A stretch of 64,000 nt of DNA from the NCBI RefSeq assembly GCF_040499845.1, contig NZ_CP159342.1, positions 6,572,001-6,636,000 on the forward strand, written 5' to 3'. Both the position numbers and the translations under genes were made by a program. Source of the DNA: Micromonospora sp. CCTCC AA 2012012 (lineage in GTDB: Bacteria; Actinomycetota; Actinomycetes; Mycobacteriales; Micromonosporaceae). Below the pieces are notes generated by a model, which ran no database searches, was not told where the DNA came from, and saw nothing but the letters and a program-made list of their open reading frames with translations. Below are positions 1 through 64,000 of this stretch, one piece after another (the first letter of the stretch is position 1; each line of letters starts with the position of its first letter).

Positions 1-1085
1 ATCCACAGGTAGCGGTTGTCGTACTGGTGCAGGAAGCCGCTGGTGGAGGCGCAGGTGACGATGGTGCCGCCCTTCTTGGCGACATAGACGCTGGCGCCGA
101 AGGTCTCCCGGCCCGGGTGCTCGAACACGATGTCCGGGTCCTCGCCGCCGGTCAGCTCGCGGATCCGCTCGCCGAAGCGGCGCCACTCGTCCTGGTCCTG
201 GGTCTGCTCGTCCTTCCAGAACCGGAAGCCCTCGGCGGAGCGGTCGATGACCAGCTCGGCGCCCATCTTCCGGCACAGCTCGGCCTTCTCCGGGGAGGAG
301 ACCACGCAGACCGGGATCGCCCCGCCGTTGAGCGCCATCTGGGTGGCGTAGCCGCCGAGGCCGCCGGAGGCGCCCCAGATCAGCACCACGTCGCCCTGCT
401 TCATGTTGGCCCCGTGGTGCGAGACCAGCTGCCGGTACGCGGTGGAGTTGACCAGCCCCGGGCTGGCCGCCTCCTCCCAGCTCAGGTGGCGGGGCTTCGG
501 CATCAGCTGGTTGGCCTTGACGACGCAGAGCTCGGCGAGGCCGCCGAAGTTGGTCTCGAAGCCCCAGATCCGCTGCTGCGGGTCCAACATGGTGTCGTCG
601 TGGCCGGCCGAGTCCTCCAGCTCGACGGAGAGGCAGTGCGCGACCACCTCGTCGCCGGCCTTCCACCTGGTCACGCCCGGCCCGGTCCGCAGCACCACGC
701 CGGCCGCGTCCGACCCGACCACGTGGTACGGCAGGTCGTGCCGGCGGGTCAGCTCGGAGAGCCGGCCGTAGCGCTGGAGGAACTTGAAGGTGGACATCGG
801 CTCGAAGATGCTGGTCCACACGGTGTTGTAGTTGATGGCGCTGGCCATCACGGCCACCAGCGCCTCGCCCGGGGCGAGCTCCGGGGTGGGCACCTCCTGG
901 ACGTGCAGCGCCTTGCGGGGGTCCTTGTCACGGGTGGCCATCCCGTCGAACATCCTGGTGTCCTCCGCGCGGACCACCACGCCCCGGTAGCTCTCCGGTA
1001 CCGGCAGGCCGGCCAGGCCGGCGAGTTCGCGCTCCGGCTGCGCCGAGCCCTCCGCCGCCATGATCGCTTCGAGGATGTCCTGCAC
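1..1085 (-). CDS. ccrA: Crotonyl-CoA carboxylase/reductase, C-terminus cut by the window edge
   Basis: Catalyses NADPH-dependent reductive carboxylation of crotonyl-CoA to ethylmalonyl-CoA, the key step of the ethylmalonyl-CoA pathway and a source of extender units. The 361 residues visible match the Streptomyces/Kitasatospora enzymes along their whole length. The N-terminal block TRDKDPRKALHV, the NYNTVWTSIFEP segment and WGFETNFGG (Phe-Glu of the CO2 pocket, about residues 173-174) are present, followed by the nucleotide-binding loop WGASGGLGGYA. The start is GTG at 1085 with GGGAGG eight bases upstream. The frame is still open at base 1, so the end lies outside the window. It is transcribed away from the epimerase/thiolase group, which supplies the same acyl-CoA pool. 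Confidence 0.95.
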   Translation of the reverse strand, partial: MQDILEAIMAAEGSAQPERELAGLAGLPVPESYRGVVVRAEDTRMFDGMATRDKDPRKALHVQEVPTPELAPGEALVAVMASAINYNTVWTSIFEPMSTFKFLQRYGRLSELTRRHDLPYHVVGSDAAGVVLRTGPGVTRWKAGDEVVAHCLSVELEDSAGHDDTMLDPQQRIWGFETNFGGLAELCVVKANQLMPKPRHLSWEEAASPGLVNSTAYRQLVSHHGANMKQGDVVLIWGASGGLGGYATQMALNGGAIPVCVVSSPEKAELCRKMGAELVIDRSAEGFRFWKDEQTQDQDEWRRFGERIRELTGGEDPDIVFEHPGRETFGASVYVAKKGGTIVTCASTSGFLHQYDNRYLW

Positions 1086-1222
1086 GGTGACCTCCCGTTC
1101 GTCCGCACCCCGCGCCGGGCGGGTCGCGGTGCTGCCATAGTCGGCGCCGGTACGCCGGGACCGCCATGTCGGTGATCGACACATCCGCACCGGTCGCCGC
1201 TCCTGTGGGGGCGGACGTTACT

Positions 1223-1237
1223 GAACGGTAGCTAGGG
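1223..1237 (-). promoter_or_regulatory. Putative operator, copy 1 of a shared acyl-CoA motif
   Basis: On the ccrA strand this reads CCCTAGCTACCGTTC. It resembles CCTTAACGATTGTTC before the epimerase/thiolase pair and CCTTAGCGATCGTTC before icmA. It lies about 138 bp upstream of the ccrA start, and a TAACGT hexamer a few bases closer to the gene could be a -10. This is the weakest of the three copies. The match is seen in sequence; the operator role is inferred. Confidence 0.4.
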
Positions 1238-1260
1238 CCGGAAGTCCTCTGTGAAAAACT

Positions 1261-1274
1261 GCATCGACCGATGC
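1261..1274. promoter_or_regulatory. Short palindrome in the ccrA upstream region
   Basis: GCATCG and CGATGC are separated by two bases, in a locally AT-richer patch about 180 bp upstream of ccrA. It could be a regulator site. The 1086-1462 gap otherwise holds only the motif at 1223 and the epimerase terminator at 1393. Confidence 0.25.
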
Positions 1275-1392
1275 GTGGAGCTGTCCGTGGGAACGCGGAA
1301 CCGCGCACTGCCGCGCCTCTTCCCACTGTTCGGGAAGTTGTCCGTCCCGCCCGCTCCCCGGGTGCCCGCCGACCAGGTCGGCGGTGACGCCG

Positions 1393-1436
1393 ACGGGTGC
1401 GTCCCCGGTCGTCCGAGCGACCGGAGACGCACCCGT
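1393..1436 (-). terminator. Intrinsic-type hairpin after the epimerase
   Basis: Two 19-base arms pair at 18 of 19 positions around a 6-base loop (1412-1417). They begin 27 bases past the epimerase stop. There is no clear U tract, as is usual for terminators in this GC class. Confidence 0.75.
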
Positions 1437-1462
1437 TGCGCGCGCGAGGTGGGGTGAGGCGG

Positions 1463-1939
1463 TCAGTGACCCTCGGCGGCGGGCTCGACCAGTTCGACCA
1501 GGACGCCACCGGCGTCCTTCGGGTGGACGAAGTTGACCCGGGAGCCGGCGGTGCCGCGCTTCGGGGTCTCGTAGAGCACCCGGACGCCCCGGTCGCGCAG
1601 CGCCTTGCAGGCCGCGTCGATGTCCGCCACCGTGTACGCGACCTGCTGGACCCCCGGACCGTTGCGGTCCAGGAACTTCGCGATGGTGGACTCCGGGGAG
1701 AGCGGGGCGAGCAGCTGCAGGTAGCCGCCGTCCGCGGTCGGGCCGACGGCCAGCATCGCCTCCCGGACGCCCTGCTCGGCGTTGGTCTCGGTGTGCACGC
1801 AGCGCATCCCGAAGGTGCGGTGGTAGAAGTCGATCGCGGCGTCCAGGTCGGCCACGGCGATCCCGACGTGGTCGATGCGGCGCAGCCCGATGTCTGTGAC
1901 GTAGTCCGCAGCGGGCTCGACGGGGGAGTTCTCAGCCAT
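1463..1939 (-). CDS. mce: Methylmalonyl-CoA epimerase
   Basis: Interconverts (S)- and (R)-methylmalonyl-CoA, linking propionyl-CoA carboxylation to the B12 mutases. The 158-residue protein has two vicinal-oxygen-chelate modules: [18 protein letters not shown] carries the first metal-binding His, VAYTVADID starts the second module, and GVLVELVEP supplies the C-terminal Glu. EQGVREAML and the [10 protein letters not shown] region are also typical of the family. I chose ATG 1939 because the family starts just before the IDH motif. An in-frame ATG eight codons upstream exists, but neither has a good ribosome site, and AGACT a few bases before the ATG suggests a leaderless transcript. Divergent from the thiolase. 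Confidence 0.93.
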
Positions 1940-1954
1940 GGCGCTAGTCTGACC

Positions 1955-1969
1955 GAACAATCGTTAAGG
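1955..1969. promoter_or_regulatory. Putative operator, copy 2, between epimerase and thiolase
   Basis: GAACAATCGTTAAGG on the plus strand is the complement of CCTTAACGATTGTTC and matches the icmA copy at 13 of 15 positions. It lies between the divergent epimerase and thiolase starts, just downstream of a plus-strand TAGTCT (1945-1950) that could be the thiolase -10. Binding there could control both genes. Confidence 0.5.
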
Positions 1970-2002
1970 CGTACAGGTCGGCACCCCCCTCGGAGGCAGG
2001 CA

Positions 2003-3199
2003 ATGGCTTCGGTGATCGTCAGCGGCGCGCGGACCCCCATGGGGCGCCTGCTCGGCAACCTCAAGGACCTCCCGGCGACCAAGCTCGGCGGGGTGGCCAT
2101 CAAGGCCGCGCTCGAGCGGGCGGGCGTCGCCCCGGAGCAGGTCCAGTACGTGATCATGGGCCAGGTGCTCCAGGCCGGCACCGGCCAGATCCCGGCCCGT
2201 CAGGCGGCCGTCGAGGCGGGCATCCCGATGTCCGTGCCGGCGCTGACCATCAACAAGGTCTGCCTCTCCGGCCTGGACGCGATCGCCCTGGCCGACCAGC
2301 TCATCCGGGCCGGCGAGTTCGACATCGTGGTGGCCGGCGGCATGGAGTCGATGACCAACGCCCCGCACCTGCTGCTCGGCCAGCGCACCGGCTACAAGTA
2401 CGGCGACGTCACGATCAAGGACCACATGGCCCTCGACGGGCTCACCGACGCCTGGGACTGCTGCTCGATGGGCGAGTCCACCGAGCGGCTCGGGGCGAAG
2501 CACGGCATCACCCGCGAGGAGCAGGACGCCTTCTCCGCCGCCAGCCACCAGCGCGCCGCCGCGGCCCAGAAGAACGGCCACTTCGCCGACGAGATCACCC
2601 CGGTGATCATCCCGCAGCGCAAGGGCGACCCGCTGGCGATCAGCGAGGACGAGGGCATCCGGCCGGACACCACCACCGAGTCGCTGGGCAGGCTGCGGCC
2701 GGCCTTCACCAAGGACGGCACCATCACCGCCGGCAGCTCCTCGCCGATCTCCGACGGCGCCGCCGCGGTGGTCGTGATGAGCAAGGCGAAGGCCAAGGAG
2801 CTGGGGCTGACCTGGCTCGCCGAGATCGGTGCCCACGGCAACGTGGCCGGCCCGGACAACTCCCTGCACTCGCAGCCGTCCAACGCCATCCAGCACGCCC
2901 TCAAGAAGGGCGGCCTGAGCGTCGGCGACCTCGACCTGATCGAGATCAACGAGGCCTTCGCGCAGGTCGGCATCCAGTCCGCGCGGGACCTCGGGGTCAG
3001 CACCGACAAGATCAACGTCAACGGCGGCGCGATCGCGCTCGGCCACCCGATCGGGATGTCCGGCGCCCGGCTGGTGCTCACCCTCGCGCTCGAGCTGAAG
3101 CGGCGCGGCGGCGGCACCGGCGCGGCGGCGCTCTGCGGTGGCGGCGGCCAGGGCGACGCCCTGATCATCCACGTGCCCACCGGTGCCGAGACCGAGTGA
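2003..3199 (+). CDS. Acetyl-CoA acetyltransferase (thiolase)
   Basis: Degradative/biosynthetic type II thiolase that condenses two acetyl-CoA to acetoacetyl-CoA, or cleaves it. The 398 residues equal the family length. The nucleophile is Cys87 in NKVCLSG, and the C-terminal catalytic motifs are the His in [16 protein letters not shown] and the Cys in [12 protein letters not shown] 2003 is preceded by GGAGGCAGG. The reading frame continues open far upstream, but only this start fits the family N-terminus. Placement between epimerase and meaB suggests a role in supplying acetoacetyl-CoA for C4 units and the ethylmalonyl-CoA route. Which direction dominates cannot be read from the sequence. Confidence 0.95.
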
Positions 3200-3244
3200 C
3201 GACCCCGCCCGGCGAGCCTCGGCGTCCTGAGTGAGAGTGGTGCA

Positions 3245-4249
3245 GTGAGCGAAGCGGTCGACCACGCCCCGACCGCGGCCACCGGTTCGGTGCGCCGCAG
3301 TCGGGACGTACCCATGCTGGTGGAACGGGCCCGCGAGGGTGACCCCCGCGCGGTGGCCCGGCTGATCACCCTGGTCGAGTCCGGCGACGAGGTGCTGCCG
3401 CAGGTCGCGGCGGCCCTCGCGCCGTACGCCGGGCAGGCCCAGGTGGTCGGGTTGACCGGCTCGCCGGGCGTGGGCAAGTCCACCACCACCAACGAGCTGG
3501 TCCGGGCGCTGCGGGCGCGCGGCCACCGGGTCGGGGTGCTGGCCATCGACCCGTCCAGCCCGTTCACCGGCGGGGCGATCCTCGGCGACCGGGTCCGGAT
3601 GCAGGACCACGCCACCGACCCGGGCGTCTACATCCGCTCGATGTCCAGCCGGGGTCACCTCGGCGGGCTCTCCGCGGCGACGCCGCAGGCGGTCCGGGTG
3701 CTGGAGGGCGCCGGCTGTGACGTGGTGCTGGTGGAGACCGTCGGCGTGGGCCAGGCGGAGGTCGAGGTGGCCTCCCTCGCGGACACCACGCTGGTGCTGC
3801 TCGCCCCCGGCATGGGCGACGCGATCCAGGCGGTCAAGGCGGGCATCCTGGAGATCGCGGACGTCTTCGTGGTCAACAAGGCCGACCGGGACGGCGCCGA
3901 CGCCACCGTCCGCGACATCCAGGGCATGATCGCGCTGGGTGAGCGCGGCCCGGGGGAGTGGCGACCGCAGGTGGTCCGTTCGATCGCCGCCCGGGGCGAG
4001 GGCATCGACGACATCGCCGCCGCCATCGACAAGCACCGCGGCTGGCTGGAGCAGCACGACGAGCTGCGTCGCCGCCGCCAGACGCGGGCCGCCGCCGAGA
4101 TCGAAGCCATCGCGCTCGGCGCGCTGCGCGCCCGGATCGGTTCGCTGCGCGACGGTACGGAGCTGTCGACGCTCGCCGCCAAGGTGGCGCAGGGGGCGCT
4201 CGACCCGTACGCGGCGGCCGACGAACTGCTGGCGCAGCTCGGCTCCTGA
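3245..4249 (+). CDS. meaB: MeaB/ArgK-type GTPase chaperone of B12-dependent acyl-CoA mutase
   Basis: G3E-family GTPase that loads and protects adenosylcobalamin on methylmalonyl- or isobutyryl-CoA mutases. The 334-residue protein has the P-loop GSPGVGKST at residues 72-80, the conserved LAIDPSSPFTGGAILGDR region, the switch region ETVGVGQAE and the G4 motif NKAD. It starts at GTG 3245, 45 bp after the thiolase stop. The neighbourhood (icmA 0.6 kb downstream) suggests its client is the isobutyryl-CoA mutase encoded here, although one MeaB may serve more than one mutase. Confidence 0.93.
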   Translation: MSEAVDHAPTAATGSVRRSRDVPMLVERAREGDPRAVARLITLVESGDEVLPQVAAALAPYAGQAQVVGLTGSPGVGKSTTTNELVRALRARGHRVGVLAIDPSSPFTGGAILGDRVRMQDHATDPGVYIRSMSSRGHLGGLSAATPQAVRVLEGAGCDVVLVETVGVGQAEVEVASLADTTLVLLAPGMGDAIQAVKAGILEIADVFVVNKADRDGADATVRDIQGMIALGERGPGEWRPQVVRSIAARGEGIDDIAAAIDKHRGWLEQHDELRRRRQTRAAAEIEAIALGALRARIGSLRDGTELSTLAAKVAQGALDPYAAADELLAQLGS

Positions 4250-4271
4250 ACGCGCCGTCCACCTAGTACGC

Positions 4272-4306
4272 TCGCACCGCCTCACGGGACCCGTGGGGCG
4301 GTGCGA
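4272..4306 (+). terminator. Strong hairpin between meaB and the Gls24 gene
   Basis: Arms from 4272 and to 4306 form about 16 pairs with a 3-base loop. It follows the meaB stop by 22 bases and ends 15 bases before the next ATG. It could end the meaB message or structure the leader of the Gls24 gene. A TAGTAC just before it (4264-4269) is a possible -10, which would put the hairpin inside a leader. Confidence 0.5.
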
Positions 4307-4321
4307 CGTTGTGGGGAGAGC

Positions 4322-4735
4322 ATGGCGGACGAGGCGACCCAGGAGTTGTCGGTGGTGCCGAGCGCGGTGGCGGGCGGCGCGACGCACGTCTCCGACGAGG
4401 TGGTGGAGAAGATCGCGGTGGCCGCCGCGAAGTCGGTGCCCGGGGTGGCCGAGCTGGGCGGCGACGTGGCCCGGTTCTTCAACGCGGTGCTGGACCGGGT
4501 CGGGCTGGACCAGGTGGGCGACGCGACGCGGGGCTGCTCGGCGCACGTCACCGACGGGGCAGCCGTGATCAACCTGGTGCTGGTCATCTCCGGTGGTCGG
4601 CCGGTGCCCGAGGTGACCGACGGGGTCCGGGCCGCGGTGACCTCGGCGGTCGAGGCGTACGGGCTGCGGGTCGACGAGATCAACATCCGGGTGGACGACG
4701 TGGCCCTGGGCGGTCCGGCGGTGCCCTCGGCCTGA
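4322..4735 (+). CDS. Asp23/Gls24 family envelope stress protein
   Basis: The 137-residue protein carries the Asp23/Gls24 domain: HVSDEVVEKIAVAAAKSVPGV begins it, and RGCSAHVTDGAAVINLVLV plus VTDGVRAAVTSAVEAYGL complete the alternating strand-helix pattern. It has no signal peptide or membrane segment. Family members are cytoplasmic proteins linked to envelope stress and alkaline tolerance in Gram-positives, and their biochemical function is unknown. ATG 4322 has GGGGAGAG upstream. It sits between meaB and icmA, which is unexpected for an envelope protein. Confidence 0.88.
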   Translation: MADEATQELSVVPSAVAGGATHVSDEVVEKIAVAAAKSVPGVAELGGDVARFFNAVLDRVGLDQVGDATRGCSAHVTDGAAVINLVLVISGGRPVPEVTDGVRAAVTSAVEAYGLRVDEINIRVDDVALGGPAVPSA

Positions 4736-4761
4736 CCCTGGTTACCGGCGGGTACGAACTT

Positions 4762-4779
4762 CCTTAGCGATCGTTCAGG
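4762..4779 (+). promoter_or_regulatory. Putative operator, copy 3, at the icmA promoter
   Basis: CCTTAGCGATCGTTCAGG is an imperfect palindrome (14 of 18 positions symmetrical) centred on CGATCG. It lies just upstream of a TACACT -10 candidate (4789-4794), so it covers the expected -35 area, and ends 53 bp before the icmA ATG. Its first 15 bases match the epimerase/thiolase copy at 13 positions. A TetR- or GntR-type acyl-CoA-responsive repressor would fit this layout (inference). Confidence 0.5.
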
Positions 4780-4831
4780 CAGCCGTTCTACACTCGGTCT
4801 TCAGTCGAGGACTCGAGGAGGAGCTCCGCGG

Positions 4832-6520
4832 ATGAACGCCGACGAGATCGCCGCCGGACGGGCACGCTGGCAGGCCCGCTACGACGCCGCCCGCAAGCGC
4901 GACGCGGACTTCACCACCCTGTCCGGAATGCCGGTGGAGCCGGTGTACGGGCCGCCGGAGGGCACCGCCTACCCGGGCTTCGAGCGGATCGGCTGGCCGG
5001 GCGAGTTCCCGTACACCCGGGGGCTCTACCCGACCGGCTACCGCGGGCGGACCTGGACCATCCGGCAGTTCGCCGGCTTCGGCAACGCCCAGCAGACCAA
5101 CGAGCGCTACAAGATGATCCTCGGCGCCGGTGGTGGCGGGCTCTCCGTCGCCTTCGACATGCCGACGCTGATGGGCCGCGACTCCGACGACCCGCAGGCG
5201 CTCGGTGAGGTCGGGCACTGCGGCGTGGCCATCGACTCGGCCGCCGACATGGAGGTGCTCTTCGACGGCATCGACCTGGCCGGCGTGACCACCTCGATGA
5301 CCATCTCCGGTCCGGCCGTGCCGGTCTTCTGCATGTACCTGGTCGCCGCCGAGCGGCAGGGCGTCGACCTGTCCAGGCTGGACGGCACGCTGCAGACCGA
5401 CATCTTCAAGGAGTACATCGCGCAGAAGGAGTGGCTCTTCGACCCCGAGCCGCACCTGCGCCTCATCGGCGACCTGATGGAGTACTGCGCCGCCGAGATC
5501 CCGCGCTACAAGCCGCTCTCGGTCTCCGGCTACCACATCCGCGAGGCCGGCTCGACCGCCGCGCAGGAGCTGGCGTACACCCTGGCCGACGGGTTCGGCT
5601 ATGTCGAGCTGGGGCTCTCGCGCGGGCTGGACGTCAACGTCTTCGCCCCCGGCCTGAGCTTCTTCTTCGACTCCCACGTGGACTTCTTCGAGGAGATCGC
5701 CAAGTTCCGCGCCGCCCGCCGGATCTGGGCCCGCTGGCTGCGCGACGAGTACGGCGCCACCAGCGAGAAGGCGCTCTGGCTGCGGTTCCACACGCAGACC
5801 GCCGGGGTGTCGCTGACCGCTCAGCAGCCGGTCAACAACGTGGTCCGGACCGCCGTCGAGGCGCTCGCCGCGGTGCTCGGCGGGACCAACTCGCTGCACA
5901 CCAACGCCCTGGACGAGACCCTCGCCCTGCCCACCGACGAGTCCGCCGAGATCGCCCTGCGTACCCAGCAGGTGCTGATGGAGGAGACCGGGGTGGTCAA
6001 CGTGGCCGACCCGCTCGGCGGCTCCTGGTACGTCGAGGCGCTCACCGACAAGATCGAGGCCGAGGCGGAGGAGATCTTCGCCCGGATCCGCCAGCTCGGC
6101 GGCGAGGGCCCGCACCAGATCGGCCCGATGACCTCGGGCATCCTGCGCGGCATCGAGGACGGCTGGTTCACCGGCCACATCGCCGAGTCCGCCTTCGTCT
6201 ACCAGCAGGCGCTGGAGAAGGGCGACAAGCGGATCGTCGGCGTCAACTGCCACACCGGCACCCTCGCCAAGGACCTGGAGATCCTGCGCATCTCGCACGA
6301 GGTGGAGCTGGAGCAGCGCCGGGTGCTCGCCGAGCGCAAGACCGCCCGGGACGACGCGGCGGTCAAGGCCGCCGTCGCCCGGATGGTCGAGGTCGGCCGG
6401 ACCGACGGCAACATGATCCCCGCCATGCTCGACGCGGTCCGCGCCGAGGCCACCCTCGGCGAGATCTGCGACGCGCTGCGCGCCGAGTGGGGCGTCTACC
6501 GCGAGCCCGCCCGCTTCTGA
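4832..6520 (+). CDS. icmA: Isobutyryl-CoA mutase large subunit
   Basis: Adenosylcobalamin-dependent mutase large chain that interconverts isobutyryl- and n-butyryl-CoA together with a separate B12-binding small subunit (IcmB). The 562 residues match IcmA closely and stop before any cobalamin domain. Two substrate-deciding positions identify it: RQF puts Phe at residue 80, where methylmalonyl-CoA mutase has Tyr, and YIAQKEW puts Gln at 198, where that enzyme has Arg. These are the known IcmA residues. ATG 4832 has GAGGAGGAG upstream. No icmB is in the window, so the partner must be encoded elsewhere. Butyryl-CoA links this enzyme to Ccr and the thiolase. Confidence 0.93.
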   Translation: MNADEIAAGRARWQARYDAARKRDADFTTLSGMPVEPVYGPPEGTAYPGFERIGWPGEFPYTRGLYPTGYRGRTWTIRQFAGFGNAQQTNERYKMILGAGGGGLSVAFDMPTLMGRDSDDPQALGEVGHCGVAIDSAADMEVLFDGIDLAGVTTSMTISGPAVPVFCMYLVAAERQGVDLSRLDGTLQTDIFKEYIAQKEWLFDPEPHLRLIGDLMEYCAAEIPRYKPLSVSGYHIREAGSTAAQELAYTLADGFGYVELGLSRGLDVNVFAPGLSFFFDSHVDFFEEIAKFRAARRIWARWLRDEYGATSEKALWLRFHTQTAGVSLTAQQPVNNVVRTAVEALAAVLGGTNSLHTNALDETLALPTDESAEIALRTQQVLMEETGVVNVADPLGGSWYVEALTDKIEAEAEEIFARIRQLGGEGPHQIGPMTSGILRGIEDGWFTGHIAESAFVYQQALEKGDKRIVGVNCHTGTLAKDLEILRISHEVELEQRRVLAERKTARDDAAVKAAVARMVEVGRTDGNMIPAMLDAVRAEATLGEICDALRAEWGVYREPARF

Positions 6521-6529
6521 CGGTCGGCA

Positions 6530-6558
6530 GGGGCCCCTCGGCGACGAGGGGCCCCTTT
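6530..6558 (+). terminator. Terminator after icmA
   Basis: Perfect 11-bp stem (GGGGCCCCTCG) with a GCGA loop, followed by TTT, ten bases after the icmA stop. Confidence 0.9.
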
Positions 6559-6644
6559 CCGCGTCCTGGCCAGGCGTGAGAGTTGCAACTGTCGCCGTCG
6601 CGGTTGATCTGAGTTGAGCGGGACACGTGCGAGACTAGGTAACC

Positions 6645-7565
6645 ATGAGCGACCCACGGATCACCTCGTCGATCTTCACCCGCGGCGCGGTCGACCTCAG
6701 CGCGCTGCGCAGCACTCCGGCCCCCGCCCGTCCCACCACACCGACCCAGTCCGGGCCGCCCACCGGCCTTCCGGGTGCCCCCACAGGCGGCGGCGGGGTG
6801 GCCGTGATCGACGTCTCCGAAGCGACATTCCAGTCGGAGGTGCTGGAGCGATCCCTCAGCACCCCGGTGATCGTGGACTTCTGGGCCGAGTGGTGCGAGC
6901 CGTGCAAGCAGCTCTCCCCGGTGCTGGAGCGGCTCGCCGCCGAGGGCGACGGCGCGTGGGTGCTGGCCAAGGTCGACGTGGACGCCAACCCGCGGATCGC
7001 CCAGATGTTCCGGGTGCAGGGCATCCCGATGGTCTACGCGGTGGTCGGCGGGCAGCCGATCGACGCCTTCTCCGGCGTGGTGCCGGAGGCCCAGCTGCGC
7101 CAGTGGATCGGCGCGGTGCTCAAGGCCGGCGGTGTCGCCGTGGCCGAGCCGGAGGACCCCCGCCTCGACGAGGCCGACGACGCGCTGATGAGCGGCGACC
7201 TGGAGGCCGCCGAGCGGGCGTACCGGAAGATCCTGGCCGAGACCCCGGCGGACGCGGCGGCCGAGGCCGGCCTCGCCCAGGTCGGCCTGGCCCGCCGGGT
7301 CGCCGGCGCCGACCCGCAGGCCGCGCTCACCGCCGCCGAGGGCGCCCCCGACGACGTCGAGGCGCAGCTCCTCGCCGCCGACATCGAGGTGCTCAGCGGC
7401 ATGGCCGAGCAGGCCTACCGCCGGCTCGTCGGCCTGGTCCGGCGGACCGCCGGAGACGACCGGGAAAAGGTACGCCAGCACCTGGTCAGCCTCTTCACCA
7501 TCGCCGGACCGGAGGACCCCGCCGTCGCCTCGGCGCGTCGGGCCCTGGCCAGCGCCCTGTTCTGA
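6645..7565 (+). CDS. Thioredoxin-fold protein with C-terminal tetratricopeptide region (YbbN/CnoX-like)
   Basis: The 306-residue cytoplasmic protein has a proline-rich lead of about 50 residues, then a thioredoxin domain with the active site WCEPCK (Cys84 and Cys87), then alpha-helical repeats such as [21 protein letters not shown]. This order is that of E. coli YbbN (CnoX), a redox-linked co-chaperone. Here both active-site cysteines are present, so thiol-disulfide activity is possible. ATG 6645 lacks a ribosome site and has AGACTAG just upstream, so the message may be leaderless, as proposed for the epimerase. From memory, actinomycetes often keep this gene near icmA. Confidence 0.85.
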
Positions 7566-7629
7566 GTCCACGCACGCCAGCGCGGGCCGGCGTTCCGGCC
7601 GGCCCGCCCACCATCGAGGACGGGAGCCC

Positions 7630-9120
7630 ATGATGCGCCGGATCGCCGTCCTCGACGCGCCGACGAACCTCGGCCTGCGGCCACCCACCGCCACCTCGGT
7701 GCCCGGCTGCGCCAAGGCCCCGGGCGCGCTGCGCGACCACGAGCTGCTCGCCCGGCTGCGGGCCCGCGACGCCGGCTGCCTCACCCCACCCCGGTACGAC
7801 CCCGGTGACTGGCGCCCCGGCGACGGCGTCTGCCACGCCCGGGAGATCTCCGACTACTCGGTCACGTTGGCCGACCGGATCGGCGCCATCATCGACCGCG
7901 GGGAGTTCCCGCTGGTGCTCGGCGGTGACTGCTCGGTGCTGCTCGGCTCGGCACTGGCCATGCACCGGCTCGGCGAGGCCGTCGGCGGCCGGATCGGGCT
8001 GGTCTTCGTCGACGGCCACTCCGACTTCCGGCACCCCGGCAACGCCTCGTACGTGGGTGCCGCGGCGGGGGAGGACCTGGCCCTGGTGACCGGGCGGGGC
8101 CAGGCGGACCTGGCCGCCATCGAGGGGCGCCGCCCCTACTTCCGCGACGTCGACGTGGTGGTCCTCGGCATCCGGGCCCAGGACGAGTACCGCCTCGACC
8201 TCCAGGCCGCCGGGATCACCACCCGGCCGGTGCCGGCGCTGCGTGCCGAGGGGGCCGCGCGGACCGCCCAGTGGGCGCACGAGCAGCTCGCCGACTGCGC
8301 CGGCTACTGGGTGCACATCGACGTGGACGTGCTCGACCCGGCGGTCATGCCGGCGGTCGACGCCCCGGACCCGGGCGGCATCGCCTTCGCCGAGCTGGAG
8401 ATCCTGCTCGCCGGCCTGGTGGACACCCCGCACTGCCTCGGCGTCGAGCTCACCGTCTTCGACCCCGACTACGACCCCGACGGCTCGTACGCGGCCGAGA
8501 TCGTCAACACCGTGGTGGCCGGACTCGCCCCGGTCTCCGCGCCGACCGCCGTACCGCCCCGGCTGCTGCCGGCCGCGCCCTCACCCCGGCGGGGCAACGG
8601 GCGCCCGGCCGAGCGCCCGGTCCTGCCGGCGGTCGCTCCGGTCCCCGCGGTCGCTCCGGTCCCCGCGGTCGCTCCGGTCCCCGCGGTCGCTCCGGTCCCC
8701 GGGGGTGCCCCGGTTTCCGATCCGGCTCCGTCGGACAACGGGGAGCGGGGCGGCCCGTTGCCGTCGACCGAGGCCGGTCCCGGCCTGCTCGCCCCGAGGG
8801 GCGCGGAGGCGCTGCCCGAGGCGGCCGAGCCCGTCGGCCCGCCGGCGTCGGCCGGGCCGGGTCTGCTGCGCCGGGCGCCGGACGAGGATCCCTCGGCGTC
8901 GGTCGGGCCGGGTCTGCTGCGCCGGGCGCCGGACGAGGATCCCTCGGCGTCGGTCGGGCCGGGTCTGCTGCGCCGGGTTTCCGGCGAGGCGCAGACCGGG
9001 TCGGACGAACCCGCCGCGTCGGTCGGACCGGGTCTGCTGCGCCGGGTGCCCGTTGCGGACGAGGCGACCGCCCCCACCGACGACGCGACCCCGTCGAAGC
9101 CCGGCCTCGACATCGCCTGA
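7630..9120 (+). CDS. Arginase/ureohydrolase-fold enzyme with a repetitive Pro-rich C-terminal tail
   Basis: Residues 1 to about 300 form an arginase-family domain; the product is 496 residues, far longer than the usual ~300. Metal motifs are VLGGDCSVLLG, FVDGHSDF and HIDVDVLDP. The first is unusual: the metal-ligand His of GGDH is Cys101. This change is known in DcsB, which hydrolyses N-hydroxyarginine, so the substrate may not be arginine. The tail holds four PAVAPV units, then four copies of a GPGLLRR-containing unit, and is probably disordered. The start is ATG 7630 or the adjacent ATG 7633, with GGACGGGAG upstream. No arginine-pathway gene is nearby. Confidence 0.85.
   Translation: MMRRIAVLDAPTNLGLRPPTATSVPGCAKAPGALRDHELLARLRARDAGCLTPPRYDPGDWRPGDGVCHAREISDYSVTLADRIGAIIDRGEFPLVLGGDCSVLLGSALAMHRLGEAVGGRIGLVFVDGHSDFRHPGNASYVGAAAGEDLALVTGRGQADLAAIEGRRPYFRDVDVVVLGIRAQDEYRLDLQAAGITTRPVPALRAEGAARTAQWAHEQLADCAGYWVHIDVDVLDPAVMPAVDAPDPGGIAFAELEILLAGLVDTPHCLGVELTVFDPDYDPDGSYAAEIVNTVVAGLAPVSAPTAVPPRLLPAAPSPRRGNGRPAERPVLPAVAPVPAVAPVPAVAPVPAVAPVPGGAPVSDPAPSDNGERGGPLPSTEAGPGLLAPRGAEALPEAAEPVGPPASAGPGLLRRAPDEDPSASVGPGLLRRAPDEDPSASVGPGLLRRVSGEAQTGSDEPAASVGPGLLRRVPVADEATAPTDDATPSKPGLDIA
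8629..8700 (+). repeat. Four perfect 18-bp tandem repeats in the arginase-like gene
   Basis: The unit GCGGTCGCTCCGGTCCCC occurs four times without change and encodes a six-residue Ala/Val/Pro unit. Perfect identity suggests recent expansion by slippage. Confidence 0.9.
8851..9051 (+). repeat. 51-bp tandem repeats in the arginase-like gene tail
   Basis: Two nearly identical 51-bp units at 8851-8901 and 8902-8952 encode (A/V)GPGLLRRAPDEDPSAS. Two diverged units follow, at 8953 and 9022, each keeping VGPGLLRRV. An isolated GPGLLA at about 8777 looks like an older relic of the same unit. Confidence 0.88.
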
Positions 9121-9143
9121 GCGTCGAGCGCCCCCGCCCCACA

Positions 9144-9220
9144 AAGATCGCGCTCGATCCTGGAAATTGTTCCCTCGCTGCCACGACGAGGCCACCACTT
9201 CCACGATCGAGCGCGATCTT
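9144..9220. repeat. Long inverted repeat between convergent arginase-like and PBP genes
   Basis: Arms at 9144-9165 and 9199-9220 are complementary over 22 bases with one mismatch; the outer 16 (AAGATCGCGCTCGATC) are perfect. The 33-base loop is unstructured except for a short CCTCG/CGAGG pairing. It lies between two genes that converge, so it may end both transcripts. It looks more like a dispersed palindromic element than a simple terminator. Confidence 0.7.
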
Positions 9221-9248
9221 GCGCTTCCTGGGCGTGCGGGTCTGCGGG

Positions 9249-11216
9249 TCAGCGGGGCGGGAGGGCGCGGAGGAAGCGCTCGGCGATGGGGACCGCGCTG
9301 ACCGCGCTGGAGCCGCCCTGCTCGACGAAGACCGCGAACACCACGTCGCCCTGCCAGCCGACGAACCAGGCGTGGGTGTGCGCCGGGTTGTTGTCGTACT
9401 CGGCGGTGCCGGTCTTGCCGTACACCGGCTGGCCGGGGACGTCCTTCAGCGCGCTGCCGGTGCCGGCGGTGACCACCTCGCGCATCATGGTCTTCAGCGC
9501 CGCGACGGACTCCGGCTTGAGTGGCGGCCCGGCCGGGGCCGGCTGCTGCGGGGCCGGGTCGAGCACCAGCTTCGGCTGCTCCCAGTGGCCCCGGGCGACC
9601 GCGGCGGTGGCGCCGGCCATGGCGAGCGGACTGACCACGGTGGTGCCCTGGCCGATCGCGGCGGCGGCCTGCTCGGTGGCGGAGCCGCCGGTGGAGACCT
9701 TCCCGGTGAAGACGTCCACGCCGAGGTCCCAGGTCGCCTCCAGACCGAGGGTACGGCCGGTGCCGGCCAGCCCGTCCGGGCCGAGCTTCGGTGCCAGCGA
9801 GGCGAACGCGGTGTTGCAGGACTTCGCGAAGTCGGTGCGGAACGGCACCGGCCCGAGGACGAAGTCGTCCGAGTTCTTGAACGAGCGGCCGTCCACGACG
9901 AACGTCTTCGGACAGGCGACGGTCGCGTCGGCGGTCACCGCGCCCCGGTCCAGCAGCCCCAGCGCGCTGACCACCTTGAACGTCGAGCCGGGCGGCACCT
10001 GGGCGGTGAACGCCAGGTTCTCCCCGGCGGGGCCGGGACCGTTGGCGGCGGCGAGCACCGCGCCGTCACCGACCCGGACGGCCACCAGGGCGGAGCGGTG
10101 CTGCTCCCCGCGCAGCGCCGCGTCGGCGGCGTTCTGGGTGGCCACGTCGAGGGTGGTCTTCAGCGGCTGGCCGGGCTGCGGCGCGCTGCGGAACACCTCC
10201 GTGCCGGTCGCCGTCCCGGGCTCGCCGGGCTTGGGGCGTTCGGTGACCACGGTGAGCCCGGGTGCGCCGCGCAGACGGTCGTCGTAGCGGCCCTGGAGGC
10301 CGCCGTGGCCGACCAGGTCACCGGCGACGTAGCGGTCGGGGTGGGCCTTCAGGTCGTCGGCCTGGGCGGGGTCGACGGAGCCGAGCAGCGCCCGGGCGAA
10401 CTCCCGGGTCGGCGCGAGGTCCAGCGTGTCGGCCTGGAACTTGGTGCCCGGCAGGTCGTAGATCCGCGACTTGATCTGGCGGTACGCCTCCTCGCGCAGC
10501 GTCACCACCTCGACGAAGTCGCCCGGTTCGGCCTCGCTGACGCGCTTGGGCAGGTCCGACAGGTCGACGGGTGGGGTGAGCGCCGGCTTGACCGCCGCGA
10601 ACGCGGCACCCAGCTGCCGACTGAGCCCCTTGACGTCGGTGACCTCGCTCGGCTGGACGCCGACCCGGACCACCGGGCGGGGGGCGACGACCGGGTTGCC
10701 CGCGCCGTCCAGGATCCCGGCCCGGGTGCCGGGTTGCCGGCGCAGGGCCAGCCGGTCGCCCTCCTCCAGCTTCTCCTGGACGATCTGCGGCTCCCAGATC
10801 ACCTGCCACTGGTCGTCCTTGCCGCGCTTGAGGCGCACCGGCCGTTCGTACGCCCAGCGGGTCTTTCCGGGCAGCGCCCAGGCGACCTCGACCTTGGCGG
10901 TCGCGATGTCAGCGGTGATCGTGGCGTCGCCGCGGCGGGTCAGGGCCGGCGGGGTGGCCGCCAGCTCGCCGGAGAGCGCCCGGAGCTTCTTCGCCACCTC
11001 GGCGGCCGGCACCCGGGCCCCGGTCGGGTCGATGAAGCCGACCGCCTGGAGGTCGCCCGAGTGCCAGCCGGCCAGGAACGCGTCGACGCTCTTCTCCGGG
11101 CCGTCCTCGCCGGAGCACCCGGTCAGCGCGCCGGCGGCCAGCACGGTGGCGGTCAGCGCCGCCAGTCCCCGGCGGGAAGGGGAGAAGCGGCCACGAACGG
11201 GGTACGACAGGGGCAT
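9249..11216 (-). CDS. Penicillin-binding lipoprotein, NTF2-like N-terminus plus transpeptidase
   Basis: Class B-type DD-transpeptidase for peptidoglycan cross-linking, anchored outside the membrane. The 655-residue protein has a lipoprotein signal ending LTGC (Cys34), a MecA-like NTF2 N-terminal domain (about 40-150), a dimerisation region and a transpeptidase domain. Catalytic motifs are Ser411-T-F-Lys414, Ser466-C-Asn468 and Lys601-Thr-Gly603. This architecture is shared with low-affinity PBPs such as PBP2a, although resistance cannot be inferred from sequence. ATG 11216 has GGAGGGACC upstream. The long frame that runs on upstream of this start is antisense to the GDH gene and not coding. 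Confidence 0.93.
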   Translation of the reverse strand: MPLSYPVRGRFSPSRRGLAALTATVLAAGALTGCSGEDGPEKSVDAFLAGWHSGDLQAVGFIDPTGARVPAAEVAKKLRALSGELAATPPALTRRGDATITADIATAKVEVAWALPGKTRWAYERPVRLKRGKDDQWQVIWEPQIVQEKLEEGDRLALRRQPGTRAGILDGAGNPVVAPRPVVRVGVQPSEVTDVKGLSRQLGAAFAAVKPALTPPVDLSDLPKRVSEAEPGDFVEVVTLREEAYRQIKSRIYDLPGTKFQADTLDLAPTREFARALLGSVDPAQADDLKAHPDRYVAGDLVGHGGLQGRYDDRLRGAPGLTVVTERPKPGEPGTATGTEVFRSAPQPGQPLKTTLDVATQNAADAALRGEQHRSALVAVRVGDGAVLAAANGPGPAGENLAFTAQVPPGSTFKVVSALGLLDRGAVTADATVACPKTFVVDGRSFKNSDDFVLGPVPFRTDFAKSCNTAFASLAPKLGPDGLAGTGRTLGLEATWDLGVDVFTGKVSTGGSATEQAAAAIGQGTTVVSPLAMAGATAAVARGHWEQPKLVLDPAPQQPAPAGPPLKPESVAALKTMMREVVTAGTGSALKDVPGQPVYGKTGTAEYDNNPAHTHAWFVGWQGDVVFAVFVEQGGSSAVSAVPIAERFLRALPPR

Positions 11217-11465
11217 GAAACGGTCCCTCCGGTGCGAAACTGCCCTGCACGCTAGTACGCCGCCGGCCCCCGCACCGCCCCGCCACGGGCTCGACGTGCG
11301 GAAAGAGGGGCCGGGGCCAGTGTGATGAACATCCCGGCGGGGTACTCCGCGACCGGCCGACCTCGGACCCGCAACGGGTGAAAGGACAAAGTCCCGATCC
11401 GGACGTCCGGCCAGTGGTCCGCCGACGAACGGACAGAGCGGCAGGCCTAGGCTGGGCGGCAGAGT

Positions 11466-11485
11466 GACCCACAACGCGGTGGGTC
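11466..11485 (+). promoter_or_regulatory. Hairpin in the GDH leader
   Basis: GACCCAC and GTGGGTC pair around AACGCG, ending just before the GAGGGGAG ribosome site. It could be a regulator site or an mRNA hairpin affecting translation. The rest of the 11217-11501 divergent gap shows no clear promoter to me. Confidence 0.3.
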
Positions 11486-11501
11486 GAGGGGAGTGGCACC
11501 G

Positions 11502-14500
11502 ATGGACCGGCGTCCGGCGATCAAACCGGGACCCGACCTCCGGCAGGCTGACACCGGCCGGGACGACAGCTTCGATTCGGCGACCGACGGAGACGGCTAC
11601 GGCCGTCTCGACACAGGAGTGACCGGGATGACCGGTTCGAGTATCGACACCCTCTACGATCTCGGTCTGCCAGCACAGGCGCTGGGCGACGACGTGGAGG
11701 ACGCCGAACTCGACGAGCCGGTGCCCAACGCGGAACGCCTGGTGGCCCAGGCCGTCGCGCTGGCCGGTGACGACCACGACGCGGCGACCCTGGTGGACCG
11801 GTTCTGGCGGTTCGCGCCGGACGAGGAGCTGATCGGCTTCACCGCCGAGGAGATGCTCGACGCGGCCCGGGCGCATCGGGACCTGGCCCAGCAGCGGGTA
11901 CCGGGCGAGCTGAAGCTGCGGATCCACGAGCCGCACGCCGACCAGCACCACACCGTCATCGAGATCGTCACCGACGACATGCCGTTCCTGGTGGACTCGG
12001 TGACCGCGCTGCTCAACGCGCACCACCTCGACGTGCACCTGCTGGTGCACCCGCTGGTGGTGGTCCGCCGGGAGCCGCTGGGTCGACTGACCGAGGTCTC
12101 CGCCGACGTGGAGCCGGACGACGCGATCGCCGGTGACCTGGTCGAGAGCTGGATGCGGGTGGAGATCGACCCGGTCCGGGACCCGGCCGAGCGGGAGAAG
12201 GTGCGCCGCGAACTCCAGCGGGTGCTCACCGACGTCCGCGAGGCCGTGGAGGACTGGCCGAAGATGCGGCAGCGCGCCCTGGCGCTCGCCGACGAGCTGG
12301 CCGCCGCCCGGACGTCGGACAACCGTCCGCCGGTGCCGGAGAAGGACATCACCGACTCGGTCGAGCTGCTGCGCTGGCTGGCGCACGACCACTTCACCTT
12401 CCTCGGTTACCGGGAGTACCGGCTGGTCGACACCGACCGGGCGGCCGGTGGCCAGGCGTTGGAGGCGGTGCTCGGCACCGGGCTGGGCATCCTGCGGTCC
12501 GACTCGCCGGAGGCGCGGGCGCTGAGCTCGATGACGCCGGAGGCGCACGAGCGGGTGCTGGAGAAGCGCCTGCTCATCATCACCAAGGCCAACTCCCGGG
12601 CCACCGTGCACCGGTCGGCCTACCTGGACTACATCGGCTTCAAGATCTTCAACGAGGCCGGCGAGGTGGTCGGGGAGCGGCGCTTCCTGGGTCTCTTCTC
12701 CACCGCGGCCTACCGGACCAGCGTGCAGGAGCTGCCGGTGGTCCGGCGGAAGGTCGCCGAGGTGCTGGACCGCTCGGGCCTGAGCCTGCGCAGCCACTCC
12801 GGCAAGGACCTGCTCCAGATCCTGGAGACCTACCCGCGCGACGAGCTGTTCCAGATCAAGACCGACGACCTGTACCACGCGGTGATCGGCGTGCTGCGGA
12901 TGGCGGGGCGCCGGCAGCTGCGGGTGTTCCTGCGGCGGGACGCGTACGGGCGGTTCATCTCCTGCCTGATCTATCTGCCCCGGGACCGGTTCACCACCCA
13001 GAACCGGCTGCGGATGCAGGACATCCTGCTGCGCGAGCTGAACGGCGTCGGGGTCGACTACACCACCCGGGTCACCGAGTCGATGCTCGCCCGGGTGCAC
13101 TTCATCGTCCGGACCGACCCGACCAACCCGCCCGGCGACATCGACGCCGACCTGCTCGCCGAGGAGCTGGCGGACGCCACCCGGCTCTGGGACGACGACT
13201 ACCGGCTGGTGCTGGAGCGCAAGCTCGGTGACGAGCAGGCCAAGCACCTGTTCGCCCGGTACGCCGACGCGTTCCCGGAGGGCTACAAGGACGGGCACAC
13301 GCCGTACGAGGCGATGAAGGACCTGGCCAAGCTGGAGCTGCTGGAGGAGTCCGGCCAGCTCGAGATGCACCTGTTCCGCAAGCAGCTGGCGCCCCGGACC
13401 GCCCGGGCCGGCGAGGCCGACGTCGACGAGACGATGGACGTCCGGTTCAAGGTCTACCGGTACGGCGAGCCGATGATGCTCTCCGCCGTGCTGCCGGTGC
13501 TGCACTCCCTCGGCGTCCGGGTGGTCGACGAGCACCCGTACGAGGTGGACCGGATCGACGGCCGGGTCTTCCTCTACGACTTCGGGCTGCGCCTGCCGGA
13601 GGGGCACCAGGAGCTGGCCGAGGTGCGCCCGCACGTGGAGAACGCGTTCGCGGCGGCGTGGCGCGGCGAGGCCGAGGTGGACGGCTTCAACGAGCTGGTC
13701 CTGCGCGCCGGGCTGACCTGGCGGCAGGCGGTGGTGCTGCGGGCGTACGCGAAGTACCTGCGCCAGACCGGCACGGTCTTCTCCCAGGACTACATGGAGC
13801 AGACCTTCATCGCGTACCCGCGGATCGCGGGGCTGCTGGTGGAGCTCTTCGAGGTCCGGTTCGCGCCCGGCGCGGCCACCCTGGACGAGCGCCGGCAGCG
13901 CAGCGGCGAGCTGGTCACCGCGATCGGCGAGGCGCTGGACGACGTGGCCAGCCTGGACCAGGACCGGATCCTGCGGTCGTACCTGACGTTGATCCAGGCC
14001 ACCCTGCGGACCAGCTTCTACCAGAAGCCGGTCGGCGGGCGACCGAAGCCGTACGTGGCGTTCAAGCTGGACCCGCAGGCGATCCCGGACCTGCCGGCGC
14101 CGCGCCCCAAGTTCGAGATCTTCGTGTACTCGCCCCGGTTCGAGGGTGTGCACCTGCGCTTCGGGCCGGTGGCCCGGGGTGGGCTGCGCTGGTCCGACCG
14201 GCGGGAGGACTTCCGTACCGAGGTGCTCGGCCTGGTCAAGGCGCAGATGGTGAAGAACGCCGTGATCGTGCCGGTGGGCGCCAAGGGCGGCTTCGTGCTG
14301 AAGCAGAAGCCGGGCGACCGGGACGAGGCGGTGGCCTGCTACAAGGAGTTCGTCGGCGCGCTGCTCGACGTCACCGACAACATCGTCGGCGGCGAGATCG
14401 TGCCGCCGGACGACGTGGTCCGGCACGACGCGGACGACCCGTACCTGGTGGTGGCGGCGGACAAGGGCACCGCGACGTTCTCCGACATCGCCAACGAGAT

Positions 14501-16562
14501 CTCCGCCGCGCACCAGTTCTGGCTGGGTGACGCGTTCGCCTCCGGCGGCTCGGCCGGTTACGACCACAAGCGGATGGGCATCACCGCCCGGGGCGCGTGG
14601 GAGTCGGTGAAGCGGCACTTCCGGGAGCTGGGGCACGACACCCAGACCCAGGACTTCACCGTGGTCGGTGTCGGCGACATGTCCGGTGACGTGTTCGGCA
14701 ACGGGATGCTGCTGTCGGAGCACATCCGACTGGTGGCGGCCTTCGACCACCGGCACATCTTCCTGGACCCGGAGCCGGACGCCGCCACCTCGTACGCCGA
14801 GCGGAAGCGGCTGTTCGACCTGCCCCGGTCGTCCTGGGAGGACTACAACCCGGAGCTGATCTCGGCCGGCGGCGGGATCTTCCCGCGTACCGCGAAGTCG
14901 ATTCCGCTCACCCCGCAGGTCCGGGCGGCGATCGGGCTGGACGACGACGTCGCGCAGCTCTCGCCGCAGGAGCTGATGAAGGCGATCCTGACCGCACCGG
15001 TGGACCTGTTCTGGAACGGCGGCATCGGCACCTACGTGAAGGCGTCGACGCAGACCAACGCCGAGGTGGGGGACAAGTCCAACGACGCGATCCGGGTGGA
15101 CGGCAAGAGCCTGCGCTGCCGGGTGGTCGGCGAGGGCGGCAACCTGGGCTGCACGCAGCTCGGCCGGATCGAGTACGCGTTGACCGGCGGCCGGATCTAC
15201 ACCGACTTCATCGACAACGCGGCCGGGGTGGACTGCTCCGACCACGAGGTGAACATCAAGATCCTGCTGAACACGGCGGTCGCCGACGGGGCGCTGGACG
15301 TGCCGCAGCGGGACGAGTTGCTGGCCCAGATGACCGACGAGGTCGCCGAGCTGGTGCTGCGGGACAACTACGACCAGGCCCGGGCGATCAACAACGCCCA
15401 GGCGCAGGCCGCCTCGCTGCTCCCGGTGCACCGCCGGATGATCAACGAGCTGGAGCGGGCGGGCCAGCTCGACCGGGCGCTGGAGGCGCTGCCGCCGGAC
15501 GAGGAGTTGGCGGTCCGGACCGAGTCCGGACTGACCGCGCCCGAGTTCGCGGTGCTGCTGGCGTACGTCAAGATCGTGCTGGAGCGGGAGATCGTGGGCG
15601 AGGGGCTGGCCGACGAGGAGTGGACGGCCGACATCCTGGTCAACTACTTCCCGACGCCGCTGCGCGAGCGGTTCGCCGACCGGATGGGTCAGCACCGGCT
15701 GCGCCGGGACATCGTCACCACCGTGCTGGTCAACGAGGTGATCAACCGGGGCGGCATCTCGTTCGTCTTCCGGGTGGTCGAGGAGACGGCCGCCTCGGCG
15801 GCGGACGTGCTCCGCGCCTACGTGGTGGTCAGCGAGGTGTTCGGGCTGCGGGACCTCTGGGACGCGGTCGAGGCGCTGGACAACCGGGTCTCGCCGGAGT
15901 TGCAGACGAACGTCTACCTGGACACCCGGCGGCTGCTCGACCGCGCTGTGCGTTGGCTGGTGACCAACCGGCGCTCGCCGATCGACGTCCCGACGGAGAT
16001 CCGCCGGCTGCGGGACGGCGTCGCCCGCCTGCTGCCCGGTCTGGAGAACCTCTTCTACGGCAGCGAGCGGGAGGCGATCGTCGCCCACATCGACGCGATG
16101 ACCGCCAAGGGGCTGCCGCGGGAGCTGGCCGAGCAGGCGACCCGGCTGATGTACAGCTTCGGTCTGCTCGACGTGGTGGAGACCGCGCAGGCCACCGGCC
16201 GGGACGTCAACGAGGTGGCCGGGGTCTACTTCGTGCTGTCGGACCGGTTCCGGGTGGACTCGCTGCTGTCGAAGATCTCCCTGCTGCCGCGGGAGGACCG
16301 CTGGCAGACGCTGGCCCGGATGGCGCTGCGCTACGACCTGTACGCCGCGCTGGCCGCGCTCACCGCGGAGGTCCTCGACTCCACGGCGGACAGCCTGCCG
16401 CCGCACGAGCGGGTGCAGGAGTGGGAGCAGGCGAACGCCACCTCGATCCACCGGGCCCACCGGGCGATGGGGGAGTTCGACGAGTCCCGGGCGGACCTGG
16501 CCGCCCTGTCGGTGCTGCTGCGGCAGATCCGTACCCTGGTGCGGACCTCCGCCGCGGCCTGA
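11502..16562 (+). CDS. Large NAD-specific glutamate dehydrogenase (180-kDa class)
   Basis: Oxidatively deaminates glutamate to 2-oxoglutarate and ammonia with NAD. At 1,686 residues it belongs to the giant GDH class found in actinobacteria and proteobacteria. The N-terminal regulatory half contains a segment around MPFLVDSVTALLNAHHLDVH. The catalytic half includes GPVARGGLRWSDRREDFRTE, the Lys-rich glycine turn GAKGGFVLKQKP and the dinucleotide region VVGEGGNLGCTQLGRIE. I prefer ATG 11502 over GTG 11493 because the GAGGGGAG ribosome site abuts the GTG. The protein probably acts in amino-acid catabolism. In this class regulation is mostly allosteric or by phosphoprotein partners (GarA), which is not visible here. 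Confidence 0.95.
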   Translation: MDRRPAIKPGPDLRQADTGRDDSFDSATDGDGYGRLDTGVTGMTGSSIDTLYDLGLPAQALGDDVEDAELDEPVPNAERLVAQAVALAGDDHDAATLVDRFWRFAPDEELIGFTAEEMLDAARAHRDLAQQRVPGELKLRIHEPHADQHHTVIEIVTDDMPFLVDSVTALLNAHHLDVHLLVHPLVVVRREPLGRLTEVSADVEPDDAIAGDLVESWMRVEIDPVRDPAEREKVRRELQRVLTDVREAVEDWPKMRQRALALADELAAARTSDNRPPVPEKDITDSVELLRWLAHDHFTFLGYREYRLVDTDRAAGGQALEAVLGTGLGILRSDSPEARALSSMTPEAHERVLEKRLLIITKANSRATVHRSAYLDYIGFKIFNEAGEVVGERRFLGLFSTAAYRTSVQELPVVRRKVAEVLDRSGLSLRSHSGKDLLQILETYPRDELFQIKTDDLYHAVIGVLRMAGRRQLRVFLRRDAYGRFISCLIYLPRDRFTTQNRLRMQDILLRELNGVGVDYTTRVTESMLARVHFIVRTDPTNPPGDIDADLLAEELADATRLWDDDYRLVLERKLGDEQAKHLFARYADAFPEGYKDGHTPYEAMKDLAKLELLEESGQLEMHLFRKQLAPRTARAGEADVDETMDVRFKVYRYGEPMMLSAVLPVLHSLGVRVVDEHPYEVDRIDGRVFLYDFGLRLPEGHQELAEVRPHVENAFAAAWRGEAEVDGFNELVLRAGLTWRQAVVLRAYAKYLRQTGTVFSQDYMEQTFIAYPRIAGLLVELFEVRFAPGAATLDERRQRSGELVTAIGEALDDVASLDQDRILRSYLTLIQATLRTSFYQKPVGGRPKPYVAFKLDPQAIPDLPAPRPKFEIFVYSPRFEGVHLRFGPVARGGLRWSDRREDFRTEVLGLVKAQMVKNAVIVPVGAKGGFVLKQKPGDRDEAVACYKEFVGALLDVTDNIVGGEIVPPDDVVRHDADDPYLVVAADKGTATFSDIANEISAAHQFWLGDAFASGGSAGYDHKRMGITARGAWESVKRHFRELGHDTQTQDFTVVGVGDMSGDVFGNGMLLSEHIRLVAAFDHRHIFLDPEPDAATSYAERKRLFDLPRSSWEDYNPELISAGGGIFPRTAKSIPLTPQVRAAIGLDDDVAQLSPQELMKAILTAPVDLFWNGGIGTYVKASTQTNAEVGDKSNDAIRVDGKSLRCRVVGEGGNLGCTQLGRIEYALTGGRIYTDFIDNAAGVDCSDHEVNIKILLNTAVADGALDVPQRDELLAQMTDEVAELVLRDNYDQARAINNAQAQAASLLPVHRRMINELERAGQLDRALEALPPDEELAVRTESGLTAPEFAVLLAYVKIVLEREIVGEGLADEEWTADILVNYFPTPLRERFADRMGQHRLRRDIVTTVLVNEVINRGGISFVFRVVEETAASAADVLRAYVVVSEVFGLRDLWDAVEALDNRVSPELQTNVYLDTRRLLDRAVRWLVTNRRSPIDVPTEIRRLRDGVARLLPGLENLFYGSEREAIVAHIDAMTAKGLPRELAEQATRLMYSFGLLDVVETAQATGRDVNEVAGVYFVLSDRFRVDSLLSKISLLPREDRWQTLARMALRYDLYAALAALTAEVLDSTADSLPPHERVQEWEQANATSIHRAHRAMGEFDESRADLAALSVLLRQIRTLVRTSAAA

Positions 16563-16578
16563 CCCGCACGGAGACGCC

Positions 16579-16620
16579 GGCGCGGCCCGGCGGTCGGGGA
16601 ACCGACCGCCGGGCCGCGCC
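16579..16620. terminator. Bidirectional terminator between GDH and sortase
   Basis: A perfect 19-bp stem with a GGAA loop lies between two convergent genes, 16 bases after the GDH stop and 11 bases past the sortase stop. Confidence 0.92.
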
Positions 16621-16631
16621 GTGTGGTCACC

Positions 16632-17387
16632 TCACGGGGCGAGGGTGGCGTAGACGACGATGTTGTTCAGGTAGCTGCCGGCGGACCGGTCGAAGACGCC
16701 ACCGCAGGTCACCACCCGCAGGCCCGGCTTGTCCGCGGGACCGTAGACCAGCTCGGTGGGGAACGCCGTCTTCGGGTACGACCTGACCTCGTCGACGGTG
16801 AAGGTGGCCTGGGACCCGTCCTCCCGGCCGACCGTGATCGTGTCGCCCTGCTTCAGCGAGCCGAGGTTGAAGAAGACCGCCGGCCCGAGCTTGGCCGAGT
16901 CGACGTGGCCGACGATGACGGCGTTGCCGACCTCGCCGGGGCTGGCGCCGGGGGAGTACCAGCCGGCCCGCTGGGCCTGGTCCAGCGGGGGGACCTGGAC
17001 GGTGCCGTCGGGGTTGGTGCCGAGCGACATGATCTCGGCCTGCACGCCGATCCGGGGGATCGAGATGGTCGTCGGGGTGGACCGGGGCAGTCCGGCGGGG
17101 GCGGTGTCCGGGGTGGCGGCGTCCGTCGCCGGGTTCTCGGCGGGCGCCTCGTCGGCGGCCTCCGGGTCGGTGCCGTCGGCGCTCTCCGGCGCGGTGGTGA
17201 CCGGGTCGGCCGGTCCGGCCTGGGCGAGCGGCTGGGGCGGGCGGGGCGGCGGCACGGTGCGGACGGACGCACCGATCATGCCGGAGCCCGCCATGGCGAG
17301 CAGGACGACGACGGCCGCGCCGGCGGCGCGCCACGGTCTCCCGTGACGGCCGCCGGCCGGTGTCGCCGTCAGGTCAGACGAGCCCAT
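16632..17387 (-). CDS. Class F sortase
   Basis: Membrane-bound cysteine transpeptidase. The 251-residue protein has a basic N-terminus, one membrane segment (about 21-40), an Asp/Glu/Pro/Ala-rich spacer and a sortase domain from about 105. Catalytic residues are His161 (VIVGHVDS), Cys228 (VVTCGG) and probably Arg234 (FDRSAGSYLNN), matching the class F pattern. ATG 17387 lies inside the end of the upstream repeat protein (14-bp overlap), so the two are translationally coupled. This suggests the repeat protein is its substrate or partner, though that protein has no LPXTG-like signal. Confidence 0.9.
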   Translation of the reverse strand: MGSSDLTATPAGGRHGRPWRAAGAAVVVLLAMAGSGMIGASVRTVPPPRPPQPLAQAGPADPVTTAPESADGTDPEAADEAPAENPATDAATPDTAPAGLPRSTPTTISIPRIGVQAEIMSLGTNPDGTVQVPPLDQAQRAGWYSPGASPGEVGNAVIVGHVDSAKLGPAVFFNLGSLKQGDTITVGREDGSQATFTVDEVRSYPKTAFPTELVYGPADKPGLRVVTCGGVFDRSAGSYLNNIVVYATLAP

Positions 17388-18615
17388 TGGCCCGGCGCCG
17401 ACGCATCAGCACGATGCCGCCCAGGGCGGCCGCGCCGACCATGCCCGCCCCGCCGGCGGCCATGCTGCGGTCGGTGCTGGTGGTGGTCATGCCACCGTCA
17501 CCGCCGTCGACGTGACCCCTGGGCAGGACGACCAGCTCGCCCTCGCCGCACGAGCCCTTGAGCTCGTACGTGCCCGGGCGGGCGTCCTCGGAGACGTGGG
17601 CCTCGCCGTAGTAGACGAAGTCCTTCTGGTGCTCCCAGCCGCTCTCGTCCTTGCCGCGGCCGTACTCCTCGTCCGTGCCGTACTGCCCGTGGCCCTTCTT
17701 CGAGTACTGGCCGTACTCGCTCTCCTGGCCGTACTCGGACCCGTGGCCGTACTCGGACCCGTGGCCGTACTCGGACCCGTGGCCGTACTCGGACCCGTGG
17801 CCCTTCATCGAGCCGTACTTGTCCTCCTGGCCGTACTCGTGGCCCTTCGTCGAGCCGTACTCGGACTCGTAGTCCTTCTTCGCGCCGTACTCGGACTCGT
17901 AGCCCTTCTTCGCGCCGTACCCGGACTCCTCGCCGTACTCGGAGCCGTGGCGCATCTTGCCGTCCTTGCCGTACTCGTCGGCCTGGTCGGCCTCGTCGTG
18001 GCCCGCCCAGTCGTTGCCGGCGTCGGCCGCCATGCCGCCGCCCTTGCCGCCGGGCGCGGGCGGCTGGCCGCCGTGCTCGTCCTTGCCCTGCTCCTCGCCC
18101 TTGCCGTGCTCGTCCTTGCCCTGCTCGTCACCCTTGCCGTGCTCGTCCTTGCCGTGCTCGTCCTTGCCCTGCTCGTCACCCTTGCCGTGCTCGTCCTTGC
18201 CCTGCTCCTCGCCGCGGCCCTCTTCCTCACGGCCGTGCCGGTCCTTGCCGTCGGGGCCCTGGTCGGCGTCCTCCTCGCCCTTCCAGCCGTGCCGGTCCTT
18301 GCCGTCGGGACCCTGGTCGGCGTCCTCCTCGCCCTTCCAGCCGCCGTGCTCCTCGCCGCGGTCCTCGCGCGCCGGGTGGAGCTTGACCTTCCCGGTGACC
18401 TTGGACCAGACGAAGGCGTGTTCCTGCGCCTCCGGGCAGATCTCGAGCAGCTTGACCTCGTCGCCGGCACGCACGGCGTGCGGCTTCGCGAAGACCTTGC
18501 CTTCGTCCTCGCTGTGGTGGCCGTCCGCGTACGCCATCGCGGGGCTGAACACCAGCAGGGACGCGCCGCCGAGGGCGGCACCCGCGACGACCTTCCCGAG
18601 CATCTTGTTAGCCAT
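17374..18615 (-). CDS. Secreted His/Lys/Glu/Gly-rich repeat protein with C-terminal membrane anchor
   Basis: No named family recognised. The 413-residue protein has a signal peptide (cleavage near AMAYADG), a small globular part with two cysteines, a charged low-complexity part built of EQGKDEHGKG-type and YGHGSE-type units, a second conserved part with one cysteine (GSCGEGELVVLPRG), and a C-terminal hydrophobic segment ending MRRRRANGLV. The tail looks like a sortase sorting signal but has no LPXTG motif before it; the sequence there is TTTSTDRSMA. ATG 18615 has GGAGTG upstream. It overlaps the class F sortase gene and probably forms an operon with it. Its many His/Asp/Glu residues could bind metal ions (inference). 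Confidence 0.8.
   Translation of the reverse strand: MANKMLGKVVAGAALGGASLLVFSPAMAYADGHHSEDEGKVFAKPHAVRAGDEVKLLEICPEAQEHAFVWSKVTGKVKLHPAREDRGEEHGGWKGEEDADQGPDGKDRHGWKGEEDADQGPDGKDRHGREEEGRGEEQGKDEHGKGDEQGKDEHGKDEHGKGDEQGKDEHGKGEEQGKDEHGGQPPAPGGKGGGMAADAGNDWAGHDEADQADEYGKDGKMRHGSEYGEESGYGAKKGYESEYGAKKDYESEYGSTKGHEYGQEDKYGSMKGHGSEYGHGSEYGHGSEYGHGSEYGQESEYGQYSKKGHGQYGTDEEYGRGKDESGWEHQKDFVYYGEAHVSEDARPGTYELKGSCGEGELVVLPRGHVDGGDGGMTTTSTDRSMAAGGAGMVGAAALGGIVLMRRRRANGLV
17731..17802 (-). repeat. Four perfect 18-bp tandem repeats in the surface protein gene
   Basis: GTACTCGGACCCGTGGCC occurs four times in a row (plus-strand view), encoding the G-H-G-S-E-Y unit. More diverged YGxxSEY units flank it on both sides. 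Confidence 0.9.
18076..18340 (-). repeat. Degenerate tandem repeats encoding EQGKDEHGK and EEDADQGPDGKDRHG units
   Basis: A 54-bp unit encoding WKGEEDADQGPDGKDRHG is present twice, almost identical in DNA (about 18232-18340). An array of shorter EQGKDEHGK(G) units follows in the protein. Copy number is likely to vary between strains. Confidence 0.8.
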
Positions 18616-18910
18616 GACTTGCGTCACTCCATCCCTGTTCGTCCTGAGCCCGACGACAGTCGAGCTACGTCCGACGTTAGACCGATTCATGACTTATCCG
18701 GGGAAAGATTCGCGTATTGGAGTTTACGGAGGGTAAGGCGCATAGGAGTGCTACGCGACAATATGGCGGGCTTCCGCCCCGCGTGGTGACTCTGGGGTCG
18801 TTGCCGGCGCGACGGGCCTGACCAGCGGGTTCCGGGGTTGATGGGGGAGCGCCGACGTGGTCGTGCCTTGCTGTCCGGTCACCGGCAGGTGTCCGGGAAG
18901 TATCGAGCCA

Positions 18911-18939
18911 TTGCCATGGAAGCGCTCCCATGTAAGAAT
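18911..18939 (+). promoter_or_regulatory. Cellulase promoter with CebR-like operator in the spacer
   Basis: TTGCCA (18911-18916) and AAGAAT (18934-18939) are 17 bp apart. The spacer holds TGGAAGCGCTCCCA (18917-18930), one base different from the 14-bp CebR box TGGGAGCGCTCCCA known to control cellulose genes in Streptomyces. A LacI-family repressor bound there would block RNA polymerase, and cellobiose-type ligands would release it. The remaining leader up to 19191 is about 250 nt with no gene I can support. The other half of the gap, toward 18616, has no clear promoter. Confidence 0.75.
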
Positions 18940-19191
18940 CGCTGCACGCGGTTCGGGGAGCCACACCGCGAGGTCAGATGTCGAGGGCAGCCGGGTCCAC
19001 CGGACGACATCGGGCAGTCCGGCCGGCCGTCGCGCCGGTCGCGTCACCACCACCACCCGTCCGACCGTCCGGGTCGGGCATCCCCCGAAATACACCCCCG
19101 TGGTGCCGACGGTCGTCCGTCACTCGGACGGCCAGCGGGCCATTCCGCCGGGCCGTACGCGGATCCGGTCTCGCCCAAGGAGATCAGTGGC

Positions 19192-21009
19192 ATGAATGTG
19201 TGGAGAAGGCTGTCCGGCCGAAACCGGGCGATCGCGCTGACCGGCGCGAGCGTCCTGGTCGCGGGCGGACTGGTGACCCTCCCGGTCACCGCGGCGCAGG
19301 CCGCGACGCAGTGTCAGGTGGACTACACCACCAGCGACTGGCCGGGTGGCTTCACCGGCACCGTCACCATCAAGAACCTCGGTGACCCGCTGAGCACCTG
19401 GAACCTCGGGTTCACCTTCCCGAACAGCGCCCAGAAGGTGGTGTCCGGCTGGTCGGCCAAGTGGTCCCAGTCCGGCCAGAACGTCACCGCCACCAACGAG
19501 TCGTGGAACGGCTCGCTGGCCGGCGGTGCCAGCACCACCATCGGGTTCAACGGCGCGTGGAGCGGGACCAACCCGAAGCCCACGCAGTTCACCCTGAACG
19601 GCACGGTCTGCAACGGCGGCACGCCGCCGACCAGCACCCCGCCCACCAGCACGCCGCCGTCGAGCCCGCCCCCGTCGAGCCCGCCGCCCTCCAGCCCGCC
19701 GCCGTCGAGTCCGCCCCCGTCGAGCCCGCCGCCCACCACCACCCCGCCGGGGCAGAAGGTGGACAACCCCTACGCCGGGGTCAAGGGGTACGTGAACCCC
19801 GAGTGGAAGGCCAAGGCGGACGCGGAGCCGGGCGGCAGCCGGGTCTCCAGCAACCCGACCGCGGTGTGGCTGGACCGGATCGCCGCCATCAACGGCACCA
19901 CCGGCAGCAGCTCCAACGGCTCGATGGGCGTCCGGGACCACCTGGACAAGGCCCTGGCCCAGGGTGCCGGCTACATCCAGTTCGTCATCTACAACCTGCC
20001 CGGCCGGGACTGCGCCGCGCTCGCCTCGAACGGTGAGCTGGGCCCGGACGAGCTGGCCCGCTACAAGACCGAGTACATCGACCCGATCGCCGCGATCCAG
20101 GCCGACCCGAAGTACGCCGGCCTGCGGATCGTCAACATCATCGAGATCGACTCGCTGCCGAACCTGGTGACCAACACCTCCGGCCAGCCGGGTGGCACCG
20201 CGATGTGCGACACGGTCAAGGCCAACGGCGCCTACGTGAACGGTGTCGGTTACGCCTTGGCCAAGCTGGGTGCGATCGGCAACGTCTACAACTACATCGA
20301 CGCCGCGCACCACGGCTGGATCGGCTGGGACAGCAACTTCGGCCCGACCGCCAACCAGCTCCTCGCCGCCGCCACCGCGTCCGGCAGCACGGTGCACAAC
20401 GTCGCCGGCTTCATCACCAACACGGCGAACTACTCCGCGCTCAAGGAGCCGTACATCAAGATCACCGACTCGGTGAACGGCCAGACGGTGCGGCAGTCCA
20501 AGTGGATCGACTGGAACCAGTACGTGGACGAGCTCTCGTTCGCCCAGGCGTTCCGCAACAAGCTGGTCTCGATCGGCTTCGACAGCAACATCGGCATGCT
20601 GATCGACACCTCCCGCAACGGCTGGGGCGGCACCGCCCGGCCCACCGGCCCGGGCGCGACGACCAGCGTCGACACGTACGTCAACGGTGGCCGCATCGAC
20701 CGTCGGATCCACGCCGGCAACTGGTGCAACCAGGCCGGAGCCGGTCTGGGCGAGCGTCCCAAGGCCAACCCGGAGCCGGGCATCGACGCGTACGTCTGGG
20801 TGAAGCCCCCGGGTGAGTCGGACGGCTCCAGCTCCCTCATCCCGAACAACGAGGGCAAGGGCTTCGACCGGATGTGCGACCCGACCTACACCGGCAACGC
20901 CCGCAACGGCAACAGCATGACCGGTGCCCTGCCCAACGCGCCGATCTCCGGCGCCTGGTTCTCCGCGCAGTTCCAGCAGCTCATGCAGAACGCCTACCCG
21001 GCGCTCTGA
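19192..21009 (+). CDS. Secreted GH6 cellulase (cellobiohydrolase type) with N-terminal CBM2
   Basis: Hydrolyses cellulose beta-1,4 bonds with inversion; probably releases cellobiose from non-reducing ends. The 605-residue protein has a signal peptide ending TAAQA, a family 2 carbohydrate-binding module (about 39-140, two cysteines and Trp residues such as STWNLGF and SGWSAKW), a Pro/Ser/Thr linker of PPSSP units, and a GH6 domain to the end. GH6 landmarks are YNLPGRDCAA (catalytic-acid region), IIEIDSLPNL and LIDTSRNGWGG. The large loop insertions favour an exo-acting enzyme over an endoglucanase. ATG 19192 has AAGGAGATC upstream. Expression is probably under CebR-type control. Confidence 0.94.
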   Translation: MNVWRRLSGRNRAIALTGASVLVAGGLVTLPVTAAQAATQCQVDYTTSDWPGGFTGTVTIKNLGDPLSTWNLGFTFPNSAQKVVSGWSAKWSQSGQNVTATNESWNGSLAGGASTTIGFNGAWSGTNPKPTQFTLNGTVCNGGTPPTSTPPTSTPPSSPPPSSPPPSSPPPSSPPPSSPPPTTTPPGQKVDNPYAGVKGYVNPEWKAKADAEPGGSRVSSNPTAVWLDRIAAINGTTGSSSNGSMGVRDHLDKALAQGAGYIQFVIYNLPGRDCAALASNGELGPDELARYKTEYIDPIAAIQADPKYAGLRIVNIIEIDSLPNLVTNTSGQPGGTAMCDTVKANGAYVNGVGYALAKLGAIGNVYNYIDAAHHGWIGWDSNFGPTANQLLAAATASGSTVHNVAGFITNTANYSALKEPYIKITDSVNGQTVRQSKWIDWNQYVDELSFAQAFRNKLVSIGFDSNIGMLIDTSRNGWGGTARPTGPGATTSVDTYVNGGRIDRRIHAGNWCNQAGAGLGERPKANPEPGIDAYVWVKPPGESDGSSSLIPNNEGKGFDRMCDPTYTGNARNGNSMTGALPNAPISGAWFSAQFQQLMQNAYPAL

Positions 21010-21071
21010 CGGGCAACCGGCAGGCCTACCCGCCGCGGCGGGAGTGAGGCACCGCCGCGGCAGGTTCCCAC

Positions 21072-21112
21072 GGGCCCCTGGGTCGACCGTCCACCGGTCG
21101 CCCCAGGGGCCC
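21072..21112. terminator. Terminator after the cellulase, convergent region
   Basis: Two 18-base arms with one mismatch and a 5-base loop, between the convergent cellulase and the gene ending at 21143. Confidence 0.88.
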
Positions 21113-21142
21113 CCGCCGTGCATGGACGCGGGAGGGATCGGG

Positions 21143-21517
21143 TCAGGGGACGGTCTTCTCGATGGCGGCCTGGCCCTGTTCCGCCAGGTCGCGGCGGGCG
21201 CGGTCGATGTTCTCGGGGGTGAGGTCCTGGCCTCGCGCCATCACCAGGTCCTCCGGCTCCCACGGCTGCTCCGCGCCGGTGCGGATGTTGTCCCCGCCCG
21301 CGCCGGTGCCCGTCCCCGTCGCCCCGGTGCCGGCCGCGTACGGGTCACCGAGCAGGTCCGGCGACCCGGTGTCGGGGACCGCGCCGTCCGGCTCGGTGAA
21401 GACGGGGTTGTCCGGGTCGCCGGCGCCACCGGTCCGCAACTGCGGCACGGTGCTGTCGTCGTCCACCGCGGCGGCCGCCTCGGGCGTCTCCTCCAGCGGT
21501 CGGTCCCGATCAGTCAT
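21143..21517 (-). CDS. Small acidic hypothetical protein
   Basis: No family recognised. The 124-residue product is rich in Asp, Glu, Gly, Thr and Pro, with no signal peptide or membrane segment. The middle is low complexity (AAGTGATGTGTGAGG) and the end is a short predicted helix (LTPENIDRARRDLAEQGQAA). ATG 21517 has an excellent GGAGGG site eight bases upstream, which is the main support for the gene. Last gene of the co-directional group from 25287. Confidence 0.65.
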   Translation of the reverse strand: MTDRDRPLEETPEAAAAVDDDSTVPQLRTGGAGDPDNPVFTEPDGAVPDTGSPDLLGDPYAAGTGATGTGTGAGGDNIRTGAEQPWEPEDLVMARGQDLTPENIDRARRDLAEQGQAAIEKTVP

Positions 21518-21588
21518 GATGACCCTCCTCGTCCCCGGACACGTTCCCTCGTCCCGGGTACCCCGTCGAGGGCGGGCCATGCGGCCGG

Positions 21589-21894
21589 TCAGACCTCCCG
21601 GGCCTCCTCCGTGGTCGGCGGTTGCAGCGGGCGCAGCCACTGCCAGAGCAGCATCAGCAGCCCGAAGGCGAGCATCACCAGGCCGGCCCAGAGGTTGATC
21701 CGTACCCCCTGGGCCTTGTCGATCTCGGCCGCCGAGTCGAAGATCCCGACCAGGCCGACGATCAGCCCGTACGCCACGAAGAGCCCACCGATCACCCGGC
21801 GGATGTCGAAGAGCCGGGCCGCGGCGGACCGGGCGCGTTCGCTCTCGGTCTCCTCGACCTGCGGGTCGTGCGCCCGCTCGTTGCGGTGGTCCAT
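21589..21894 (-). CDS. Small two-helix membrane protein
   Basis: The 101-residue protein has a charged N-terminus (about 35 residues, many Arg/Glu), two hydrophobic helices (VIGGLFVAYGLIVGLVGIF and LWAGLVMLAFGLLMLLWQWL) and a short polar tail. ATG 21894 has GAGGAGG nine bases upstream. It follows the symporter gene by 29 bp and may be an accessory subunit; small membrane partners are known for some SSS transporters, but no homology proves it here. Confidence 0.7.
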   Translation of the reverse strand: MDHRNERAHDPQVEETESERARSAAARLFDIRRVIGGLFVAYGLIVGLVGIFDSAAEIDKAQGVRINLWAGLVMLAFGLLMLLWQWLRPLQPPTTEEAREV

Positions 21895-21923
21895 GGTCAA
21901 CCTCCTCAGGGTGGACGGCCGGG

Positions 21924-23585
21924 TCAGAAGACCGGGATGTAGAAGAGCGCGGCCAGCACCACCGCGATCGCGCCGAGCAGCACCGGCGAGCGCCACCAGA
22001 CCCGGTCGCCGGCCAGCACGTCGCCCTTGAGGTCGACCCCGCCCATGCCGTACACCAGGCCCTCCAACTCCTCGTTGCGCTTGGGGCGGGTGAGCGGGGT
22101 GATCACCGCGGCCACCACGGCCACCGTGACGAAGGCGAGGCCGGCACCCCAGAAGCTCTCCTCCAGGTCGGAGTTGAAGCTCAACGCCCCGAGCTTGTAG
22201 AGCAGGTAGGTCGCCACCGCCACCACGGTGCCGGACAGCAGCGACCAGAAGCCGGCCAGCGCGCTCATCCGCTTCCAGAACATGCCGATGATGAAGGTGG
22301 CGAAGAGCGGCGCGTTGAAGACCGAGAAGAGCGCCTGGATGTAGTTCATGATGTTGCTGAAGCCGGCGGCGATGAACGCCGTGCCGATGCCGGCGACCAC
22401 CCCGACCACCGTGGCGATCCGCCCGATCCGCAGGTAGTACTCGTCCGAGCGGTCCCGTCGGACGTACGCCTGCCAGATGTCGTACGTGAAGACGGTGTTG
22501 AAGCCGCTCACGTTGGCCGCCATGCCGGCCATGAAGGACGCGACCAGGCCGGTCACCGCGACGCCCAGCACGCCGTTGGGGAGCAGGTCGCGCATCAGCA
22601 GCGGGATCGCGTTGTTGTAGACCAGGTCGCCGGACTCGGCGCCCAGCCCCTTCACGGTGACCAGGGCGATCAGGCCGGGGATCACGGTGACCGCCGGGAT
22701 CAGCAGCTTCGGGTACGCGGCGATGATCGGCGTACGCCGGGCGGCGCTCATGTTCTTGGCCGACAGCGCGCGCTGCACCTCGGCGAAGTTGGTGGTCCAG
22801 TAGCCGAAGGAGAGCACGAAGCCGAGCCCGAAGACGATGCCGAGCCAGTGCGCGCCGAGCGGGTTGTCGGTGCTGCCGGTGCCCTGCCAGGCGTGCAGGC
22901 CGGCCTCGCCGAGCTTCGAGCCGCGGACGGCGTCCATCAGGCCGTTCACCCCGCCGACCTTCACCAGGCCGAGCACCGTGATCGGCACCAGACCGGCCAC
23001 GATCACGAAGAACTGGAGCACCTCGTTGTAGATCGCGCCGGAGAGCCCGCCGATGGTGATGTACGCCAGCACGATCACCGCGCCGATGATGATCGCCACC
23101 CAGAGCGGCCAGCCGAGCAGCGCCTGCATGATCAGCGCCAGGGCGTACAGGTTCACCCCGGCGATCAGCATCTGGGCCACCGCGAAGGTGATCGCGTTGA
23201 GCAGGTGGGTCGGCCGGTTGAACCGCAGCCGCAGGTACTCCGGGACGCTGCGGACCCGGGAGCCGTAGTAGAAGGGCATCATCACGATGCCGAGGAAGAC
23301 CATCGCCGGCACCGCGCCGATCCAGTAGTAGTGGACCGTCATCGCGCCGTACTGGGCGCCGTTGGCCGCCATCCCGATGATCTCCAGGGCACCGAGGTTC
23401 GCCGAGACGAACGCCAGGCCGGTCACCCAGGCGGGCAGCGAACGCCCGGAGAGGAAGAAGTCGACGCTGGTCCGGATCGCCCGGCGGGCGGCGAAGCCGA
23501 CCCCCAGCACCGTGACGAAATAGAGCGCCAGAATGCCGTAGTCCAGCGCGTTCATGTTCAACCGCAGCCCGCTGCCGTCACCCAT
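21924..23585 (-). CDS. Sodium:solute symporter family transporter (SSS)
   Basis: Imports a solute, probably a sugar or related polyol, with Na+. The 553-residue protein has about 14 hydrophobic helices and typical SSS features: LSGRSLPAWVTGLAFVSANL near the N-terminus, YITIGGLSGAIYNEVLQFF in the middle and FMAGMAANVSGFNTVFTYDI later. It resembles the SglT (glucose/galactose) branch more than proline or acetate carriers, judged by the N-terminal signature. GTG/ATG choice: ATG 23585 with GAGGGG upstream; a second ATG at 23555 is possible. No catabolic gene is adjacent, so the substrate stays open. Confidence 0.88.
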   Translation of the reverse strand: MGDGSGLRLNMNALDYGILALYFVTVLGVGFAARRAIRTSVDFFLSGRSLPAWVTGLAFVSANLGALEIIGMAANGAQYGAMTVHYYWIGAVPAMVFLGIVMMPFYYGSRVRSVPEYLRLRFNRPTHLLNAITFAVAQMLIAGVNLYALALIMQALLGWPLWVAIIIGAVIVLAYITIGGLSGAIYNEVLQFFVIVAGLVPITVLGLVKVGGVNGLMDAVRGSKLGEAGLHAWQGTGSTDNPLGAHWLGIVFGLGFVLSFGYWTTNFAEVQRALSAKNMSAARRTPIIAAYPKLLIPAVTVIPGLIALVTVKGLGAESGDLVYNNAIPLLMRDLLPNGVLGVAVTGLVASFMAGMAANVSGFNTVFTYDIWQAYVRRDRSDEYYLRIGRIATVVGVVAGIGTAFIAAGFSNIMNYIQALFSVFNAPLFATFIIGMFWKRMSALAGFWSLLSGTVVAVATYLLYKLGALSFNSDLEESFWGAGLAFVTVAVVAAVITPLTRPKRNEELEGLVYGMGGVDLKGDVLAGDRVWWRSPVLLGAIAVVLAALFYIPVF

Positions 23586-23678
23586 CCGGTCACCCCTCGA
23601 TCACGCCGCGCCACTGGTGCGCCCGCTTCTACCCCGGATCCGGACTTTCATGCCTGGCGGGACGGAAGCGGACAGCCC

Positions 23679-23710
23679 GACGCCCCCGACCCGAATCGGC
23701 CGGGGGCGTC
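23679..23710 (-). terminator. Hairpin after the gene ending at 23721
   Basis: GACGCCCCCG and CGGGGGCGTC pair around a 12-base loop. It separates the two upstream helical-protein genes from the symporter gene, so the co-directional group is probably at least two transcripts. Confidence 0.75.
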
Positions 23711-23720
23711 CGTCAGCGGT

Positions 23721-24683
23721 TCAGCGACCGAGGACCCGGTCCAGGAAGTCCCGGTAGCCGCGTACGGCCACCCGCAGCTGCTCGGTGTCCGCCGAGCCGG
23801 ACTCCTGCCAGCCGCCCAACGTGCTCTTCTGCGCGCGCAGGGCGGCCGAGAGCGCCTCGATGGCCTCCTCGACCAGGGACTGCGCCTCACCGACGGCGGC
23901 CCGCGGATCGTCCACGAAGCGGAGCTGGACGTTGCGCCAGCGGTCCCGGAAGCCCTGCGCGGTCGCCGGCTCGAAGAGCGTGGCGGCGTCCGCCGGCACC
24001 GCGCCCGGCGTGGGGCGGGCCGCCCCGGCCAGGGCGCCGGCCGCCGCGGCGCCGGTCAGCCCCGCGCCGGCCGTCCCGGTCTCCGTGTCCGGGTCGACCA
24101 TCGTGGGTTCGGCGCTGCCGTACCCGACGGCCCCGGCGCGCACCGCGTCGTCGTCCCGGTCGCCGGTGTGTTCGGCCTCCCAGCGGTGCCGGTCGTGCAG
24201 CCGGTCGCCCGCCGTCGGGTCGGCCCGCTCGTCGTCGAACGCGTCGGTCCGCCCGGGTGCGCCGTCGCCCGGCATGGCGGTGTCCTCGTTCCGCGGGTCC
24301 CGCTCGTCCTCCGGACGGCCGCTCGCCATGGCCGAGGCGGCCACCGCGTCGCCGACCGTGGTGGCGCCGAAGGCGGTCGGCAGCGGGGCGGGCTCGTGGA
24401 ACTCGGGTCGACCGTCCCGGTCGGCGTCGGCCGCCTCCGTGTCGCGGAGCTCGCGGGCGTCGTACCCCCGGGTCTCGTCCAGCTCGGCGTCCCGACGCCC
24501 GTCGGCGACCGCCGGGTCGTCGAAGGTGCCCCGGTCGTCCAAGGCGTCCTCCGGTACGTCCGCGCGGGCGGCCCGGTCGTGCCGGGTCCCGCCCGGAACG
24601 TCACCCGGGGGCGGCACCGGTACCGGCGCGGACCGGACGGCCTCGGGGTGCTCGTTCGTCACCTGCTGCTCTTCCTGACGCAT
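23721..24683 (-). CDS. Disordered acidic protein with C-terminal helical domain
   Basis: No named family recognised. Residues 1 to about 200 of 320 are rich in Asp, Arg, Glu and Pro with no hydrophobic core. An Ala/Gly-rich stretch follows, then a helical domain from about 245: RDRWRNVQLRFVDDPRAAVG through YRDFLDRVLGR. That domain resembles one in the neighbour at 24694 (LQVRFVDSPAETVGDADEL), so they are paralogues with different N-termini. ATG 24683 has GAGGAGACC upstream, and the gap to the previous gene is 10 bp. The pair probably works together. Role unknown. Confidence 0.75.
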   Translation of the reverse strand: MRQEEQQVTNEHPEAVRSAPVPVPPPGDVPGGTRHDRAARADVPEDALDDRGTFDDPAVADGRRDAELDETRGYDARELRDTEAADADRDGRPEFHEPAPLPTAFGATTVGDAVAASAMASGRPEDERDPRNEDTAMPGDGAPGRTDAFDDERADPTAGDRLHDRHRWEAEHTGDRDDDAVRAGAVGYGSAEPTMVDPDTETGTAGAGLTGAAAAGALAGAARPTPGAVPADAATLFEPATAQGFRDRWRNVQLRFVDDPRAAVGEAQSLVEEAIEALSAALRAQKSTLGGWQESGSADTEQLRVAVRGYRDFLDRVLGR

Positions 24684-24693
24684 CGCGGTCTCC

Positions 24694-25287
24694 TCAGCGG
24701 CTCGTGACGTCGTGCTCGTGGTCGGGGTGGTGCTGCTCCGGCGGCTGGTGACCGACCGGGTCGGTGCCGAGCAGGTCGGCGAAGAGGGCCCGGTAGTGCA
24801 CGAGCGCCTGACGCAGCTCCTCGGTGCTGGCCTCGCCGCGCTCGTTGCGCAGCCGGATCTCGTGGGCGTCCCGGTAGTGGGTGAGGGTGCGGGCATGCTC
24901 CACCGACAGGTGGGCGATCTGGTCGGAGAAGTCGCCGGTGGGGTAGCCCCGCTCGGCGATCAGGCGGCTGACCAGCTCGTCGGCGTCGCCGACGGTCTCG
25001 GCCGGGGAGTCGACGAAGCGGACCTGGAGCTCCTCCCAGGCGGCGGCGTACTTCGTACGGGATTCGGGGCTGAGCGGGGTGAGTTCCAGCTCGGCGTGCC
25101 GGCGCTCCCGGTCCCGCAGCTCCCGCTCGGCGGCGCTGCGGCTGTCCCGCTCCTGCACGACCCGGTCGTACTCGGGCCCGAAGCGCTGCCTGAGGGCGCG
25201 GCGACGGCTCGCCACCACGGCGAACGCGGCCAGCGCCGCGAGCACCAGAACAACGACGACTATGACGACTACCTGCGTGGGCGACAT
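24694..25287 (-). CDS. Membrane-anchored helical protein sharing a domain with its neighbour
   Basis: The 197-residue protein has one N-terminal membrane helix (VVVIVVVVLVLAALAAFAVV), an Arg/Glu-rich helical stalk, then the domain WEELQVRFVDSPAETVGDAD that recurs in the downstream gene, and a His-rich tail (PPEQHHPDHEHD). The topology suggests the domain faces the cytoplasm. ATG 25287 has GGAGGAG upstream. It is divergent from the conservon at 25528. I do not recognise a characterised homologue. Confidence 0.8.
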   Translation of the reverse strand: MSPTQVVVIVVVVLVLAALAAFAVVASRRRALRQRFGPEYDRVVQERDSRSAAERELRDRERRHAELELTPLSPESRTKYAAAWEELQVRFVDSPAETVGDADELVSRLIAERGYPTGDFSDQIAHLSVEHARTLTHYRDAHEIRLRNERGEASTEELRQALVHYRALFADLLGTDPVGHQPPEQHHPDHEHDVTSR

Positions 25288-25411
25288 GGCTCCTCCTTCG
25301 CCCGCTGGTATTCCCTCCGTCCGGTGATCGCCAATCCCGATCCGGGCCACTTTCCTGCCGATTCCCCACCCGGGCGGCTTTCAGGCCTGGCGGGGCGGCC
25401 GGTAGTGCATC

Positions 25412-25435
25412 GCGAAGGGATTACGTATCCTTCGC
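25412..25435. promoter_or_regulatory. Palindrome upstream of the conservon
   Basis: GCGAAGGGAT and ATCCTTCGC face each other across TACGT with a one-base bulge. A TATCCT inside (25426-25431) is a possible -10. It is about 93 bp before the kinase start and could be its operator. The rest of the 240-bp divergent gap shows nothing clear. Confidence 0.35.
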
Positions 25436-25527
25436 AGGGTGCCCGAGCCGGGGCCCGGCGCCGCGGCCGGGACACCGCCCGGTCCGGTGCCGGCGCCACC
25501 CCTGCGACACCTTCCGGGCGAGGTCTG

Positions 25528-27873
25528 ATGAACACCCGCGACTGGCCGATCCGCGCCAAGCTGACCGCGCTGGTCATCGGGCCGGTGAGCGCGCTGCTGG
25601 CACTGTGGATCTTCGCCACCACGCTCACCTTCGGACCCGCCCTGAACCTGCTCGCCGCCCGGACCCTCCTCTATGACCTCGGCCGTCCCGGCGAGACGGT
25701 CGTCGCCGAGCTGCAACGCGAACGCCGCCTCTCGGTCGTCGAGCTCGCCGGCACGACCGACCTGCCGGCCCTGGCCGAGCAGCGGCAGCGCACCGACCGG
25801 GCGGTCGCCGACCTGCGCCGCCGGATCGACGGCGAGGATCTGCGGGACGCCGCCAACGACCTGCTCGACACCCGACTGGACCAGCTCGCCGGCGCGCTGG
25901 ACGCCCTGCCCGCCGGGCGCGGCTTCATCGACCGGCGGCAGGTGGACCGGGCCGGGGCGCTCGGCCTCTACAGCGGAATGATCTCCTCGGCCTTCCAGGC
26001 GTTCTCCGCCATGGCCACGCTGCCGGACACCCAGCTCAACCGGGAGGCGCTGGCGCTCACCGCGCTCGGCCGCTCCCGTGAGCTGCTCGGCCAGACCGAC
26101 GCCCTGCTGGCCGGCGCGCTCACCGCCGGCCGGTACGCCGACGGCGAGTACGCGCAGCTCGTGCAGACCATCAACAACCAGCGCTTCCTGGCCGAGACCG
26201 CCGTCGCCGACCTGCCCGACACCGGCCGCGCCGGCTATCAGCGGCTCACCGAGGGGGAGGCCTTCATCCGGCTGCGCGCCCTCCAGGACACCCTGGTCCG
26301 CGCCCCCGAACTGCCGGCCCGGCTCGACGTGCGCACCTGGGAGACCAGCCAGGCGACCGTCCAGCGGGAACTGCGCGACTTCGAGCTGAGCCAGGCCGAC
26401 GGGCTGGCCGAGCGCTCCGTCCCGATGGCGGTCGGCATCCTGACCCGGCTCGCCGCCGCCGGGGTGCTCGGACTCGCCGCGATCGTGGTCTGCGTACTGG
26501 TGGCGCTCCGGGTCGGCCGGTCGCTGGCCCGCCGGCTGACCGGGGTGCGTACCGCCGCGTTGGAGATGGCCGAGGAGCGGCTGCCCGACGTGATCACCCG
26601 GCTGCGCCGCGGCGAGGAGGTCGACGTCGCCCGGGAGGCTCCCGAGCTGGACCACGGCGGCGACGAGATCGGCCAGGTCGCACGGGCCTTCAACGAGGTA
26701 CGGCGCACCGCCGTCCAGGCCGCCGTCGACGAGGTCACCCTGCGCCGGGGGCTCAACGAGGTCTTCCTCAACATCGCCCGGCGGAGCCAGGGGCTGGTGC
26801 ACCGGCAGCTCGCCCTGCTCGACCGGATGGAACGGCACGCCGAGGACCCGGACGAGCTGGCCGGCCTCTTCCAGGTCGACCACCTCGCCACCCGGCTGCG
26901 CCGGCACGCCGAGGACCTGGTCATCCTGGCCGGCGCCGCGCCCGGCCGGGGCTGGCGCAACCCGGTCGCCACGGTCGACGTGATCCGCGGGGCGATCTCC
27001 GAGGTGGAGTCGTACGACCGGGTCGACGTCGGTACGGTGCAGCCCGCGGGCGTGCTGGGCCGTGCGGTCGGCGACGTGATCCACCTGCTCGCCGAGCTGC
27101 TCGAGAACGCCACCGCCTTCTCCCCACCCGGCACCCGGGTCGACGTCACCGGCCAGGCCGTCCCCAACGGGTACGCCATCGAGATCACCGACCACGGGCT
27201 GGGCATGTCGCCGCAGGCGCTCGAGGACGCCAACCGGCGGCTGTCCCGCTCCCCGGACTTCGACCCCGCCGACAGCGCCCGGCTCGGCCTCTTCGTGGTG
27301 GCCCGGCTCGCCGCCCGGCACGGGGTCCGGGTCAACCTGCGCCCGGCCACCCCCGGCGGGGTCACCGCCGTCGTCCTCGTCCCGGCCGACCTGGTCACCG
27401 ACGAGCCGGCACTCGGGTCCGCCCGGGACGGCGCAGCGGCCGACGACCAGCGAATGGCGAAGGTGACCCGGCTCAGCACCCTGCCCCGGCCGCGCACCGC
27501 CCGCCCGGCCCGGGAACGCCACGAGTCGGGCACCCCCGTGCTGCCCTTCGCGGCCGGGCGGGGCTCCACGGTCGAGGCGCCCCCCGACGGCGACGGCCTG
27601 CCCCGCCGGGTACGCCGACGCGGGCCCGCCCGACCCCGCCCGGCCGCCGCGGAGACCCCGGCACCCCGCCCGCCCGAGGAGGTACGCCGGACGATGTCCG
27701 CCCTCCAGGCCGGCACCGCGCGGGGCCGGCGGGACGGCACCCGGGCGATGACCGCCCCGACCGTCCCGCTCGCCCAGGTCACGCCGATCGCGCCGGAGCA
27801 GCCCGCCGAGTCCTCCCCGCCGGAGCCGTCGGCGGTTCCGGATCCCCTGACCGCAACTGAGAGGGACGCCTAG
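25528..27873 (+). CDS. Nitrate/sulfonate-sensing-domain histidine-kinase-like protein of a conservon (CvnA type)
   Basis: The 781-residue membrane sensor has a helix at about 10-30, an extracellular NIT-type helical domain to about 300, a second helix (AAAGVLGLAAIVVCVLVALRV), a HAMP-like segment, a dimerisation region (LNEVFLNIARRSQGLVHRQL) and a GHKL ATPase domain with N box ELLENATAFSPPGT and G box DHGLGM and SARLGLFVVARLA. There is no phospho-acceptor His in a standard H box, as in other conservon kinases. The Pro/Arg-rich tail (after about 650) is disordered. It heads a four-gene operon with roadblock, DUF742 and GTPase partners. ATG 25528, preceded by GGGCGAGG. Confidence 0.92.
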   Translation: MNTRDWPIRAKLTALVIGPVSALLALWIFATTLTFGPALNLLAARTLLYDLGRPGETVVAELQRERRLSVVELAGTTDLPALAEQRQRTDRAVADLRRRIDGEDLRDAANDLLDTRLDQLAGALDALPAGRGFIDRRQVDRAGALGLYSGMISSAFQAFSAMATLPDTQLNREALALTALGRSRELLGQTDALLAGALTAGRYADGEYAQLVQTINNQRFLAETAVADLPDTGRAGYQRLTEGEAFIRLRALQDTLVRAPELPARLDVRTWETSQATVQRELRDFELSQADGLAERSVPMAVGILTRLAAAGVLGLAAIVVCVLVALRVGRSLARRLTGVRTAALEMAEERLPDVITRLRRGEEVDVAREAPELDHGGDEIGQVARAFNEVRRTAVQAAVDEVTLRRGLNEVFLNIARRSQGLVHRQLALLDRMERHAEDPDELAGLFQVDHLATRLRRHAEDLVILAGAAPGRGWRNPVATVDVIRGAISEVESYDRVDVGTVQPAGVLGRAVGDVIHLLAELLENATAFSPPGTRVDVTGQAVPNGYAIEITDHGLGMSPQALEDANRRLSRSPDFDPADSARLGLFVVARLAARHGVRVNLRPATPGGVTAVVLVPADLVTDEPALGSARDGAAADDQRMAKVTRLSTLPRPRTARPARERHESGTPVLPFAAGRGSTVEAPPDGDGLPRRVRRRGPARPRPAAAETPAPRPPEEVRRTMSALQAGTARGRRDGTRAMTAPTVPLAQVTPIAPEQPAESSPPEPSAVPDPLTATERDA

Positions 27874-28295
27874 TGGTGAACACGACGAGGCAGAACGCCG
27901 ATCTCGACTGGTTGCTCGACGAGTTGGTGGACCGGGTCCCCGCCGCCCGGGAGGCGGTGGTGCTCTCGGCGGACGGGCTGCTGCTCGGGGCCTCCGCCGC
28001 GCTGGACCGGACCGACGCGGAGCACCTCTGCGCGCTGGCCTCCGGCTTCTCCAGCCTGGCGAAGGGCGCCACCCGGCACCTGGGCGGCGGGGCCGTCCGG
28101 CAGACCGTGGTGGAGATGGACTCCGCGTACCTCTTCGTCACCGCGGCCGGGCAGGGCGCCTGTCTCGCGGTGGTGAGCGAGGCGGACGCCGACATCGGCC
28201 TGGTCGCCTACGAGATGGCGATGCTGGTGATCCGGGTGGGCGAGAACCTCAGCGCCCCGGTGCGTTCCGCGGCGGGTGCGGCCGATGCGGGCTGA
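27873..28295 (+). CDS. Roadblock/LC7 domain protein of a conservon (CvnB type)
   Basis: 140 residues with the roadblock fold: DWLLDELVDRVPAAREAVVLSADGLLLGAS starts the domain and MDSAYLFVTAAGQGACLAVV forms the central strands. In conservons and in Myxococcus MglB-like systems these proteins pair with the small GTPase and act on its switch. It begins with GTG overlapping the kinase stop (TAGTG), a sign of coupled translation. Confidence 0.92.
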   Translation: MVNTTRQNADLDWLLDELVDRVPAAREAVVLSADGLLLGASAALDRTDAEHLCALASGFSSLAKGATRHLGGGAVRQTVVEMDSAYLFVTAAGQGACLAVVSEADADIGLVAYEMAMLVIRVGENLSAPVRSAAGAADAG

Positions 28296-28674
28296 GTCGC
28301 CGGGACCGCAGCACGAGTGGCTCGACGGGGCCGCCGGGCCGGTCGTCCGCCCGTACACCCTGACCGGTGGCCGGGTCCGGCCCCCGGTGGAGGGCTTCGA
28401 CCTGGTGGCCTTCGTGCTGGCCACGCCGTCCGCCGACCCGGCGGGCCAGCCGGGGTTGCAGCCGGAGCACCGGCGCCTGGTCGAGCTGGCCCGACGTCCG
28501 GTGGCGGTGGCCGACCTCGCGGCCGACCTCGACCTGGCGGTCGGCGTGGTCCGGGTGCTTCTCGGTGACCTGCTGGCCCGCCGGCTGGTCACGGTGCACC
28601 GGCCGCCGGCCGCCGCCCACCTGCCCGACGACAACATCCTCAAGGCGGTGGTCAGTGGACTCCGTGCGCTATGA
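28285..28674 (+). CDS. DUF742 protein of a conservon (CvnC type)
   Basis: 129 residues. RPYTLTGGRVRPPVEGFDLV is the signature start, followed by a winged-helix-like part (RLVELARRPVAVADLAADL) and the conserved LPDDNILKAVVSGLRAL end. The biochemical role is not established. ATG 28285 overlaps the roadblock stop by 11 bp; GTG 28276 is an alternative. Confidence 0.9.
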   Translation: MRAESPGPQHEWLDGAAGPVVRPYTLTGGRVRPPVEGFDLVAFVLATPSADPAGQPGLQPEHRRLVELARRPVAVADLAADLDLAVGVVRVLLGDLLARRLVTVHRPPAAAHLPDDNILKAVVSGLRAL

Positions 28675-29257
28675 CCTGGACGGCACCGGCCGGTCGGTCC
28701 CGCTGGCCCTGAAGATCCTCATCGCGGGTGGCTTCGGTGCCGGCAAGACGACGCTGGTGAGCGCGTTGAGCGAGGTCCGGCCGTTGCAGACCGAGGAGGT
28801 GCTGACGGACGCCGGGATCGGCACCGACGACCTCTCCGGGGTGGAGCAGAAGTCGACCACCACGGTGGCGATGGACTTCGGCCGGATCACCATCAACGAC
28901 GATCTCCAGGTCTATCTCTTCGGCACGCCCGGCCAGGACCGGTTCTGGTTCCTCTGGGACGAGCTGGCCTTCGGCGCGCTCGGCGCGGTGGTGCTCGCGG
29001 ACACCCGCCGGCTGGCCGACTGCTTCCCGTCGATCGACTACTTCGAGCAGCGGGGCATCCCGTTCGTGGTCGGGGTGAACTGCTTCGACGGGTCCCGCCG
29101 GTTCAGCCTGGAGGCGGTCCGGGACGCGCTCGACCTGGACCCGGACGTGCCGATGGTGCTCTGCGACGCCCGCGAGCGGCAGTCCGGGAAGCTGGTGCTG
29201 ATCTCGCTGGTCGAGCACGTCGCGCGGCAGCGGGGCGAGCCGGTCCCGGTCGGCTGA
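28655..29257 (+). CDS. Small GTPase-like ATP/GTP-binding protein of a conservon (CvnD type)
   Basis: 200 residues. P-loop GGFGAGKTTL at about 24-33, the segment STTTVAMDFGRI, the G3-like FGTPGQDRFWF and the base-recognition area VVGVNCFDGS. It resembles the MglA/Rab-like GTPases that work with roadblock partners, and is the presumed output switch of the operon. GTG 28655 overlaps the DUF742 gene by 20 bp. A weak hairpin follows at 29258. Confidence 0.92.
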   Translation: MDSVRYDLDGTGRSVPLALKILIAGGFGAGKTTLVSALSEVRPLQTEEVLTDAGIGTDDLSGVEQKSTTTVAMDFGRITINDDLQVYLFGTPGQDRFWFLWDELAFGALGAVVLADTRRLADCFPSIDYFEQRGIPFVVGVNCFDGSRRFSLEAVRDALDLDPDVPMVLCDARERQSGKLVLISLVEHVARQRGEPVPVG

Positions 29258-29290
29258 GCCGACCCGGCGGACGCGGCCCGGGGGGTCGGC
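29258..29290 (+). terminator. Possible terminator after the conservon
   Basis: GCCGACCC and GGGTCGGC pair over a 17-base GC-rich loop directly at the GTPase stop codon. Moderate support only. Confidence 0.35.
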
Positions 29291-29405
29291 GGCGGGGCGG
29301 TCGCGCGTCCGGCGGCGAACCGGTCGCGGAAAACACGCCTGAACCGCCGGCTCACCGGGAAGCCTCTGGTTGGATCGACGCAGACACGGCGGAAGGTGGG
29401 ACCCG

Positions 29406-30440
29406 GTGACCGGTCAGGGCGAGGTCGTCCACATCGGCGGCTACACGGCGCACAGCGGCGGGCGCGCCGCGGGGATCGAGGTCGCCCGGCGCGACCCCGC
29501 GTCGGGGGAGCTGGCCGTGGTCGGCACGGCCGCGGTGACACCGTCGCCGTCGTTCCTCGTCCGGCACCCGGAGCTGCCGGTGGTCTATGCCGTCAACGAG
29601 CTGGCCGAGGGGCAGGTCAGCGCCTTCCGGGCCGCCCCGGACGGCGAGCTGACCGAGCTGGGCGTACGGCACACCGGCGGCGCCGAGCCGTGTCACCTGG
29701 CGGTCGCGCCGGACGGCCGGCACCTTTTCGTCGCCAACTACGGCGGCGGCAGCGTGGCCGTCTTCCCGCTCGACGCGCGGGGCGTCCCGGGGGACCGCAG
29801 TGACCTGGTCCGGCACGAGGGGCACGGCGCGGATCCCGAGCGGCAGGACCGGGCGCACTGTCACATGGTCTCGCCCGATCCGGCCGGTGGTCCGCTGCTC
29901 GTCGTCGACCTCGGCACCGACTCGGTCTACCGGTACGACCTCGACGCCGCCTCCGGTCGGCTGGTGCCGCGCGCCCCCCGGGTGCGTACCCCGGCCGGGA
30001 CCGGCCCCCGGCACCTGGCCCGGCACCCCGACGGCCGACGCTGCTGGCTGGTCGGTGAGCTGGACGGCTCGGTGACCGCGTACGCGCTCGCCGACGGGGT
30101 GCTGCACCAGCGGGACCGGGTGGACGCCAGCGGGCGGCCCGGGCACGTGCAGCCGTCGGAGGTCGCCGTCGGGCCGGACGGCCGGTTCCTCTACGTCGGC
30201 AATCGGGGCGTCGGCACCGTCTCGGTCTTCTCGCTGGCCGCCGAGGCGCCGGAGCTGGTGGCCGAGGTCGACACGGGTGGCGGGTGGCCGCGGCACTTCG
30301 CGCTGGCCGGGGAGCACCTCTATGTCGCCGACGAGCGCGCCGACATGATCAGGATCTTCCGGGTGGACCCGGTCAGCGGGGTGCCGGAGGCGGTGGGGGA
30401 GCCGGTGGCGACCCCCAGCCCGACCTGCGTACTGCCCTGA
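29406..30440 (+). CDS. Lactonase family beta-propeller (6-phosphogluconolactonase type)
   Basis: 344 residues of seven-bladed propeller, with recurring blades such as PCHLAVAPDGRHLFVANYGGGSVAVF and GPRHLARHPDGRRCWLVGEL. HCHMV and RHFAL carry conserved His residues. Members hydrolyse 6-phosphogluconolactone or other lactones; the substrate cannot be fixed from sequence. There is no signal peptide, so it is cytoplasmic. GTG 29406 has GGAAGGTGGG upstream. It stands alone between the conservon and the VWA gene. Confidence 0.86.
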   Translation: MTGQGEVVHIGGYTAHSGGRAAGIEVARRDPASGELAVVGTAAVTPSPSFLVRHPELPVVYAVNELAEGQVSAFRAAPDGELTELGVRHTGGAEPCHLAVAPDGRHLFVANYGGGSVAVFPLDARGVPGDRSDLVRHEGHGADPERQDRAHCHMVSPDPAGGPLLVVDLGTDSVYRYDLDAASGRLVPRAPRVRTPAGTGPRHLARHPDGRRCWLVGELDGSVTAYALADGVLHQRDRVDASGRPGHVQPSEVAVGPDGRFLYVGNRGVGTVSVFSLAAEAPELVAEVDTGGGWPRHFALAGEHLYVADERADMIRIFRVDPVSGVPEAVGEPVATPSPTCVLP

Positions 30441-30464
30441 CGGCGACCGCTCCCGGGGTCGCCG
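30441..30464 (+). terminator. Terminator after the lactonase
   Basis: CGGCGACC and GGTCGCCG form an 8-bp stem with an 8-base loop immediately after the stop codon. Confidence 0.6.
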
Positions 30465-30527
30465 GCGGACTCTCCGGAGTGGACGCTGACACGCCAGGAG
30501 ACTGACTGGTCACTCACCGTAGCAGTT

Positions 30528-30557
30528 TTGCGATCAACTGTTTCTCCTGCGTAACTT
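30528..30557 (+). promoter_or_regulatory. Putative promoter of the VWA-protein gene
   Basis: TTGCGA (30528) and TAACTT (30552-30557) are 18 bp apart in an AT-richer patch, giving a leader of roughly 35 nt. Predicted from sequence only. Confidence 0.4.
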
Positions 30558-30599
30558 TCGTCCGAACGGTTGTGGCAGTAACCCCACGAGATACGCAAG

Positions 30600-32372
30600 A
30601 TGGTCAGCGTGTCTGGCCGCCATCGCATGCGTTCAAGCCTCCGCGGGGCAGGTGCCGCAGCAGCGGCGACTGCGCTCGTCGCCGTCATCGCCGGTTCCTG
30701 GTTCGGTTACCAGCAGCTGGCCGGCCCCTCGTGCTCCGGGCAGATCCAGCTGTCGCTCGCGGCCGCCCCGGAGATCGCCCCCGCCGTCAAGGCGGCGGCG
30801 GACCAGTGGGTCGCCGACGGGGCCGCGGTCGGCCCGACCTGCATCGCCGTGAACGTGACCGCCGCCGAGCCGGTGGACGTGGCCGCCGCGGTGGCGAGCA
30901 AGCACGGCGCCACTCTGGCCGGCGTCGGTCAGGCCAGCGGCACCGCGGTCACGCCGGACGTCTGGGTGCCGGACTCCTCGACCTGGCTGCTGCGGCTGCG
31001 CAACGGCGGGGCCACGGCGTTCGCCCCGGCCAACGGCGCGTCCATCGCCCGCAGCCCGATCGTGGTCGCGGTCCCCGAGCCGGTGGCCTCGGCCCGGCTG
31101 AACTGGCCGGACAAGAAGCTGACCTGGACCGATCTGCTGCGCCAGGTGACCAGCAGCAAGCCGCTGCGGGCCGGCATCGTCGAGCCGACCCAGGACGCGG
31201 CCGGCCTCTCCGGGCTGCTCTCGCTGACCGCCGCCGCGAGCGGGGCCGGCGGCGACGCGCAGAAGGCGATGACCGGGGCGTTCCGGGCGCTGGCCACCGG
31301 CCGCTCGGCCCTGCGGCAGGACCTCCTCGCCCGCTTCCCGCGCTCGTCCGACCCGGCAGCGATCGCCAACGGCCTGGGTGCCGCGGCGCTCTCCGAAGAG
31401 GACGTGATCGCGTACAACCAGACCAAGCCGCCGATCCAGCTCGCCGCGCTCTATCTGGAGCCGTCGCCGATGCCGCTGGACTACCCGTTCGCGGTGCTGC
31501 CCGGCATCGAGCCGGCGAAGGCGTCGGCCGCGAAGGTGCTCTTCGAGCTGCTCACCACTCCCGGCTTCCGGAACCGGCTGGCCGCCCAGTCGCTGCGCGG
31601 GCCGGACGGCAACTGGGGTGACGGGTTCAAGGCGCCGCAGGGTGCGCCGAGCCCGGCCAACGGCGGCGGGAACGCCGTGCCGGCGATCGGTCAGGGCGGC
31701 ACGGCCGGCCTGGACCCGGCCGCGATCCAGCGGGCCACCGCTACCTGGTCCGTGGCGACCCAGTCCGGTCGGATGCTCTGCGTCATCGACGTCTCCGGTT
31801 CGATGAAGCAGGTCGTGCCGAGCGCCGGCAAGGCGACCCGCGAGCAGGTCACGGTCGAGGCGGCCCGGCGGGGTCTGGGTCTGTTCGACGACTCCTGGTC
31901 GATCGGGCTGTGGACCTTCTCCACCAAGCTCAGCGGCAACACCGACTACAAGCAGTTGGTGGGGATCAACCCGCTCTCGGGCAACCGGGGCGCGCTGGAG
32001 CAGGGCCTGGCCGGCATCCGACCCTCCGACGGCAACACCGGTCTCTACGACACCATGCTCGCGGCCTACAAGGAGGTCCAGCGGGAGTGGGAGCCGGGCA
32101 AGGTCAACTCGGTGGTGCTCTTCACCGACGGCAAGAACGACGACGACAACGGGATCTCGCAGGCGGAGCTGCTCAAGCAGCTCGCCAAGATCCAGGACCC
32201 GGAGCAGCCGGTGCAGGTGGTCATCATCGGTATCGGCGCCGACGTCAGCCAGGCGGAGCTCAAGTCGATCACCAAGGTCACCGGCGGAGGCGCCTTCGTC
32301 ACCGAGGACCCGGCCAAGATCGGTGACATCTTCCTCCAGGCGATCGCGCTGCGGCCGAACGCTCCCCGCTGA
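30600..32372 (+). CDS. Membrane-anchored substrate-binding plus von Willebrand factor A protein
   Basis: 590 residues: an N-terminal membrane helix or uncleaved signal (about 13-35), a periplasmic-binding-protein-like domain (about 50-350; TPDVWVPDSSTWLLRL and PFAVLPGI are typical of solute-binding folds), a Gly/Pro linker and a C-terminal VWA domain. The MIDAS motif DVSGSM starts at Asp397, with the later Asp in VVLFTDGKND. It is probably anchored on the cell surface and binds divalent metal and a ligand or partner. Such proteins are common in actinobacteria but their function is not known. A strong hairpin follows, separating it from the sugar transferase gene. Confidence 0.85.
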   Translation: MVSVSGRHRMRSSLRGAGAAAAATALVAVIAGSWFGYQQLAGPSCSGQIQLSLAAAPEIAPAVKAAADQWVADGAAVGPTCIAVNVTAAEPVDVAAAVASKHGATLAGVGQASGTAVTPDVWVPDSSTWLLRLRNGGATAFAPANGASIARSPIVVAVPEPVASARLNWPDKKLTWTDLLRQVTSSKPLRAGIVEPTQDAAGLSGLLSLTAAASGAGGDAQKAMTGAFRALATGRSALRQDLLARFPRSSDPAAIANGLGAAALSEEDVIAYNQTKPPIQLAALYLEPSPMPLDYPFAVLPGIEPAKASAAKVLFELLTTPGFRNRLAAQSLRGPDGNWGDGFKAPQGAPSPANGGGNAVPAIGQGGTAGLDPAAIQRATATWSVATQSGRMLCVIDVSGSMKQVVPSAGKATREQVTVEAARRGLGLFDDSWSIGLWTFSTKLSGNTDYKQLVGINPLSGNRGALEQGLAGIRPSDGNTGLYDTMLAAYKEVQREWEPGKVNSVVLFTDGKNDDDNGISQAELLKQLAKIQDPEQPVQVVIIGIGADVSQAELKSITKVTGGGAFVTEDPAKIGDIFLQAIALRPNAPR

Positions 32373-32392
32373 GTCGCCAGTCAGGATAGGGT

Positions 32393-32426
32393 GTGCCGCC
32401 GTGCCGGGAATCCGGTACGGCGGCAC
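32393..32426 (+). terminator. Terminator after the VWA-protein gene
   Basis: 15-base arms with one G-T pair and a GAAT loop (32408-32411), 21 bases past the stop. The next 150 bp hold an AT-rich patch (about 32460-32510) that probably contains the sugar transferase promoter, but no clear -35/-10 pair. Confidence 0.85.
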
Positions 32427-32573
32427 GCTTCCCGGCCGTGGACCGGCCGAGGAGAAGTGACGGTAATACGTCCGAATCAATCGGCGTCCATAATTGTCGA
32501 GGCAAGATATGTCGACGTGCTCCGGCGCCGCCGGCCCCGACCGGGTCCGGCCTGAGCGAAGTGGGGAGGGCCG

Positions 32574-34058
32574 GTGACCTCGGCGACGCTGTTGACCCCC
32601 GCCAGGACCCCGACGGGACCGGGCGGCCACCGTCCCGGGCCGGCGGGTCGCGCCGACGAGCGGGCGTACGTCCGGCTCCTGGTGGTCCTGGACACCGCCG
32701 TGCTGGCCCTGGCCATCCTGGTGGGATACGTCGCCCGGTTCGGTGAGGAGGAACCGAGCGGCTCCAAGATCCCGTACGTGGTCGTGGCCCCCGGCCTGCT
32801 GCTCATCTGGCTGATCTCCCTGCGGGCCCTGCGCTGCTACGACGACCGGGTGCTCGGCTACGGCGCCGACGAGTACCGCCGGGTCAGCTCGGCCAGCCTC
32901 CGCCTGGCCGGCGGCATCGCGATCGCCGGTTACATCGCCGACGTCGGTGTCTCCCGGGGCTTCCTCGCCATCTCCTTCGCGGTCGGCACCCTCGGCCTGG
33001 AGGTGACCCGGTTCGCGGCCCGCAAGCGGCTGCACCGGGCGCGCGACCGGGGCACCGGCTGGTCCCGCAAGGTGCTGGTGGTCGGCGACACCGCGCACGT
33101 GCTGGAGCTGGTGCACACCCTGCGCCGCGAGCCGTACGCCGGCTACCAGGTGGTCGGCGCCTGCATCCCCGACGCCCTGCTCGCCCCGGTGCCGCAGCGC
33201 CTCGGCGACGTGCCGGTGGTCGGCTCGTTCCGCGGCATCCCCGAGGCGGCCACCGCCATCGGCGCCGACACCGTGGCCGTCACCGCCTCCGGCGAGCTGA
33301 CCGCGACCCGGCTGCGCCGACTCGGCTGGCAACTCGAGGGCACCGGCGTCGACCTGGTCGTCGCGCCCGCGCTGACCGACGTCGCCGGCCCCCGCATCCA
33401 CACCCGCCCGGTCGCCGGCCTCCCGCTGATCCACGTCGAGGCGCCCGAGTTCCGGGGGGCCCGCAAGCTGGTCAAGGGCTTCGTCGACCGCTCCATCTCG
33501 TTCGTGGCGCTGACCCTGCTGCTGCCGGTGGTGCTGGTGATCGCACTCGCCATCAAGCTGGACAGCCGGGGGCCGGTGCTGTTCCGGCAGGTCCGGGTCG
33601 GCCAGGGCGGCAAGGAGTTCGGCGTCTTCAAGTTCCGCACCATGGTCGTCAACGCCGACGCGCTGCTGGCCGAGCTGGCCGCCCGCAACGAGACCGACGG
33701 CCTGATGTTCAAGATGCGCGACGACCCCCGGGTCACCCGGGTCGGCAAGCTGCTGCGCAAGTGGTCGCTGGACGAGCTGCCCCAGCTGGCCAACGTGCTG
33801 TTCGGCCAGATGAGCCTGGTCGGCCCCCGCCCGCCGCTGCCCAGCGAGGTGGCCCGCTACGACGGCGACGTGGCCCGCCGCCTGCTGGTCAAGCCCGGCA
33901 TGACCGGGCTCTGGCAGGTCAGTGGCCGCTCCGACCTGAGCTGGGAGGACGGCATCCGGCTGGACCTCTACTACGTGGAGAACTGGTCGCTCGCCGCCGA
34001 CCTCACCATCCTCTGGAAGACCTTCGGCGCGGTCGTCAACAGCCGCGGCGCGTACTGA
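32574..34058 (+). CDS. Polyprenyl-phosphate sugar-1-phosphate transferase (exopolysaccharide priming)
   Basis: Adds the first sugar-phosphate to undecaprenyl phosphate for a surface polysaccharide. The 494-residue protein has four N-terminal membrane helices, a Rossmann-like central domain (KVLVVGDTAHVLELV), one further helix (SISFVALTLLLPVVLVIALA) and the bacterial sugar transferase domain. Catalytic motifs are KLDSRGPVLFRQ, FKFRTM, WSLDELPQL and GPRPPLP. The layout matches WbaP/CpsE-type enzymes. GTG 32574 has GGGGAGGG upstream. No glycosyltransferase cluster is adjacent, so the polysaccharide is undefined. Confidence 0.92.
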   Translation: MTSATLLTPARTPTGPGGHRPGPAGRADERAYVRLLVVLDTAVLALAILVGYVARFGEEEPSGSKIPYVVVAPGLLLIWLISLRALRCYDDRVLGYGADEYRRVSSASLRLAGGIAIAGYIADVGVSRGFLAISFAVGTLGLEVTRFAARKRLHRARDRGTGWSRKVLVVGDTAHVLELVHTLRREPYAGYQVVGACIPDALLAPVPQRLGDVPVVGSFRGIPEAATAIGADTVAVTASGELTATRLRRLGWQLEGTGVDLVVAPALTDVAGPRIHTRPVAGLPLIHVEAPEFRGARKLVKGFVDRSISFVALTLLLPVVLVIALAIKLDSRGPVLFRQVRVGQGGKEFGVFKFRTMVVNADALLAELAARNETDGLMFKMRDDPRVTRVGKLLRKWSLDELPQLANVLFGQMSLVGPRPPLPSEVARYDGDVARRLLVKPGMTGLWQVSGRSDLSWEDGIRLDLYYVENWSLAADLTILWKTFGAVVNSRGAY

Positions 34059-34086
34059 GCCGAGCCCAGGCGCTCCGCTGAGCCCC

Positions 34087-34112
34087 GCCCCGGCGCGCGA
34101 CCGCGCCGGGGC
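34087..34112. terminator. Terminator between convergent sugar transferase and phosphatase genes
   Basis: Perfect 11-bp stem (GCCCCGGCGCG) with a 4-base loop, 29 bases after the sugar transferase stop and 11 bases past the phosphatase stop. Confidence 0.88.
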
Positions 34113-34122
34113 CGGCCGGCGG

Positions 34123-35253
34123 TCAGGGCTGCGGACCCAGCCAGTCGAGGCAGACCACCACCGCGTCGTCGACCAGGTCACCGGCGACGAAGGCCCGCAG
34201 GTCGCCGATGAGGGAGCGGACGGCGTCCAGCGGCTCCATCGGCCCGGTCCGGCGCAGGAACCGGTCCAGCGCCGTCTCGCCGTACCGGATCTGCTGGCCG
34301 GTGGCGTCGATGACGCCGTCGCTGACCACGAAGAGCCGGTCCCCGCGCTGGAGCTGGAAGTGCTGCTCCCGGTAGTCGGTGTCCTCGAACATCCCGAGCG
34401 GGAACTGCTTCTCCAGCGTCTGCTCGCTGACCTCGCCGTCGCGCAGCAGGAGCAGCCGGGGCGAGCCGGCGTCGACCGCGGTCAGCCGGCCCTCGGCCAG
34501 GTCCAGCTCGATCATCAGCGCGGAGAGGTGCTGCGCGCCCCGGTGCAGGGCATAGACCGCCTGGTCGGCCAGGGCCGCCTGGTCGGCGAGGCTCAGCTCG
34601 GCCCGGCGGGCGTTGCGCAGCGCGTGGGTCGCCAGCGTGGTCAGCAGCGACGCGGCCACCCCCTCCCCGGAGCCGTTGATCGTGGTCAGCCAGAGCCGGT
34701 GGCCGTCGTCGGACCAGTCGAAGCTGTCGCCCCGCACCGCGTACGCCGGTTCGAGCTGGCCGGCGAGGCTGAACGACGGCCGGATCCGGCTGCGGCCCGG
34801 CAGCAGCTCCCACTGCATCTCCGCGGCGAGCGTGAGCCGTCGGCTGCGCCGGGCGGTCAGGTAGACGTCCGTGCTGGCGGTCACGGCGGCCACCTCGTGC
34901 CCGAAGGCGGTGGCGATGCCGTCCAGCGTGTCGACGACGGCCGGGTCGGTGGGGACCGGTGACAACTTCAGCACGCCGCGCCGCTCACCCCGCATACCCA
35001 CCGGGAACCAGCCGGTGCCGTCGTTGAGGATCGGCTCCTGGTGGTCGAAGCACCGCCAGGCGGGATGCCCCGGCCCGCTGATCGGCTCCCCGCCGCTCAG
35101 CGGGAGCAGCACCGACAGTCGGTAGTCGACCTGGTACAGCTCCGCCTCGGTGATCCCGTACGACCGGGCCAGCTCGGCGGCGAGCCGATCGAGCAGCAGA
35201 TCGGCCGGCGCCTCGGTGAGGGTGCGCCGGGCCCGATCATCCGGTCCGCTCAT
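34123..35253 (-). CDS. PP2C (SpoIIE/RsbU-type) phosphatase-like protein with altered metal site
   Basis: 376 residues. The N-terminal third may be a small sensor domain; from about 140 it has the SpoIIE-type PP2C fold (LAAEMQWELLPGRSRI is the usual linker helix). Asp176 and Asp179 (RGDSFDW), the VSDGVIDA Asp and the DDAVVV Asp are present. The Asp of the GDxxGxG motif is Asn193 (INGSGEG), so one metal ligand is changed and activity may be weak or lost. Such proteins usually act on anti-sigma-factor antagonists. ATG 35253 has AAAGGAG upstream. Divergent from the MarR gene. Confidence 0.85.
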   Translation of the reverse strand: MSGPDDRARRTLTEAPADLLLDRLAAELARSYGITEAELYQVDYRLSVLLPLSGGEPISGPGHPAWRCFDHQEPILNDGTGWFPVGMRGERRGVLKLSPVPTDPAVVDTLDGIATAFGHEVAAVTASTDVYLTARRSRRLTLAAEMQWELLPGRSRIRPSFSLAGQLEPAYAVRGDSFDWSDDGHRLWLTTINGSGEGVAASLLTTLATHALRNARRAELSLADQAALADQAVYALHRGAQHLSALMIELDLAEGRLTAVDAGSPRLLLLRDGEVSEQTLEKQFPLGMFEDTDYREQHFQLQRGDRLFVVSDGVIDATGQQIRYGETALDRFLRRTGPMEPLDAVRSLIGDLRAFVAGDLVDDAVVVCLDWLGPQP

Positions 35254-35309
35254 CTTTGCTCCTTTGCACAGGTCGTCGGCCTGATGGGCGAGGTAGTCTC
35301 GGGCCCACC

Positions 35310-35849
35310 ATGGCCGAAGAACACGGTCCGTACGGACCAGAAGCGAGTATGGCTGCCGCTCTCGACGAGACGGCGGGCACCCTGCTGGCTGTCTGGGAGG
35401 CGGCCCGGGAGCGGACCACCCGGCTCTCCGGCGCCCAGTTACGCGCCGTCATGGTCGTCGAGCAGCATGACGGGATCAACCTCCGCCGGCTCGCCGGGCA
35501 GCTCGACATGTTGCTCTCCTCCGCCAGCCGGCTCTGCGACCGGCTCGTCGCGGCGGGCATGCTGGAGCGGGAGCCGGGCCGGTTCGACCGGCGGGAGATC
35601 TCCCTGCACCTCACCCCGGAGGCGGTCCGCCTCCTGGCCGAGCTGCGGGCCGCCCGCAAGGACCGGCTGGAGCGGGTGCTGGCCGGGATGAGCCCGGAGG
35701 GAAGGGCGGCGCTGTCCCGGGGGATGGCGGAGTTCCACGAGGTGGTCCGGCGCCGGTCGGCCCCGGAGGGAGGCTGGCCGGTCCTCCAGTCCGCCGGGGA
35801 ACCGTCGACCGAGCCGGCCGGCGACCCGCCGGTGGCGCGTACCGCCTGA
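35310..35849 (+). CDS. MarR-family transcriptional regulator
   Basis: 179 residues with the winged-helix core: SGAQLRAVMVVEQHDGINLRRLAGQLDMLLSSASRLCDRLVAAGMLEREP, then the wing and a dimerisation helix. The acidic N-terminus (MAEEHGPYGPEASM) and Pro/Glu-rich tail are less conserved. ATG 35310 fits the domain; no strong ribosome site is seen. It is divergent from the phosphatase at 34123, so a site in the 56-bp gap could control both. Confidence 0.85.
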   Translation: MAEEHGPYGPEASMAAALDETAGTLLAVWEAARERTTRLSGAQLRAVMVVEQHDGINLRRLAGQLDMLLSSASRLCDRLVAAGMLEREPGRFDRREISLHLTPEAVRLLAELRAARKDRLERVLAGMSPEGRAALSRGMAEFHEVVRRRSAPEGGWPVLQSAGEPSTEPAGDPPVARTA

Positions 35850-35885
35850 CCGGGCCGCGCTCAGCCGCCGGTGGCGCGACCGCGC

Positions 35886-36905
35886 TCAGCCGTCGGTGGC
35901 CGCGACCCGCGCCAGCCGCAGGTGGTGGCCCGCTCGGGGATGCTCCGACAGGGCCCGCTCGCAGCTGGCGAGCACCACGTCGAGCAGCCGCCGTCCGCCG
36001 CGGGCGGTGAGCACCTCGTCCTGCCAGCGCACGAAGTCGATCAGCAGCTCCGGGTCGCGGACCCGCAGCGACGCCGCCAGGGCGTCGACCAGGTGGGCCA
36101 CCCCGGTGGCGATGTCGTCGGCGGTCTCCTCGGGCGGGTCGACCGCGCGCAGGGCCGCGTGGACCACCTCCCGCCGGTGACGCAGCACGGCCACGTACTC
36201 GTCGTCGGGAGTCGGCGCGCTCGGGCCGGTCGGGTGGCCGGTGAAGACCTGCCGGTCGAGCAGGCGGACCGCGTCCCGGGCGGTGGCGCCCCAGGCCGCC
36301 GCGCCGACCGCGGCGGCCCACCGGCCGTCCGGGCCGAAGCCGGGGCCGCCCGCCACGACCGGCACCCCGGCGGCCCGGCAGGACTCCACCATCCGGGCCG
36401 CGCGGACCAGCCGGGTCGGCTGCACGCAGCTCAGCAGCACCGCGTCGGGCCCGCTCTGGTGCAGGTAGGAGACCAGGTGCCGGGCGGGCACGCTGGCGCC
36501 CAGGAAGGTCACCCGCCAGCCGGCGGCCCGGACCACCTCGGCCACGATGCGGGCGGCCAGCGCGTGCCACTCGCCCTCGACACAGGCCGTCACGACGTGG
36601 CCGAGCCGGGGGGCCGCGGTGATGCGGGCGGCCACGGCGCCCACCACCACCTCGCTGACGTGCGTCGCGGCGTGTTCCTGGGGGACGCTCCACGACCCGG
36701 TCAGCCAACGCCGACCGATCTCCCGCTGCGCCACCGCGACCACGTCCACCAGGACGTCCGTCACCGGGACACCGGCGTCGAGCAGCCCGAGGGCCAGCCC
36801 GACCGCGCCGGCCTGGTCGGCCCGGTCCAGGCGGTCGAGGTACGCCTCGACGACGTCCGACCCGATCCCGCCGGTGGCCGTCCCGCCGTCGTGGCTTCCG
36901 CTCAC
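35886..36905 (-). CDS. Cobalamin-binding protein with CarH-like photosensory motif
   Basis: 339 residues. Residues 15-90 form the four-helix cap and carry W67-x9-E77-H78, the W-x9-EH motif of CarH/LitR B12 photoreceptors that senses adenosylcobalamin photolysis. The B12-binding Rossmann domain follows, with E112-x-H114 as probable lower ligand and GASVPARHLVSYL and VVAGGPGFG later. The usual G of the ligand motif is Ala here. Unlike CarH there is no MerR-type DNA-binding domain. A helical C-terminus of about 100 residues is unassigned. GTG 36905 overlaps the stop of the upstream phosphatase (GTGA), so the pair is translationally coupled. Confidence 0.85.
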   Translation of the reverse strand: MSGSHDGGTATGGIGSDVVEAYLDRLDRADQAGAVGLALGLLDAGVPVTDVLVDVVAVAQREIGRRWLTGSWSVPQEHAATHVSEVVVGAVAARITAAPRLGHVVTACVEGEWHALAARIVAEVVRAAGWRVTFLGASVPARHLVSYLHQSGPDAVLLSCVQPTRLVRAARMVESCRAAGVPVVAGGPGFGPDGRWAAAVGAAAWGATARDAVRLLDRQVFTGHPTGPSAPTPDDEYVAVLRHRREVVHAALRAVDPPEETADDIATGVAHLVDALAASLRVRDPELLIDFVRWQDEVLTARGGRRLLDVVLASCERALSEHPRAGHHLRLARVAATDG

Positions 36906-38569
36906 GCCGCCGCCACGACCAGCATGGCGATGTCGTCGTGGACCTGCCCGTCCAGCCACTCGTCGACCAGTTGCAGCAGCCGCTCGACCAGCACGGCCGG
37001 CGGCAGCCCGGCCGCCTGGGCGACCGCCTCGCGCAGCCGGCCGTCGCCGAACATCTCCAGCTCGGTGGGGCCGCCCCGCGCCTCGGTCACCCCGTCGGTG
37101 TACGCGAGCAGCAGCTCACCGGGGGCCAGCCGGACCTGCGCCTCGACGAAGCGGGCCGTGGCGAACGCGCCGACCGGCATGCCACCCACCTGCACCGGCT
37201 CGACGGTCCCGTCGGCGCGGACCACCAGCGGCGACGGGTGGCCGCCGCCGGCGAGGGAGAGCAGCAGGCCGCCGTCCGCCTCCCGGGTGAAGGCACCGAG
37301 CAGCAGGGTGGTGAACTGGCTGCGCCGGGCGGCGTCGGGCGCGTCGAGCAGCGCCCGGTTGAGCAGCCGGATCAGCTCCAGCGGGCGCTGCTCGACCAAC
37401 CGCAGGGTCTGCAGGGACTGACGTACCCGGCCGGTCAGCACGGCCGCGCCGACGCCCTTGCCGCAGACGTCGCCCAGGGCGAACATCGCGCCGCCCCCGG
37501 TGCGGAAGACGTCGTAGAAGTCCCCGCCGATGCGCAGGCTGTCCCCGGCGGCCCGGTAGCCGCCGGCCAGCCGCGCGCCGGGGACGGTGGGCAGCTCCGG
37601 TGGGAGCAGGCTGTTCTGCAGGACCCGGGCCAGGTGGGCCTGCTCGCCGTAGAGGTCGGCGGCGGCCAGGGCGGCGCCGGCCCGGGCGGCGAACTCGCGG
37701 GCCAGGTCGATCTCCCGCTGGTCGAAGCCGGGGCGTCCGGCGCGGCGGACCAGCAGCAGCGCGCCGGCCGGCCCGCCGGCGCTGAGCATCGGGCTGATCA
37801 GCAGCGTGCCGGGGCGGCCGAAGCCGTCGGGCAGCAGGTCGGCCAGGTCGGCCAGTTCGGCGGTCAACCACGGGCTGGGCTCGGTGGCGTCGCCGTGGAG
37901 CGCCTCGACGAGGCCGGGGACGCTGCCGGCGATCGCCCAGGAGGCGATGCCGGTGACGGGGACGCGGTCGCCGTCGGCGTACCGGACCCAGTGCGGCTCG
38001 TCCTCGGCGGGCGCGGGCGGGCGGTGCACGACCAGTGCGGCGTCGCCGAGGTAGGGCACCGGGAGGGTGGCGGCCGTACGCAGCGTCTGGTCCCGGTGCA
38101 GCGAGAGGCCGAGCCGGCTGCCGGCCTGGGCCAGGAAGGCGGTGCGGGAGCGCTCGGCGAGCAGCGCGTCGGTACGGGCCTGCTCCTCGGTGACGTCCCG
38201 CACGTACCAGGCGCAGCCGCCGGTGGCGAGGCTGCGGCGGACCCCGCGCAGCCGGCGGCCCCGGTGCTCCAGGTCGACGGTGTCGATGCCGGAACGCACC
38301 GCGCCGGCCAGCGCGTCGATCGCGCACCGGGCCAGGTCGGTGCCGGGGGTGAGGTCGGGGAGGAGTTCGACCGCCATGGCGTTGACCAGGGTCACCACGC
38401 CGGCCTGGTCGGTGGTGACGATCGCCTCGGCGAGCCCGTCCAGCAGTTCCCGGGCCAGCCGTGAGTCGGCCGGGAGCGGGGTCCCGACGGTACGCCGGGG
38501 GCGGGACCGGGACACCTGCCCGCCGCCGCTGACCGGTCCGGCGAGACCGCCCCGGCGGCCGGCCGTCAC
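36902..38569 (-). CDS. PAS-GAF-PP2C phosphatase (RsbU/SpoIIE type)
   Basis: Serine phosphatase likely to act in a partner-switching cascade. The 555-residue protein has a PAS domain (about 36-128), GAF-like domain (145-305) and PP2C domain (330-555). Unlike the phosphatase at 34123, its metal motifs are intact: GGDFYD (Asp350, Asp353), GDVCGKG (Asp367), YTDGVTEA and HDDIAML. GTG 38569 is preceded by GGCGAG and touches the stop of a 14-codon frame; GTG 38515 is a weaker alternative. It is coupled to the downstream B12 protein, which may be its regulator or its reporter of light/B12 status. Confidence 0.9.
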   Translation of the reverse strand: MTAGRRGGLAGPVSGGGQVSRSRPRRTVGTPLPADSRLARELLDGLAEAIVTTDQAGVVTLVNAMAVELLPDLTPGTDLARCAIDALAGAVRSGIDTVDLEHRGRRLRGVRRSLATGGCAWYVRDVTEEQARTDALLAERSRTAFLAQAGSRLGLSLHRDQTLRTAATLPVPYLGDAALVVHRPPAPAEDEPHWVRYADGDRVPVTGIASWAIAGSVPGLVEALHGDATEPSPWLTAELADLADLLPDGFGRPGTLLISPMLSAGGPAGALLLVRRAGRPGFDQREIDLAREFAARAGAALAAADLYGEQAHLARVLQNSLLPPELPTVPGARLAGGYRAAGDSLRIGGDFYDVFRTGGGAMFALGDVCGKGVGAAVLTGRVRQSLQTLRLVEQRPLELIRLLNRALLDAPDAARRSQFTTLLLGAFTREADGGLLLSLAGGGHPSPLVVRADGTVEPVQVGGMPVGAFATARFVEAQVRLAPGELLLAYTDGVTEARGGPTELEMFGDGRLREAVAQAAGLPPAVLVERLLQLVDEWLDGQVHDDIAMLVVAAA

Positions 38570-38697
38570 CGCTGCTCGCCGGGCGCCCGGGTCCGTCGAC
38601 CTGTGCGCATGCTGTTCGTGGACTCCTCGTTCGCGTGCTTGTCTGCGCGCAAGCGTACCGACGTGGGCTGGTGATCGCCCATCGAGCAGGTGCGCGG

Positions 38698-39930
38698 TCA
38701 GCCCGTACGGGTCAGCCAGCCGGCCGGGCGGTCGATGATCCGGCGGACCACCGAGCTGGCCCCACCGACGGCCGCCGACCGGGCGCCGAGGGCCGCCGGA
38801 CGGACCGTTACCGGGGACCAGGCGGCGGTGAGCACCCGGCGGGACAGCTCGGCCACCACCGGCGGGCGCAGCCACGGCGCGAGGGGGGCGTATCCGCCGC
38901 CGAGGACCACGGTGTCCAGATCCAGCAGGTTCACCACGCCCGCGACGGCGACCCCGAGGGCGGTTCCGGCGTCCGCCAGCGCGGCCAGGGTGGCGGGGTC
39001 GCCGGCCTCGGCCAGCTCGGCCAGCCGGCTCGCGGCGGTGTCGGCGGGCAGGTCCGCGCCGGCCAGTCCGGCGGCGGCGAGGACGGCTTCCTGGCCCGCG
39101 TACCGCTCCAGGCAGCCCTGGCCGCCGCAGCGGCAGGGCCGGCCCTGCGGGTGCACCGGGATGTGACCGATCTCGCCGCTCCAGCCGCGGGCGCCCCGGT
39201 AGAGCGTGCCGTCCAGGACGATCCCCGCGCCGATCCCGATCTCGCCGGAGATGTGCAGGAAGCTGGCGGAGCCGGGCGGACCGGCGTGCAGCTCGCCGAG
39301 GGCGGCCAGGTTGGCCTCGTTCTCGACCACCAGCGGCGGGATCCCGTCGACGGCTTCGGCCAGCCGGTGACCGGCGAGCAGGCCGGGGACGTCGACGTCC
39401 CGCCAGCCGAGGTTGGGCGCGAGCCGGACCATGCCGCCGGCGCCGACCAGGCCGGGCACGGCGAGGGCCACGCCGGCCGGGGTCAGCCCGTCCCGTACGG
39501 CCGCGGTGTGCGCGTCGGCGGCCAGCGCGGCGAGCCGGGTCAGGGCGTCGGCGGGGGAGACCGGGCGCAGGTCGGCGCGTTCCACCACGTGGTGCCGGAC
39601 CGCGCCGGTCAGGTCGACCACGCAGGCGGCCAGGTAGTCGACGTTGACCTCCAGGCCGAGCCCGGCCGGCCCGTGGTCGGCCAGCACGAGGCCGCGGGCG
39701 GGGCGACCCGCTCCGGTACGCGGTGCCGGCTCGGCCTCGGCGACCAGCCGGCCGCCGATCAGGTCGTCCACGACGGCCGAGACGGTGGCCCGGGTGAGCC
39801 CGGTGGCGGCGGCGAGGTCGGCCCGGGACGGCGGGCGGTCGGCGCCGGCGATCCGGCGGAGCACCACGGCGAGGTTGAGTTCCCGGAGGCTGCCCTGCCG
39901 GACGGCTCCGGCGGTGCTGACGCTGGTCAC
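38698..39930 (-). CDS. ROK-family xylose repressor
   Basis: 410 residues. The N-terminal winged helix ([20 protein letters not shown]) is followed by a ROK domain with the zinc motif [14 protein letters not shown] and phosphate-loop residues. It resembles XylR of Gram-positives and is divergent from xylA, 78 bp away. ATGs at 39948 and 39957 are possible, but GTG 39930 gives the usual family N-terminus; none has a strong ribosome site. Xylose or a glucose-type effector should release it from the operator at 39962. Confidence 0.85.
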
Positions 39931-39933
39931 CGC

Positions 39934-39962
39934 TTGACAGTGCCACATCGTGGCCATTTAAT
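39934..39962 (+). promoter_or_regulatory. xylA promoter
   Basis: TTGACA (39934-39939) and TTTAAT (39957-39962) are 17 bp apart, among the closest to consensus in the window, 46 bp before the xylA start codon. Confidence 0.8.
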
Positions 39963-39974
39963 TCAACCACTGAA
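39962..39974. promoter_or_regulatory. Putative XylR operator
   Basis: TTCA and TGAA flank ACCAC in a perfect hyphenated palindrome. It abuts the xylA -10 and covers the likely start of transcription, the right place for repression by the adjacent ROK protein. Confidence 0.65.
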
Positions 39975-40007
39975 CAAATTTGCGGACGACACCACCGGAG
40001 GTCTGCC

Positions 40008-41195
40008 ATGGCACCCCGTCCCACCCCCGCCGACAAGTTCTCCTTCGGTCTCTGGACGGTGGGCTGGCAGGCCCGCGACCCGTTCGGCGACCCGACCCGT
40101 CCCGCGCTGGACCCGGTCGAGGCGGTGCACCGGCTCGCCGAGCTCGGCGCGTACGGCATCACCTTCCACGACGACGACCTGGTCCCCTTCGGCGCGGACG
40201 CCGCCACCCGCGACGCCCACCTGGCCCGGTTCCGCAAGGCCCTCGACGAGACCGGCCTGGCCGTCCCGATGGTCACCACCAACCTCTTCACCCACCCCGT
40301 CTTCAAGGACGGCGGCTTCACCAGCAACGACCGCGACGTCCGCCGGTACGCGCTGCGCAAGGTGCTGCGCAACGTCGACCTCGCCGCCGAGCTGGGCGCG
40401 AAGACGTTCGTCATGTGGGGCGGCCGGGAGGGCGCCGAGTACGACCTGGCCAAGGACGTCCGCGCCGCGCTCGACCGCTACCGGGAGGCCGTCGACCTGC
40501 TCTGCCAGTACGTCGTCGACTCCGGCTACGACCTGCGCTTCGCCATCGAGCCCAAGCCGAACGAGCCGCGCGGCGACATCCTGCTCCCCACCGTCGGGCA
40601 CGCGCTCGCCTTCATCTCCACCCTGGCCCGCCCCGAGCTGGTCGGGCTCAACCCGGAGGTCGGCCACGAGCAGATGGCCGGGCTGAACTTCACCCACGGC
40701 ATCGCGCAGGCCCTCTGGCAGGGCAAGCTGTTCCACATCGACCTCAACGGCCAGCGCGGCATCAAGTACGACCAGGACCTGGTCTTCGGCCACGGCGACC
40801 TGCTCAACGCGTTCGCCCTGGTGGACCTCCTGGAGAACGGCGGCCCCGACGGTGGCCCGGCGTACGACGGTCCCCGGCACTTCGACTACAAGCCGTCCCG
40901 CACCGAGGACATGGCCGGGGTGTGGACGTCGGCCGAGGCGAACATGCGCACGTACCTGCTGCTCAAGGAGCGGGCCGCGGCGTTCCGGGCCGACCCGGAG
41001 GTGGCCGAGGCGCTCGCCGCCAGCCGGGTCGCCGACCTGGCCACCCCGACGCTGAACCCGGGGGAGGGTTACGCCGACCTGCTCGCCGACCGGTCCGCGT
41101 TCGAGGACTTCGACCCGGAGCCGGCCGGGGCGAAGGGCTTCGGCTTCGTGCGGCTCAACCAGCTCGCCGTCGAGCACCTGCTCGGCGCGCGCTGA
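40008..41195 (+). CDS. xylA: Xylose isomerase
   Basis: Converts D-xylose to D-xylulose using Mg or Mn. 395 residues, the standard actinomycete length, 87 percent or so of it recognisable by eye against Streptomyces/Actinoplanes enzymes used industrially for glucose isomerisation. Motifs are [10 protein letters not shown] (catalytic His), [21 protein letters not shown] (metal-binding Glu) and [16 protein letters not shown] (metal-binding Asp/His). ATG 40008 has GGAGGTCTGCC upstream. First gene of xylAB. Confidence 0.96.
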
Positions 41196-41206
41196 GGCGG
41201 GCCGCC

Positions 41207-42682
41207 ATGCCGCTCGTCGCCGGGGTGGACTCCTCCACCCAGTCCTGCAAGGTCGTCGTCCGGGACGCGGAGACCGGCGCGTTGCTGCGGCAGGGCCGCG
41301 CGCCGCACCCGGACGGCACCGAGGTCGATCCGGAAGCCTGGTGGGTGGCCCTGCTGGCGGCCGTCGAGGCGGCCGGCGGGCTGGCCGACGTGGCGGCCGT
41401 CTCGGTGGCCGGCCAGCAGCACGGGATGGTCTGCCTCGACGAGGCCGGCCGGGTGGTCCGACCGGCGCTGCTGTGGAACGACACCCGCTCGGCCGGCGCG
41501 GCCGACGAGCTGATCACCGAGGCGGGTGGCGGGGCGGTCGGTCGCCGGTTCTGGGCCGACGCGGTCGGCTCGGTCCCGGTGGCCAGCTTCACCGCCACCA
41601 AGCTGCGCTGGCTGGCCCGGCACGAGCCGGCGAACGCCGAGCGGGTGGCGGCCGTCTGCCTGCCGCACGACTGGCTGACCTGGCGGCTGGCCGGCGCGCC
41701 CGGGCTGGCCGCGCTGCGCACCGACCGGGGCGACGCCAGCGGCACCGGCTACTGGTCGCCGGCCACCGGTGACCACCGCCTCGACCTGCTCGAACGGGCC
41801 TTCGGGCGGCGGCTGCACCTGCCCGTGGTGCTCGGCCCGGCCGAGCCGGCCGGTCGGCTCGACCCGGCGGCCCTCGCCGCTGCCCGGCCCACCGACCGGG
41901 CGTCGGCGGGCGGGTCGGAGGTGCTGCTCGGCCCGGGCACCGGGGACAACGCCGCCGCCGCGCTCGGCGTGGGCGCGGGCCCCGGCGACGTGGTCGTCTC
42001 GATCGGCACCTCCGGCACGGTCTTCGCGGTGGCCGACGCGCCCGCCGCCGACCCGTCCGGCGCGGTCGCCGGCTTCGCCGACGCCACCGGCCGGTTCCTG
42101 CCGCTGGTCTGCACGCTCAACGCCGCCCGGGTGCTCGACGCGGCGGCGGCCCTGCTGCGGGTCGGCCTCGACGAGCTGGGCGAGCTGGCGCTGGCTGCCC
42201 CGCCCGGCGCGGACGGGCTGGTCATGGTGCCCTACCTGGAGGGCGAGCGGACCCCGAACAAGCCGCTGGCCACCGGCGCGGTGCACGGGCTGACCCTGGC
42301 CAACACCACCCCCGCCCACCTGGCCCGGGCCGCCGTGGAGGGGATGCTCTGCGCGCTCGCCGACGGCCTCGACGCGCTGACCGCCCAGGGGGCGACCGTC
42401 CGGCGGATCATCCTGGTCGGCGGCGGCGCCCGCTCGGCGGCGGTGCGCCGGATCGCCCCGCAGGTCTTCGGCCGGCCGGTGGTGGTCCCGCCGCCCGGGG
42501 AGTACGTCGCCGACGGCGCGGCCCGCCAGGCCGCCTGGGTCGCCCTGGGCGGCGCGGCGCCACCGGCGTGGACCCTCACCGACACGCAGGAGTACGCGGC
42601 CGACCCCGTCGGCGTCATCCGCGAGCAGTACGCGCAGGCCCGCGGCCTGGTCGTCGACCGTCACCGGGGCGCGGACGGATAA
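41207..42682 (+). CDS. xylB: Xylulokinase
   Basis: Phosphorylates D-xylulose to D-xylulose-5-phosphate. 491 residues of FGGY fold: [13 protein letters not shown] binds phosphate, [14 protein letters not shown] and [14 protein letters not shown] contact sugar, and [13 protein letters not shown] contains the catalytic Asp. IGTSGTVFA and [20 protein letters not shown] complete the ATP site. ATG 41207 lies 11 bp after xylA with GAGGCGGG upstream, so the two are co-transcribed. Confidence 0.94.
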
Positions 42683-42723
42683 CCGGCTGGCCGGCTGGGG
42701 TCCCGGCTGGCGATGATCGGATC

Positions 42724-43812
42724 ATGCATCCCGTTTCGCCCGACGCCGGCCTGCCCTCCGTGCTCCAGTACGACGACTCCGACTCGCCCTGCGACGTGGT
42801 GGACGCGTTGGCGTTGACCGACTTCGTCACGGGCCGGCATCCGTGGGCCCGGACCGTCCGGCTGTCCCGGCTGCGCCACGACGCCGCGCTGACCCCGGCC
42901 GACGGCCGGGAGTTGCGGGTGGCGATCGAGCACCGGCGTCGGTACCGCCTGCTCGCCGGTGAGGGGTGGACGGCGCGGGTGGTCACCTGGAACGGGCGGG
43001 ACGCCGAGGTGACCGTGACCGCGGTGACGGGCGAGGTGGGCCAGGCGGCGCTGGACCGGATCGTCGCGGGCGCCGCCGAGCCCGAGGACCCGGACACCGG
43101 CCGGATCGGGTTCTGGCACCACGACCCGCGGCGCGGCGCCCGGCGCGACGTCCGGTCGATCGTGGCGCCGGACTGGGCGGCGATCCGGGGGAACTACGCC
43201 GAGGCGGCGCGGACCGGCCTGGACCGGCTGATGAAGGTCACGCCGGACGCGGTCACGGGCCGGCTGGTGCTGCTGCACGGGGCCCCCGGCACGGGCAAGA
43301 CGACCGCCCTGCGCGCGCTGGTCCGCCAGTGGCGCGAGTGGTGCCAGGTCGATGCCGTCCTCGACCCGGACGTGCTCTTCGACGACGCGGCCTATCTCTC
43401 CGACATCGCGGTGGGGGACGACGACGAGGAGGGCGGTTCGGGGCGTCGCTGGCGTCTGCTGATCCTGGAGGACTGCGACGAGCTGATCCGCGGTGAGGCC
43501 AAGCAGGCGACCGGGCAGGCGCTGTCCCGGCTGCTCAACCTGACCGACGGGCTGCTCGGTCAGGGCCGCGACGTGCTGGTGGCGATCACCACCAATGAGG
43601 ACCTGTCCCGGCTACACCCGGCGGTGACCCGTCCCGGTCGGTGTCTGGCCCGGATCGAGGTCGGCCCGTTGTCGTACGCCGAGGCCGACGAGTGGCTCGG
43701 TGGTTCGGCGGGGGTGCCGCCGCAGGGCGCCACCCTGGCCGAGCTGTACGCGCTGCGCGCCGGCTCCGCCCCGGTGAGCGTCGTCCCCGCCGAGATCGGC
43801 GGCTACCTCTGA
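42724..43812 (+). CDS. AAA-family ATPase with DUF5925-type N-terminus
   Basis: 362 residues. The N-terminal half is a conserved actinobacterial domain (DVVDALALTDFVTGRHPWA). The AAA module has Walker A GAPGTGKTT (about 181-189), Walker B LLILEDCDEL, the sensor-1 ITTNED and an arginine-finger-like RPGRCLARIE. Substrate or partner is unknown. ATG 42724 has no strong ribosome site. It is 42 bp after xylB and may be read from the same promoter, though function gives no link to xylose. Confidence 0.82.
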   Translation: MHPVSPDAGLPSVLQYDDSDSPCDVVDALALTDFVTGRHPWARTVRLSRLRHDAALTPADGRELRVAIEHRRRYRLLAGEGWTARVVTWNGRDAEVTVTAVTGEVGQAALDRIVAGAAEPEDPDTGRIGFWHHDPRRGARRDVRSIVAPDWAAIRGNYAEAARTGLDRLMKVTPDAVTGRLVLLHGAPGTGKTTALRALVRQWREWCQVDAVLDPDVLFDDAAYLSDIAVGDDDEEGGSGRRWRLLILEDCDELIRGEAKQATGQALSRLLNLTDGLLGQGRDVLVAITTNEDLSRLHPAVTRPGRCLARIEVGPLSYAEADEWLGGSAGVPPQGATLAELYALRAGSAPVSVVPAEIGGYL

Positions 43813-43852
43813 GCCGGGGGGTCGTCACCGGGCCGTGATCTGCTCCTGGTTG

Positions 43853-43874
43853 GCTGCCGGACATGACCGGCAGC
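43853..43874 (+). promoter_or_regulatory. Inverted repeat enclosing the MFS start codon
   Basis: GCTGCCGG and CCGGCAGC form a perfect 8-bp stem whose 6-base loop (43861-43866) contains the ATG at 43863. It could sequester or expose the start codon, or be an operator. Confidence 0.4.
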
Positions 43875-45275
43875 AGGACGTCCCGACGCGGGAACGCGGC
43901 GCACCGCCTCTACAGCGTGGTGGTCTTCGTGCTCCTCGCGTCGCTGGACAACGTGGCGATCGGCCTGGTCCCACCCCTGTACGGGCCGATCTCCGCCGGG
44001 CTGGACGTGTCGCAGCGCCTGCTCGGCCTGGTCACCGCGGCGAGCTTCCTGGTCAGCGCGGTGGCCGCGGTGGCGTGGGCGTACGTCGGGGACCGCACCG
44101 ACCGCAAGCCGTTGCTGATGGTCGGCACGCTGATCTGGGCCGCCGGCACCGGTGGCAGCGCCCTCGCCGGGAGTTACCCGGTCTTCCTGGCCGCCCAGCT
44201 GCTCGCCGCGGTCGGGCTGGGCGCGGTCGGCTCGGTCGGCTTCTCGGTGGTCACCGACCTGATCTCGCCTCGGCGGCGCGGCCTGGTGATGAGCTTCTGG
44301 GGACTGTCCCAGGGGATCGGCACCCTCGCCGGCACGCTGACCGGGGGCATCCTCGGCGCCACCGACTGGCGGCGGCCGTTCGCGCTGCTCGCCGTGCTGG
44401 GGCTCGCCGCCACCGCGGCGTACCTGTTCACCTACGACGTACGGCGGGGCCAGAGCGAACCGGAGCTGGCCGGGGCGATCGACGCCGGGGCCGAGTACGA
44501 CTACCGGATCAGCCGCGCGGACCTGCCCCGCATCTTCGCCCGCCGGACCAACCGCTGGCTGGTCCTCCAGGGGCTCACCGCGCAGGCGGCGTTCGGCTCG
44601 CTGGTCTGGCTGCCGGTGCTCTTCGCCGAGCGGGCCCGGGCGCAGGGCTACTCACCGGCGACCGCCGTGGTGGTGGGCAGCGTCTTCGCCACCCTGTTCC
44701 AGCTCGGCGGGGTGCTCTCGATCGTGGGTGGTCTGGTCGGCGACGCGCTGCAACGGCGTACGCCCAGCGGCCGGGCGCTGGTCGCCGCGGTGGGCATCCT
44801 CGCGGCGCTGCCGTTCTACCTGGTGCTGTTCCTCGTGCCGGTCCGGATCGACGTGCCCGACGGCGCCGGCTCCGGCGCGGTGGTGGCCGCCGTGCTGGCC
44901 AGCGTGTTCACCGAGCCCACGGTGGGATTGAGCCTGCTCACCGCCGTGGTCGCGCTGGCGCTCACCTCGGCGAACTCGCCGAACTGGTTCGCGTTGATCG
45001 CGGACGTCAACCCGCCCGAGCACCGGGGCACCGTCTACAGCCTGGGCAACCTGGTCAACGGGGTCGGCCGGGCGGCCGGCAACGGGCTGGTCGGGGTGGC
45101 CTTCCACGGGCTCCGGGCGGCGTTCCCGCCGCCGTTGAACTTCGCCGTCGGGTTGGCCGCCTTCCAGCTCTTCTTCATCCCCACCGGGGTCATGTACTGG
45201 CTCGCCGCCCGCACCTCACCCGGCGACATCGACTCCGTGCACGCCCTCCTGCACACCCGTGCCGACCACCTCTGA
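43863..45275 (+). CDS. Major facilitator superfamily transporter
   Basis: 470 residues with 12 hydrophobic segments. The loop 2-3 motif is WAYVGDRTDRKPLLMVG, close to the family G-x-x-x-D-R-x-x-R-K pattern. A long polar central loop and the motif VTDLISPRRRGLVMSFWGLSQGIG fit drug/metabolite exporters or organic-anion carriers, but substrate is not readable. Starting ATG 43863 lacks a ribosome site and lies in a hairpin loop. Confidence 0.88.
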   Translation: MTGSRTSRRGNAAHRLYSVVVFVLLASLDNVAIGLVPPLYGPISAGLDVSQRLLGLVTAASFLVSAVAAVAWAYVGDRTDRKPLLMVGTLIWAAGTGGSALAGSYPVFLAAQLLAAVGLGAVGSVGFSVVTDLISPRRRGLVMSFWGLSQGIGTLAGTLTGGILGATDWRRPFALLAVLGLAATAAYLFTYDVRRGQSEPELAGAIDAGAEYDYRISRADLPRIFARRTNRWLVLQGLTAQAAFGSLVWLPVLFAERARAQGYSPATAVVVGSVFATLFQLGGVLSIVGGLVGDALQRRTPSGRALVAAVGILAALPFYLVLFLVPVRIDVPDGAGSGAVVAAVLASVFTEPTVGLSLLTAVVALALTSANSPNWFALIADVNPPEHRGTVYSLGNLVNGVGRAAGNGLVGVAFHGLRAAFPPPLNFAVGLAAFQLFFIPTGVMYWLAARTSPGDIDSVHALLHTRADHL

Positions 45276-45313
45276 CCGCCCGCCTCCGCCCGGCCCGGAG
45301 CGCCCTCGTTCAC

Positions 45314-45353
45314 GGAAAGAGTGGCCTCCCCGCGCGGGAAGGCCACTCTTTCC
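45314..45353. terminator. Bidirectional terminator between MFS and glucosidase genes
   Basis: A 14-bp perfect outer stem (GGAAAGAGTGGCCT), with three further inner pairs, between convergent genes. Confidence 0.9.
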
Positions 45354-45380
45354 GGGAAACTGTCGCGTCCGCGCGAGGCG

Positions 45381-47033
45381 TCAGGCGCGGAACCAGACCG
45401 TCACGTCGGTGGGGACGCGGCCGTCGTCGTCGAGGGGGGCGCTGGTGACCAGCAGCTCGGCGCCGGGCGGCACCGGCACGGGGGCGGCGCCGAAGTTGGT
45501 CAGCACGGTGAGCCCGCCGTTGGTGAAGGTCAACACCTCGTCGCCGGAGGAGAGCCACTTCAGCGGCCCGCGGGCCAACGCGTGCTCGTGCCGCAGCCGC
45601 AGCGCCGTCCGGTACAGCTCGTACGTCGAACCGGACACCCCCTCCTGCCGGTCCCGGGCGTACTCGGCCCAGGAGTCCGGCTGGGGGAGCCAGCTCGCGT
45701 CGGTCGGACCGAAGCCGTACGACGGGGCGTCGGCCTCCCACGGGATCGGCACCCGGCAGCCGTCCCGGCCCCGCTGGGTGTGGCCGCTGCGCTCCCAGGT
45801 CGGGTCCTGTCGGGCCTCGTCGGGCAGCGTGGTGTGCTCCGGCAGGCCCAGCTCCTCGCCCTGGTAGAGGTAGGCGGAGCCGGGCAGGGCCAGCATCAGC
45901 AGGCTGGCCGCCCGAGCCCGGCGCAGGCCGAGCGCCGCGTCCGGCTGCGGGTCGCCGATGCCGATGCCGTTCGGGCGGCCACCGCTGATCGGCAGTCCGA
46001 GCCGGGAGGCGTGCCGGACCACGTCGTGGTTGGAGAGCACCCAGGTGGTCGGGGCGCCCACCGCGTCGGTGGCCTCCAGCGAGCGGGTGATCACCGCGTA
46101 CTGGGCCGGGGCGGTCCAGGAGGCGAGCAGGTACTCGAAGTTGAACGCCTGGTGCATCTCGTCGGGGCGGACGTAGCGGGCCAGTCGCTCGGCCGGCTCC
46201 ACCCACGCCTCGGCGACGAGGATCCGCTCGCCGTCGTAGGAGTCGAGCAGCCGTCGCCACTCCCGGTAGATCTCGTGCACGCCGTCCTGGTCCCACATCG
46301 GCGGTCGCGGCTTGTCCACCTCGTTGCCGGAGAGGATCTCCTGCGGCTCCTGCCAGTCGGCCAGGTCGGCCTGCTTGATCAGGCCGTGCGCCACGTCCAC
46401 CCGGAAACCGTCGACGCCCCGGTCCAGCCAGAACCGCAGCACGTCCAGGAACTCGGTGCGGACCTCGGGGTTGTCCCAGTTCAGGTCGGGCTGGCCGGTG
46501 TCGAACAGGTGCAGGTACCACTGCCCGTCGGCCACCCGGGTCCAGGCGGGTCCGCCGAAGACGCTCTGCCAGTCGTTCGGCGGCTCGGCGCCGTCGGGGC
46601 CCTTTCCGTCCCGGAAGACGTACCGCTGCCGGGCGGGGCTGCCCGGCGCGGCGGCCAGCGCCTCGACGAACCAGCGGTGCGCCGACGAGGTGTGGTTGGG
46701 CACGAGGTCGACGATCACCCGCAGGCCGCGGCTCTTCGCCTCGGCGATCATCGCGTCGGCGTCGGCGAGCGTGCCGAAGAGCGGGTCGACGTCCCGGTAG
46801 TCGGCCACGTCGTAGCCGGCGTCGGCCTGCGGCGACGGATAGAACGGCGACAGCCAGACCGCGTCGACGCCCAGCTCGGCGAGGTGGCCGAGGCGGGCGG
46901 TTATGCCGGGGAGGTCGCCGATCCCGTCGCCGTTCGAGTCGGCGAAGGAGCGCGGATAGATCTGGTAGATGACGGCCTCGGTCCACCAGCCGGTGGCCGG
47001 GGCGCCGGCCGTCTCCTGCTGCGTCGCGTTCAC
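45381..47033 (-). CDS. GH13 alpha-glucosidase
   Basis: Hydrolyses alpha-glucosides (maltose, isomaltose or related) in the cytoplasm. 550 residues. GH13 regions are VDLVPNHTS (I), GFRVDVAHG with the nucleophile Asp (II), ILVAEAWV with the acid Glu (III) and VLSNHDVVRH (IV). The QIYPRSFADSNGDGIGDLPGI start fits the oligo-1,6-glucosidase/alpha-glucosidase subgroup (GH13_23/30). GTG 47033; the ribosome site is not clear (GGGGAGAAGG lies about 15 bases off). It is last in the E-F-G-R-A order and should process the imported sugar. Confidence 0.92.
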   Translation of the reverse strand: MNATQQETAGAPATGWWTEAVIYQIYPRSFADSNGDGIGDLPGITARLGHLAELGVDAVWLSPFYPSPQADAGYDVADYRDVDPLFGTLADADAMIAEAKSRGLRVIVDLVPNHTSSAHRWFVEALAAAPGSPARQRYVFRDGKGPDGAEPPNDWQSVFGGPAWTRVADGQWYLHLFDTGQPDLNWDNPEVRTEFLDVLRFWLDRGVDGFRVDVAHGLIKQADLADWQEPQEILSGNEVDKPRPPMWDQDGVHEIYREWRRLLDSYDGERILVAEAWVEPAERLARYVRPDEMHQAFNFEYLLASWTAPAQYAVITRSLEATDAVGAPTTWVLSNHDVVRHASRLGLPISGGRPNGIGIGDPQPDAALGLRRARAASLLMLALPGSAYLYQGEELGLPEHTTLPDEARQDPTWERSGHTQRGRDGCRVPIPWEADAPSYGFGPTDASWLPQPDSWAEYARDRQEGVSGSTYELYRTALRLRHEHALARGPLKWLSSGDEVLTFTNGGLTVLTNFGAAPVPVPPGAELLVTSAPLDDDGRVPTDVTVWFRA

Positions 47034-47130
47034 GTCGGTGTTCAGAGCCTTCTCCCCTTGTGTCGTGCCGTGCCGTCCGGGCCTGGACGGGCTGGTGCGT
47101 CCGGCCGCCGGCGTGGGCGGACGGATCCGT

Positions 47131-48195
47131 TCAGTGTGCCCGCGGCGGCGCGGTCGATTCGCGTACCACCAGTCGAGTGGGCAGGATCACCGGTGCCGCC
47201 GGCTGGTCGCCGTCGGTGCGCGGCCGGGGCACCTGACCGGCGTACGGGTCGGCGCTGCGGGCGCCCAGCGGGTCGAGCAGGATCCGCGCGGCGAGCAGCC
47301 CCTGCTCGGCCGCCGGTTGCGCGATGGTGCTCAGGCCCAGCACCCCGGCCAGGTCGTGGTCGTCGATGCCGATCACGCTGACGTCCTGCGGCACCCGCAG
47401 GCCGGCGTCGCGCAGCGCGGTCATCGCGCCCATCGCCATCTCGTCGCAGGCCGCGAAGATCGCGGTCGGCGGTTCGCCCCGGGCCAGCAGCTCGGCGGTC
47501 GCCCGGTTGCCGCCGTCGATGGTGAACCGCGACTCCACGTCCAGGCTCGGGTCGGCGCGGAGCCCGGCCGCCCGCAGCGCCTCCTGGTAGCCGCGCCGCC
47601 GGTCCAGGTGGGTGGTGAAGGCCAGCTCGTCGTCCGGGTCGCCGGAGATGTGGGCGATCCGGGTGTGGCCGAGGTCGAGCAGGTGCCGGGTGGCGGTCCG
47701 GGCGGCGGCCACGTCGTCTATCCGGACGCAGGGCCAGCCGGGAACGCCGCTGCCGGAGCTGATGGTGACGCCGGGGATCTCCAGCTTGGTCAGCGCGGCG
47801 ACGTCGGCGGGCCGCAGCGGGGTGGCCACCAGGATGACCGCGTCCACCCGCTTGTGCAGGCTGGCCGTCCGCAGCACCCGCTGCCGGGTCTGCTCACGCC
47901 CACCGAGGTTGTAGAGGAGCAGGTCGTAGCCGGATTGGTGGAGGAACTCCTCGACCGACTCGACCACGGTGCCGAAGAACCACCGGGTGATCCGGGGGAC
48001 CACCACGGCGACGGTGCCGGTCCGGCCGCCGGCCAGCCGGGACGCGCTCGGCGAGACCGCGTACTGGAGCTGCTCTGCGGCGGCGAGCACCCGGCGGCGG
48101 GTCGCGGCCGACACCGTCGGCAGGCCCCGCAGCGCCCGGGAGACGGTGGCCGTGGAGACCCCGGCCAGGCGGGCGACATCGTCAATCTTCGTCAT
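47131..48195 (-). CDS. LacI-family repressor of the alpha-glucoside operon
   Basis: 354 residues. N-terminal HTH and hinge (TKIDDVARLAGVSTATVSRAL) followed by a sugar-binding domain with GIDDHDLAGVLGLSTIAQP near the end. ATG 48195 has GGGGAAACG upstream. Its likely site is the palindrome at 51754 before the binding-protein gene. Located inside the operon, it should also be subject to its own control. Confidence 0.9.
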   Translation of the reverse strand: MTKIDDVARLAGVSTATVSRALRGLPTVSAATRRRVLAAAEQLQYAVSPSASRLAGGRTGTVAVVVPRITRWFFGTVVESVEEFLHQSGYDLLLYNLGGREQTRQRVLRTASLHKRVDAVILVATPLRPADVAALTKLEIPGVTISSGSGVPGWPCVRIDDVAAARTATRHLLDLGHTRIAHISGDPDDELAFTTHLDRRRGYQEALRAAGLRADPSLDVESRFTIDGGNRATAELLARGEPPTAIFAACDEMAMGAMTALRDAGLRVPQDVSVIGIDDHDLAGVLGLSTIAQPAAEQGLLAARILLDPLGARSADPYAGQVPRPRTDGDQPAAPVILPTRLVVRESTAPPRAH

Positions 48196-48256
48196 CGTTT
48201 CCCCGCTCCGCCCCGTGCCCGCCGCCGCCGGGGGTCCGGCGGCGGCGGCGCAGCGG

Positions 48257-49219
48257 TCAGCCCTTGACGCTGCCGGCGAGCAGGCCCCGCACGAAGTAGC
48301 GCTGGAGGGACAGGAACACGATCAGCGGTACGACGATCGACACGAACGCGCCGGCCGTGAGCCGCTGCCACTCGTTGCCCCGGGTGCCGGCCATCTCGGC
48401 CAGTCGGACGGTGAGCGGTGCGGTCTCGTTGCCGCCACCGGCGAAGATCAGCGCGACCAGCAGGTCGTTCCAGACCCAGAGGAACTGGAAGATGCCGAAC
48501 GCCGCCAGGGCCGGGGTGATCAGCGGCAGGACGATGGTCCGGAAGATCTTCGGGTGGGTGGCCCCGTCGACGCGGGCCGCCTCCATCAGGTCCCCGGGGA
48601 GCTGCGAGATGAAGTTGTGCAGCAGGAAGACGGCGAACGGGAGCGCGAAGCAGGTGTGCGCGAACCACACCTGGGCGAACTTCTGCTCGTCGACCAGGTC
48701 CCACGCCGGCATCAGGGTCACCCCGCCGACGCTGACCCCGGTGGAGAAGAACTTCAGCAGCGGCACCAGGGCCATCTGCAACGGCACGATCTGCATCGCG
48801 AAGATCGCGATGTAGAGCCAGTCGCGCCCCTTGAAGTTGATCCAGGCCAGCGCGTACGCGGCCAGTGACGCGAAGGCGAGCGGGAAGAGCACCGACGGGA
48901 TGGTGATCGCCAGCGAGTTGATGAAGTAGCTGGCGAGCTGCCCCGACGAGGAGGAGCTGCTGAACAGCACCTCCTTGTAGTTGTCCAGGGTGAACTGCGG
49001 GTTGGTGAAGACCGTCCACCAACCCGTGGTCTTGATCTGGTCCTCCGGCCGCACCGAGGAGACGAGCAGGCCGAAGGTGGGGATGGTCCAGACCAGTGCG
49101 ATGACGATCGAGACCAGGGTGGCCGTACGGCTGTTGAGCCGCTTGCGGACCCGGGCGGCGCGGGTGGTCGGCCCGGTGGCCTGGGTACCCGCGGCGACGG
49201 TGGGCGTGGCGGTGGTCAT
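48257..49219 (-). CDS. Carbohydrate ABC transporter permease (MalG type)
   Basis: 320 residues with six membrane helices after a polar N-terminus. The EAA loop that contacts the ATPase is EAARVDGATHPKIFRTIVLP. Partner of the MalF-type permease, whose stop is 1 bp from this start (ATG 49219). No ATPase gene is in the operon, so a shared MsiK-type ATPase elsewhere is expected, as in Streptomyces sugar systems (known for the family). Confidence 0.92.
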   Translation of the reverse strand: MTTATPTVAAGTQATGPTTRAARVRKRLNSRTATLVSIVIALVWTIPTFGLLVSSVRPEDQIKTTGWWTVFTNPQFTLDNYKEVLFSSSSSSGQLASYFINSLAITIPSVLFPLAFASLAAYALAWINFKGRDWLYIAIFAMQIVPLQMALVPLLKFFSTGVSVGGVTLMPAWDLVDEQKFAQVWFAHTCFALPFAVFLLHNFISQLPGDLMEAARVDGATHPKIFRTIVLPLITPALAAFGIFQFLWVWNDLLVALIFAGGGNETAPLTVRLAEMAGTRGNEWQRLTAGAFVSIVVPLIVFLSLQRYFVRGLLAGSVKG

Positions 49220-49220
49220 C

Positions 49221-50270
49221 TCAGCCCTCCCGCTGCTGACGCAGGTTGCGGATCTGGTAGATCACGATCGGGATGACCAGGACGAAGAGGAAGACCGCGA
49301 GGGCGGAGCCCTGCCCGTTCTGGCCGTAGCGGAACGCCTGGTTGTACATCTCGTTCGCGATGACGCTGGTGTCGTAGTTGCCGTTGGTGGCGGTCCGGAC
49401 GATGTCGAAGACCTTGAGCGTGGCGATCGAGAGCGTCACCACCACCACGATCAGCGCCGGCCGGATGCTCGGCATGGTGATCCGCCAGAACATCTGCCAC
49501 GGGGTGGTCCCGTCGAGCCGGGCCGCCTCGACGATGTCGGCCGGGATGGCCTTGATCGCGGCGGAGAGCACGACCATCGCGAAGCCGGCCTGGATCCACA
49601 CCATGATCACGATGAGCAGGAAGGTGTTCAGCGGCGATTCCAGCAGCCACTGCTTCGGCTCGCCGCCGAGGCTGACCACGATCTGGTTGAGCAGGCCGAT
49701 CTGGTCCTGACCGTCGCCCCGGAACGCGTAGACGAACTTCCAGATGATGGTGGCGCCGACGAACGAGATCGCCATCGGCAGGAAGATCAGTGACTTGGCC
49801 ACCGCCTCGAACCGGGCCTTGTCCACCATCACCGCGTAGAGCAGGCCGAACGCGGTCGCCACGAGCGGGACCAGGAGCACCCAGATCAGGGTGTTGATCA
49901 GCACCCGGATGATCGAGGACTCGGAGAACATCCAGCCGTAGTTCTCCAGGCCCACCCAGTTGTTGCTGCCGGCATCCATGAAGGAGAGCAGCGTGGTGCG
50001 GATCGCCGGGACCACGAGCCCGACGGTGAGCAGCAGCAGCGTCGGCAGCAGGAAGAAGAGCGCGAAGACGCCCTCCCGCTGCTTGCGTCGGCGGGGCAGC
50101 GGGGCGCCGCTCGCCGAGGCGGCGACCAGCGCGGCCTCCCGGCGGCGGGCGAACCAGGCCGGCACCACGTCGAGGAGCAGGAGCAGACCGCCCACCACCG
50201 CGACGAAAGCGATCAGCCCGTACATCAGCATGAGGAACTTGGGCTGTTCCTCCGCGAAGTCGAACTCCAT
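49221..50270 (-). CDS. Carbohydrate ABC transporter permease (MalF type)
   Basis: 349 residues. It has an extra N-terminal helix (LMYGLIAFVAVVGGLLLLLDVV) and a basic linker before the six core helices. EAA loop: EAARLDGTTPWQMFWRITMP. ATG 50270 with AAGGAGGG upstream. It is separated from the binding-protein gene by a strong hairpin that probably lowers its expression relative to that gene. Confidence 0.92.
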   Translation of the reverse strand: MEFDFAEEQPKFLMLMYGLIAFVAVVGGLLLLLDVVPAWFARRREAALVAASASGAPLPRRRKQREGVFALFFLLPTLLLLTVGLVVPAIRTTLLSFMDAGSNNWVGLENYGWMFSESSIIRVLINTLIWVLLVPLVATAFGLLYAVMVDKARFEAVAKSLIFLPMAISFVGATIIWKFVYAFRGDGQDQIGLLNQIVVSLGGEPKQWLLESPLNTFLLIVIMVWIQAGFAMVVLSAAIKAIPADIVEAARLDGTTPWQMFWRITMPSIRPALIVVVVTLSIATLKVFDIVRTATNGNYDTSVIANEMYNQAFRYGQNGQGSALAVFLFVLVIPIVIYQIRNLRQQREG

Positions 50271-50295
50271 CGACCCTCCTTCAAGGGATCGGGTT

Positions 50296-50340
50296 GAGGG
50301 CGGTGGCCCGGCCCACGAGTGTGGACCGGGCCACCGCCTC
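50296..50340 (-). terminator. Intercistronic hairpin between binding-protein and permease genes
   Basis: A stem of 15 pairs plus an inner 4-pair extension, with one bulge, directly after the binding-protein stop and 26 bp before the permease start. Such hairpins in ABC operons usually act as partial terminators or 3'-end stabilisers, which gives more binding protein than permease. Confidence 0.85.
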
Positions 50341-50343
50341 AGA

Positions 50344-51684
50344 TCACTTCCAGCTGGACTCGATGCCGTTGAGCACCGTGGCGGTGTCCTTGCCGTTGAT
50401 CCAGTCGACCATGCCCTTCCAGAAGGTGCCCGCGCCGACCGCGGCCGGCATCAGGTCCGAGCCGTCGAAGCGGAAGACGGTCTTCGGGTCCTGGAGGATC
50501 TGGACGGAGAGCTTGTCCACCGGGTTGGGGACGTTGTTGATGTCGAGCTTGTTGTTCGCCGACACCCAGTCGCCGATCTTGGCGCGGCTGTTGGCGTACT
50601 CGCCGGAGGCCAGGTAGGTCTGCACGGCCTGGACCTCGGGACGGTCGGCGAAGGCCGCGACGAACTCGCCGCCACCCAGCACCGGCTTGCCCTTGGCCGG
50701 GTCGACGGCCGGGAAGTAGAAGGCGAAGACGTCGCCGTCCTCGGCCACCTTGGTGCCCTTCGGCCACTGGTTGGCGTAGAAGGAGGCCTGGCGGTGCAGG
50801 GCGCACTTGTTCTTGAGGATCGGCGTGCCGGCCTCCTGGAAGGAGGTGGTGGCGATGCTCTTCACGCCGCCGAAGCCGCCGTTGACGTACTTCTCGTTCT
50901 TGAGGATGGTGCCGGCCTTGTCGACCGCCTCGGCGACCTTCGGGTCGTTGAACTTGATGCCGTGGGTGGTCCACTGGTCGTAGACGTCCGGACCGGCGGT
51001 CCGGAGCATCATGTCCTCGATCCAGTCGGTGGCCGGCCAGCCGGTGGCGTCACCGGACTCGATGCCGGCGCACCACGGCTTGGTGCCGCTGGCCGCGATG
51101 GTGTCGCTGAGCTTGATCAGCTCGTCCCAGGTGGTCGGGACGGTCCAGCCCTTCTCCTTGAAGGTCTTCGGCGAATACCACACGAAGGACTTCACGTTGG
51201 AGCCGAGCGGGGCGCCGTAGAACTTGCCGTCCACGGTGCTGTACTTCAGCCAGTCGGGGGAGTAGTTCTGCTCCGCCATGGCCTTGGTGTCGTTGCCGGC
51301 CGGCTTGAGCTTGCCCGAGTCGACGAACCGCTTGAGCAGACCCGGCTGCGGGATGAAGGCCAGGTCGGGGGCGTTGCCGCCGTCCACCCGGACACCCAGC
51401 TGGGCCTCGAACTCGCCGGAGCCCTCGTGGTCGATCTTGATGCCGGTGCAGTCCTCGAACTGCTTCCAGGACTGCTGCAGGCGGTCGGCCTCGATGTCCC
51501 GGATCGACGAGTAGATCGTGACCTTCTTGCCGTCGTGGCCCTGGTACTTCTGGTAAGGGGCGCACTCGGGCTTGCTCGCGCTGTCGCTCTTCTTGTCGTT
51601 GCCGGTGCCGCAGGCGGTGGCGGTGAGCGCCAGCCCCAGTACGCCGGCGATCGCGAGAGCCTGGCGTGATCTGGCAAACGCCAT
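50344..51684 (-). CDS. Sugar ABC transporter binding lipoprotein
   Basis: 446 residues. The lipoprotein signal ends LTATACG (lipobox Cys about 27). Family 1 extracellular binding protein with the features YSSIRDIEADRLQQSWKQFEDCTGI and VPTTWDELIKLSDTIA. Two cysteine-containing regions (ECAPY, EDCTG) may form a disulfide. ATG 51684 has GGAAGGAG upstream. Likely ligand is an alpha-glucoside, inferred from the GH13 enzyme in the operon. Confidence 0.92.
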   Translation of the reverse strand: MAFARSRQALAIAGVLGLALTATACGTGNDKKSDSASKPECAPYQKYQGHDGKKVTIYSSIRDIEADRLQQSWKQFEDCTGIKIDHEGSGEFEAQLGVRVDGGNAPDLAFIPQPGLLKRFVDSGKLKPAGNDTKAMAEQNYSPDWLKYSTVDGKFYGAPLGSNVKSFVWYSPKTFKEKGWTVPTTWDELIKLSDTIAASGTKPWCAGIESGDATGWPATDWIEDMMLRTAGPDVYDQWTTHGIKFNDPKVAEAVDKAGTILKNEKYVNGGFGGVKSIATTSFQEAGTPILKNKCALHRQASFYANQWPKGTKVAEDGDVFAFYFPAVDPAKGKPVLGGGEFVAAFADRPEVQAVQTYLASGEYANSRAKIGDWVSANNKLDINNVPNPVDKLSVQILQDPKTVFRFDGSDLMPAAVGAGTFWKGMVDWINGKDTATVLNGIESSWK

Positions 51685-51753
51685 GCCGTTCTCCTTCCTT
51701 GCCGGCGCGTGGGGGAGATCGAACCCGCGCCGGTCCGATGTGTCGTCCCCACA

Positions 51754-51767
51754 TGTAAGCGCTTGCA
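51754..51767. promoter_or_regulatory. LacI-type operator upstream of the alpha-glucoside operon
   Basis: TGTAAGCGCTTGCA is palindromic except for one pair, with the central AAGCGCTT typical of LacI-family sites. It lies 70 bp before the binding-protein start and probably overlaps its -10 (TTACAT on the minus strand). Confidence 0.7.
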
Positions 51768-51832
51768 TCCCCTCCGGTCCAGCCCTGGGCGGACACGGCC
51801 CGGTAACAATCCCGAAACCCGCTCACCGGCTG

Positions 51833-51846
51833 TGGGCGCGCTCCCA
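51833..51846. promoter_or_regulatory. Second CebR-like box
   Basis: TGGGCGCGCTCCCA differs by one base from the CebR consensus and by two from the cellulase site at 18917. It lies 101 bp before the M23 peptidase start and 149 bp before the alpha-glucoside operon start, in the shared divergent gap. Confidence 0.4.
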
Positions 51847-51946
51847 CGGCACGTGGTTCCCGCAGCTGGCGGACCCTTCCCATCGATGGCAGTTTCTGTC
51901 AGGCTGATCGCCTCTGATCGAAGGATTTCGACATAGGAGGTGCTGG

Positions 51947-52720
51947 ATGCGTAGACGGTGGTTCAGCCTCGCGGCGACCGGCCTGCTGATCGCGGCGACC
52001 CTGCTCCCCGCGGCCCCGGCGATGGCCGCGCCGACGTTCAAGGTGCCCTTCCCCTGCGGGCAGTCCTGGTCCGGACAGACCCGCACCGACCACAGCCCGG
52101 CGAACGCGATCGACTTCAACCGCACCGACGACCTCGGTGATCCGGTCGTCGCCAGCGCGCCCGGAACCGTCGACCGGGTGACCGACCTCGGCGGCACCAG
52201 CTACGGCAGGTACGTCCGGATCGACCACGGCGGCGGTTGGACCACCTACTACGCCCACCTCAACGGCTTCAACGTCTCCGTCGGCCAGAGCGTCGGGTAC
52301 GGCAAGGTGATCGGCTGGGTGGGCAGCACCGGCGGCTCCACCGGCCCGCACCTGCACTACGAGCAGCGGCTCAACGGCAACGACGTCCAGGCCCGGTTCA
52401 ACGGCGCGCTCGCGCTCTACTGGGGCACCCGGACCTACACCAGCGACAACAACTGCGCCTCCGGCACCGGCTCCGGCACGGTGAACACGGCCGGCGCCGA
52501 CCTGACCGTCCGGTCCGGGCCGGGCACCGGCTACACCGCGGTCGGCTCGGTGGCCGACGGCACCCGGGTCACGATCTACTGCCAGACCAGCGGCACCAGC
52601 GTCACCGGCACCTACGGCACCAGCTCGATCTGGGACCGGATCGGCTCCGGCCGCTACATCGCCGACGCGTACGTCTACACCGGCTCCGACGGCTACATAC
52701 CGAACGTCCCCCGCTGCTGA
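51947..52720 (+). CDS. Secreted M23 metalloendopeptidase with SH3 domain
   Basis: Peptidoglycan endopeptidase of lysostaphin/alpha-lytic L5 type. 257 residues: signal peptide ending APAMA, M23 domain with zinc ligands His and Asp in HSPANAIDF and the HLHYE motif after GSTGGSTGP, then a bacterial SH3 domain (DLTVRSGPGTGYTAVGSV) that should bind cell wall. ATG 51947 has ATAGGAGGTGCTGG, a near-perfect ribosome site. A terminator follows. Two Cys in the M23/SH3 part could form disulfides outside the cell. Confidence 0.93.
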   Translation: MRRRWFSLAATGLLIAATLLPAAPAMAAPTFKVPFPCGQSWSGQTRTDHSPANAIDFNRTDDLGDPVVASAPGTVDRVTDLGGTSYGRYVRIDHGGGWTTYYAHLNGFNVSVGQSVGYGKVIGWVGSTGGSTGPHLHYEQRLNGNDVQARFNGALALYWGTRTYTSDNNCASGTGSGTVNTAGADLTVRSGPGTGYTAVGSVADGTRVTIYCQTSGTSVTGTYGTSSIWDRIGSGRYIADAYVYTGSDGYIPNVPRC

Positions 52721-52725
52721 GCGCG

Positions 52726-52759
52726 GTGCGCAGGGGCCCCACCGAGGGCCCCTGCGCAC
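52726..52759. terminator. Bidirectional terminator between M23 and TspO genes
   Basis: A perfect 14-bp stem (GTGCGCAGGGGCCC) with a 6-base loop, 5 bases after the M23 stop and 3 bases past the TspO stop. Confidence 0.92.
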
Positions 52760-52762
52760 GCC

Positions 52763-53257
52763 TCAGGCGTTGAGACGCCAGATGGCGAAGTTGAGGGCGG
52801 CGGCGAAGGTCACCCAGGCCCAGTACGGCAGCATCAGCGCCGCCGCCGGCCGGGAGACGCGCAGGAAGAGCGCGACGGTGACGCCGATCGCCAGCCACAT
52901 CAGCACGATCTCGGCGAACGCCAGCCCGTACTGGCCGGCGCCGAAGAAGAGCGGGGTCCAGATCGCGTTGAGCACGAGCTGGACGACCCAGGCCCAGAGC
53001 GCCGGGCCGAAGCCGACCCGCCGCCACACCAGCCAGCCGGCGACGGCGATCAGGGCGTAGAGCACCGTCCAGACGGGGCCGAAGAGCCAGGACGGCGGGG
53101 CCCACGAAGGCTGCTGGAGGTCGGCGTACTCCTGGGAGGTGCCCTGGACGCCGAGGCCGCCGGCGGCGGCGGCCACCGTCACCGCCGCGCCGAAGCCGAG
53201 CAGCGCCCACCACTTACGCGCGCCGGTCGTCCGCCGGCTGCCCTCCGATATCTCCAT
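52763..53257 (-). CDS. TspO/MBR family membrane protein
   Basis: 164 residues, five hydrophobic helices. The family marks are PSWAPPSWLFGPVWTVLYAL, WAWVVQLVLNAIWTPLFFG and PYWAWVTFAAALNFAIWRLN. Members bind porphyrins and sterols and take part in oxidative stress or tetrapyrrole handling. ATG 53257 with a weak upstream site. Not clearly in an operon. Confidence 0.9.
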   Translation of the reverse strand: MEISEGSRRTTGARKWWALLGFGAAVTVAAAAGGLGVQGTSQEYADLQQPSWAPPSWLFGPVWTVLYALIAVAGWLVWRRVGFGPALWAWVVQLVLNAIWTPLFFGAGQYGLAFAEIVLMWLAIGVTVALFLRVSRPAAALMLPYWAWVTFAAALNFAIWRLNA

Positions 53258-53407
53258 GGTCGAGAGGTTTCCGCCTGCGGCGGCCGGTAAACGTCACCGG
53301 GCCCGGCACACAGAACGCCGGGGTCGCCGTGCCCGGGCTCTCCTGTCTGGGAGGACGGAGATCCGGACCCGACGACCCCGGCGGGTCGAGGTGGATACGA
53401 ACGGGCG

Positions 53408-53551
53408 TTAACTGAAGATGCTGACGCCACCCGGGCCGACCAGAAGACCGACCACGATGAGGACGATGCCCCACAGGATCTGCCGGCGGAACAGCGCGAA
53501 GATGCCGGCGACCACGAGTACGACTGCGAGAATCCAAAGAAGCAGCTCCAT
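53408..53551 (-). CDS. GPGG-motif small membrane protein (47 residues)
   Basis: A micro-gene that length cut-offs would miss. The product is MELLLWILAVVLVVAGIFAL followed by a basic turn FRRQ, a second hydrophobic helix and the end GLLVGPGGVSIFS. The two-helix hairpin plus GPGG end marks a conserved actinobacterial small-protein family. ATG 53551; no strong ribosome site. Between TspO and the phosphoesterase genes, same strand. Confidence 0.8.
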   Translation of the reverse strand: MELLLWILAVVLVVAGIFALFRRQILWGIVLIVVGLLVGPGGVSIFS

Positions 53552-53591
53552 GACTGCTGAATACCCGCCCCGTCGTTCCCAGAAACCTGGT

Positions 53592-54317
53592 TCAGCCCAC
53601 TAGATGATCTCCCAGGTGGAAGATGCTGTACGCCTGCTTGATGACCGGGTGGGCGACGTTGCGGACCCGTACCCCGCCCGGCGTGGTGCCCCGTTCCGTG
53701 CCGGCGTGCGCGTGCCCGTGCAGGGCCAGCGCGGTCGGCGCCGAGTCGATCGCCTGCCCCAACTGGTACGACCCCAGGAACGGGTAGATCTCCAGCGGCT
53801 CGCCGGCCAGGGTGTCCGGCACGGGGGAGTAGTGGGTGAGCGCGACCAGCAGGTCGCAGTCCAGCTCGCGCAGCGCCTTGCCCAGCGCCTCCGCGCTCTC
53901 GTTGGTCGTCCGGACGAAGGCCTTCATCTCCGGCTCACCGAAGTCGCTGGCGCAGCGGCCGGCGAAACCACCGCCGAAGCCCTTCACCCCGGCCACACCG
54001 AGCCGCCCGGCGGGGGTCTCCAGCACGGTCCCGGTCCCCTCCAGCACGGTGATCCCGGCGTCCTCCAGCACCTTCACCACCTGTGGCACCTGGTCGCACT
54101 GGTGGTCGTGGTTGCCGAGCACGGTGATCACCGGTACGCCCAGCCCGCCGAACTCCTGCGCCACGCAGCGGGCCTCCGACTCGGTGCCGTGCCGGGTCAG
54201 GTCGCCGGCGAGCAGCAGCACGTCCGCGCAGTCCGGCAGCTCCTCCAGGGCCGGCCGGAACCGGCCGACCACGTCCTCGTCCAGATGCACGTCGCCGACG
54301 GCGGCGATCCGGATCAC
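53592..54317 (-). CDS. Metallophosphoesterase
   Basis: 241 residues of calcineurin-like fold. Metal motifs in order are GDVHL, LAGDLTRHG, LGNHDHQ, LTHYSP and HGHAHAG. Cytoplasmic. The natural substrate cannot be named; the family includes nucleotidases and phosphodiesterases. GTG 54317 has GGAGGTGCACC upstream. Follows the BON gene by 13 bp. Confidence 0.9.
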   Translation of the reverse strand: MIRIAAVGDVHLDEDVVGRFRPALEELPDCADVLLLAGDLTRHGTESEARCVAQEFGGLGVPVITVLGNHDHQCDQVPQVVKVLEDAGITVLEGTGTVLETPAGRLGVAGVKGFGGGFAGRCASDFGEPEMKAFVRTTNESAEALGKALRELDCDLLVALTHYSPVPDTLAGEPLEIYPFLGSYQLGQAIDSAPTALALHGHAHAGTERGTTPGGVRVRNVAHPVIKQAYSIFHLGDHLVG

Positions 54318-54330
54318 TGGTGCACCTCCC

Positions 54331-54603
54331 TCATGGCAGCTCCTCGACCTGGGTGGGCGCCTGCGCCCGGATCACCCCGATGTCGCTGGTGACCGGCACG
54401 TCGGGGAAGCGTTCGGCGACCCGGCGCAGGATCTCCTCGCGCCGGTGCGGGCTCTCCACCTCGCCGTAGAGGACCAGGCCCCGCTCGCGGCGGACCACCG
54501 TGATCCCCTGTTCGGCGACGGCGGGGTCCTCGGCCAGCAGCCGGTGGATCTCCGCCTCCACGTACTCGTCCGGCGGTGCGGCGCCGCCGTGCTGCTCGGT
54601 CAC
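54331..54603 (-). CDS. BON-domain protein
   Basis: 90 residues. A single BON domain: EYVEAEIHRLLAEDPAVAEQ, ITVVRRERGLVLYGEVESPH, then an alpha-beta end. No signal peptide. BON domains bind membranes or polysaccharides. GTG 54603 overlaps the upstream stop (GTGA), so the gene is coupled to the nucleotidyltransferase; GGGAGACACC lies in front. Confidence 0.85.
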   Translation of the reverse strand: MTEQHGGAAPPDEYVEAEIHRLLAEDPAVAEQGITVVRRERGLVLYGEVESPHRREEILRRVAERFPDVPVTSDIGVIRAQAPTQVEELP

Positions 54604-55184
54604 GGTGTCTCCCTTCCTCCCGGTGCGCCGGCGTGCGGCAGCACGTCCAGCCGGTCGAGCAGCACCAGGAAAGCCTCCGCGTACGGCGAGTGCTGCGTCT
54701 CCTTCCGTACCCGTTCCCAGTCGATCTGTTCCCGCAGCGACCGGGCCAGCGGCAGGGCCCGGGCGAAGTCGCAGTAGTGCTGGGAGAAGCTGAGCAGCTT
54801 GTGCACCATGAGCTGACTGGCCGAGAGGACCGGCATGTGGATGGCGTCGACCGGCCGCACGATGGTGTCGGCGAAGGTCTCCTCGGTCACCGGCGTCTCG
54901 ATCGGCCGGTGGATGAGGTCCACCATCCGACCCTCGTCGTAGACCTTCACCAGCCAGTCCTCGGGCGGACGCTCGGCGGTGAAGCCGGCCTCGACGAGCG
55001 CCGCCAGGGCCCGGTCGACGTCCTGCTCGCGCAGGAGGAAGTCCACGTCGTGTTCGCTGGAGTGGCCGCCGTGCGCATAGACGGCGAAGCTGCCGCCGAG
55101 CGCGAACGGGATCTCGGACTGCTTGAGCACGGCGGCGACCTTCTTGAGCGTGTGCACCAGGGTCTCGTCCCCGCGCTCGGCCAT
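54600..55184 (-). CDS. Nucleotidyltransferase-fold protein
   Basis: 194 residues. The catalytic-type segment ALGGSFAVYAHGGHSSEHDVDFLL has the G-S and D-x-D of the family. The rest is helical (LSASQLMVHKLLSFSQHYCD). Possible roles include aminoglycoside-type nucleotide transfer or a toxin-antitoxin-like kinase, neither supported further. ATG 55184 has GGGAGACC upstream. First gene of a three-gene operon with BON and phosphoesterase. Confidence 0.8.
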   Translation of the reverse strand: MAERGDETLVHTLKKVAAVLKQSEIPFALGGSFAVYAHGGHSSEHDVDFLLREQDVDRALAALVEAGFTAERPPEDWLVKVYDEGRMVDLIHRPIETPVTEETFADTIVRPVDAIHMPVLSASQLMVHKLLSFSQHYCDFARALPLARSLREQIDWERVRKETQHSPYAEAFLVLLDRLDVLPHAGAPGGRETP

Positions 55185-55342
55185 CTCGGTCTCCCGTCGT
55201 CGTGGGTGTGGCGGTGGGAATTGAAGTTGCGTACCCGGCGATCTGGCCGGCCACACCTGTCCCGCTACGCGACGGGTCGCCAAGCGGACGAAGTCGGACA
55301 TTCCGCCCGGCTGGCGGGCGCGGGTCGGATAATCTGTGGAGG

Positions 55343-56059
55343 GTGGCTGACTCACGGCGGGCGCGGCGCGGCGGGGCCCGGTTGCGCGCCGTCGCCCTGA
55401 TCGGCATCGACGGATCGGGCAAGACCACCCAGGCGCACCGGCTCGCCGAGGCGCTCACCGCGGCCGGTCGCCCGGCCACCTACCACCGCAACGCCAGCGG
55501 CCGGCGCTGGCTGGGCCGGCTCGCCCAGCGGCTCGGTCGGCCGGACCCGCAGCGGCTCGTCGGCCGCAACGGGGTGCTCGCCGTGGAGTCCGTGCTGCGC
55601 TGGCTGGCCATCGCCGCCGCGCTGCTGACCTGCCTGGTCACCGGACGGACCGCGGTGATGGACCGCTACTCCGCCTGCCAGTACGCCAGCATCCGGGTGC
55701 ACGGCGGTCAGCGCTGGGAGCGGCTGGCCCGGGCCGGCTACCGGATCTTCCCCGCCCCGCAGGTCACCTTCCTGCTGACCGTGGACCCGGCCGAGGCGTA
55801 CCGGCGGATCGAGCAGCGGGGGACCGACCACGAGAGCATGGGCTGGCTCACCGCCGCGGACACCGCGTACCGGACGTTGCCGGAATATGCGGGTTTCGTG
55901 GTGGTGGACGCGGGCGGCTCGCCGGAGGAGGTGTCCCGGCGGATCCGGGCCCACCTCGCCGAATGGCTGCCCGGCGACCCGTCACGGGCCGACGACGAAC
56001 CGCCCCGGGCGGGTGCCACCCCGGCGACCGGGTGGCGGCCGACGCCGGTCCGCCGGTAG
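55343..56059 (+). CDS. Thymidylate-kinase-like nucleotide kinase
   Basis: 238 residues. P-loop GIDGSGKTTQ (about 19-28) and DRYSACQYAS resemble dTMP kinase. An Ala/Leu-rich segment (SVLRWLAIAAALLTCLV) and a lengthened tail (PPRAGATPATGWRPT) depart from housekeeping Tmk, so it may act on another nucleotide. GTG 55343 has GGAGG just before it; upstream in-frame starts do not fit. Divergent from the nucleotidyltransferase operon. Confidence 0.8.
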   Translation: MADSRRARRGGARLRAVALIGIDGSGKTTQAHRLAEALTAAGRPATYHRNASGRRWLGRLAQRLGRPDPQRLVGRNGVLAVESVLRWLAIAAALLTCLVTGRTAVMDRYSACQYASIRVHGGQRWERLARAGYRIFPAPQVTFLLTVDPAEAYRRIEQRGTDHESMGWLTAADTAYRTLPEYAGFVVVDAGGSPEEVSRRIRAHLAEWLPGDPSRADDEPPRAGATPATGWRPTPVRR

Positions 56060-56274
56060 GCCGGGACGCCGCTGCCTGCGCCGCCGGCCCCCGGCCGTCC
56101 GGCGGGCCGGTCGGACCCGTCCGGCCGGTACGGGGTGGACGACGGCCGGTCCCCGACCCGGCCGGGACGGGGAGTCGACCGGAGCGGGGGAGGCGGCCGG
56201 GCTGCGGCAATGGGATCCTGGCCAGGAGAGGGTCACTCGGAAGGCGGTACTTTTCCGGATAGGTGCGGTCGTGG

Positions 56275-56303
56275 TTGACGGTCACGCCTCGTGAAAGTAA
56301 GTT
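56275..56303 (+). promoter_or_regulatory. Promoter of the RpiR-murQ operon
   Basis: TTGACG (56275-56280) and TAAGTT (56298-56303) lie 17 bp apart. The start of transcription would be only a few bases before GTG 56310, so the message is nearly leaderless. Confidence 0.6.
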
Positions 56304-56306
56304 TCA
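56292..56306. promoter_or_regulatory. Putative RpiR/MurR operator
   Basis: TGAAA and TTTCA flank GTAAG in a perfect inverted repeat that overlaps the -10. It suggests autoregulation by the RpiR protein encoded directly downstream. Confidence 0.65.
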
Positions 56307-56309
56307 TCC

Positions 56310-57224
56310 GTGGCGAAGAGTCCGAAGATTTCTGTGAGTCACGAGCCCGGTGGACTGATCGTCCACATCAGTGGCCTGCTCCCGTCGCTGTCCCCGGCCG
56401 AGCAGCGGGTCGCCCGGCTGGTCGTCTCCGACCCGGCCGACGCCGCCCGGCGCACCATCACCGACCTCGCCACCGCCGCCGAGACCTCGGAGGCGACCGT
56501 CATCCGGTTCTGCCGGTCGGTCGGCATGGACGGCTACCCGCAGCTGCGGATCCGGCTCGCCGCCGAGGCGGCCCGCCGGATCGAGCCGCCGGACGCCCGG
56601 GTGGTGGGTGGCGACATCCCGCCCGGCGCCGACCTGGCCCAGATCATCGCGACCATCGCGTTCAACGACGCGCGCGCCGTCGAGGAGACGGCCGAGCAGC
56701 TCGACCCGGCCGTCTGCGAGCAGGTCGTCGAGGCGATCGCGGGAGCCGGTCGGATCGACGTCTACGGGGCCGGCGCCAGCGGCTTCGTCGCCTCCGACTT
56801 CCAGCAGAAGCTGCACCGGATCGGCCGCATCGCGTTCTACTTCCCGGACGTGCACACCGCGCTGACCTCTGCCGCGCTGCTCGGTCGGGGCGACGTGGCG
56901 ATCGGCATCTCGCACACCGGCACCACCTCCGACGTCATCGAGGTGCTGGAGCAGGCCCGGGCGCGGGGCGCGACCACGGTGGCGCTGACCAACTTCCCCC
57001 GGTCGCCGATCACCGAGGTGGCCGACCACGTGCTCACCACGGCGGCCCGCGAGACCACCTACCGCTCCGGCGCGACGGCCAGCCGGCTGGCCCAGCTCAC
57101 CGTCGTCGACTGCCTCTTCGTCGGGGTGGCGGCGCGTAACCGGGCCCGGGCCAGGAAGGCGCTGGAGGCGACCGCCGAGGCGGTCCAGTCCCATCGGGTC
57201 GGACCCGGCCGGAGGCGGGCGTGA
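56310..57224 (+). CDS. MurR/RpiR-family regulator
   Basis: 304 residues. N-terminal HTH of RpiR type (RTITDLATAAETSEATVIRFCRSVGMDGYPQLRIRLA) followed by a SIS domain with IDVYGAGASGFVASDFQQKL and ISHTGTTSDVIEVL, which should bind MurNAc-6-P or GlcNAc-6-P. GTG 56310. The stop overlaps the murQ start (GTGA). Confidence 0.9.
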   Translation: MAKSPKISVSHEPGGLIVHISGLLPSLSPAEQRVARLVVSDPADAARRTITDLATAAETSEATVIRFCRSVGMDGYPQLRIRLAAEAARRIEPPDARVVGGDIPPGADLAQIIATIAFNDARAVEETAEQLDPAVCEQVVEAIAGAGRIDVYGAGASGFVASDFQQKLHRIGRIAFYFPDVHTALTSAALLGRGDVAIGISHTGTTSDVIEVLEQARARGATTVALTNFPRSPITEVADHVLTTAARETTYRSGATASRLAQLTVVDCLFVGVAARNRARARKALEATAEAVQSHRVGPGRRRA

Positions 57225-58177
57225 CGGCCCGCCCGGTGGAGCGCGACGAGGTGGCCCCGGTGGCGTCGGCCCGACCGGTGGTCCGGGTCGGCTCGCCCAC
57301 CGAGCGGCGCAACCCGCTCAGCGTCGACCTGGACCTGATGTCCACCCGCGACGTGCTCACGGTCATCAACGAGGCCGACCGTCGGGTGCCGGCCGCGGTG
57401 GCCGCCGTCCTCGACGAGATCGCCGAGACCGTCGACCTGGCCGTGGCGGCGCTGCGCGGCGGTCACCGGGTCCACTACTTCGGCGCCGGCACGTCCGGCC
57501 GGCTGGGCGTGCTCGACGCCGCCGAACTGGCCCCGACCTTCAACTCGCCGCGGCACTGGTTCTGCTCCCACCTGGCCGGCGGTCCGGAAGCGATGTGGCG
57601 GGCCGTGGAGGACGCCGAGGACGACCAGCGCGGCGGCGCCGCCGAGGCCGCCGAGTGCGTACGCCCCGGCGACCTGGTCGTCGGGCTGGCGGCCAGCGGG
57701 CGCACCCCGTACGTCCTCGGGGCGCTCGCCACGTCCCGTGCGCAGGGGGCCGGTACGGTGCTGCTCTGCGCCAATCCGGAGGCCGAGGCCGCCCCGTCGG
57801 TGGACGTCTTCATCGGGGTGGACACCGGACCCGAGGTGATCACCGGCTCGACCCGGATGAAGGCGGGCACCGCGCAGAAGCTGGTGCTGAACACGTTCTC
57901 CACCGCCGTGATGGTGCGGCTGGGCCGGGTCTACTCCAACCTGATGATCGACATGGTGGCCACCAACGCGAAGCTGCGCGGCCGGATGATCTCGATCCTG
58001 ATGGAGGCCACCGGCTGTGCCGAGGAGGTCTGCCGGCGGGCCCTGCACGAGGCCGACGGCGACCTGAAGACCGCGCTGGTCTCCCTGGTCTCCGGCGCCG
58101 AGGTCTCCGCCGCCCGGGCCGCGCTGGCCCGCTCCGCCGACCAGGTACGCGACGCGCTGCACCTGCTCGCCTCCTGA
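57221..58177 (+). CDS. murQ: N-acetylmuramic acid 6-phosphate etherase
   Basis: Cleaves the lactyl ether of MurNAc-6-P to give GlcNAc-6-P and D-lactate in cell-wall recycling. 318 residues with SIS fold: YFGAGTSGRLGVLDAAELAPTF, the catalytic Glu region in the same block, and VITGSTRMKAGTAQKLVLN. An N-terminal extension of about 30 residues precedes the family start. GTG 57221 overlaps the regulator gene by 4 bp. No MurNAc kinase or transporter is adjacent. Confidence 0.93.
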   Translation: MTARPVERDEVAPVASARPVVRVGSPTERRNPLSVDLDLMSTRDVLTVINEADRRVPAAVAAVLDEIAETVDLAVAALRGGHRVHYFGAGTSGRLGVLDAAELAPTFNSPRHWFCSHLAGGPEAMWRAVEDAEDDQRGGAAEAAECVRPGDLVVGLAASGRTPYVLGALATSRAQGAGTVLLCANPEAEAAPSVDVFIGVDTGPEVITGSTRMKAGTAQKLVLNTFSTAVMVRLGRVYSNLMIDMVATNAKLRGRMISILMEATGCAEEVCRRALHEADGDLKTALVSLVSGAEVSAARAALARSADQVRDALHLLAS

Positions 58178-58646
58178 CGCCCCGCCCGCCTCCTGGTACT
58201 CCGCCCCGCGGGCGCTCCGTCGGTGCATCCGGACACCGGGTGCGACGCGTATCACGCTGTGGAGGGGACGTCTCTCCCGGAGCGGATTGTTCAACCAGGC
58301 GTGGGGTAATCATGATCCGTGGCTGAACCAACCGGGCCACCGACGCGTATCTGGCAGTGACCAGGATCGCAACCCGGCGGTGACGCGGATCGCTGTGTTC
58401 ATGGAATTCGCAATGGTGCGATTCCATGGGCGGATGACGATTCCGCTGATCCGTCCTCCTGTTCACGCAGCTTACGGGGGCGGCCGGGGCGAGGGCCCTG
58501 ACAGCAAACGTGGACCGGGCTCTCAGCTACTACTCAGGCATTCGTGACACTTTCGACTCACGAACTGGAATCCCCGACGCGTCTCATCTGTTGTGTAGGT
58601 GTCAGCACCGAGGGCACAACGGAGGTACGGGGAAGGGCTGACGGAC
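58178..58646. other. Long gap before the sigma-factor gene
   Basis: About 470 bp. It holds an inverted repeat at 58401 and GTCAGCACCG-like AT-poorer sequence near the gene, but no clear -35/-10, no convincing ORF and no tRNA. Its length suggests complex control of the sigma gene. Confidence 0.6.
58401..58427. promoter_or_regulatory. Inverted repeat upstream of the sigma factor
   Basis: ATGGAATTCGCA and TGCGATTCCAT pair with one bulged T around ATGG. It is AT-richer than its surroundings and about 220 bp before the sigma start. Confidence 0.35.
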
Positions 58647-59642
58647 GTGGGGATGGCAAGGAACCGGGCAACCGGCGCGAGCGAGGGGACCGTGGGCATC
58701 GTGGACAAGAACATCGGCATGCGTACCGACGAGGTCGCCGAGGAGCGTGACCTGGTCGGCGTCTACCTGCACGAGATCTCCCGGACGCCGCTGCTGGACG
58801 CCGCCAAGGAGGTCGACCTCTCCAAGGCCATCGAGGCGGGCCTCTACGCCGAGCACCTGCTCGGCGAGGACCGCGTCCCGGCCGGCGTCGACCGGGAGGA
58901 CCTGGAGCGACTGGTCGTCGAGGGCGAGCGGGCGAAGGACCTCTTCATCCGCGCCAACCTCCGGCTGGTCGTGTCGATCGCCCGGCGCTACGTGCGCTCC
59001 GGGATGCCCATGCTGGACCTGATCCAGGAGGGCAACACCGGCCTGGTGCGGGCGGTCGAGAAGTTCGACTACGAGCGGGGCTACAAGTTCTCCACCTACG
59101 CCACCTGGTGGATCCGGCAGGCGATCAGCCGGGCCATCGCCCAGCAGGAGCGCACCGTACGGCTCCCCGTGCACCTGGTGGAGGACGTCAACCGGATGCG
59201 CAACGTGGCCCGGCAGCTCACCCGTGAGCTGGGTGGCGACCCGGAGCCGGAGCAGATCGCGGCCTCCCTCGGCGTCACCGTCGAGCGGGTCAACGAGCTG
59301 GTCCGCTGGTCGCAGGACACCGTCTCACTGGACACCCCGGTGGGCGACGACGGCGACACCAACCTCGGTGACCTGGTCGCCGACAGTGACGCCCCGTCGC
59401 CGGAGGACATCGTCCTCACCGGCCTGGAGCGGCAGCGGATCGAGGGACTGCTCAACCACCTCGACGACCGTTCCGCCGGCATCATGCGGGCCCGCTACGG
59501 CCTGGAGGACGGCCGGGAGCACTCGCTGACCGAGGTCGCGTCGCGCTTCTCGCTCTCCCGCGAGCGGATCCGCCAGCTCGAGATCCAGGCCCTCGGCCGG
59601 CTCCGTGAGCTGGCCCGGGCGGAGGGGCTGCAGGCGGCCTGA
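58647..59642 (+). CDS. Group 2 sigma-70 family sigma factor
   Basis: 331 residues without region 1.1. Region 2 (DLIQEGNTGLVRAVEKFDYERGYKFSTYATWWIRQAI) and region 4.2 (LTEVASRFSLSRERIRQLEIQALGRL) are nearly identical to the principal sigma of the phylum, so promoter choice should overlap with it. It matches the SigB/HrdD-type accessory sigmas used in stationary phase or stress. GTG 58647 has GGAAGGG nine bases upstream; ATG 58653 is the alternative. A strong terminator follows. Confidence 0.92.
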   Translation: MGMARNRATGASEGTVGIVDKNIGMRTDEVAEERDLVGVYLHEISRTPLLDAAKEVDLSKAIEAGLYAEHLLGEDRVPAGVDREDLERLVVEGERAKDLFIRANLRLVVSIARRYVRSGMPMLDLIQEGNTGLVRAVEKFDYERGYKFSTYATWWIRQAISRAIAQQERTVRLPVHLVEDVNRMRNVARQLTRELGGDPEPEQIAASLGVTVERVNELVRWSQDTVSLDTPVGDDGDTNLGDLVADSDAPSPEDIVLTGLERQRIEGLLNHLDDRSAGIMRARYGLEDGREHSLTEVASRFSLSRERIRQLEIQALGRLRELARAEGLQAA

Positions 59643-59660
59643 CCTGGTAGTAATGACGAA

Positions 59661-59699
59661 CGAACGGCCGGCGTCCGATAGGGGGACGCCGGCCGTTCG
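59661..59699. terminator. Terminator between sigma factor and NlpC/P60 genes
   Basis: A perfect 16-bp stem with a 7-base loop, between convergent genes. Confidence 0.9.
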
Positions 59700-59725
59700 C
59701 CATGTGCGGGTCAGTGAGGTCGGGG

Positions 59726-60721
59726 TCAGCGCACCCGGCCGTACCCGGCGATCGGCATGATGTCCATGCCCCGCTTGCTGACGTTGCGGCCCGCGCTCGG
59801 CGCGTCGATGATCTGACCGCCGCCGACATAGAGCGCGACGTGCCCCAGGCCGGAGTAGAAGACCAGGTCGCCCGGTTGCAGAGAGCTACGGCTGACGCGT
59901 GAGGTGGCGTCCCACTGCATCGCCGCGTTGTGCGGCAGCGACTTGCCGGCCGCCCGCCAGGAGGCGAGCGTCAGGCCCGAGCAGTCGTACCCGTCGGGAC
60001 CGTCCGCCCCCCAGACGTACGGCTTGCCGACCGCGCCGTAGGCGTACCGGACGGCGGTGCCGGCCGAGCCGGAGATCGCCGGGGCGCTCCCCGCGGACGA
60101 CTTCGCCCTGGGCGGTGGGGCCTCGGTGGCCCGGCCGTAGGCCTGCCGGCGCAGCTCGTAGAGGCGCTTCAGATCCGTCTCGATCTTCTGCTTGCCGATG
60201 GTGAGCTGCTTGGCCTGGGCGGCCTGGCGGGCCAGCGTGGCGTCCAGCCGGGTCTTCTGGTCGATCAGCTTCCGCTGGTCGGAGGTGAACCCGGCGATGG
60301 TCTCCTGGCGCTGCCGGGTCAGCTGGTCCAGGGTGCCCAGCCGCTCCATCATGGCGCCGGAACCGCCCGGCAGGAGCAGGGCCTCGGCCGTGCGCAGCTT
60401 GCCGGTCTTGTACGCGGTCGCGGCCATCGCGCCGACGTCGGCGCGGCTCTGCTCGGCCTGCGCCTGCAAGGGACCGATCTTGACCTGCAACGCGGCCACC
60501 GTCTTCTGGTTGGCCTTGATCTCCTCGCTGAGCTTGTTGTAGGACTCGACGATTCGCTCCAGCTCAGTCGAGGACTTCTCGATCTGCTTCGTCAACTCGG
60601 CGGGGGTGGGCTCGGCCCGAGCCACCGCAGCCGGGGCGAGCAGCACGGCCGAGAGACCGGCCACCGCCAGCGTGCGCAGCAGGATCCGTAAGGACGACAA
60701 GAGCGGAAAGCTCCTCTCCAC
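59726..60721 (-). CDS. Secreted NlpC/P60 peptidoglycan hydrolase with coiled-coil N-terminus
   Basis: 331 residues: signal peptide ending AVARAEP, a long coiled coil (about 38-200) and a C-terminal NlpC/P60 cysteine peptidase domain. Catalytic Cys in GYDCSGLTLASW, His in GLGHVALYVGG, third polar residue near IIDAPS. It resembles the RipA/RpfB-partner hydrolases that cleave stem peptides. GTG 60721 overlaps GGAGG; TTG 60700 with GGAGAGGAG in front is an equally good start. Divergent from the DUF6232 gene. Confidence 0.9.
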   Translation of the reverse strand: MERSFPLLSSLRILLRTLAVAGLSAVLLAPAAVARAEPTPAELTKQIEKSSTELERIVESYNKLSEEIKANQKTVAALQVKIGPLQAQAEQSRADVGAMAATAYKTGKLRTAEALLLPGGSGAMMERLGTLDQLTRQRQETIAGFTSDQRKLIDQKTRLDATLARQAAQAKQLTIGKQKIETDLKRLYELRRQAYGRATEAPPPRAKSSAGSAPAISGSAGTAVRYAYGAVGKPYVWGADGPDGYDCSGLTLASWRAAGKSLPHNAAMQWDATSRVSRSSLQPGDLVFYSGLGHVALYVGGGQIIDAPSAGRNVSKRGMDIMPIAGYGRVR

Positions 60722-61207
60722 CTCCTCGCCACGGCGGGTCCTCGCCGGGGCGACACCGGCCCGGGGCCATCCGGGTGGATGGCGGTCTACCGGGTGCGGC
60801 CTGCCCAACCTAACCCGTTGCGCGATTGGATGGCAGTTGAAGCAGGGGCGAATGTTGGCAAAGCGTCAGCAAATGCTCCTGGGACCGGTGACCGTTCGTG
60901 TCCGGATTTTCGGCGTCCCGTCGTGGCCGACGGCACGGTTGGGCGGTACGCGCGGCTGGTCCGATTCGTCGTTCTGGACGGATGTCGCCAGCGAGCACAG
61001 CGCGAAGTCCGGACAAAGGCGGAAATGGATTCTGTTTGTCGGCATGCCCGGTCGGCCGGTACGGACCCCGCCGGGACCGATCCGGCTGCCGCGCTGGCGC
61101 GTTCGCCACACAATGAAGCCCGCAGCCGGGAATCCCGCAGGGCGACATCACCGCAGCTCGCCGGCGGGGGAGCAGGGAACCGGCGCGCCCGGCCCTGGGA
61201 GGACGCC
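60722..61207. other. Divergent gap upstream of the NlpC/P60 gene
   Basis: 486 bp. It is less GC-rich than coding DNA and contains short repeats such as GCAAAGCG/GCAAATGC, but I see no complete gene. I looked for a ydaO (cyclic di-AMP) riboswitch, common before such hydrolases in actinobacteria, and found no convincing core. Confidence 0.5.
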
Positions 61208-61732
61208 GTGCAGATCGATGGCTCCGCAACCCACCCACCCCGATCGCCGAAGGCGACCGCCGCCCCGAACCTGCTCTACGCACGGCCCGGGATCGTCGTC
61301 ACCACCGAACGCTTCACCGTCGGCCACCGCAGCTGGCCGGTCGCCGAACTGACCCAGCTCTGGACCACCCGCGGGCCGCACGACCGGCTGGCGGTCCGCG
61401 CCGTCGCGGTCACCGCCGCCACCATCGGCGCGGTCGGGGTGCTGCTCGGCTTCACCGGCGGGCTGGAGCGGCTCACCGCCGGGGCGTACCTGGCGCTGGG
61501 GGCGGTCGGCCTGCTGCCCGTGCTGCTCGTGCTGGCCGGCGACCGCTGGCGACCGCCCGCGTACGAGCTGTGGGGGCGGCACCGGGGCGTCGAGGTGCTG
61601 CTGTTCAGCAGCGACGACGAGCGACAGTTCGGTCAGGTGACCCGGGCGCTGCGGCGGGCCCGCGAAGGGCTCCGCCACGGCGGGTGGGAGGACCCGCTGG
61701 CCGGCGCCACTCCGTGGCGGCCACACCGCTGA
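61208..61732 (+). CDS. DUF6232-family membrane protein
   Basis: 174 residues with two membrane helices (AVAVTAATIGAVGVLLGF and LALGAVGLLPVLLVLAG). A beta-rich part (LYARPGIVVTTERFTVG) comes first and a Arg/Glu-rich end follows (FGQVTRALRRAREGL). Function unknown. GTG 61208 has GGGAGGACG upstream. Confidence 0.8.
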   Translation: MQIDGSATHPPRSPKATAAPNLLYARPGIVVTTERFTVGHRSWPVAELTQLWTTRGPHDRLAVRAVAVTAATIGAVGVLLGFTGGLERLTAGAYLALGAVGLLPVLLVLAGDRWRPPAYELWGRHRGVEVLLFSSDDERQFGQVTRALRRAREGLRHGGWEDPLAGATPWRPHR

Positions 61733-61778
61733 CCGGGCCGCCGCACCGTCGGCCGGGTGCCGGCCGCGCCGGGCGGCG

Positions 61779-62147
61779 TCAGCCGGCCACCGGCTCCGGG
61801 GTACGCGGCTGCTCGGCGGCGAGCCAGTGGGTGACCCGGCGCTCGGCGTAGAAGGAGACGAACGGCACCGTGCCGGCGAGCATCACCAGCAGCATCCGCT
61901 TCAACGGCCAGTCGACCCGGCGGGACAGGTCGAACGTGGCGGCCAGATAGAGCATGTAGAGCCAGCCGTGCGCGGTGCCGACGACGGCCACGACGGTGTC
62001 GTCGTGGAACACGTACTTCAGCGGCATACCGATCAGGACCAGCACCACCAGCGCCACGCCCACGATCCAGGCGATCGCGCGGTACCGGGTAAAGGCTCCG
62101 CCCACCGTCGTCCGTCCTTCCGAACCGGCCTCAGCCGGGATAGTCAC
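61779..62147 (-). CDS. DUF3817-family small membrane protein
   Basis: 122 residues, three membrane helices: [39 protein letters not shown] and [20 protein letters not shown]. These fit DUF3817. GTG 62147 overlaps the upstream gene by 17 bp. Function unknown. Confidence 0.85.
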
Positions 62148-62541
62148 CGGGCCTTGCGCCCGGGTTGGCGTTCAACCATGACAGGTAGCGGTTGTACTCG
62201 GCGAGTTCGCCGTCCTCGGGGCCGGCGACCCCGACCCGGGCGACCCGCACCGGTCGGCGTACCCCGGGGGAGCCGGCGGCCGGCGCGGCGTCGGCGGTCG
62301 CCGACGGGGCGGGCGGGGCGTCGGTCCCGGGCGGGCGGCGCAGCGCGTGCCGCACCTCACGCCACCAGACGAAGACCACGAAGGCGGCGAAGACCGGCCA
62401 CTCGATGGCGTATCCGAAGCTGAGCGCGTTGCCCTCGGCGGCCCGGGTGACCTGCCACCAACCGAGCCCGAGAAAGCCCACGACCAGCGCGACCATGGCC
62501 ACGTGGCGGGCGATCCACGCCGGTGTCCAGAGCCGCTTCAT
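62131..62541 (-). CDS. Small membrane protein of unknown function
   Basis: 136 residues, two hydrophobic helices ([19 protein letters not shown] and [17 protein letters not shown]) and a polar, Pro/Ala-rich tail ending [21 protein letters not shown] 62541 has no strong ribosome site. Overlaps the DUF3817 gene, with which it forms an operon. Confidence 0.75.
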
Positions 62542-62672
62542 GGCATCGAGGGTACCGGGGCGGACGGGCGTCTCCGACGCGGTGTCGTAGTCGCCGCGCC
62601 GGCCCAGGGTTTGGTGACACACGGTGTGGGCATCCGTCTAGTCGCCAGCCCGAACGAGACGAGGGGGCGACG

Positions 62673-62987
62673 ATGACCGAATCAGTACGCCAGACCGGTG
62701 ACGCCAGCCCGGAGCAGCGGATGCCCGAGTGGGACGGCGACCACGTGCAGGAACCCGTCGGCCCGGACGCCGACGGTGAGCTGCTCGGCGTGGACCCGTC
62801 CGAGCTGGGCGACGAGGATCTCATCCGCGAGATGCAGAGCCTGCACCGCACCCGGCTCGACACCCTGCGGCACGCCGCCGACTCCGCGCTCGCCAACCAC
62901 CTGCGCCGCACCGCCGAGCTGGAGACCGAGTACCTGGCCCGGCACCCGGGCCGCGAGGTCGACCCGAGCCGGCTGCGGGGCGCCTGA
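62673..62987 (+). CDS. DUF6158-family small protein
   Basis: 104 residues, cytoplasmic, helical: LGDEDLIREMQSLHRTRLDT and ADSALANHLRRTAELETEYL. Matches the actinobacterial DUF6158 pattern. ATG 62673 has GAGGGGG upstream. Its stop overlaps the next start (TGATG). Confidence 0.8.
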   Translation: MTESVRQTGDASPEQRMPEWDGDHVQEPVGPDADGELLGVDPSELGDEDLIREMQSLHRTRLDTLRHAADSALANHLRRTAELETEYLARHPGREVDPSRLRGA

Positions 62988-63316
62988 TGGCCGCGCACGC
63001 CGAACGGGGCATGTCCGCGCCGCCCGAGGTGGTCTTCAGCACCGCCACCGACCCCCACCGCGCGGCGGCCTGGCTCCCCGCACCGCTGCGCCAGGACGGC
63101 GGCGCCCGCCCCGAGGTGACCAGCGCCGACGAGCTGCGGGCCCGCTGGGCCAGTGACTCGGCACCCGGCTGGTCGGCGGAGATCCAGGTGCAGCCGGCCG
63201 ACGCCGGTGGCGCCCGGGTCCGGCTCGACCTGGCCGGCGGGGACGGCGACGGACTGGCCGACGAGACCCTGGCCAACCTCGCCCGCGAGGTGGCCGACAA
63301 CCTGACCGCCGGCTGA
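62987..63316 (+). CDS. Short SRPBCC-like protein
   Basis: 109 residues. The opening (MSAPPEVVFSTATDPHRAAAWLP) and the VRLDLAGGD strand resemble the START/SRPBCC fold, but it lacks most of the middle of a full ~140-residue domain. It could be a reduced member. ATG 62987 overlaps the DUF6158 stop, indicating coupling. Confidence 0.6.
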   Translation: MAAHAERGMSAPPEVVFSTATDPHRAAAWLPAPLRQDGGARPEVTSADELRARWASDSAPGWSAEIQVQPADAGGARVRLDLAGGDGDGLADETLANLAREVADNLTAG

Positions 63317-63346
63317 GCCGGCACGGCGACGAACCGAGGAGACCGG

Positions 63347-63889
63347 GTGACCCAGGGTGGCCTGAAACAGAAGGTGGCGCGCCTGCGCCAGGCGTACGCG
63401 CCGAACGAGCAACGACCGCTGGGCGGCTACCTGGTGGCGATGGGCACCTACGCGACGGTGACCGCGTCGCTGGTGGGCCTGGTCAAGGCGACCGGCCGAC
63501 CGGTGCCCGAGCGGCCCGCCCCGGCCGACGTGGTGCTGCTCTCCATCGCGACGCACAAGCTCAGCCGGCTGCTCTCCAAGGACGCGATCACCAGCCCGCT
63601 GCGGGCCCCGTTCACCCGCTACGACCACCCGATCGGCAGCGGCGAGGTGATGGAGCAGGTCCGCGACCAGGGCAGCTCCACCCGGCACGCCCTCGGCGAG
63701 CTGCTCAGCTGCCCGTTCTGCCTGGCGGTCTGGGTGGCCACCGGACTCACCGGCGGTCTCGTGCTGGCACCCCGGCTGACCCGGCTGGTGGCCACCGCGC
63801 TCACCGCCGTGGCCGCGTCCGACTTCCTCCAGATGGGCTACGCGGTCGCCCAGCAGGCGGCCGAGGGCGGTCACCACGACGAGAAGTGA
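63347..63889 (+). CDS. DUF1360-family membrane protein
   Basis: 180 residues, about four membrane helices. DUF1360 marks: LLSIATHKLSRLLSKDAITSP, a central RYDHPIG region and the Cys pair in ELLSCPFCLAVW. In Bacillus the family is linked to sporulation (YjcA), but here function is unknown. GTG 63347 has GAGGAGACC upstream. Confidence 0.85.
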   Translation: MTQGGLKQKVARLRQAYAPNEQRPLGGYLVAMGTYATVTASLVGLVKATGRPVPERPAPADVVLLSIATHKLSRLLSKDAITSPLRAPFTRYDHPIGSGEVMEQVRDQGSSTRHALGELLSCPFCLAVWVATGLTGGLVLAPRLTRLVATALTAVAASDFLQMGYAVAQQAAEGGHHDEK

Positions 63890-63899
63890 ACCCCGACGG

Positions 63900-63933
63900 A
63901 AAAGGGGGCCGGCGTCCGCGCCGGCCCCCTTTT
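63900..63933 (+). terminator. Terminator after the DUF1360 gene
   Basis: A perfect 15-bp stem (AAAAGGGGGCCGGCG) with a TCCG loop ending in TTTT: a classic rho-independent terminator, convergent with the gene at the window end. Confidence 0.93.
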
Positions 63934-63944
63934 GCGTACGTCGG

Positions 63945-64000
63945 TCAGGTGGGGGTGGTGCCGTGGTCCTCGCCGGCCCAGCCGCGCGACGCCTCGGGCT
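63945..64000 (-). CDS. Possible C-terminal end of a gene running out of the window
   Basis: Read on the minus strand, one frame gives PEASRGWAGEDHGTTPT and a stop at 63945. The 17-residue end is too short to assign, but its place after a convergent terminator fits a gene end. Confidence 0.35.
   Translation of the reverse strand, partial: PEASRGWAGEDHGTTPT

Follow-up and report, generated by a model that had tools for sequence, protein, structure and literature searches.

The following genes and features were assigned in the window (the whole stretch of 64,000 nucleotides that was analysed), with the kind of evidence in brackets:

34123..35253, minus strand: PP2C_B, a SpoIIE-family protein with a conserved replacement of the motif-II Asp by Asn (Pfam, alignment, synteny)
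35349..35849, plus strand: MarR-family regulator, oriented convergently to the photocobilin gene; its start is uncertain, an in-frame TTG first occurring at 35256 (Pfam, synteny)
35886..36905, minus strand: photocobilin-family protein (type-1 paralogue), GTG start, 339 aa (sequence, Pfam, structure matches)
35892..36200, minus strand: C-terminal photoglobin domain, aa 236-338 (full-length 8J2W/8J2X/8J2Y matches, model helices)
36024..36026, minus strand: Trp294, equivalent of SasPcob Trp296, retained (alignments; residue role from PMC10979010)
36102..36104, minus strand: Gly268, a substitution of the residue equivalent to Asp270 of SasPcob, which contacts biliverdin (alignments; residue role from PMC10979010)
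36255..36608, minus strand: Rossmann B12-binding domain, aa 100-217, with lower ligand H114 (GEWH) and GxxxP (136-140) (Pfam B12-binding, model)
36630..36860, minus strand: four-helix cap, aa 16-92, with GxxW (64-67) and E77-H78 (B12-binding_2, model helices, signature motifs as given in PMC11796333)
36902..36905, minus strand: GTGA overlap of the PP2C stop and the photocobilin start (sequence)
36902..38569, minus strand: PP2C_A, a SpoIIE/RsbU-type PP2C phosphatase of 555 aa with PAS-like and GAF-like regions (Pfam, alignment, model)
38698..39957, minus strand: ROK-family regulator upstream of PP2C_A (Pfam; syntenic in six of six named Micromonospora type-1 loci)

The product of the gene at 36905..35886 was described in the first-pass annotation as a B12-binding protein of the CarH type, carrying W67, E77-H78 and H114 and lacking the DNA-binding domain. 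The motif and the B12-binding domain were confirmed by the sequence and by Pfam, with B12-binding_2 at residues 19-89 and B12-binding at residues 102-213, both above cut-off. No helix-turn-helix family was matched at E 0.1, and the first helix of the structural model belongs to the cap. GxxW, EH, GxxH and GxxxP, the signature motifs of light-responsive cobalamin domains according to PMC11796333, are all present, as G64xxW67, E77-H78, G111xxH114 (G111-E-W-H114) and G136xxxP140. Taken alone, W-x9-EH is weak evidence, since it arose in 286 of 20,000 shuffles of the protein; its weight therefore comes from its homologous position in the cap and its conservation, not from rarity. The W, E and H residues and (E or D)xH were conserved in all 100 distinct full-length photocobilins, a set that includes the window protein and from which 17 duplicates were dropped and two reference sequences set aside. 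The window protein thus has the B12-binding domain with W-x9-EH and E/DxH that marks photocobilins. Loss of W-x9-EH among coupled homologues had been named beforehand as grounds for abandoning the annotation; the motif was kept in 86 of 86 distinct coupled proteins, that of the window included.

W-x9-EH as a mark private to coupled proteins was rejected, as the motif was also present in eight of eight B12-domain proteins of other architecture (L086-L093), which were drawn from a photocobilin-profile search and are therefore not an independent test of it. Two of these, L087 (genome G467) and L089 (genome G305), have a photoglobin-like segment that precedes the B12 domain within one frame, and a reversed order of these domains is mentioned in PMC10979010. 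L086 1468-3653 (genome G241) has a W-x9-EH B12 domain without a full photocobilin match and a SpoIIE-type domain downstream, a possible independent pairing of B12 and PP2C domains.

The window protein aligned over its full length with 8J2W, 8J2X and 8J2Y and matched them in fold, although in this comparison the globin part was hardly tested outside photocobilins; Pfam found the Phycobilisome family in only 3 of 56 aligned proteins. Residues 236-338 thus form a photoglobin domain, which had been overlooked, and the view of it as a CarH that has merely lost DNA binding was rejected. The broader claim stands in outline: a photosensory-type B12 domain that lacks a DNA-binding domain is co-translated with a PP2C of the partner-switching type. 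With CarH/LitR (5C8D, 8JBS) the window protein shares homologous cap and Rossmann domains, the W, EH and the lower-ligand His, but CarH has an N-terminal MerR-type DNA-binding domain and no photoglobin, the opposite of the window protein on both counts. RsbR/stressosome proteins combine a globin-like N-terminal domain and a following STAS domain in one polypeptide; no STAS match was found in the window photocobilin by Pfam, which sets it apart from them as well.

The host genome also encodes a MerR-B12 protein of the LitR/CarH type (L004 1174-2121, plus strand; C1 near 5086786), whose gene adjoins phytoene-desaturase-like and IPP-isomerase-like genes (named by eye). It has His at the photosensory Trp position (GERH-x9-EH) and no GxxH; judged by these residues, the DNA-binding B12 regulator of the host looks less canonical than its two photocobilins.

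Photocobilins as a family are characterised by binding of both AdoCbl and biliverdin and by responses to green as well as red light. The family, its light response and its control of an enzyme by contact were described in a 2024 paper (PMC10979010). Among characterised proteins, the nearest is SasPcob of Saccharothrix syringae (PDB 8J2W/8J2X), a standalone photocobilin and photoreceptor. The window protein has the same three-domain order and fold, a similar length, ca. 50% identity over most of the chain, W-x9-EH and ExH, but differs from SasPcob in having Gly268 for Asp270 and a shorter stretch ahead of that helix. With AbDPcob, a photocobilin-diguanylate cyclase (core 8J2Y), it shares the photocobilin core (E 3.1e-42); AbDPcob is fused to its output enzyme, whereas the photocobilin of the window is a protein of its own whose gene is paired with that of a PP2C.

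Two other functions were weighed for the protein. A role as a plain corrinoid methyl carrier in a methyltransferase system is hardly credible: weak NCBIfam matches (pyl_corrinoid, MtgC) and source annotations that include 'methanogenic corrinoid protein MtbC1' point to it, but these matches lie far below their cut-offs (44.3 versus 215.3 bits), for which reason this identity was rejected; moreover, the photocobilin match is full-length, and the classified neighbours in the window are regulators and phosphatases (Pfam). A photocobilin that responds to cobalamin availability (whether or not it has AdoCbl bound), or to redox state via cobalamin, instead of light and reports this to the phosphatase is improbable. 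The activity of AbDPcob differs among its apo, AdoCbl-bound and lit states (PMC10979010), so occupancy alone could signal, and the host genome contains a gene of the adenosyltransferase family (Cob_adeno_trans), so that the host can probably make AdoCbl; against this, all four light-response motifs listed in PMC11796333 are present, and SasPcob, its closest characterised match, is a photoreceptor.

As the first-pass annotation had stated, the photocobilin gene overlaps a PP2C gene: its GTG (36905-36903) shares bases with the TGA of PP2C_A (36904-36902). PP2C_A matched the SpoIIE family with E 1.7e-40; its best sequence match was the RsbU domain of Rv1364c and, by fold, the SiaA, RsbU and SpoIIE phosphatases. 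The residues claimed to be intact, D350, D367, D492, D545 and D546, are all present, and we take them to be metal-binding. Among 121 sequences (the window protein and database homologues), D367, D545 and D546 were invariant, while D350 was found in 120 and D492 in 115; in fold and conserved Asp residues PP2C_A is thus a SpoIIE-family PP2C. The PAS-GAF architecture proposed for it held in part. In the window protein, GAF was under the Pfam cut-off and a PAS match was not listed, but GAF was matched in 24 of 38 aligned PP2Cs (PAS models in five at most; E 0.01), and the model contains two alpha/beta regions with long connecting helices N-terminal to the PP2C domain. PP2C_A differs from RsbU/SpoIIE-type PP2Cs (3KE6, 5UCG) in these PAS-like and GAF-like parts and in having a co-translated photocobilin as its candidate regulator.

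When genome contigs were searched with the window protein, a PP2C_A homologue was found directly upstream of the photocobilin in 28 of 28 loci, these being the best-scoring loci and not a random sample. Of 30 pairs, made up of these 28 loci and two pairs of the own genome, 28 have a candidate photocobilin start that shares bases with the PP2C stop, by 4 nt in 19, by 1 nt in 8 and by more in 1; L015 and L024 are the exceptions. Among the 100 distinct full-length photocobilins, 86 have a PP2C directly upstream; the other 14, all from outside the class, are termed 'uncoupled', meaning that in sequence stretches of 0.6 to 1.7 kb no SpoIIE profile match was found up to 400 bases ahead of the photocobilin. 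The photocobilin plausibly acts on the phosphatase by protein contact and not by DNA binding, as had been proposed.

The second, altered PP2C and the MarR gene noted earlier do lie next to this pair. Across 45 of 45 sequences (the window and 44 orthologues), PP2C_B has Asn for the motif-II Asp and DAGS for GGGH (His to Ser). It thus lacks, at motif II, a conserved Asp of RsbU/SpoIIE-type PP2Cs, and its sequence suggests either a maintained pseudophosphatase or an enzyme with altered chemistry.

The host, a soil actinomycete, has two photocobilin paralogues in its genome, and the window copy (type-1) is the atypical one. Type-1 proteins form one clade with full SH-aLRT support and a long stem in a tree of 14 of the 24 type-1 and 10 type-2 sequences. 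In SasPcob, Asp270 contacts biliverdin, and Trp296 contacts both the corrin and bilin ring D (PMC10979010). Asp occupies the 270 position in none of 24 distinct type-1 proteins, Gly268 replacing it in the window protein, but in 55 of 62 other coupled and 12 of 14 uncoupled proteins; in a wider database set, the 45 closest homologues had one Asp, two Glu and two gaps there. Asp270 is a feature of the pocket and does not define the family, as the founding member AbDPcob, which binds biliverdin weakly, carries His (PMC10979010). From the alignments, we infer that biliverdin use by the type-1 paralogue may be weak or absent. Bilin binding by type-1 proteins is doubtful but could still occur, since the Trp296 equivalent is kept, the His137 equivalent is mostly kept, and several of them have acidic residues one turn earlier in the position-270 helix. 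The supply of biliverdin is also unsure, because the sole candidate source found in the genome is a single heme oxygenase family match (PF01126), weak though above cut-off at 27.9 bits. The matching protein belongs to the heme oxygenase superfamily and is 234 aa long (L033 1372-2076, plus strand; own genome C1:161084-161605). None of the 24 distinct type-1 proteins has lost a B12-site residue.

The type-2 copy lies at C1:1299367-1302384 (ca. 1.30 Mb) and has a paralogous PP2C and photocobilin in the same order and with the same 4-nt overlap as the window pair, but it keeps Asp270 and has a STAS gene downstream and two divergent STAS genes upstream. A search of the window with STAS_2 and HATPase_c_2 gave no match, and all 16 STAS_2 matches above cut-off in the host genome lie elsewhere. 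A same-strand STAS match follows the photocobilin in 39 of 39 loci (L034-L072), starting 27-128 bases past the frame in 38 and overlapping the frame end in one; these were the best-scoring loci of two genome searches, 32 of the genus (one being the own-genome copy) and 7 of other actinomycete genera. Among the 28 loci found with the window protein (L005-L032), 7 have a STAS match in the flanks, none of them type-1 or of the Actinoplanes group, and in 3, all type-2, it lies directly downstream on the same strand. Three coupled loci of the same order (L075, L078, L115) gave no downstream same-strand match, and no STAS follows in any of the 18 type-1 loci whose downstream sequence extends for 900 bases or more (two others were too short), with a profile built from type-2 neighbours that may miss distant STAS genes. 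A STAS neighbour is thus not general among coupled photocobilins. The STAS protein beside the sister copy is a plausible phosphatase substrate and gives the strongest support for partner switching, though it does not lie beside the window copy.

Among 121 sampled genomes of the genus, the type-1 PP2C was found in 82 (three partial or interrupted) and a full type-1 photocobilin in 21, versus 95 and 88 for type-2 (Fisher p 2e-21, with genomes that are not independent); all 21 also hold type-2. These counts are lower bounds, as 5, 17, 11 or 12 candidates were scored per genome, depending on the search. Loci were fetched for 40 of the 61 genomes without a full type-1 copy. The gene order PP2C_A, MarR, PP2C_B, sugar transferase is kept in 39 of them (the exception, L200, has no PP2C_B orthologue), and no trace of a photocobilin was found at E 1e-3 in 39, the remaining one, G010, having a fragment. 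In G050, the photocobilin is split across two frames. The median gap between the convergent stops is 53.5 bases without the photocobilin (40 loci) and 1053 with it (24 loci). On a 68-locus tree, type-1 presence changes 11 times, at least 9 of these forced by well-supported branches (a quick tree with SH-aLRT only), and a single gain is therefore disfavoured. Ancestral presence with repeated loss is tentatively preferred, given the shared gene order and the grouping of type-1 in a single clade. We conclude that the type-1 photocobilin is dispensable, a full copy being present in 21 of the 82 sampled genomes with the type-1 PP2C, and that the phosphatase recurrently occurs without its photoreceptor.

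By pairwise Nei-Gojobori estimation, with medians taken over pairs that are not independent, dN/dS was 0.44 for the whole type-1 photocobilin versus 0.22 for type-2 (cap, 0.39 versus 0.21; Rossmann, 0.25 versus 0.11; globin, 0.61 versus 0.32). The ratio was about doubled in all three domains alike, so the whole type-1 protein appears freer, and relaxation specific to the bilin domain was not supported. For the catalytic part of PP2C_A, the values were 0.40 without the photoreceptor and 0.33 with it, with overlapping quartiles. Alternatively, the type-1 paralogue may be in decay: it would still fold and might bind B12, but control of the phosphatase would no longer require it. The recurrent absence at the same spot, the split G050 copy and the G010 fragment, the doubled dN/dS and the loss of Asp270 in all 24 proteins are consistent with this. 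We nevertheless consider it rather unlikely, as the B12-site residues are intact, dN/dS is below 1 in every domain, and the gene still overlaps the PP2C stop, in the window as well as in the six named Micromonospora type-1 loci.

The reading that we prefer, at a probability of roughly 0.7, is that of a standalone photocobilin, with an AdoCbl-binding cap/Rossmann module and a photoglobin domain, that is coupled to an RsbU/SpoIIE-type PP2C and tunes its activity by light, and that is a specialised or relaxed second copy. These odds come mainly from homology, coupling and Asp270 loss; the missing STAS neighbour and Asp270, the doubled dN/dS and the dispensability of type-1 count against it. For the window pair, we infer AdoCbl binding, a light response, phosphatase contact and STAS proteins as substrates. 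The AdoCbl-bound photocobilin would contact PP2C_A, its most likely binding partner; green light would break the Co-C bond of the bound AdoCbl, with loss of the adenosyl group, and the cap helix bearing E77-H78 would shift. Self-association of the photocobilin or its contact with the phosphatase would then change, and with it the rate at which PP2C_A removes phosphate from its substrates, which are probably STAS anti-anti-sigma proteins with genes elsewhere in the genome.

A further reading, which we regard as unlikely, is that type-1 is a natural bilin-free photocobilin responding to green light via AdoCbl only, with a polarity towards the phosphatase opposite to that of its bilin-bound sister. 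It is drawn from the Asp270 loss and from the behaviour of SasPcob without biliverdin, which is monomeric in dark and light (PMC11796333) and has an inverted effect, the test enzyme being activated in the dark and apparently inhibited in light (PMC10979010). If it were true, two phosphatases of this genome would answer to two B12 photoreceptors that differ in colour or in the sign of their signal, and many relatives would have lost one photoreceptor and kept its phosphatase.

Photocobilins, the contact mechanism and a PP2C/STAS connection are already known, SasPcob having been predicted to interact with STAS, SpoIIE and PP2C proteins, and the function of standalone photocobilins was called less clear in the 2024 description (PMC10979010). 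The titles and opening parts of abstracts that were searched report no experiments on a PP2C-coupled photocobilin or a type-1 variant, and overlap with published neighbourhood figures is possible. The conserved, co-translated PP2C, with an adjacent STAS gene in some clades, makes a light-controlled anti-sigma cascade a concrete target that can be tested. A photocobilin that abandoned its bilin is predicted from the type-1 locus, which also provides a natural experiment, in which related species share the phosphatase, the MarR regulator and mostly the second PP2C, with or without the photoreceptor.
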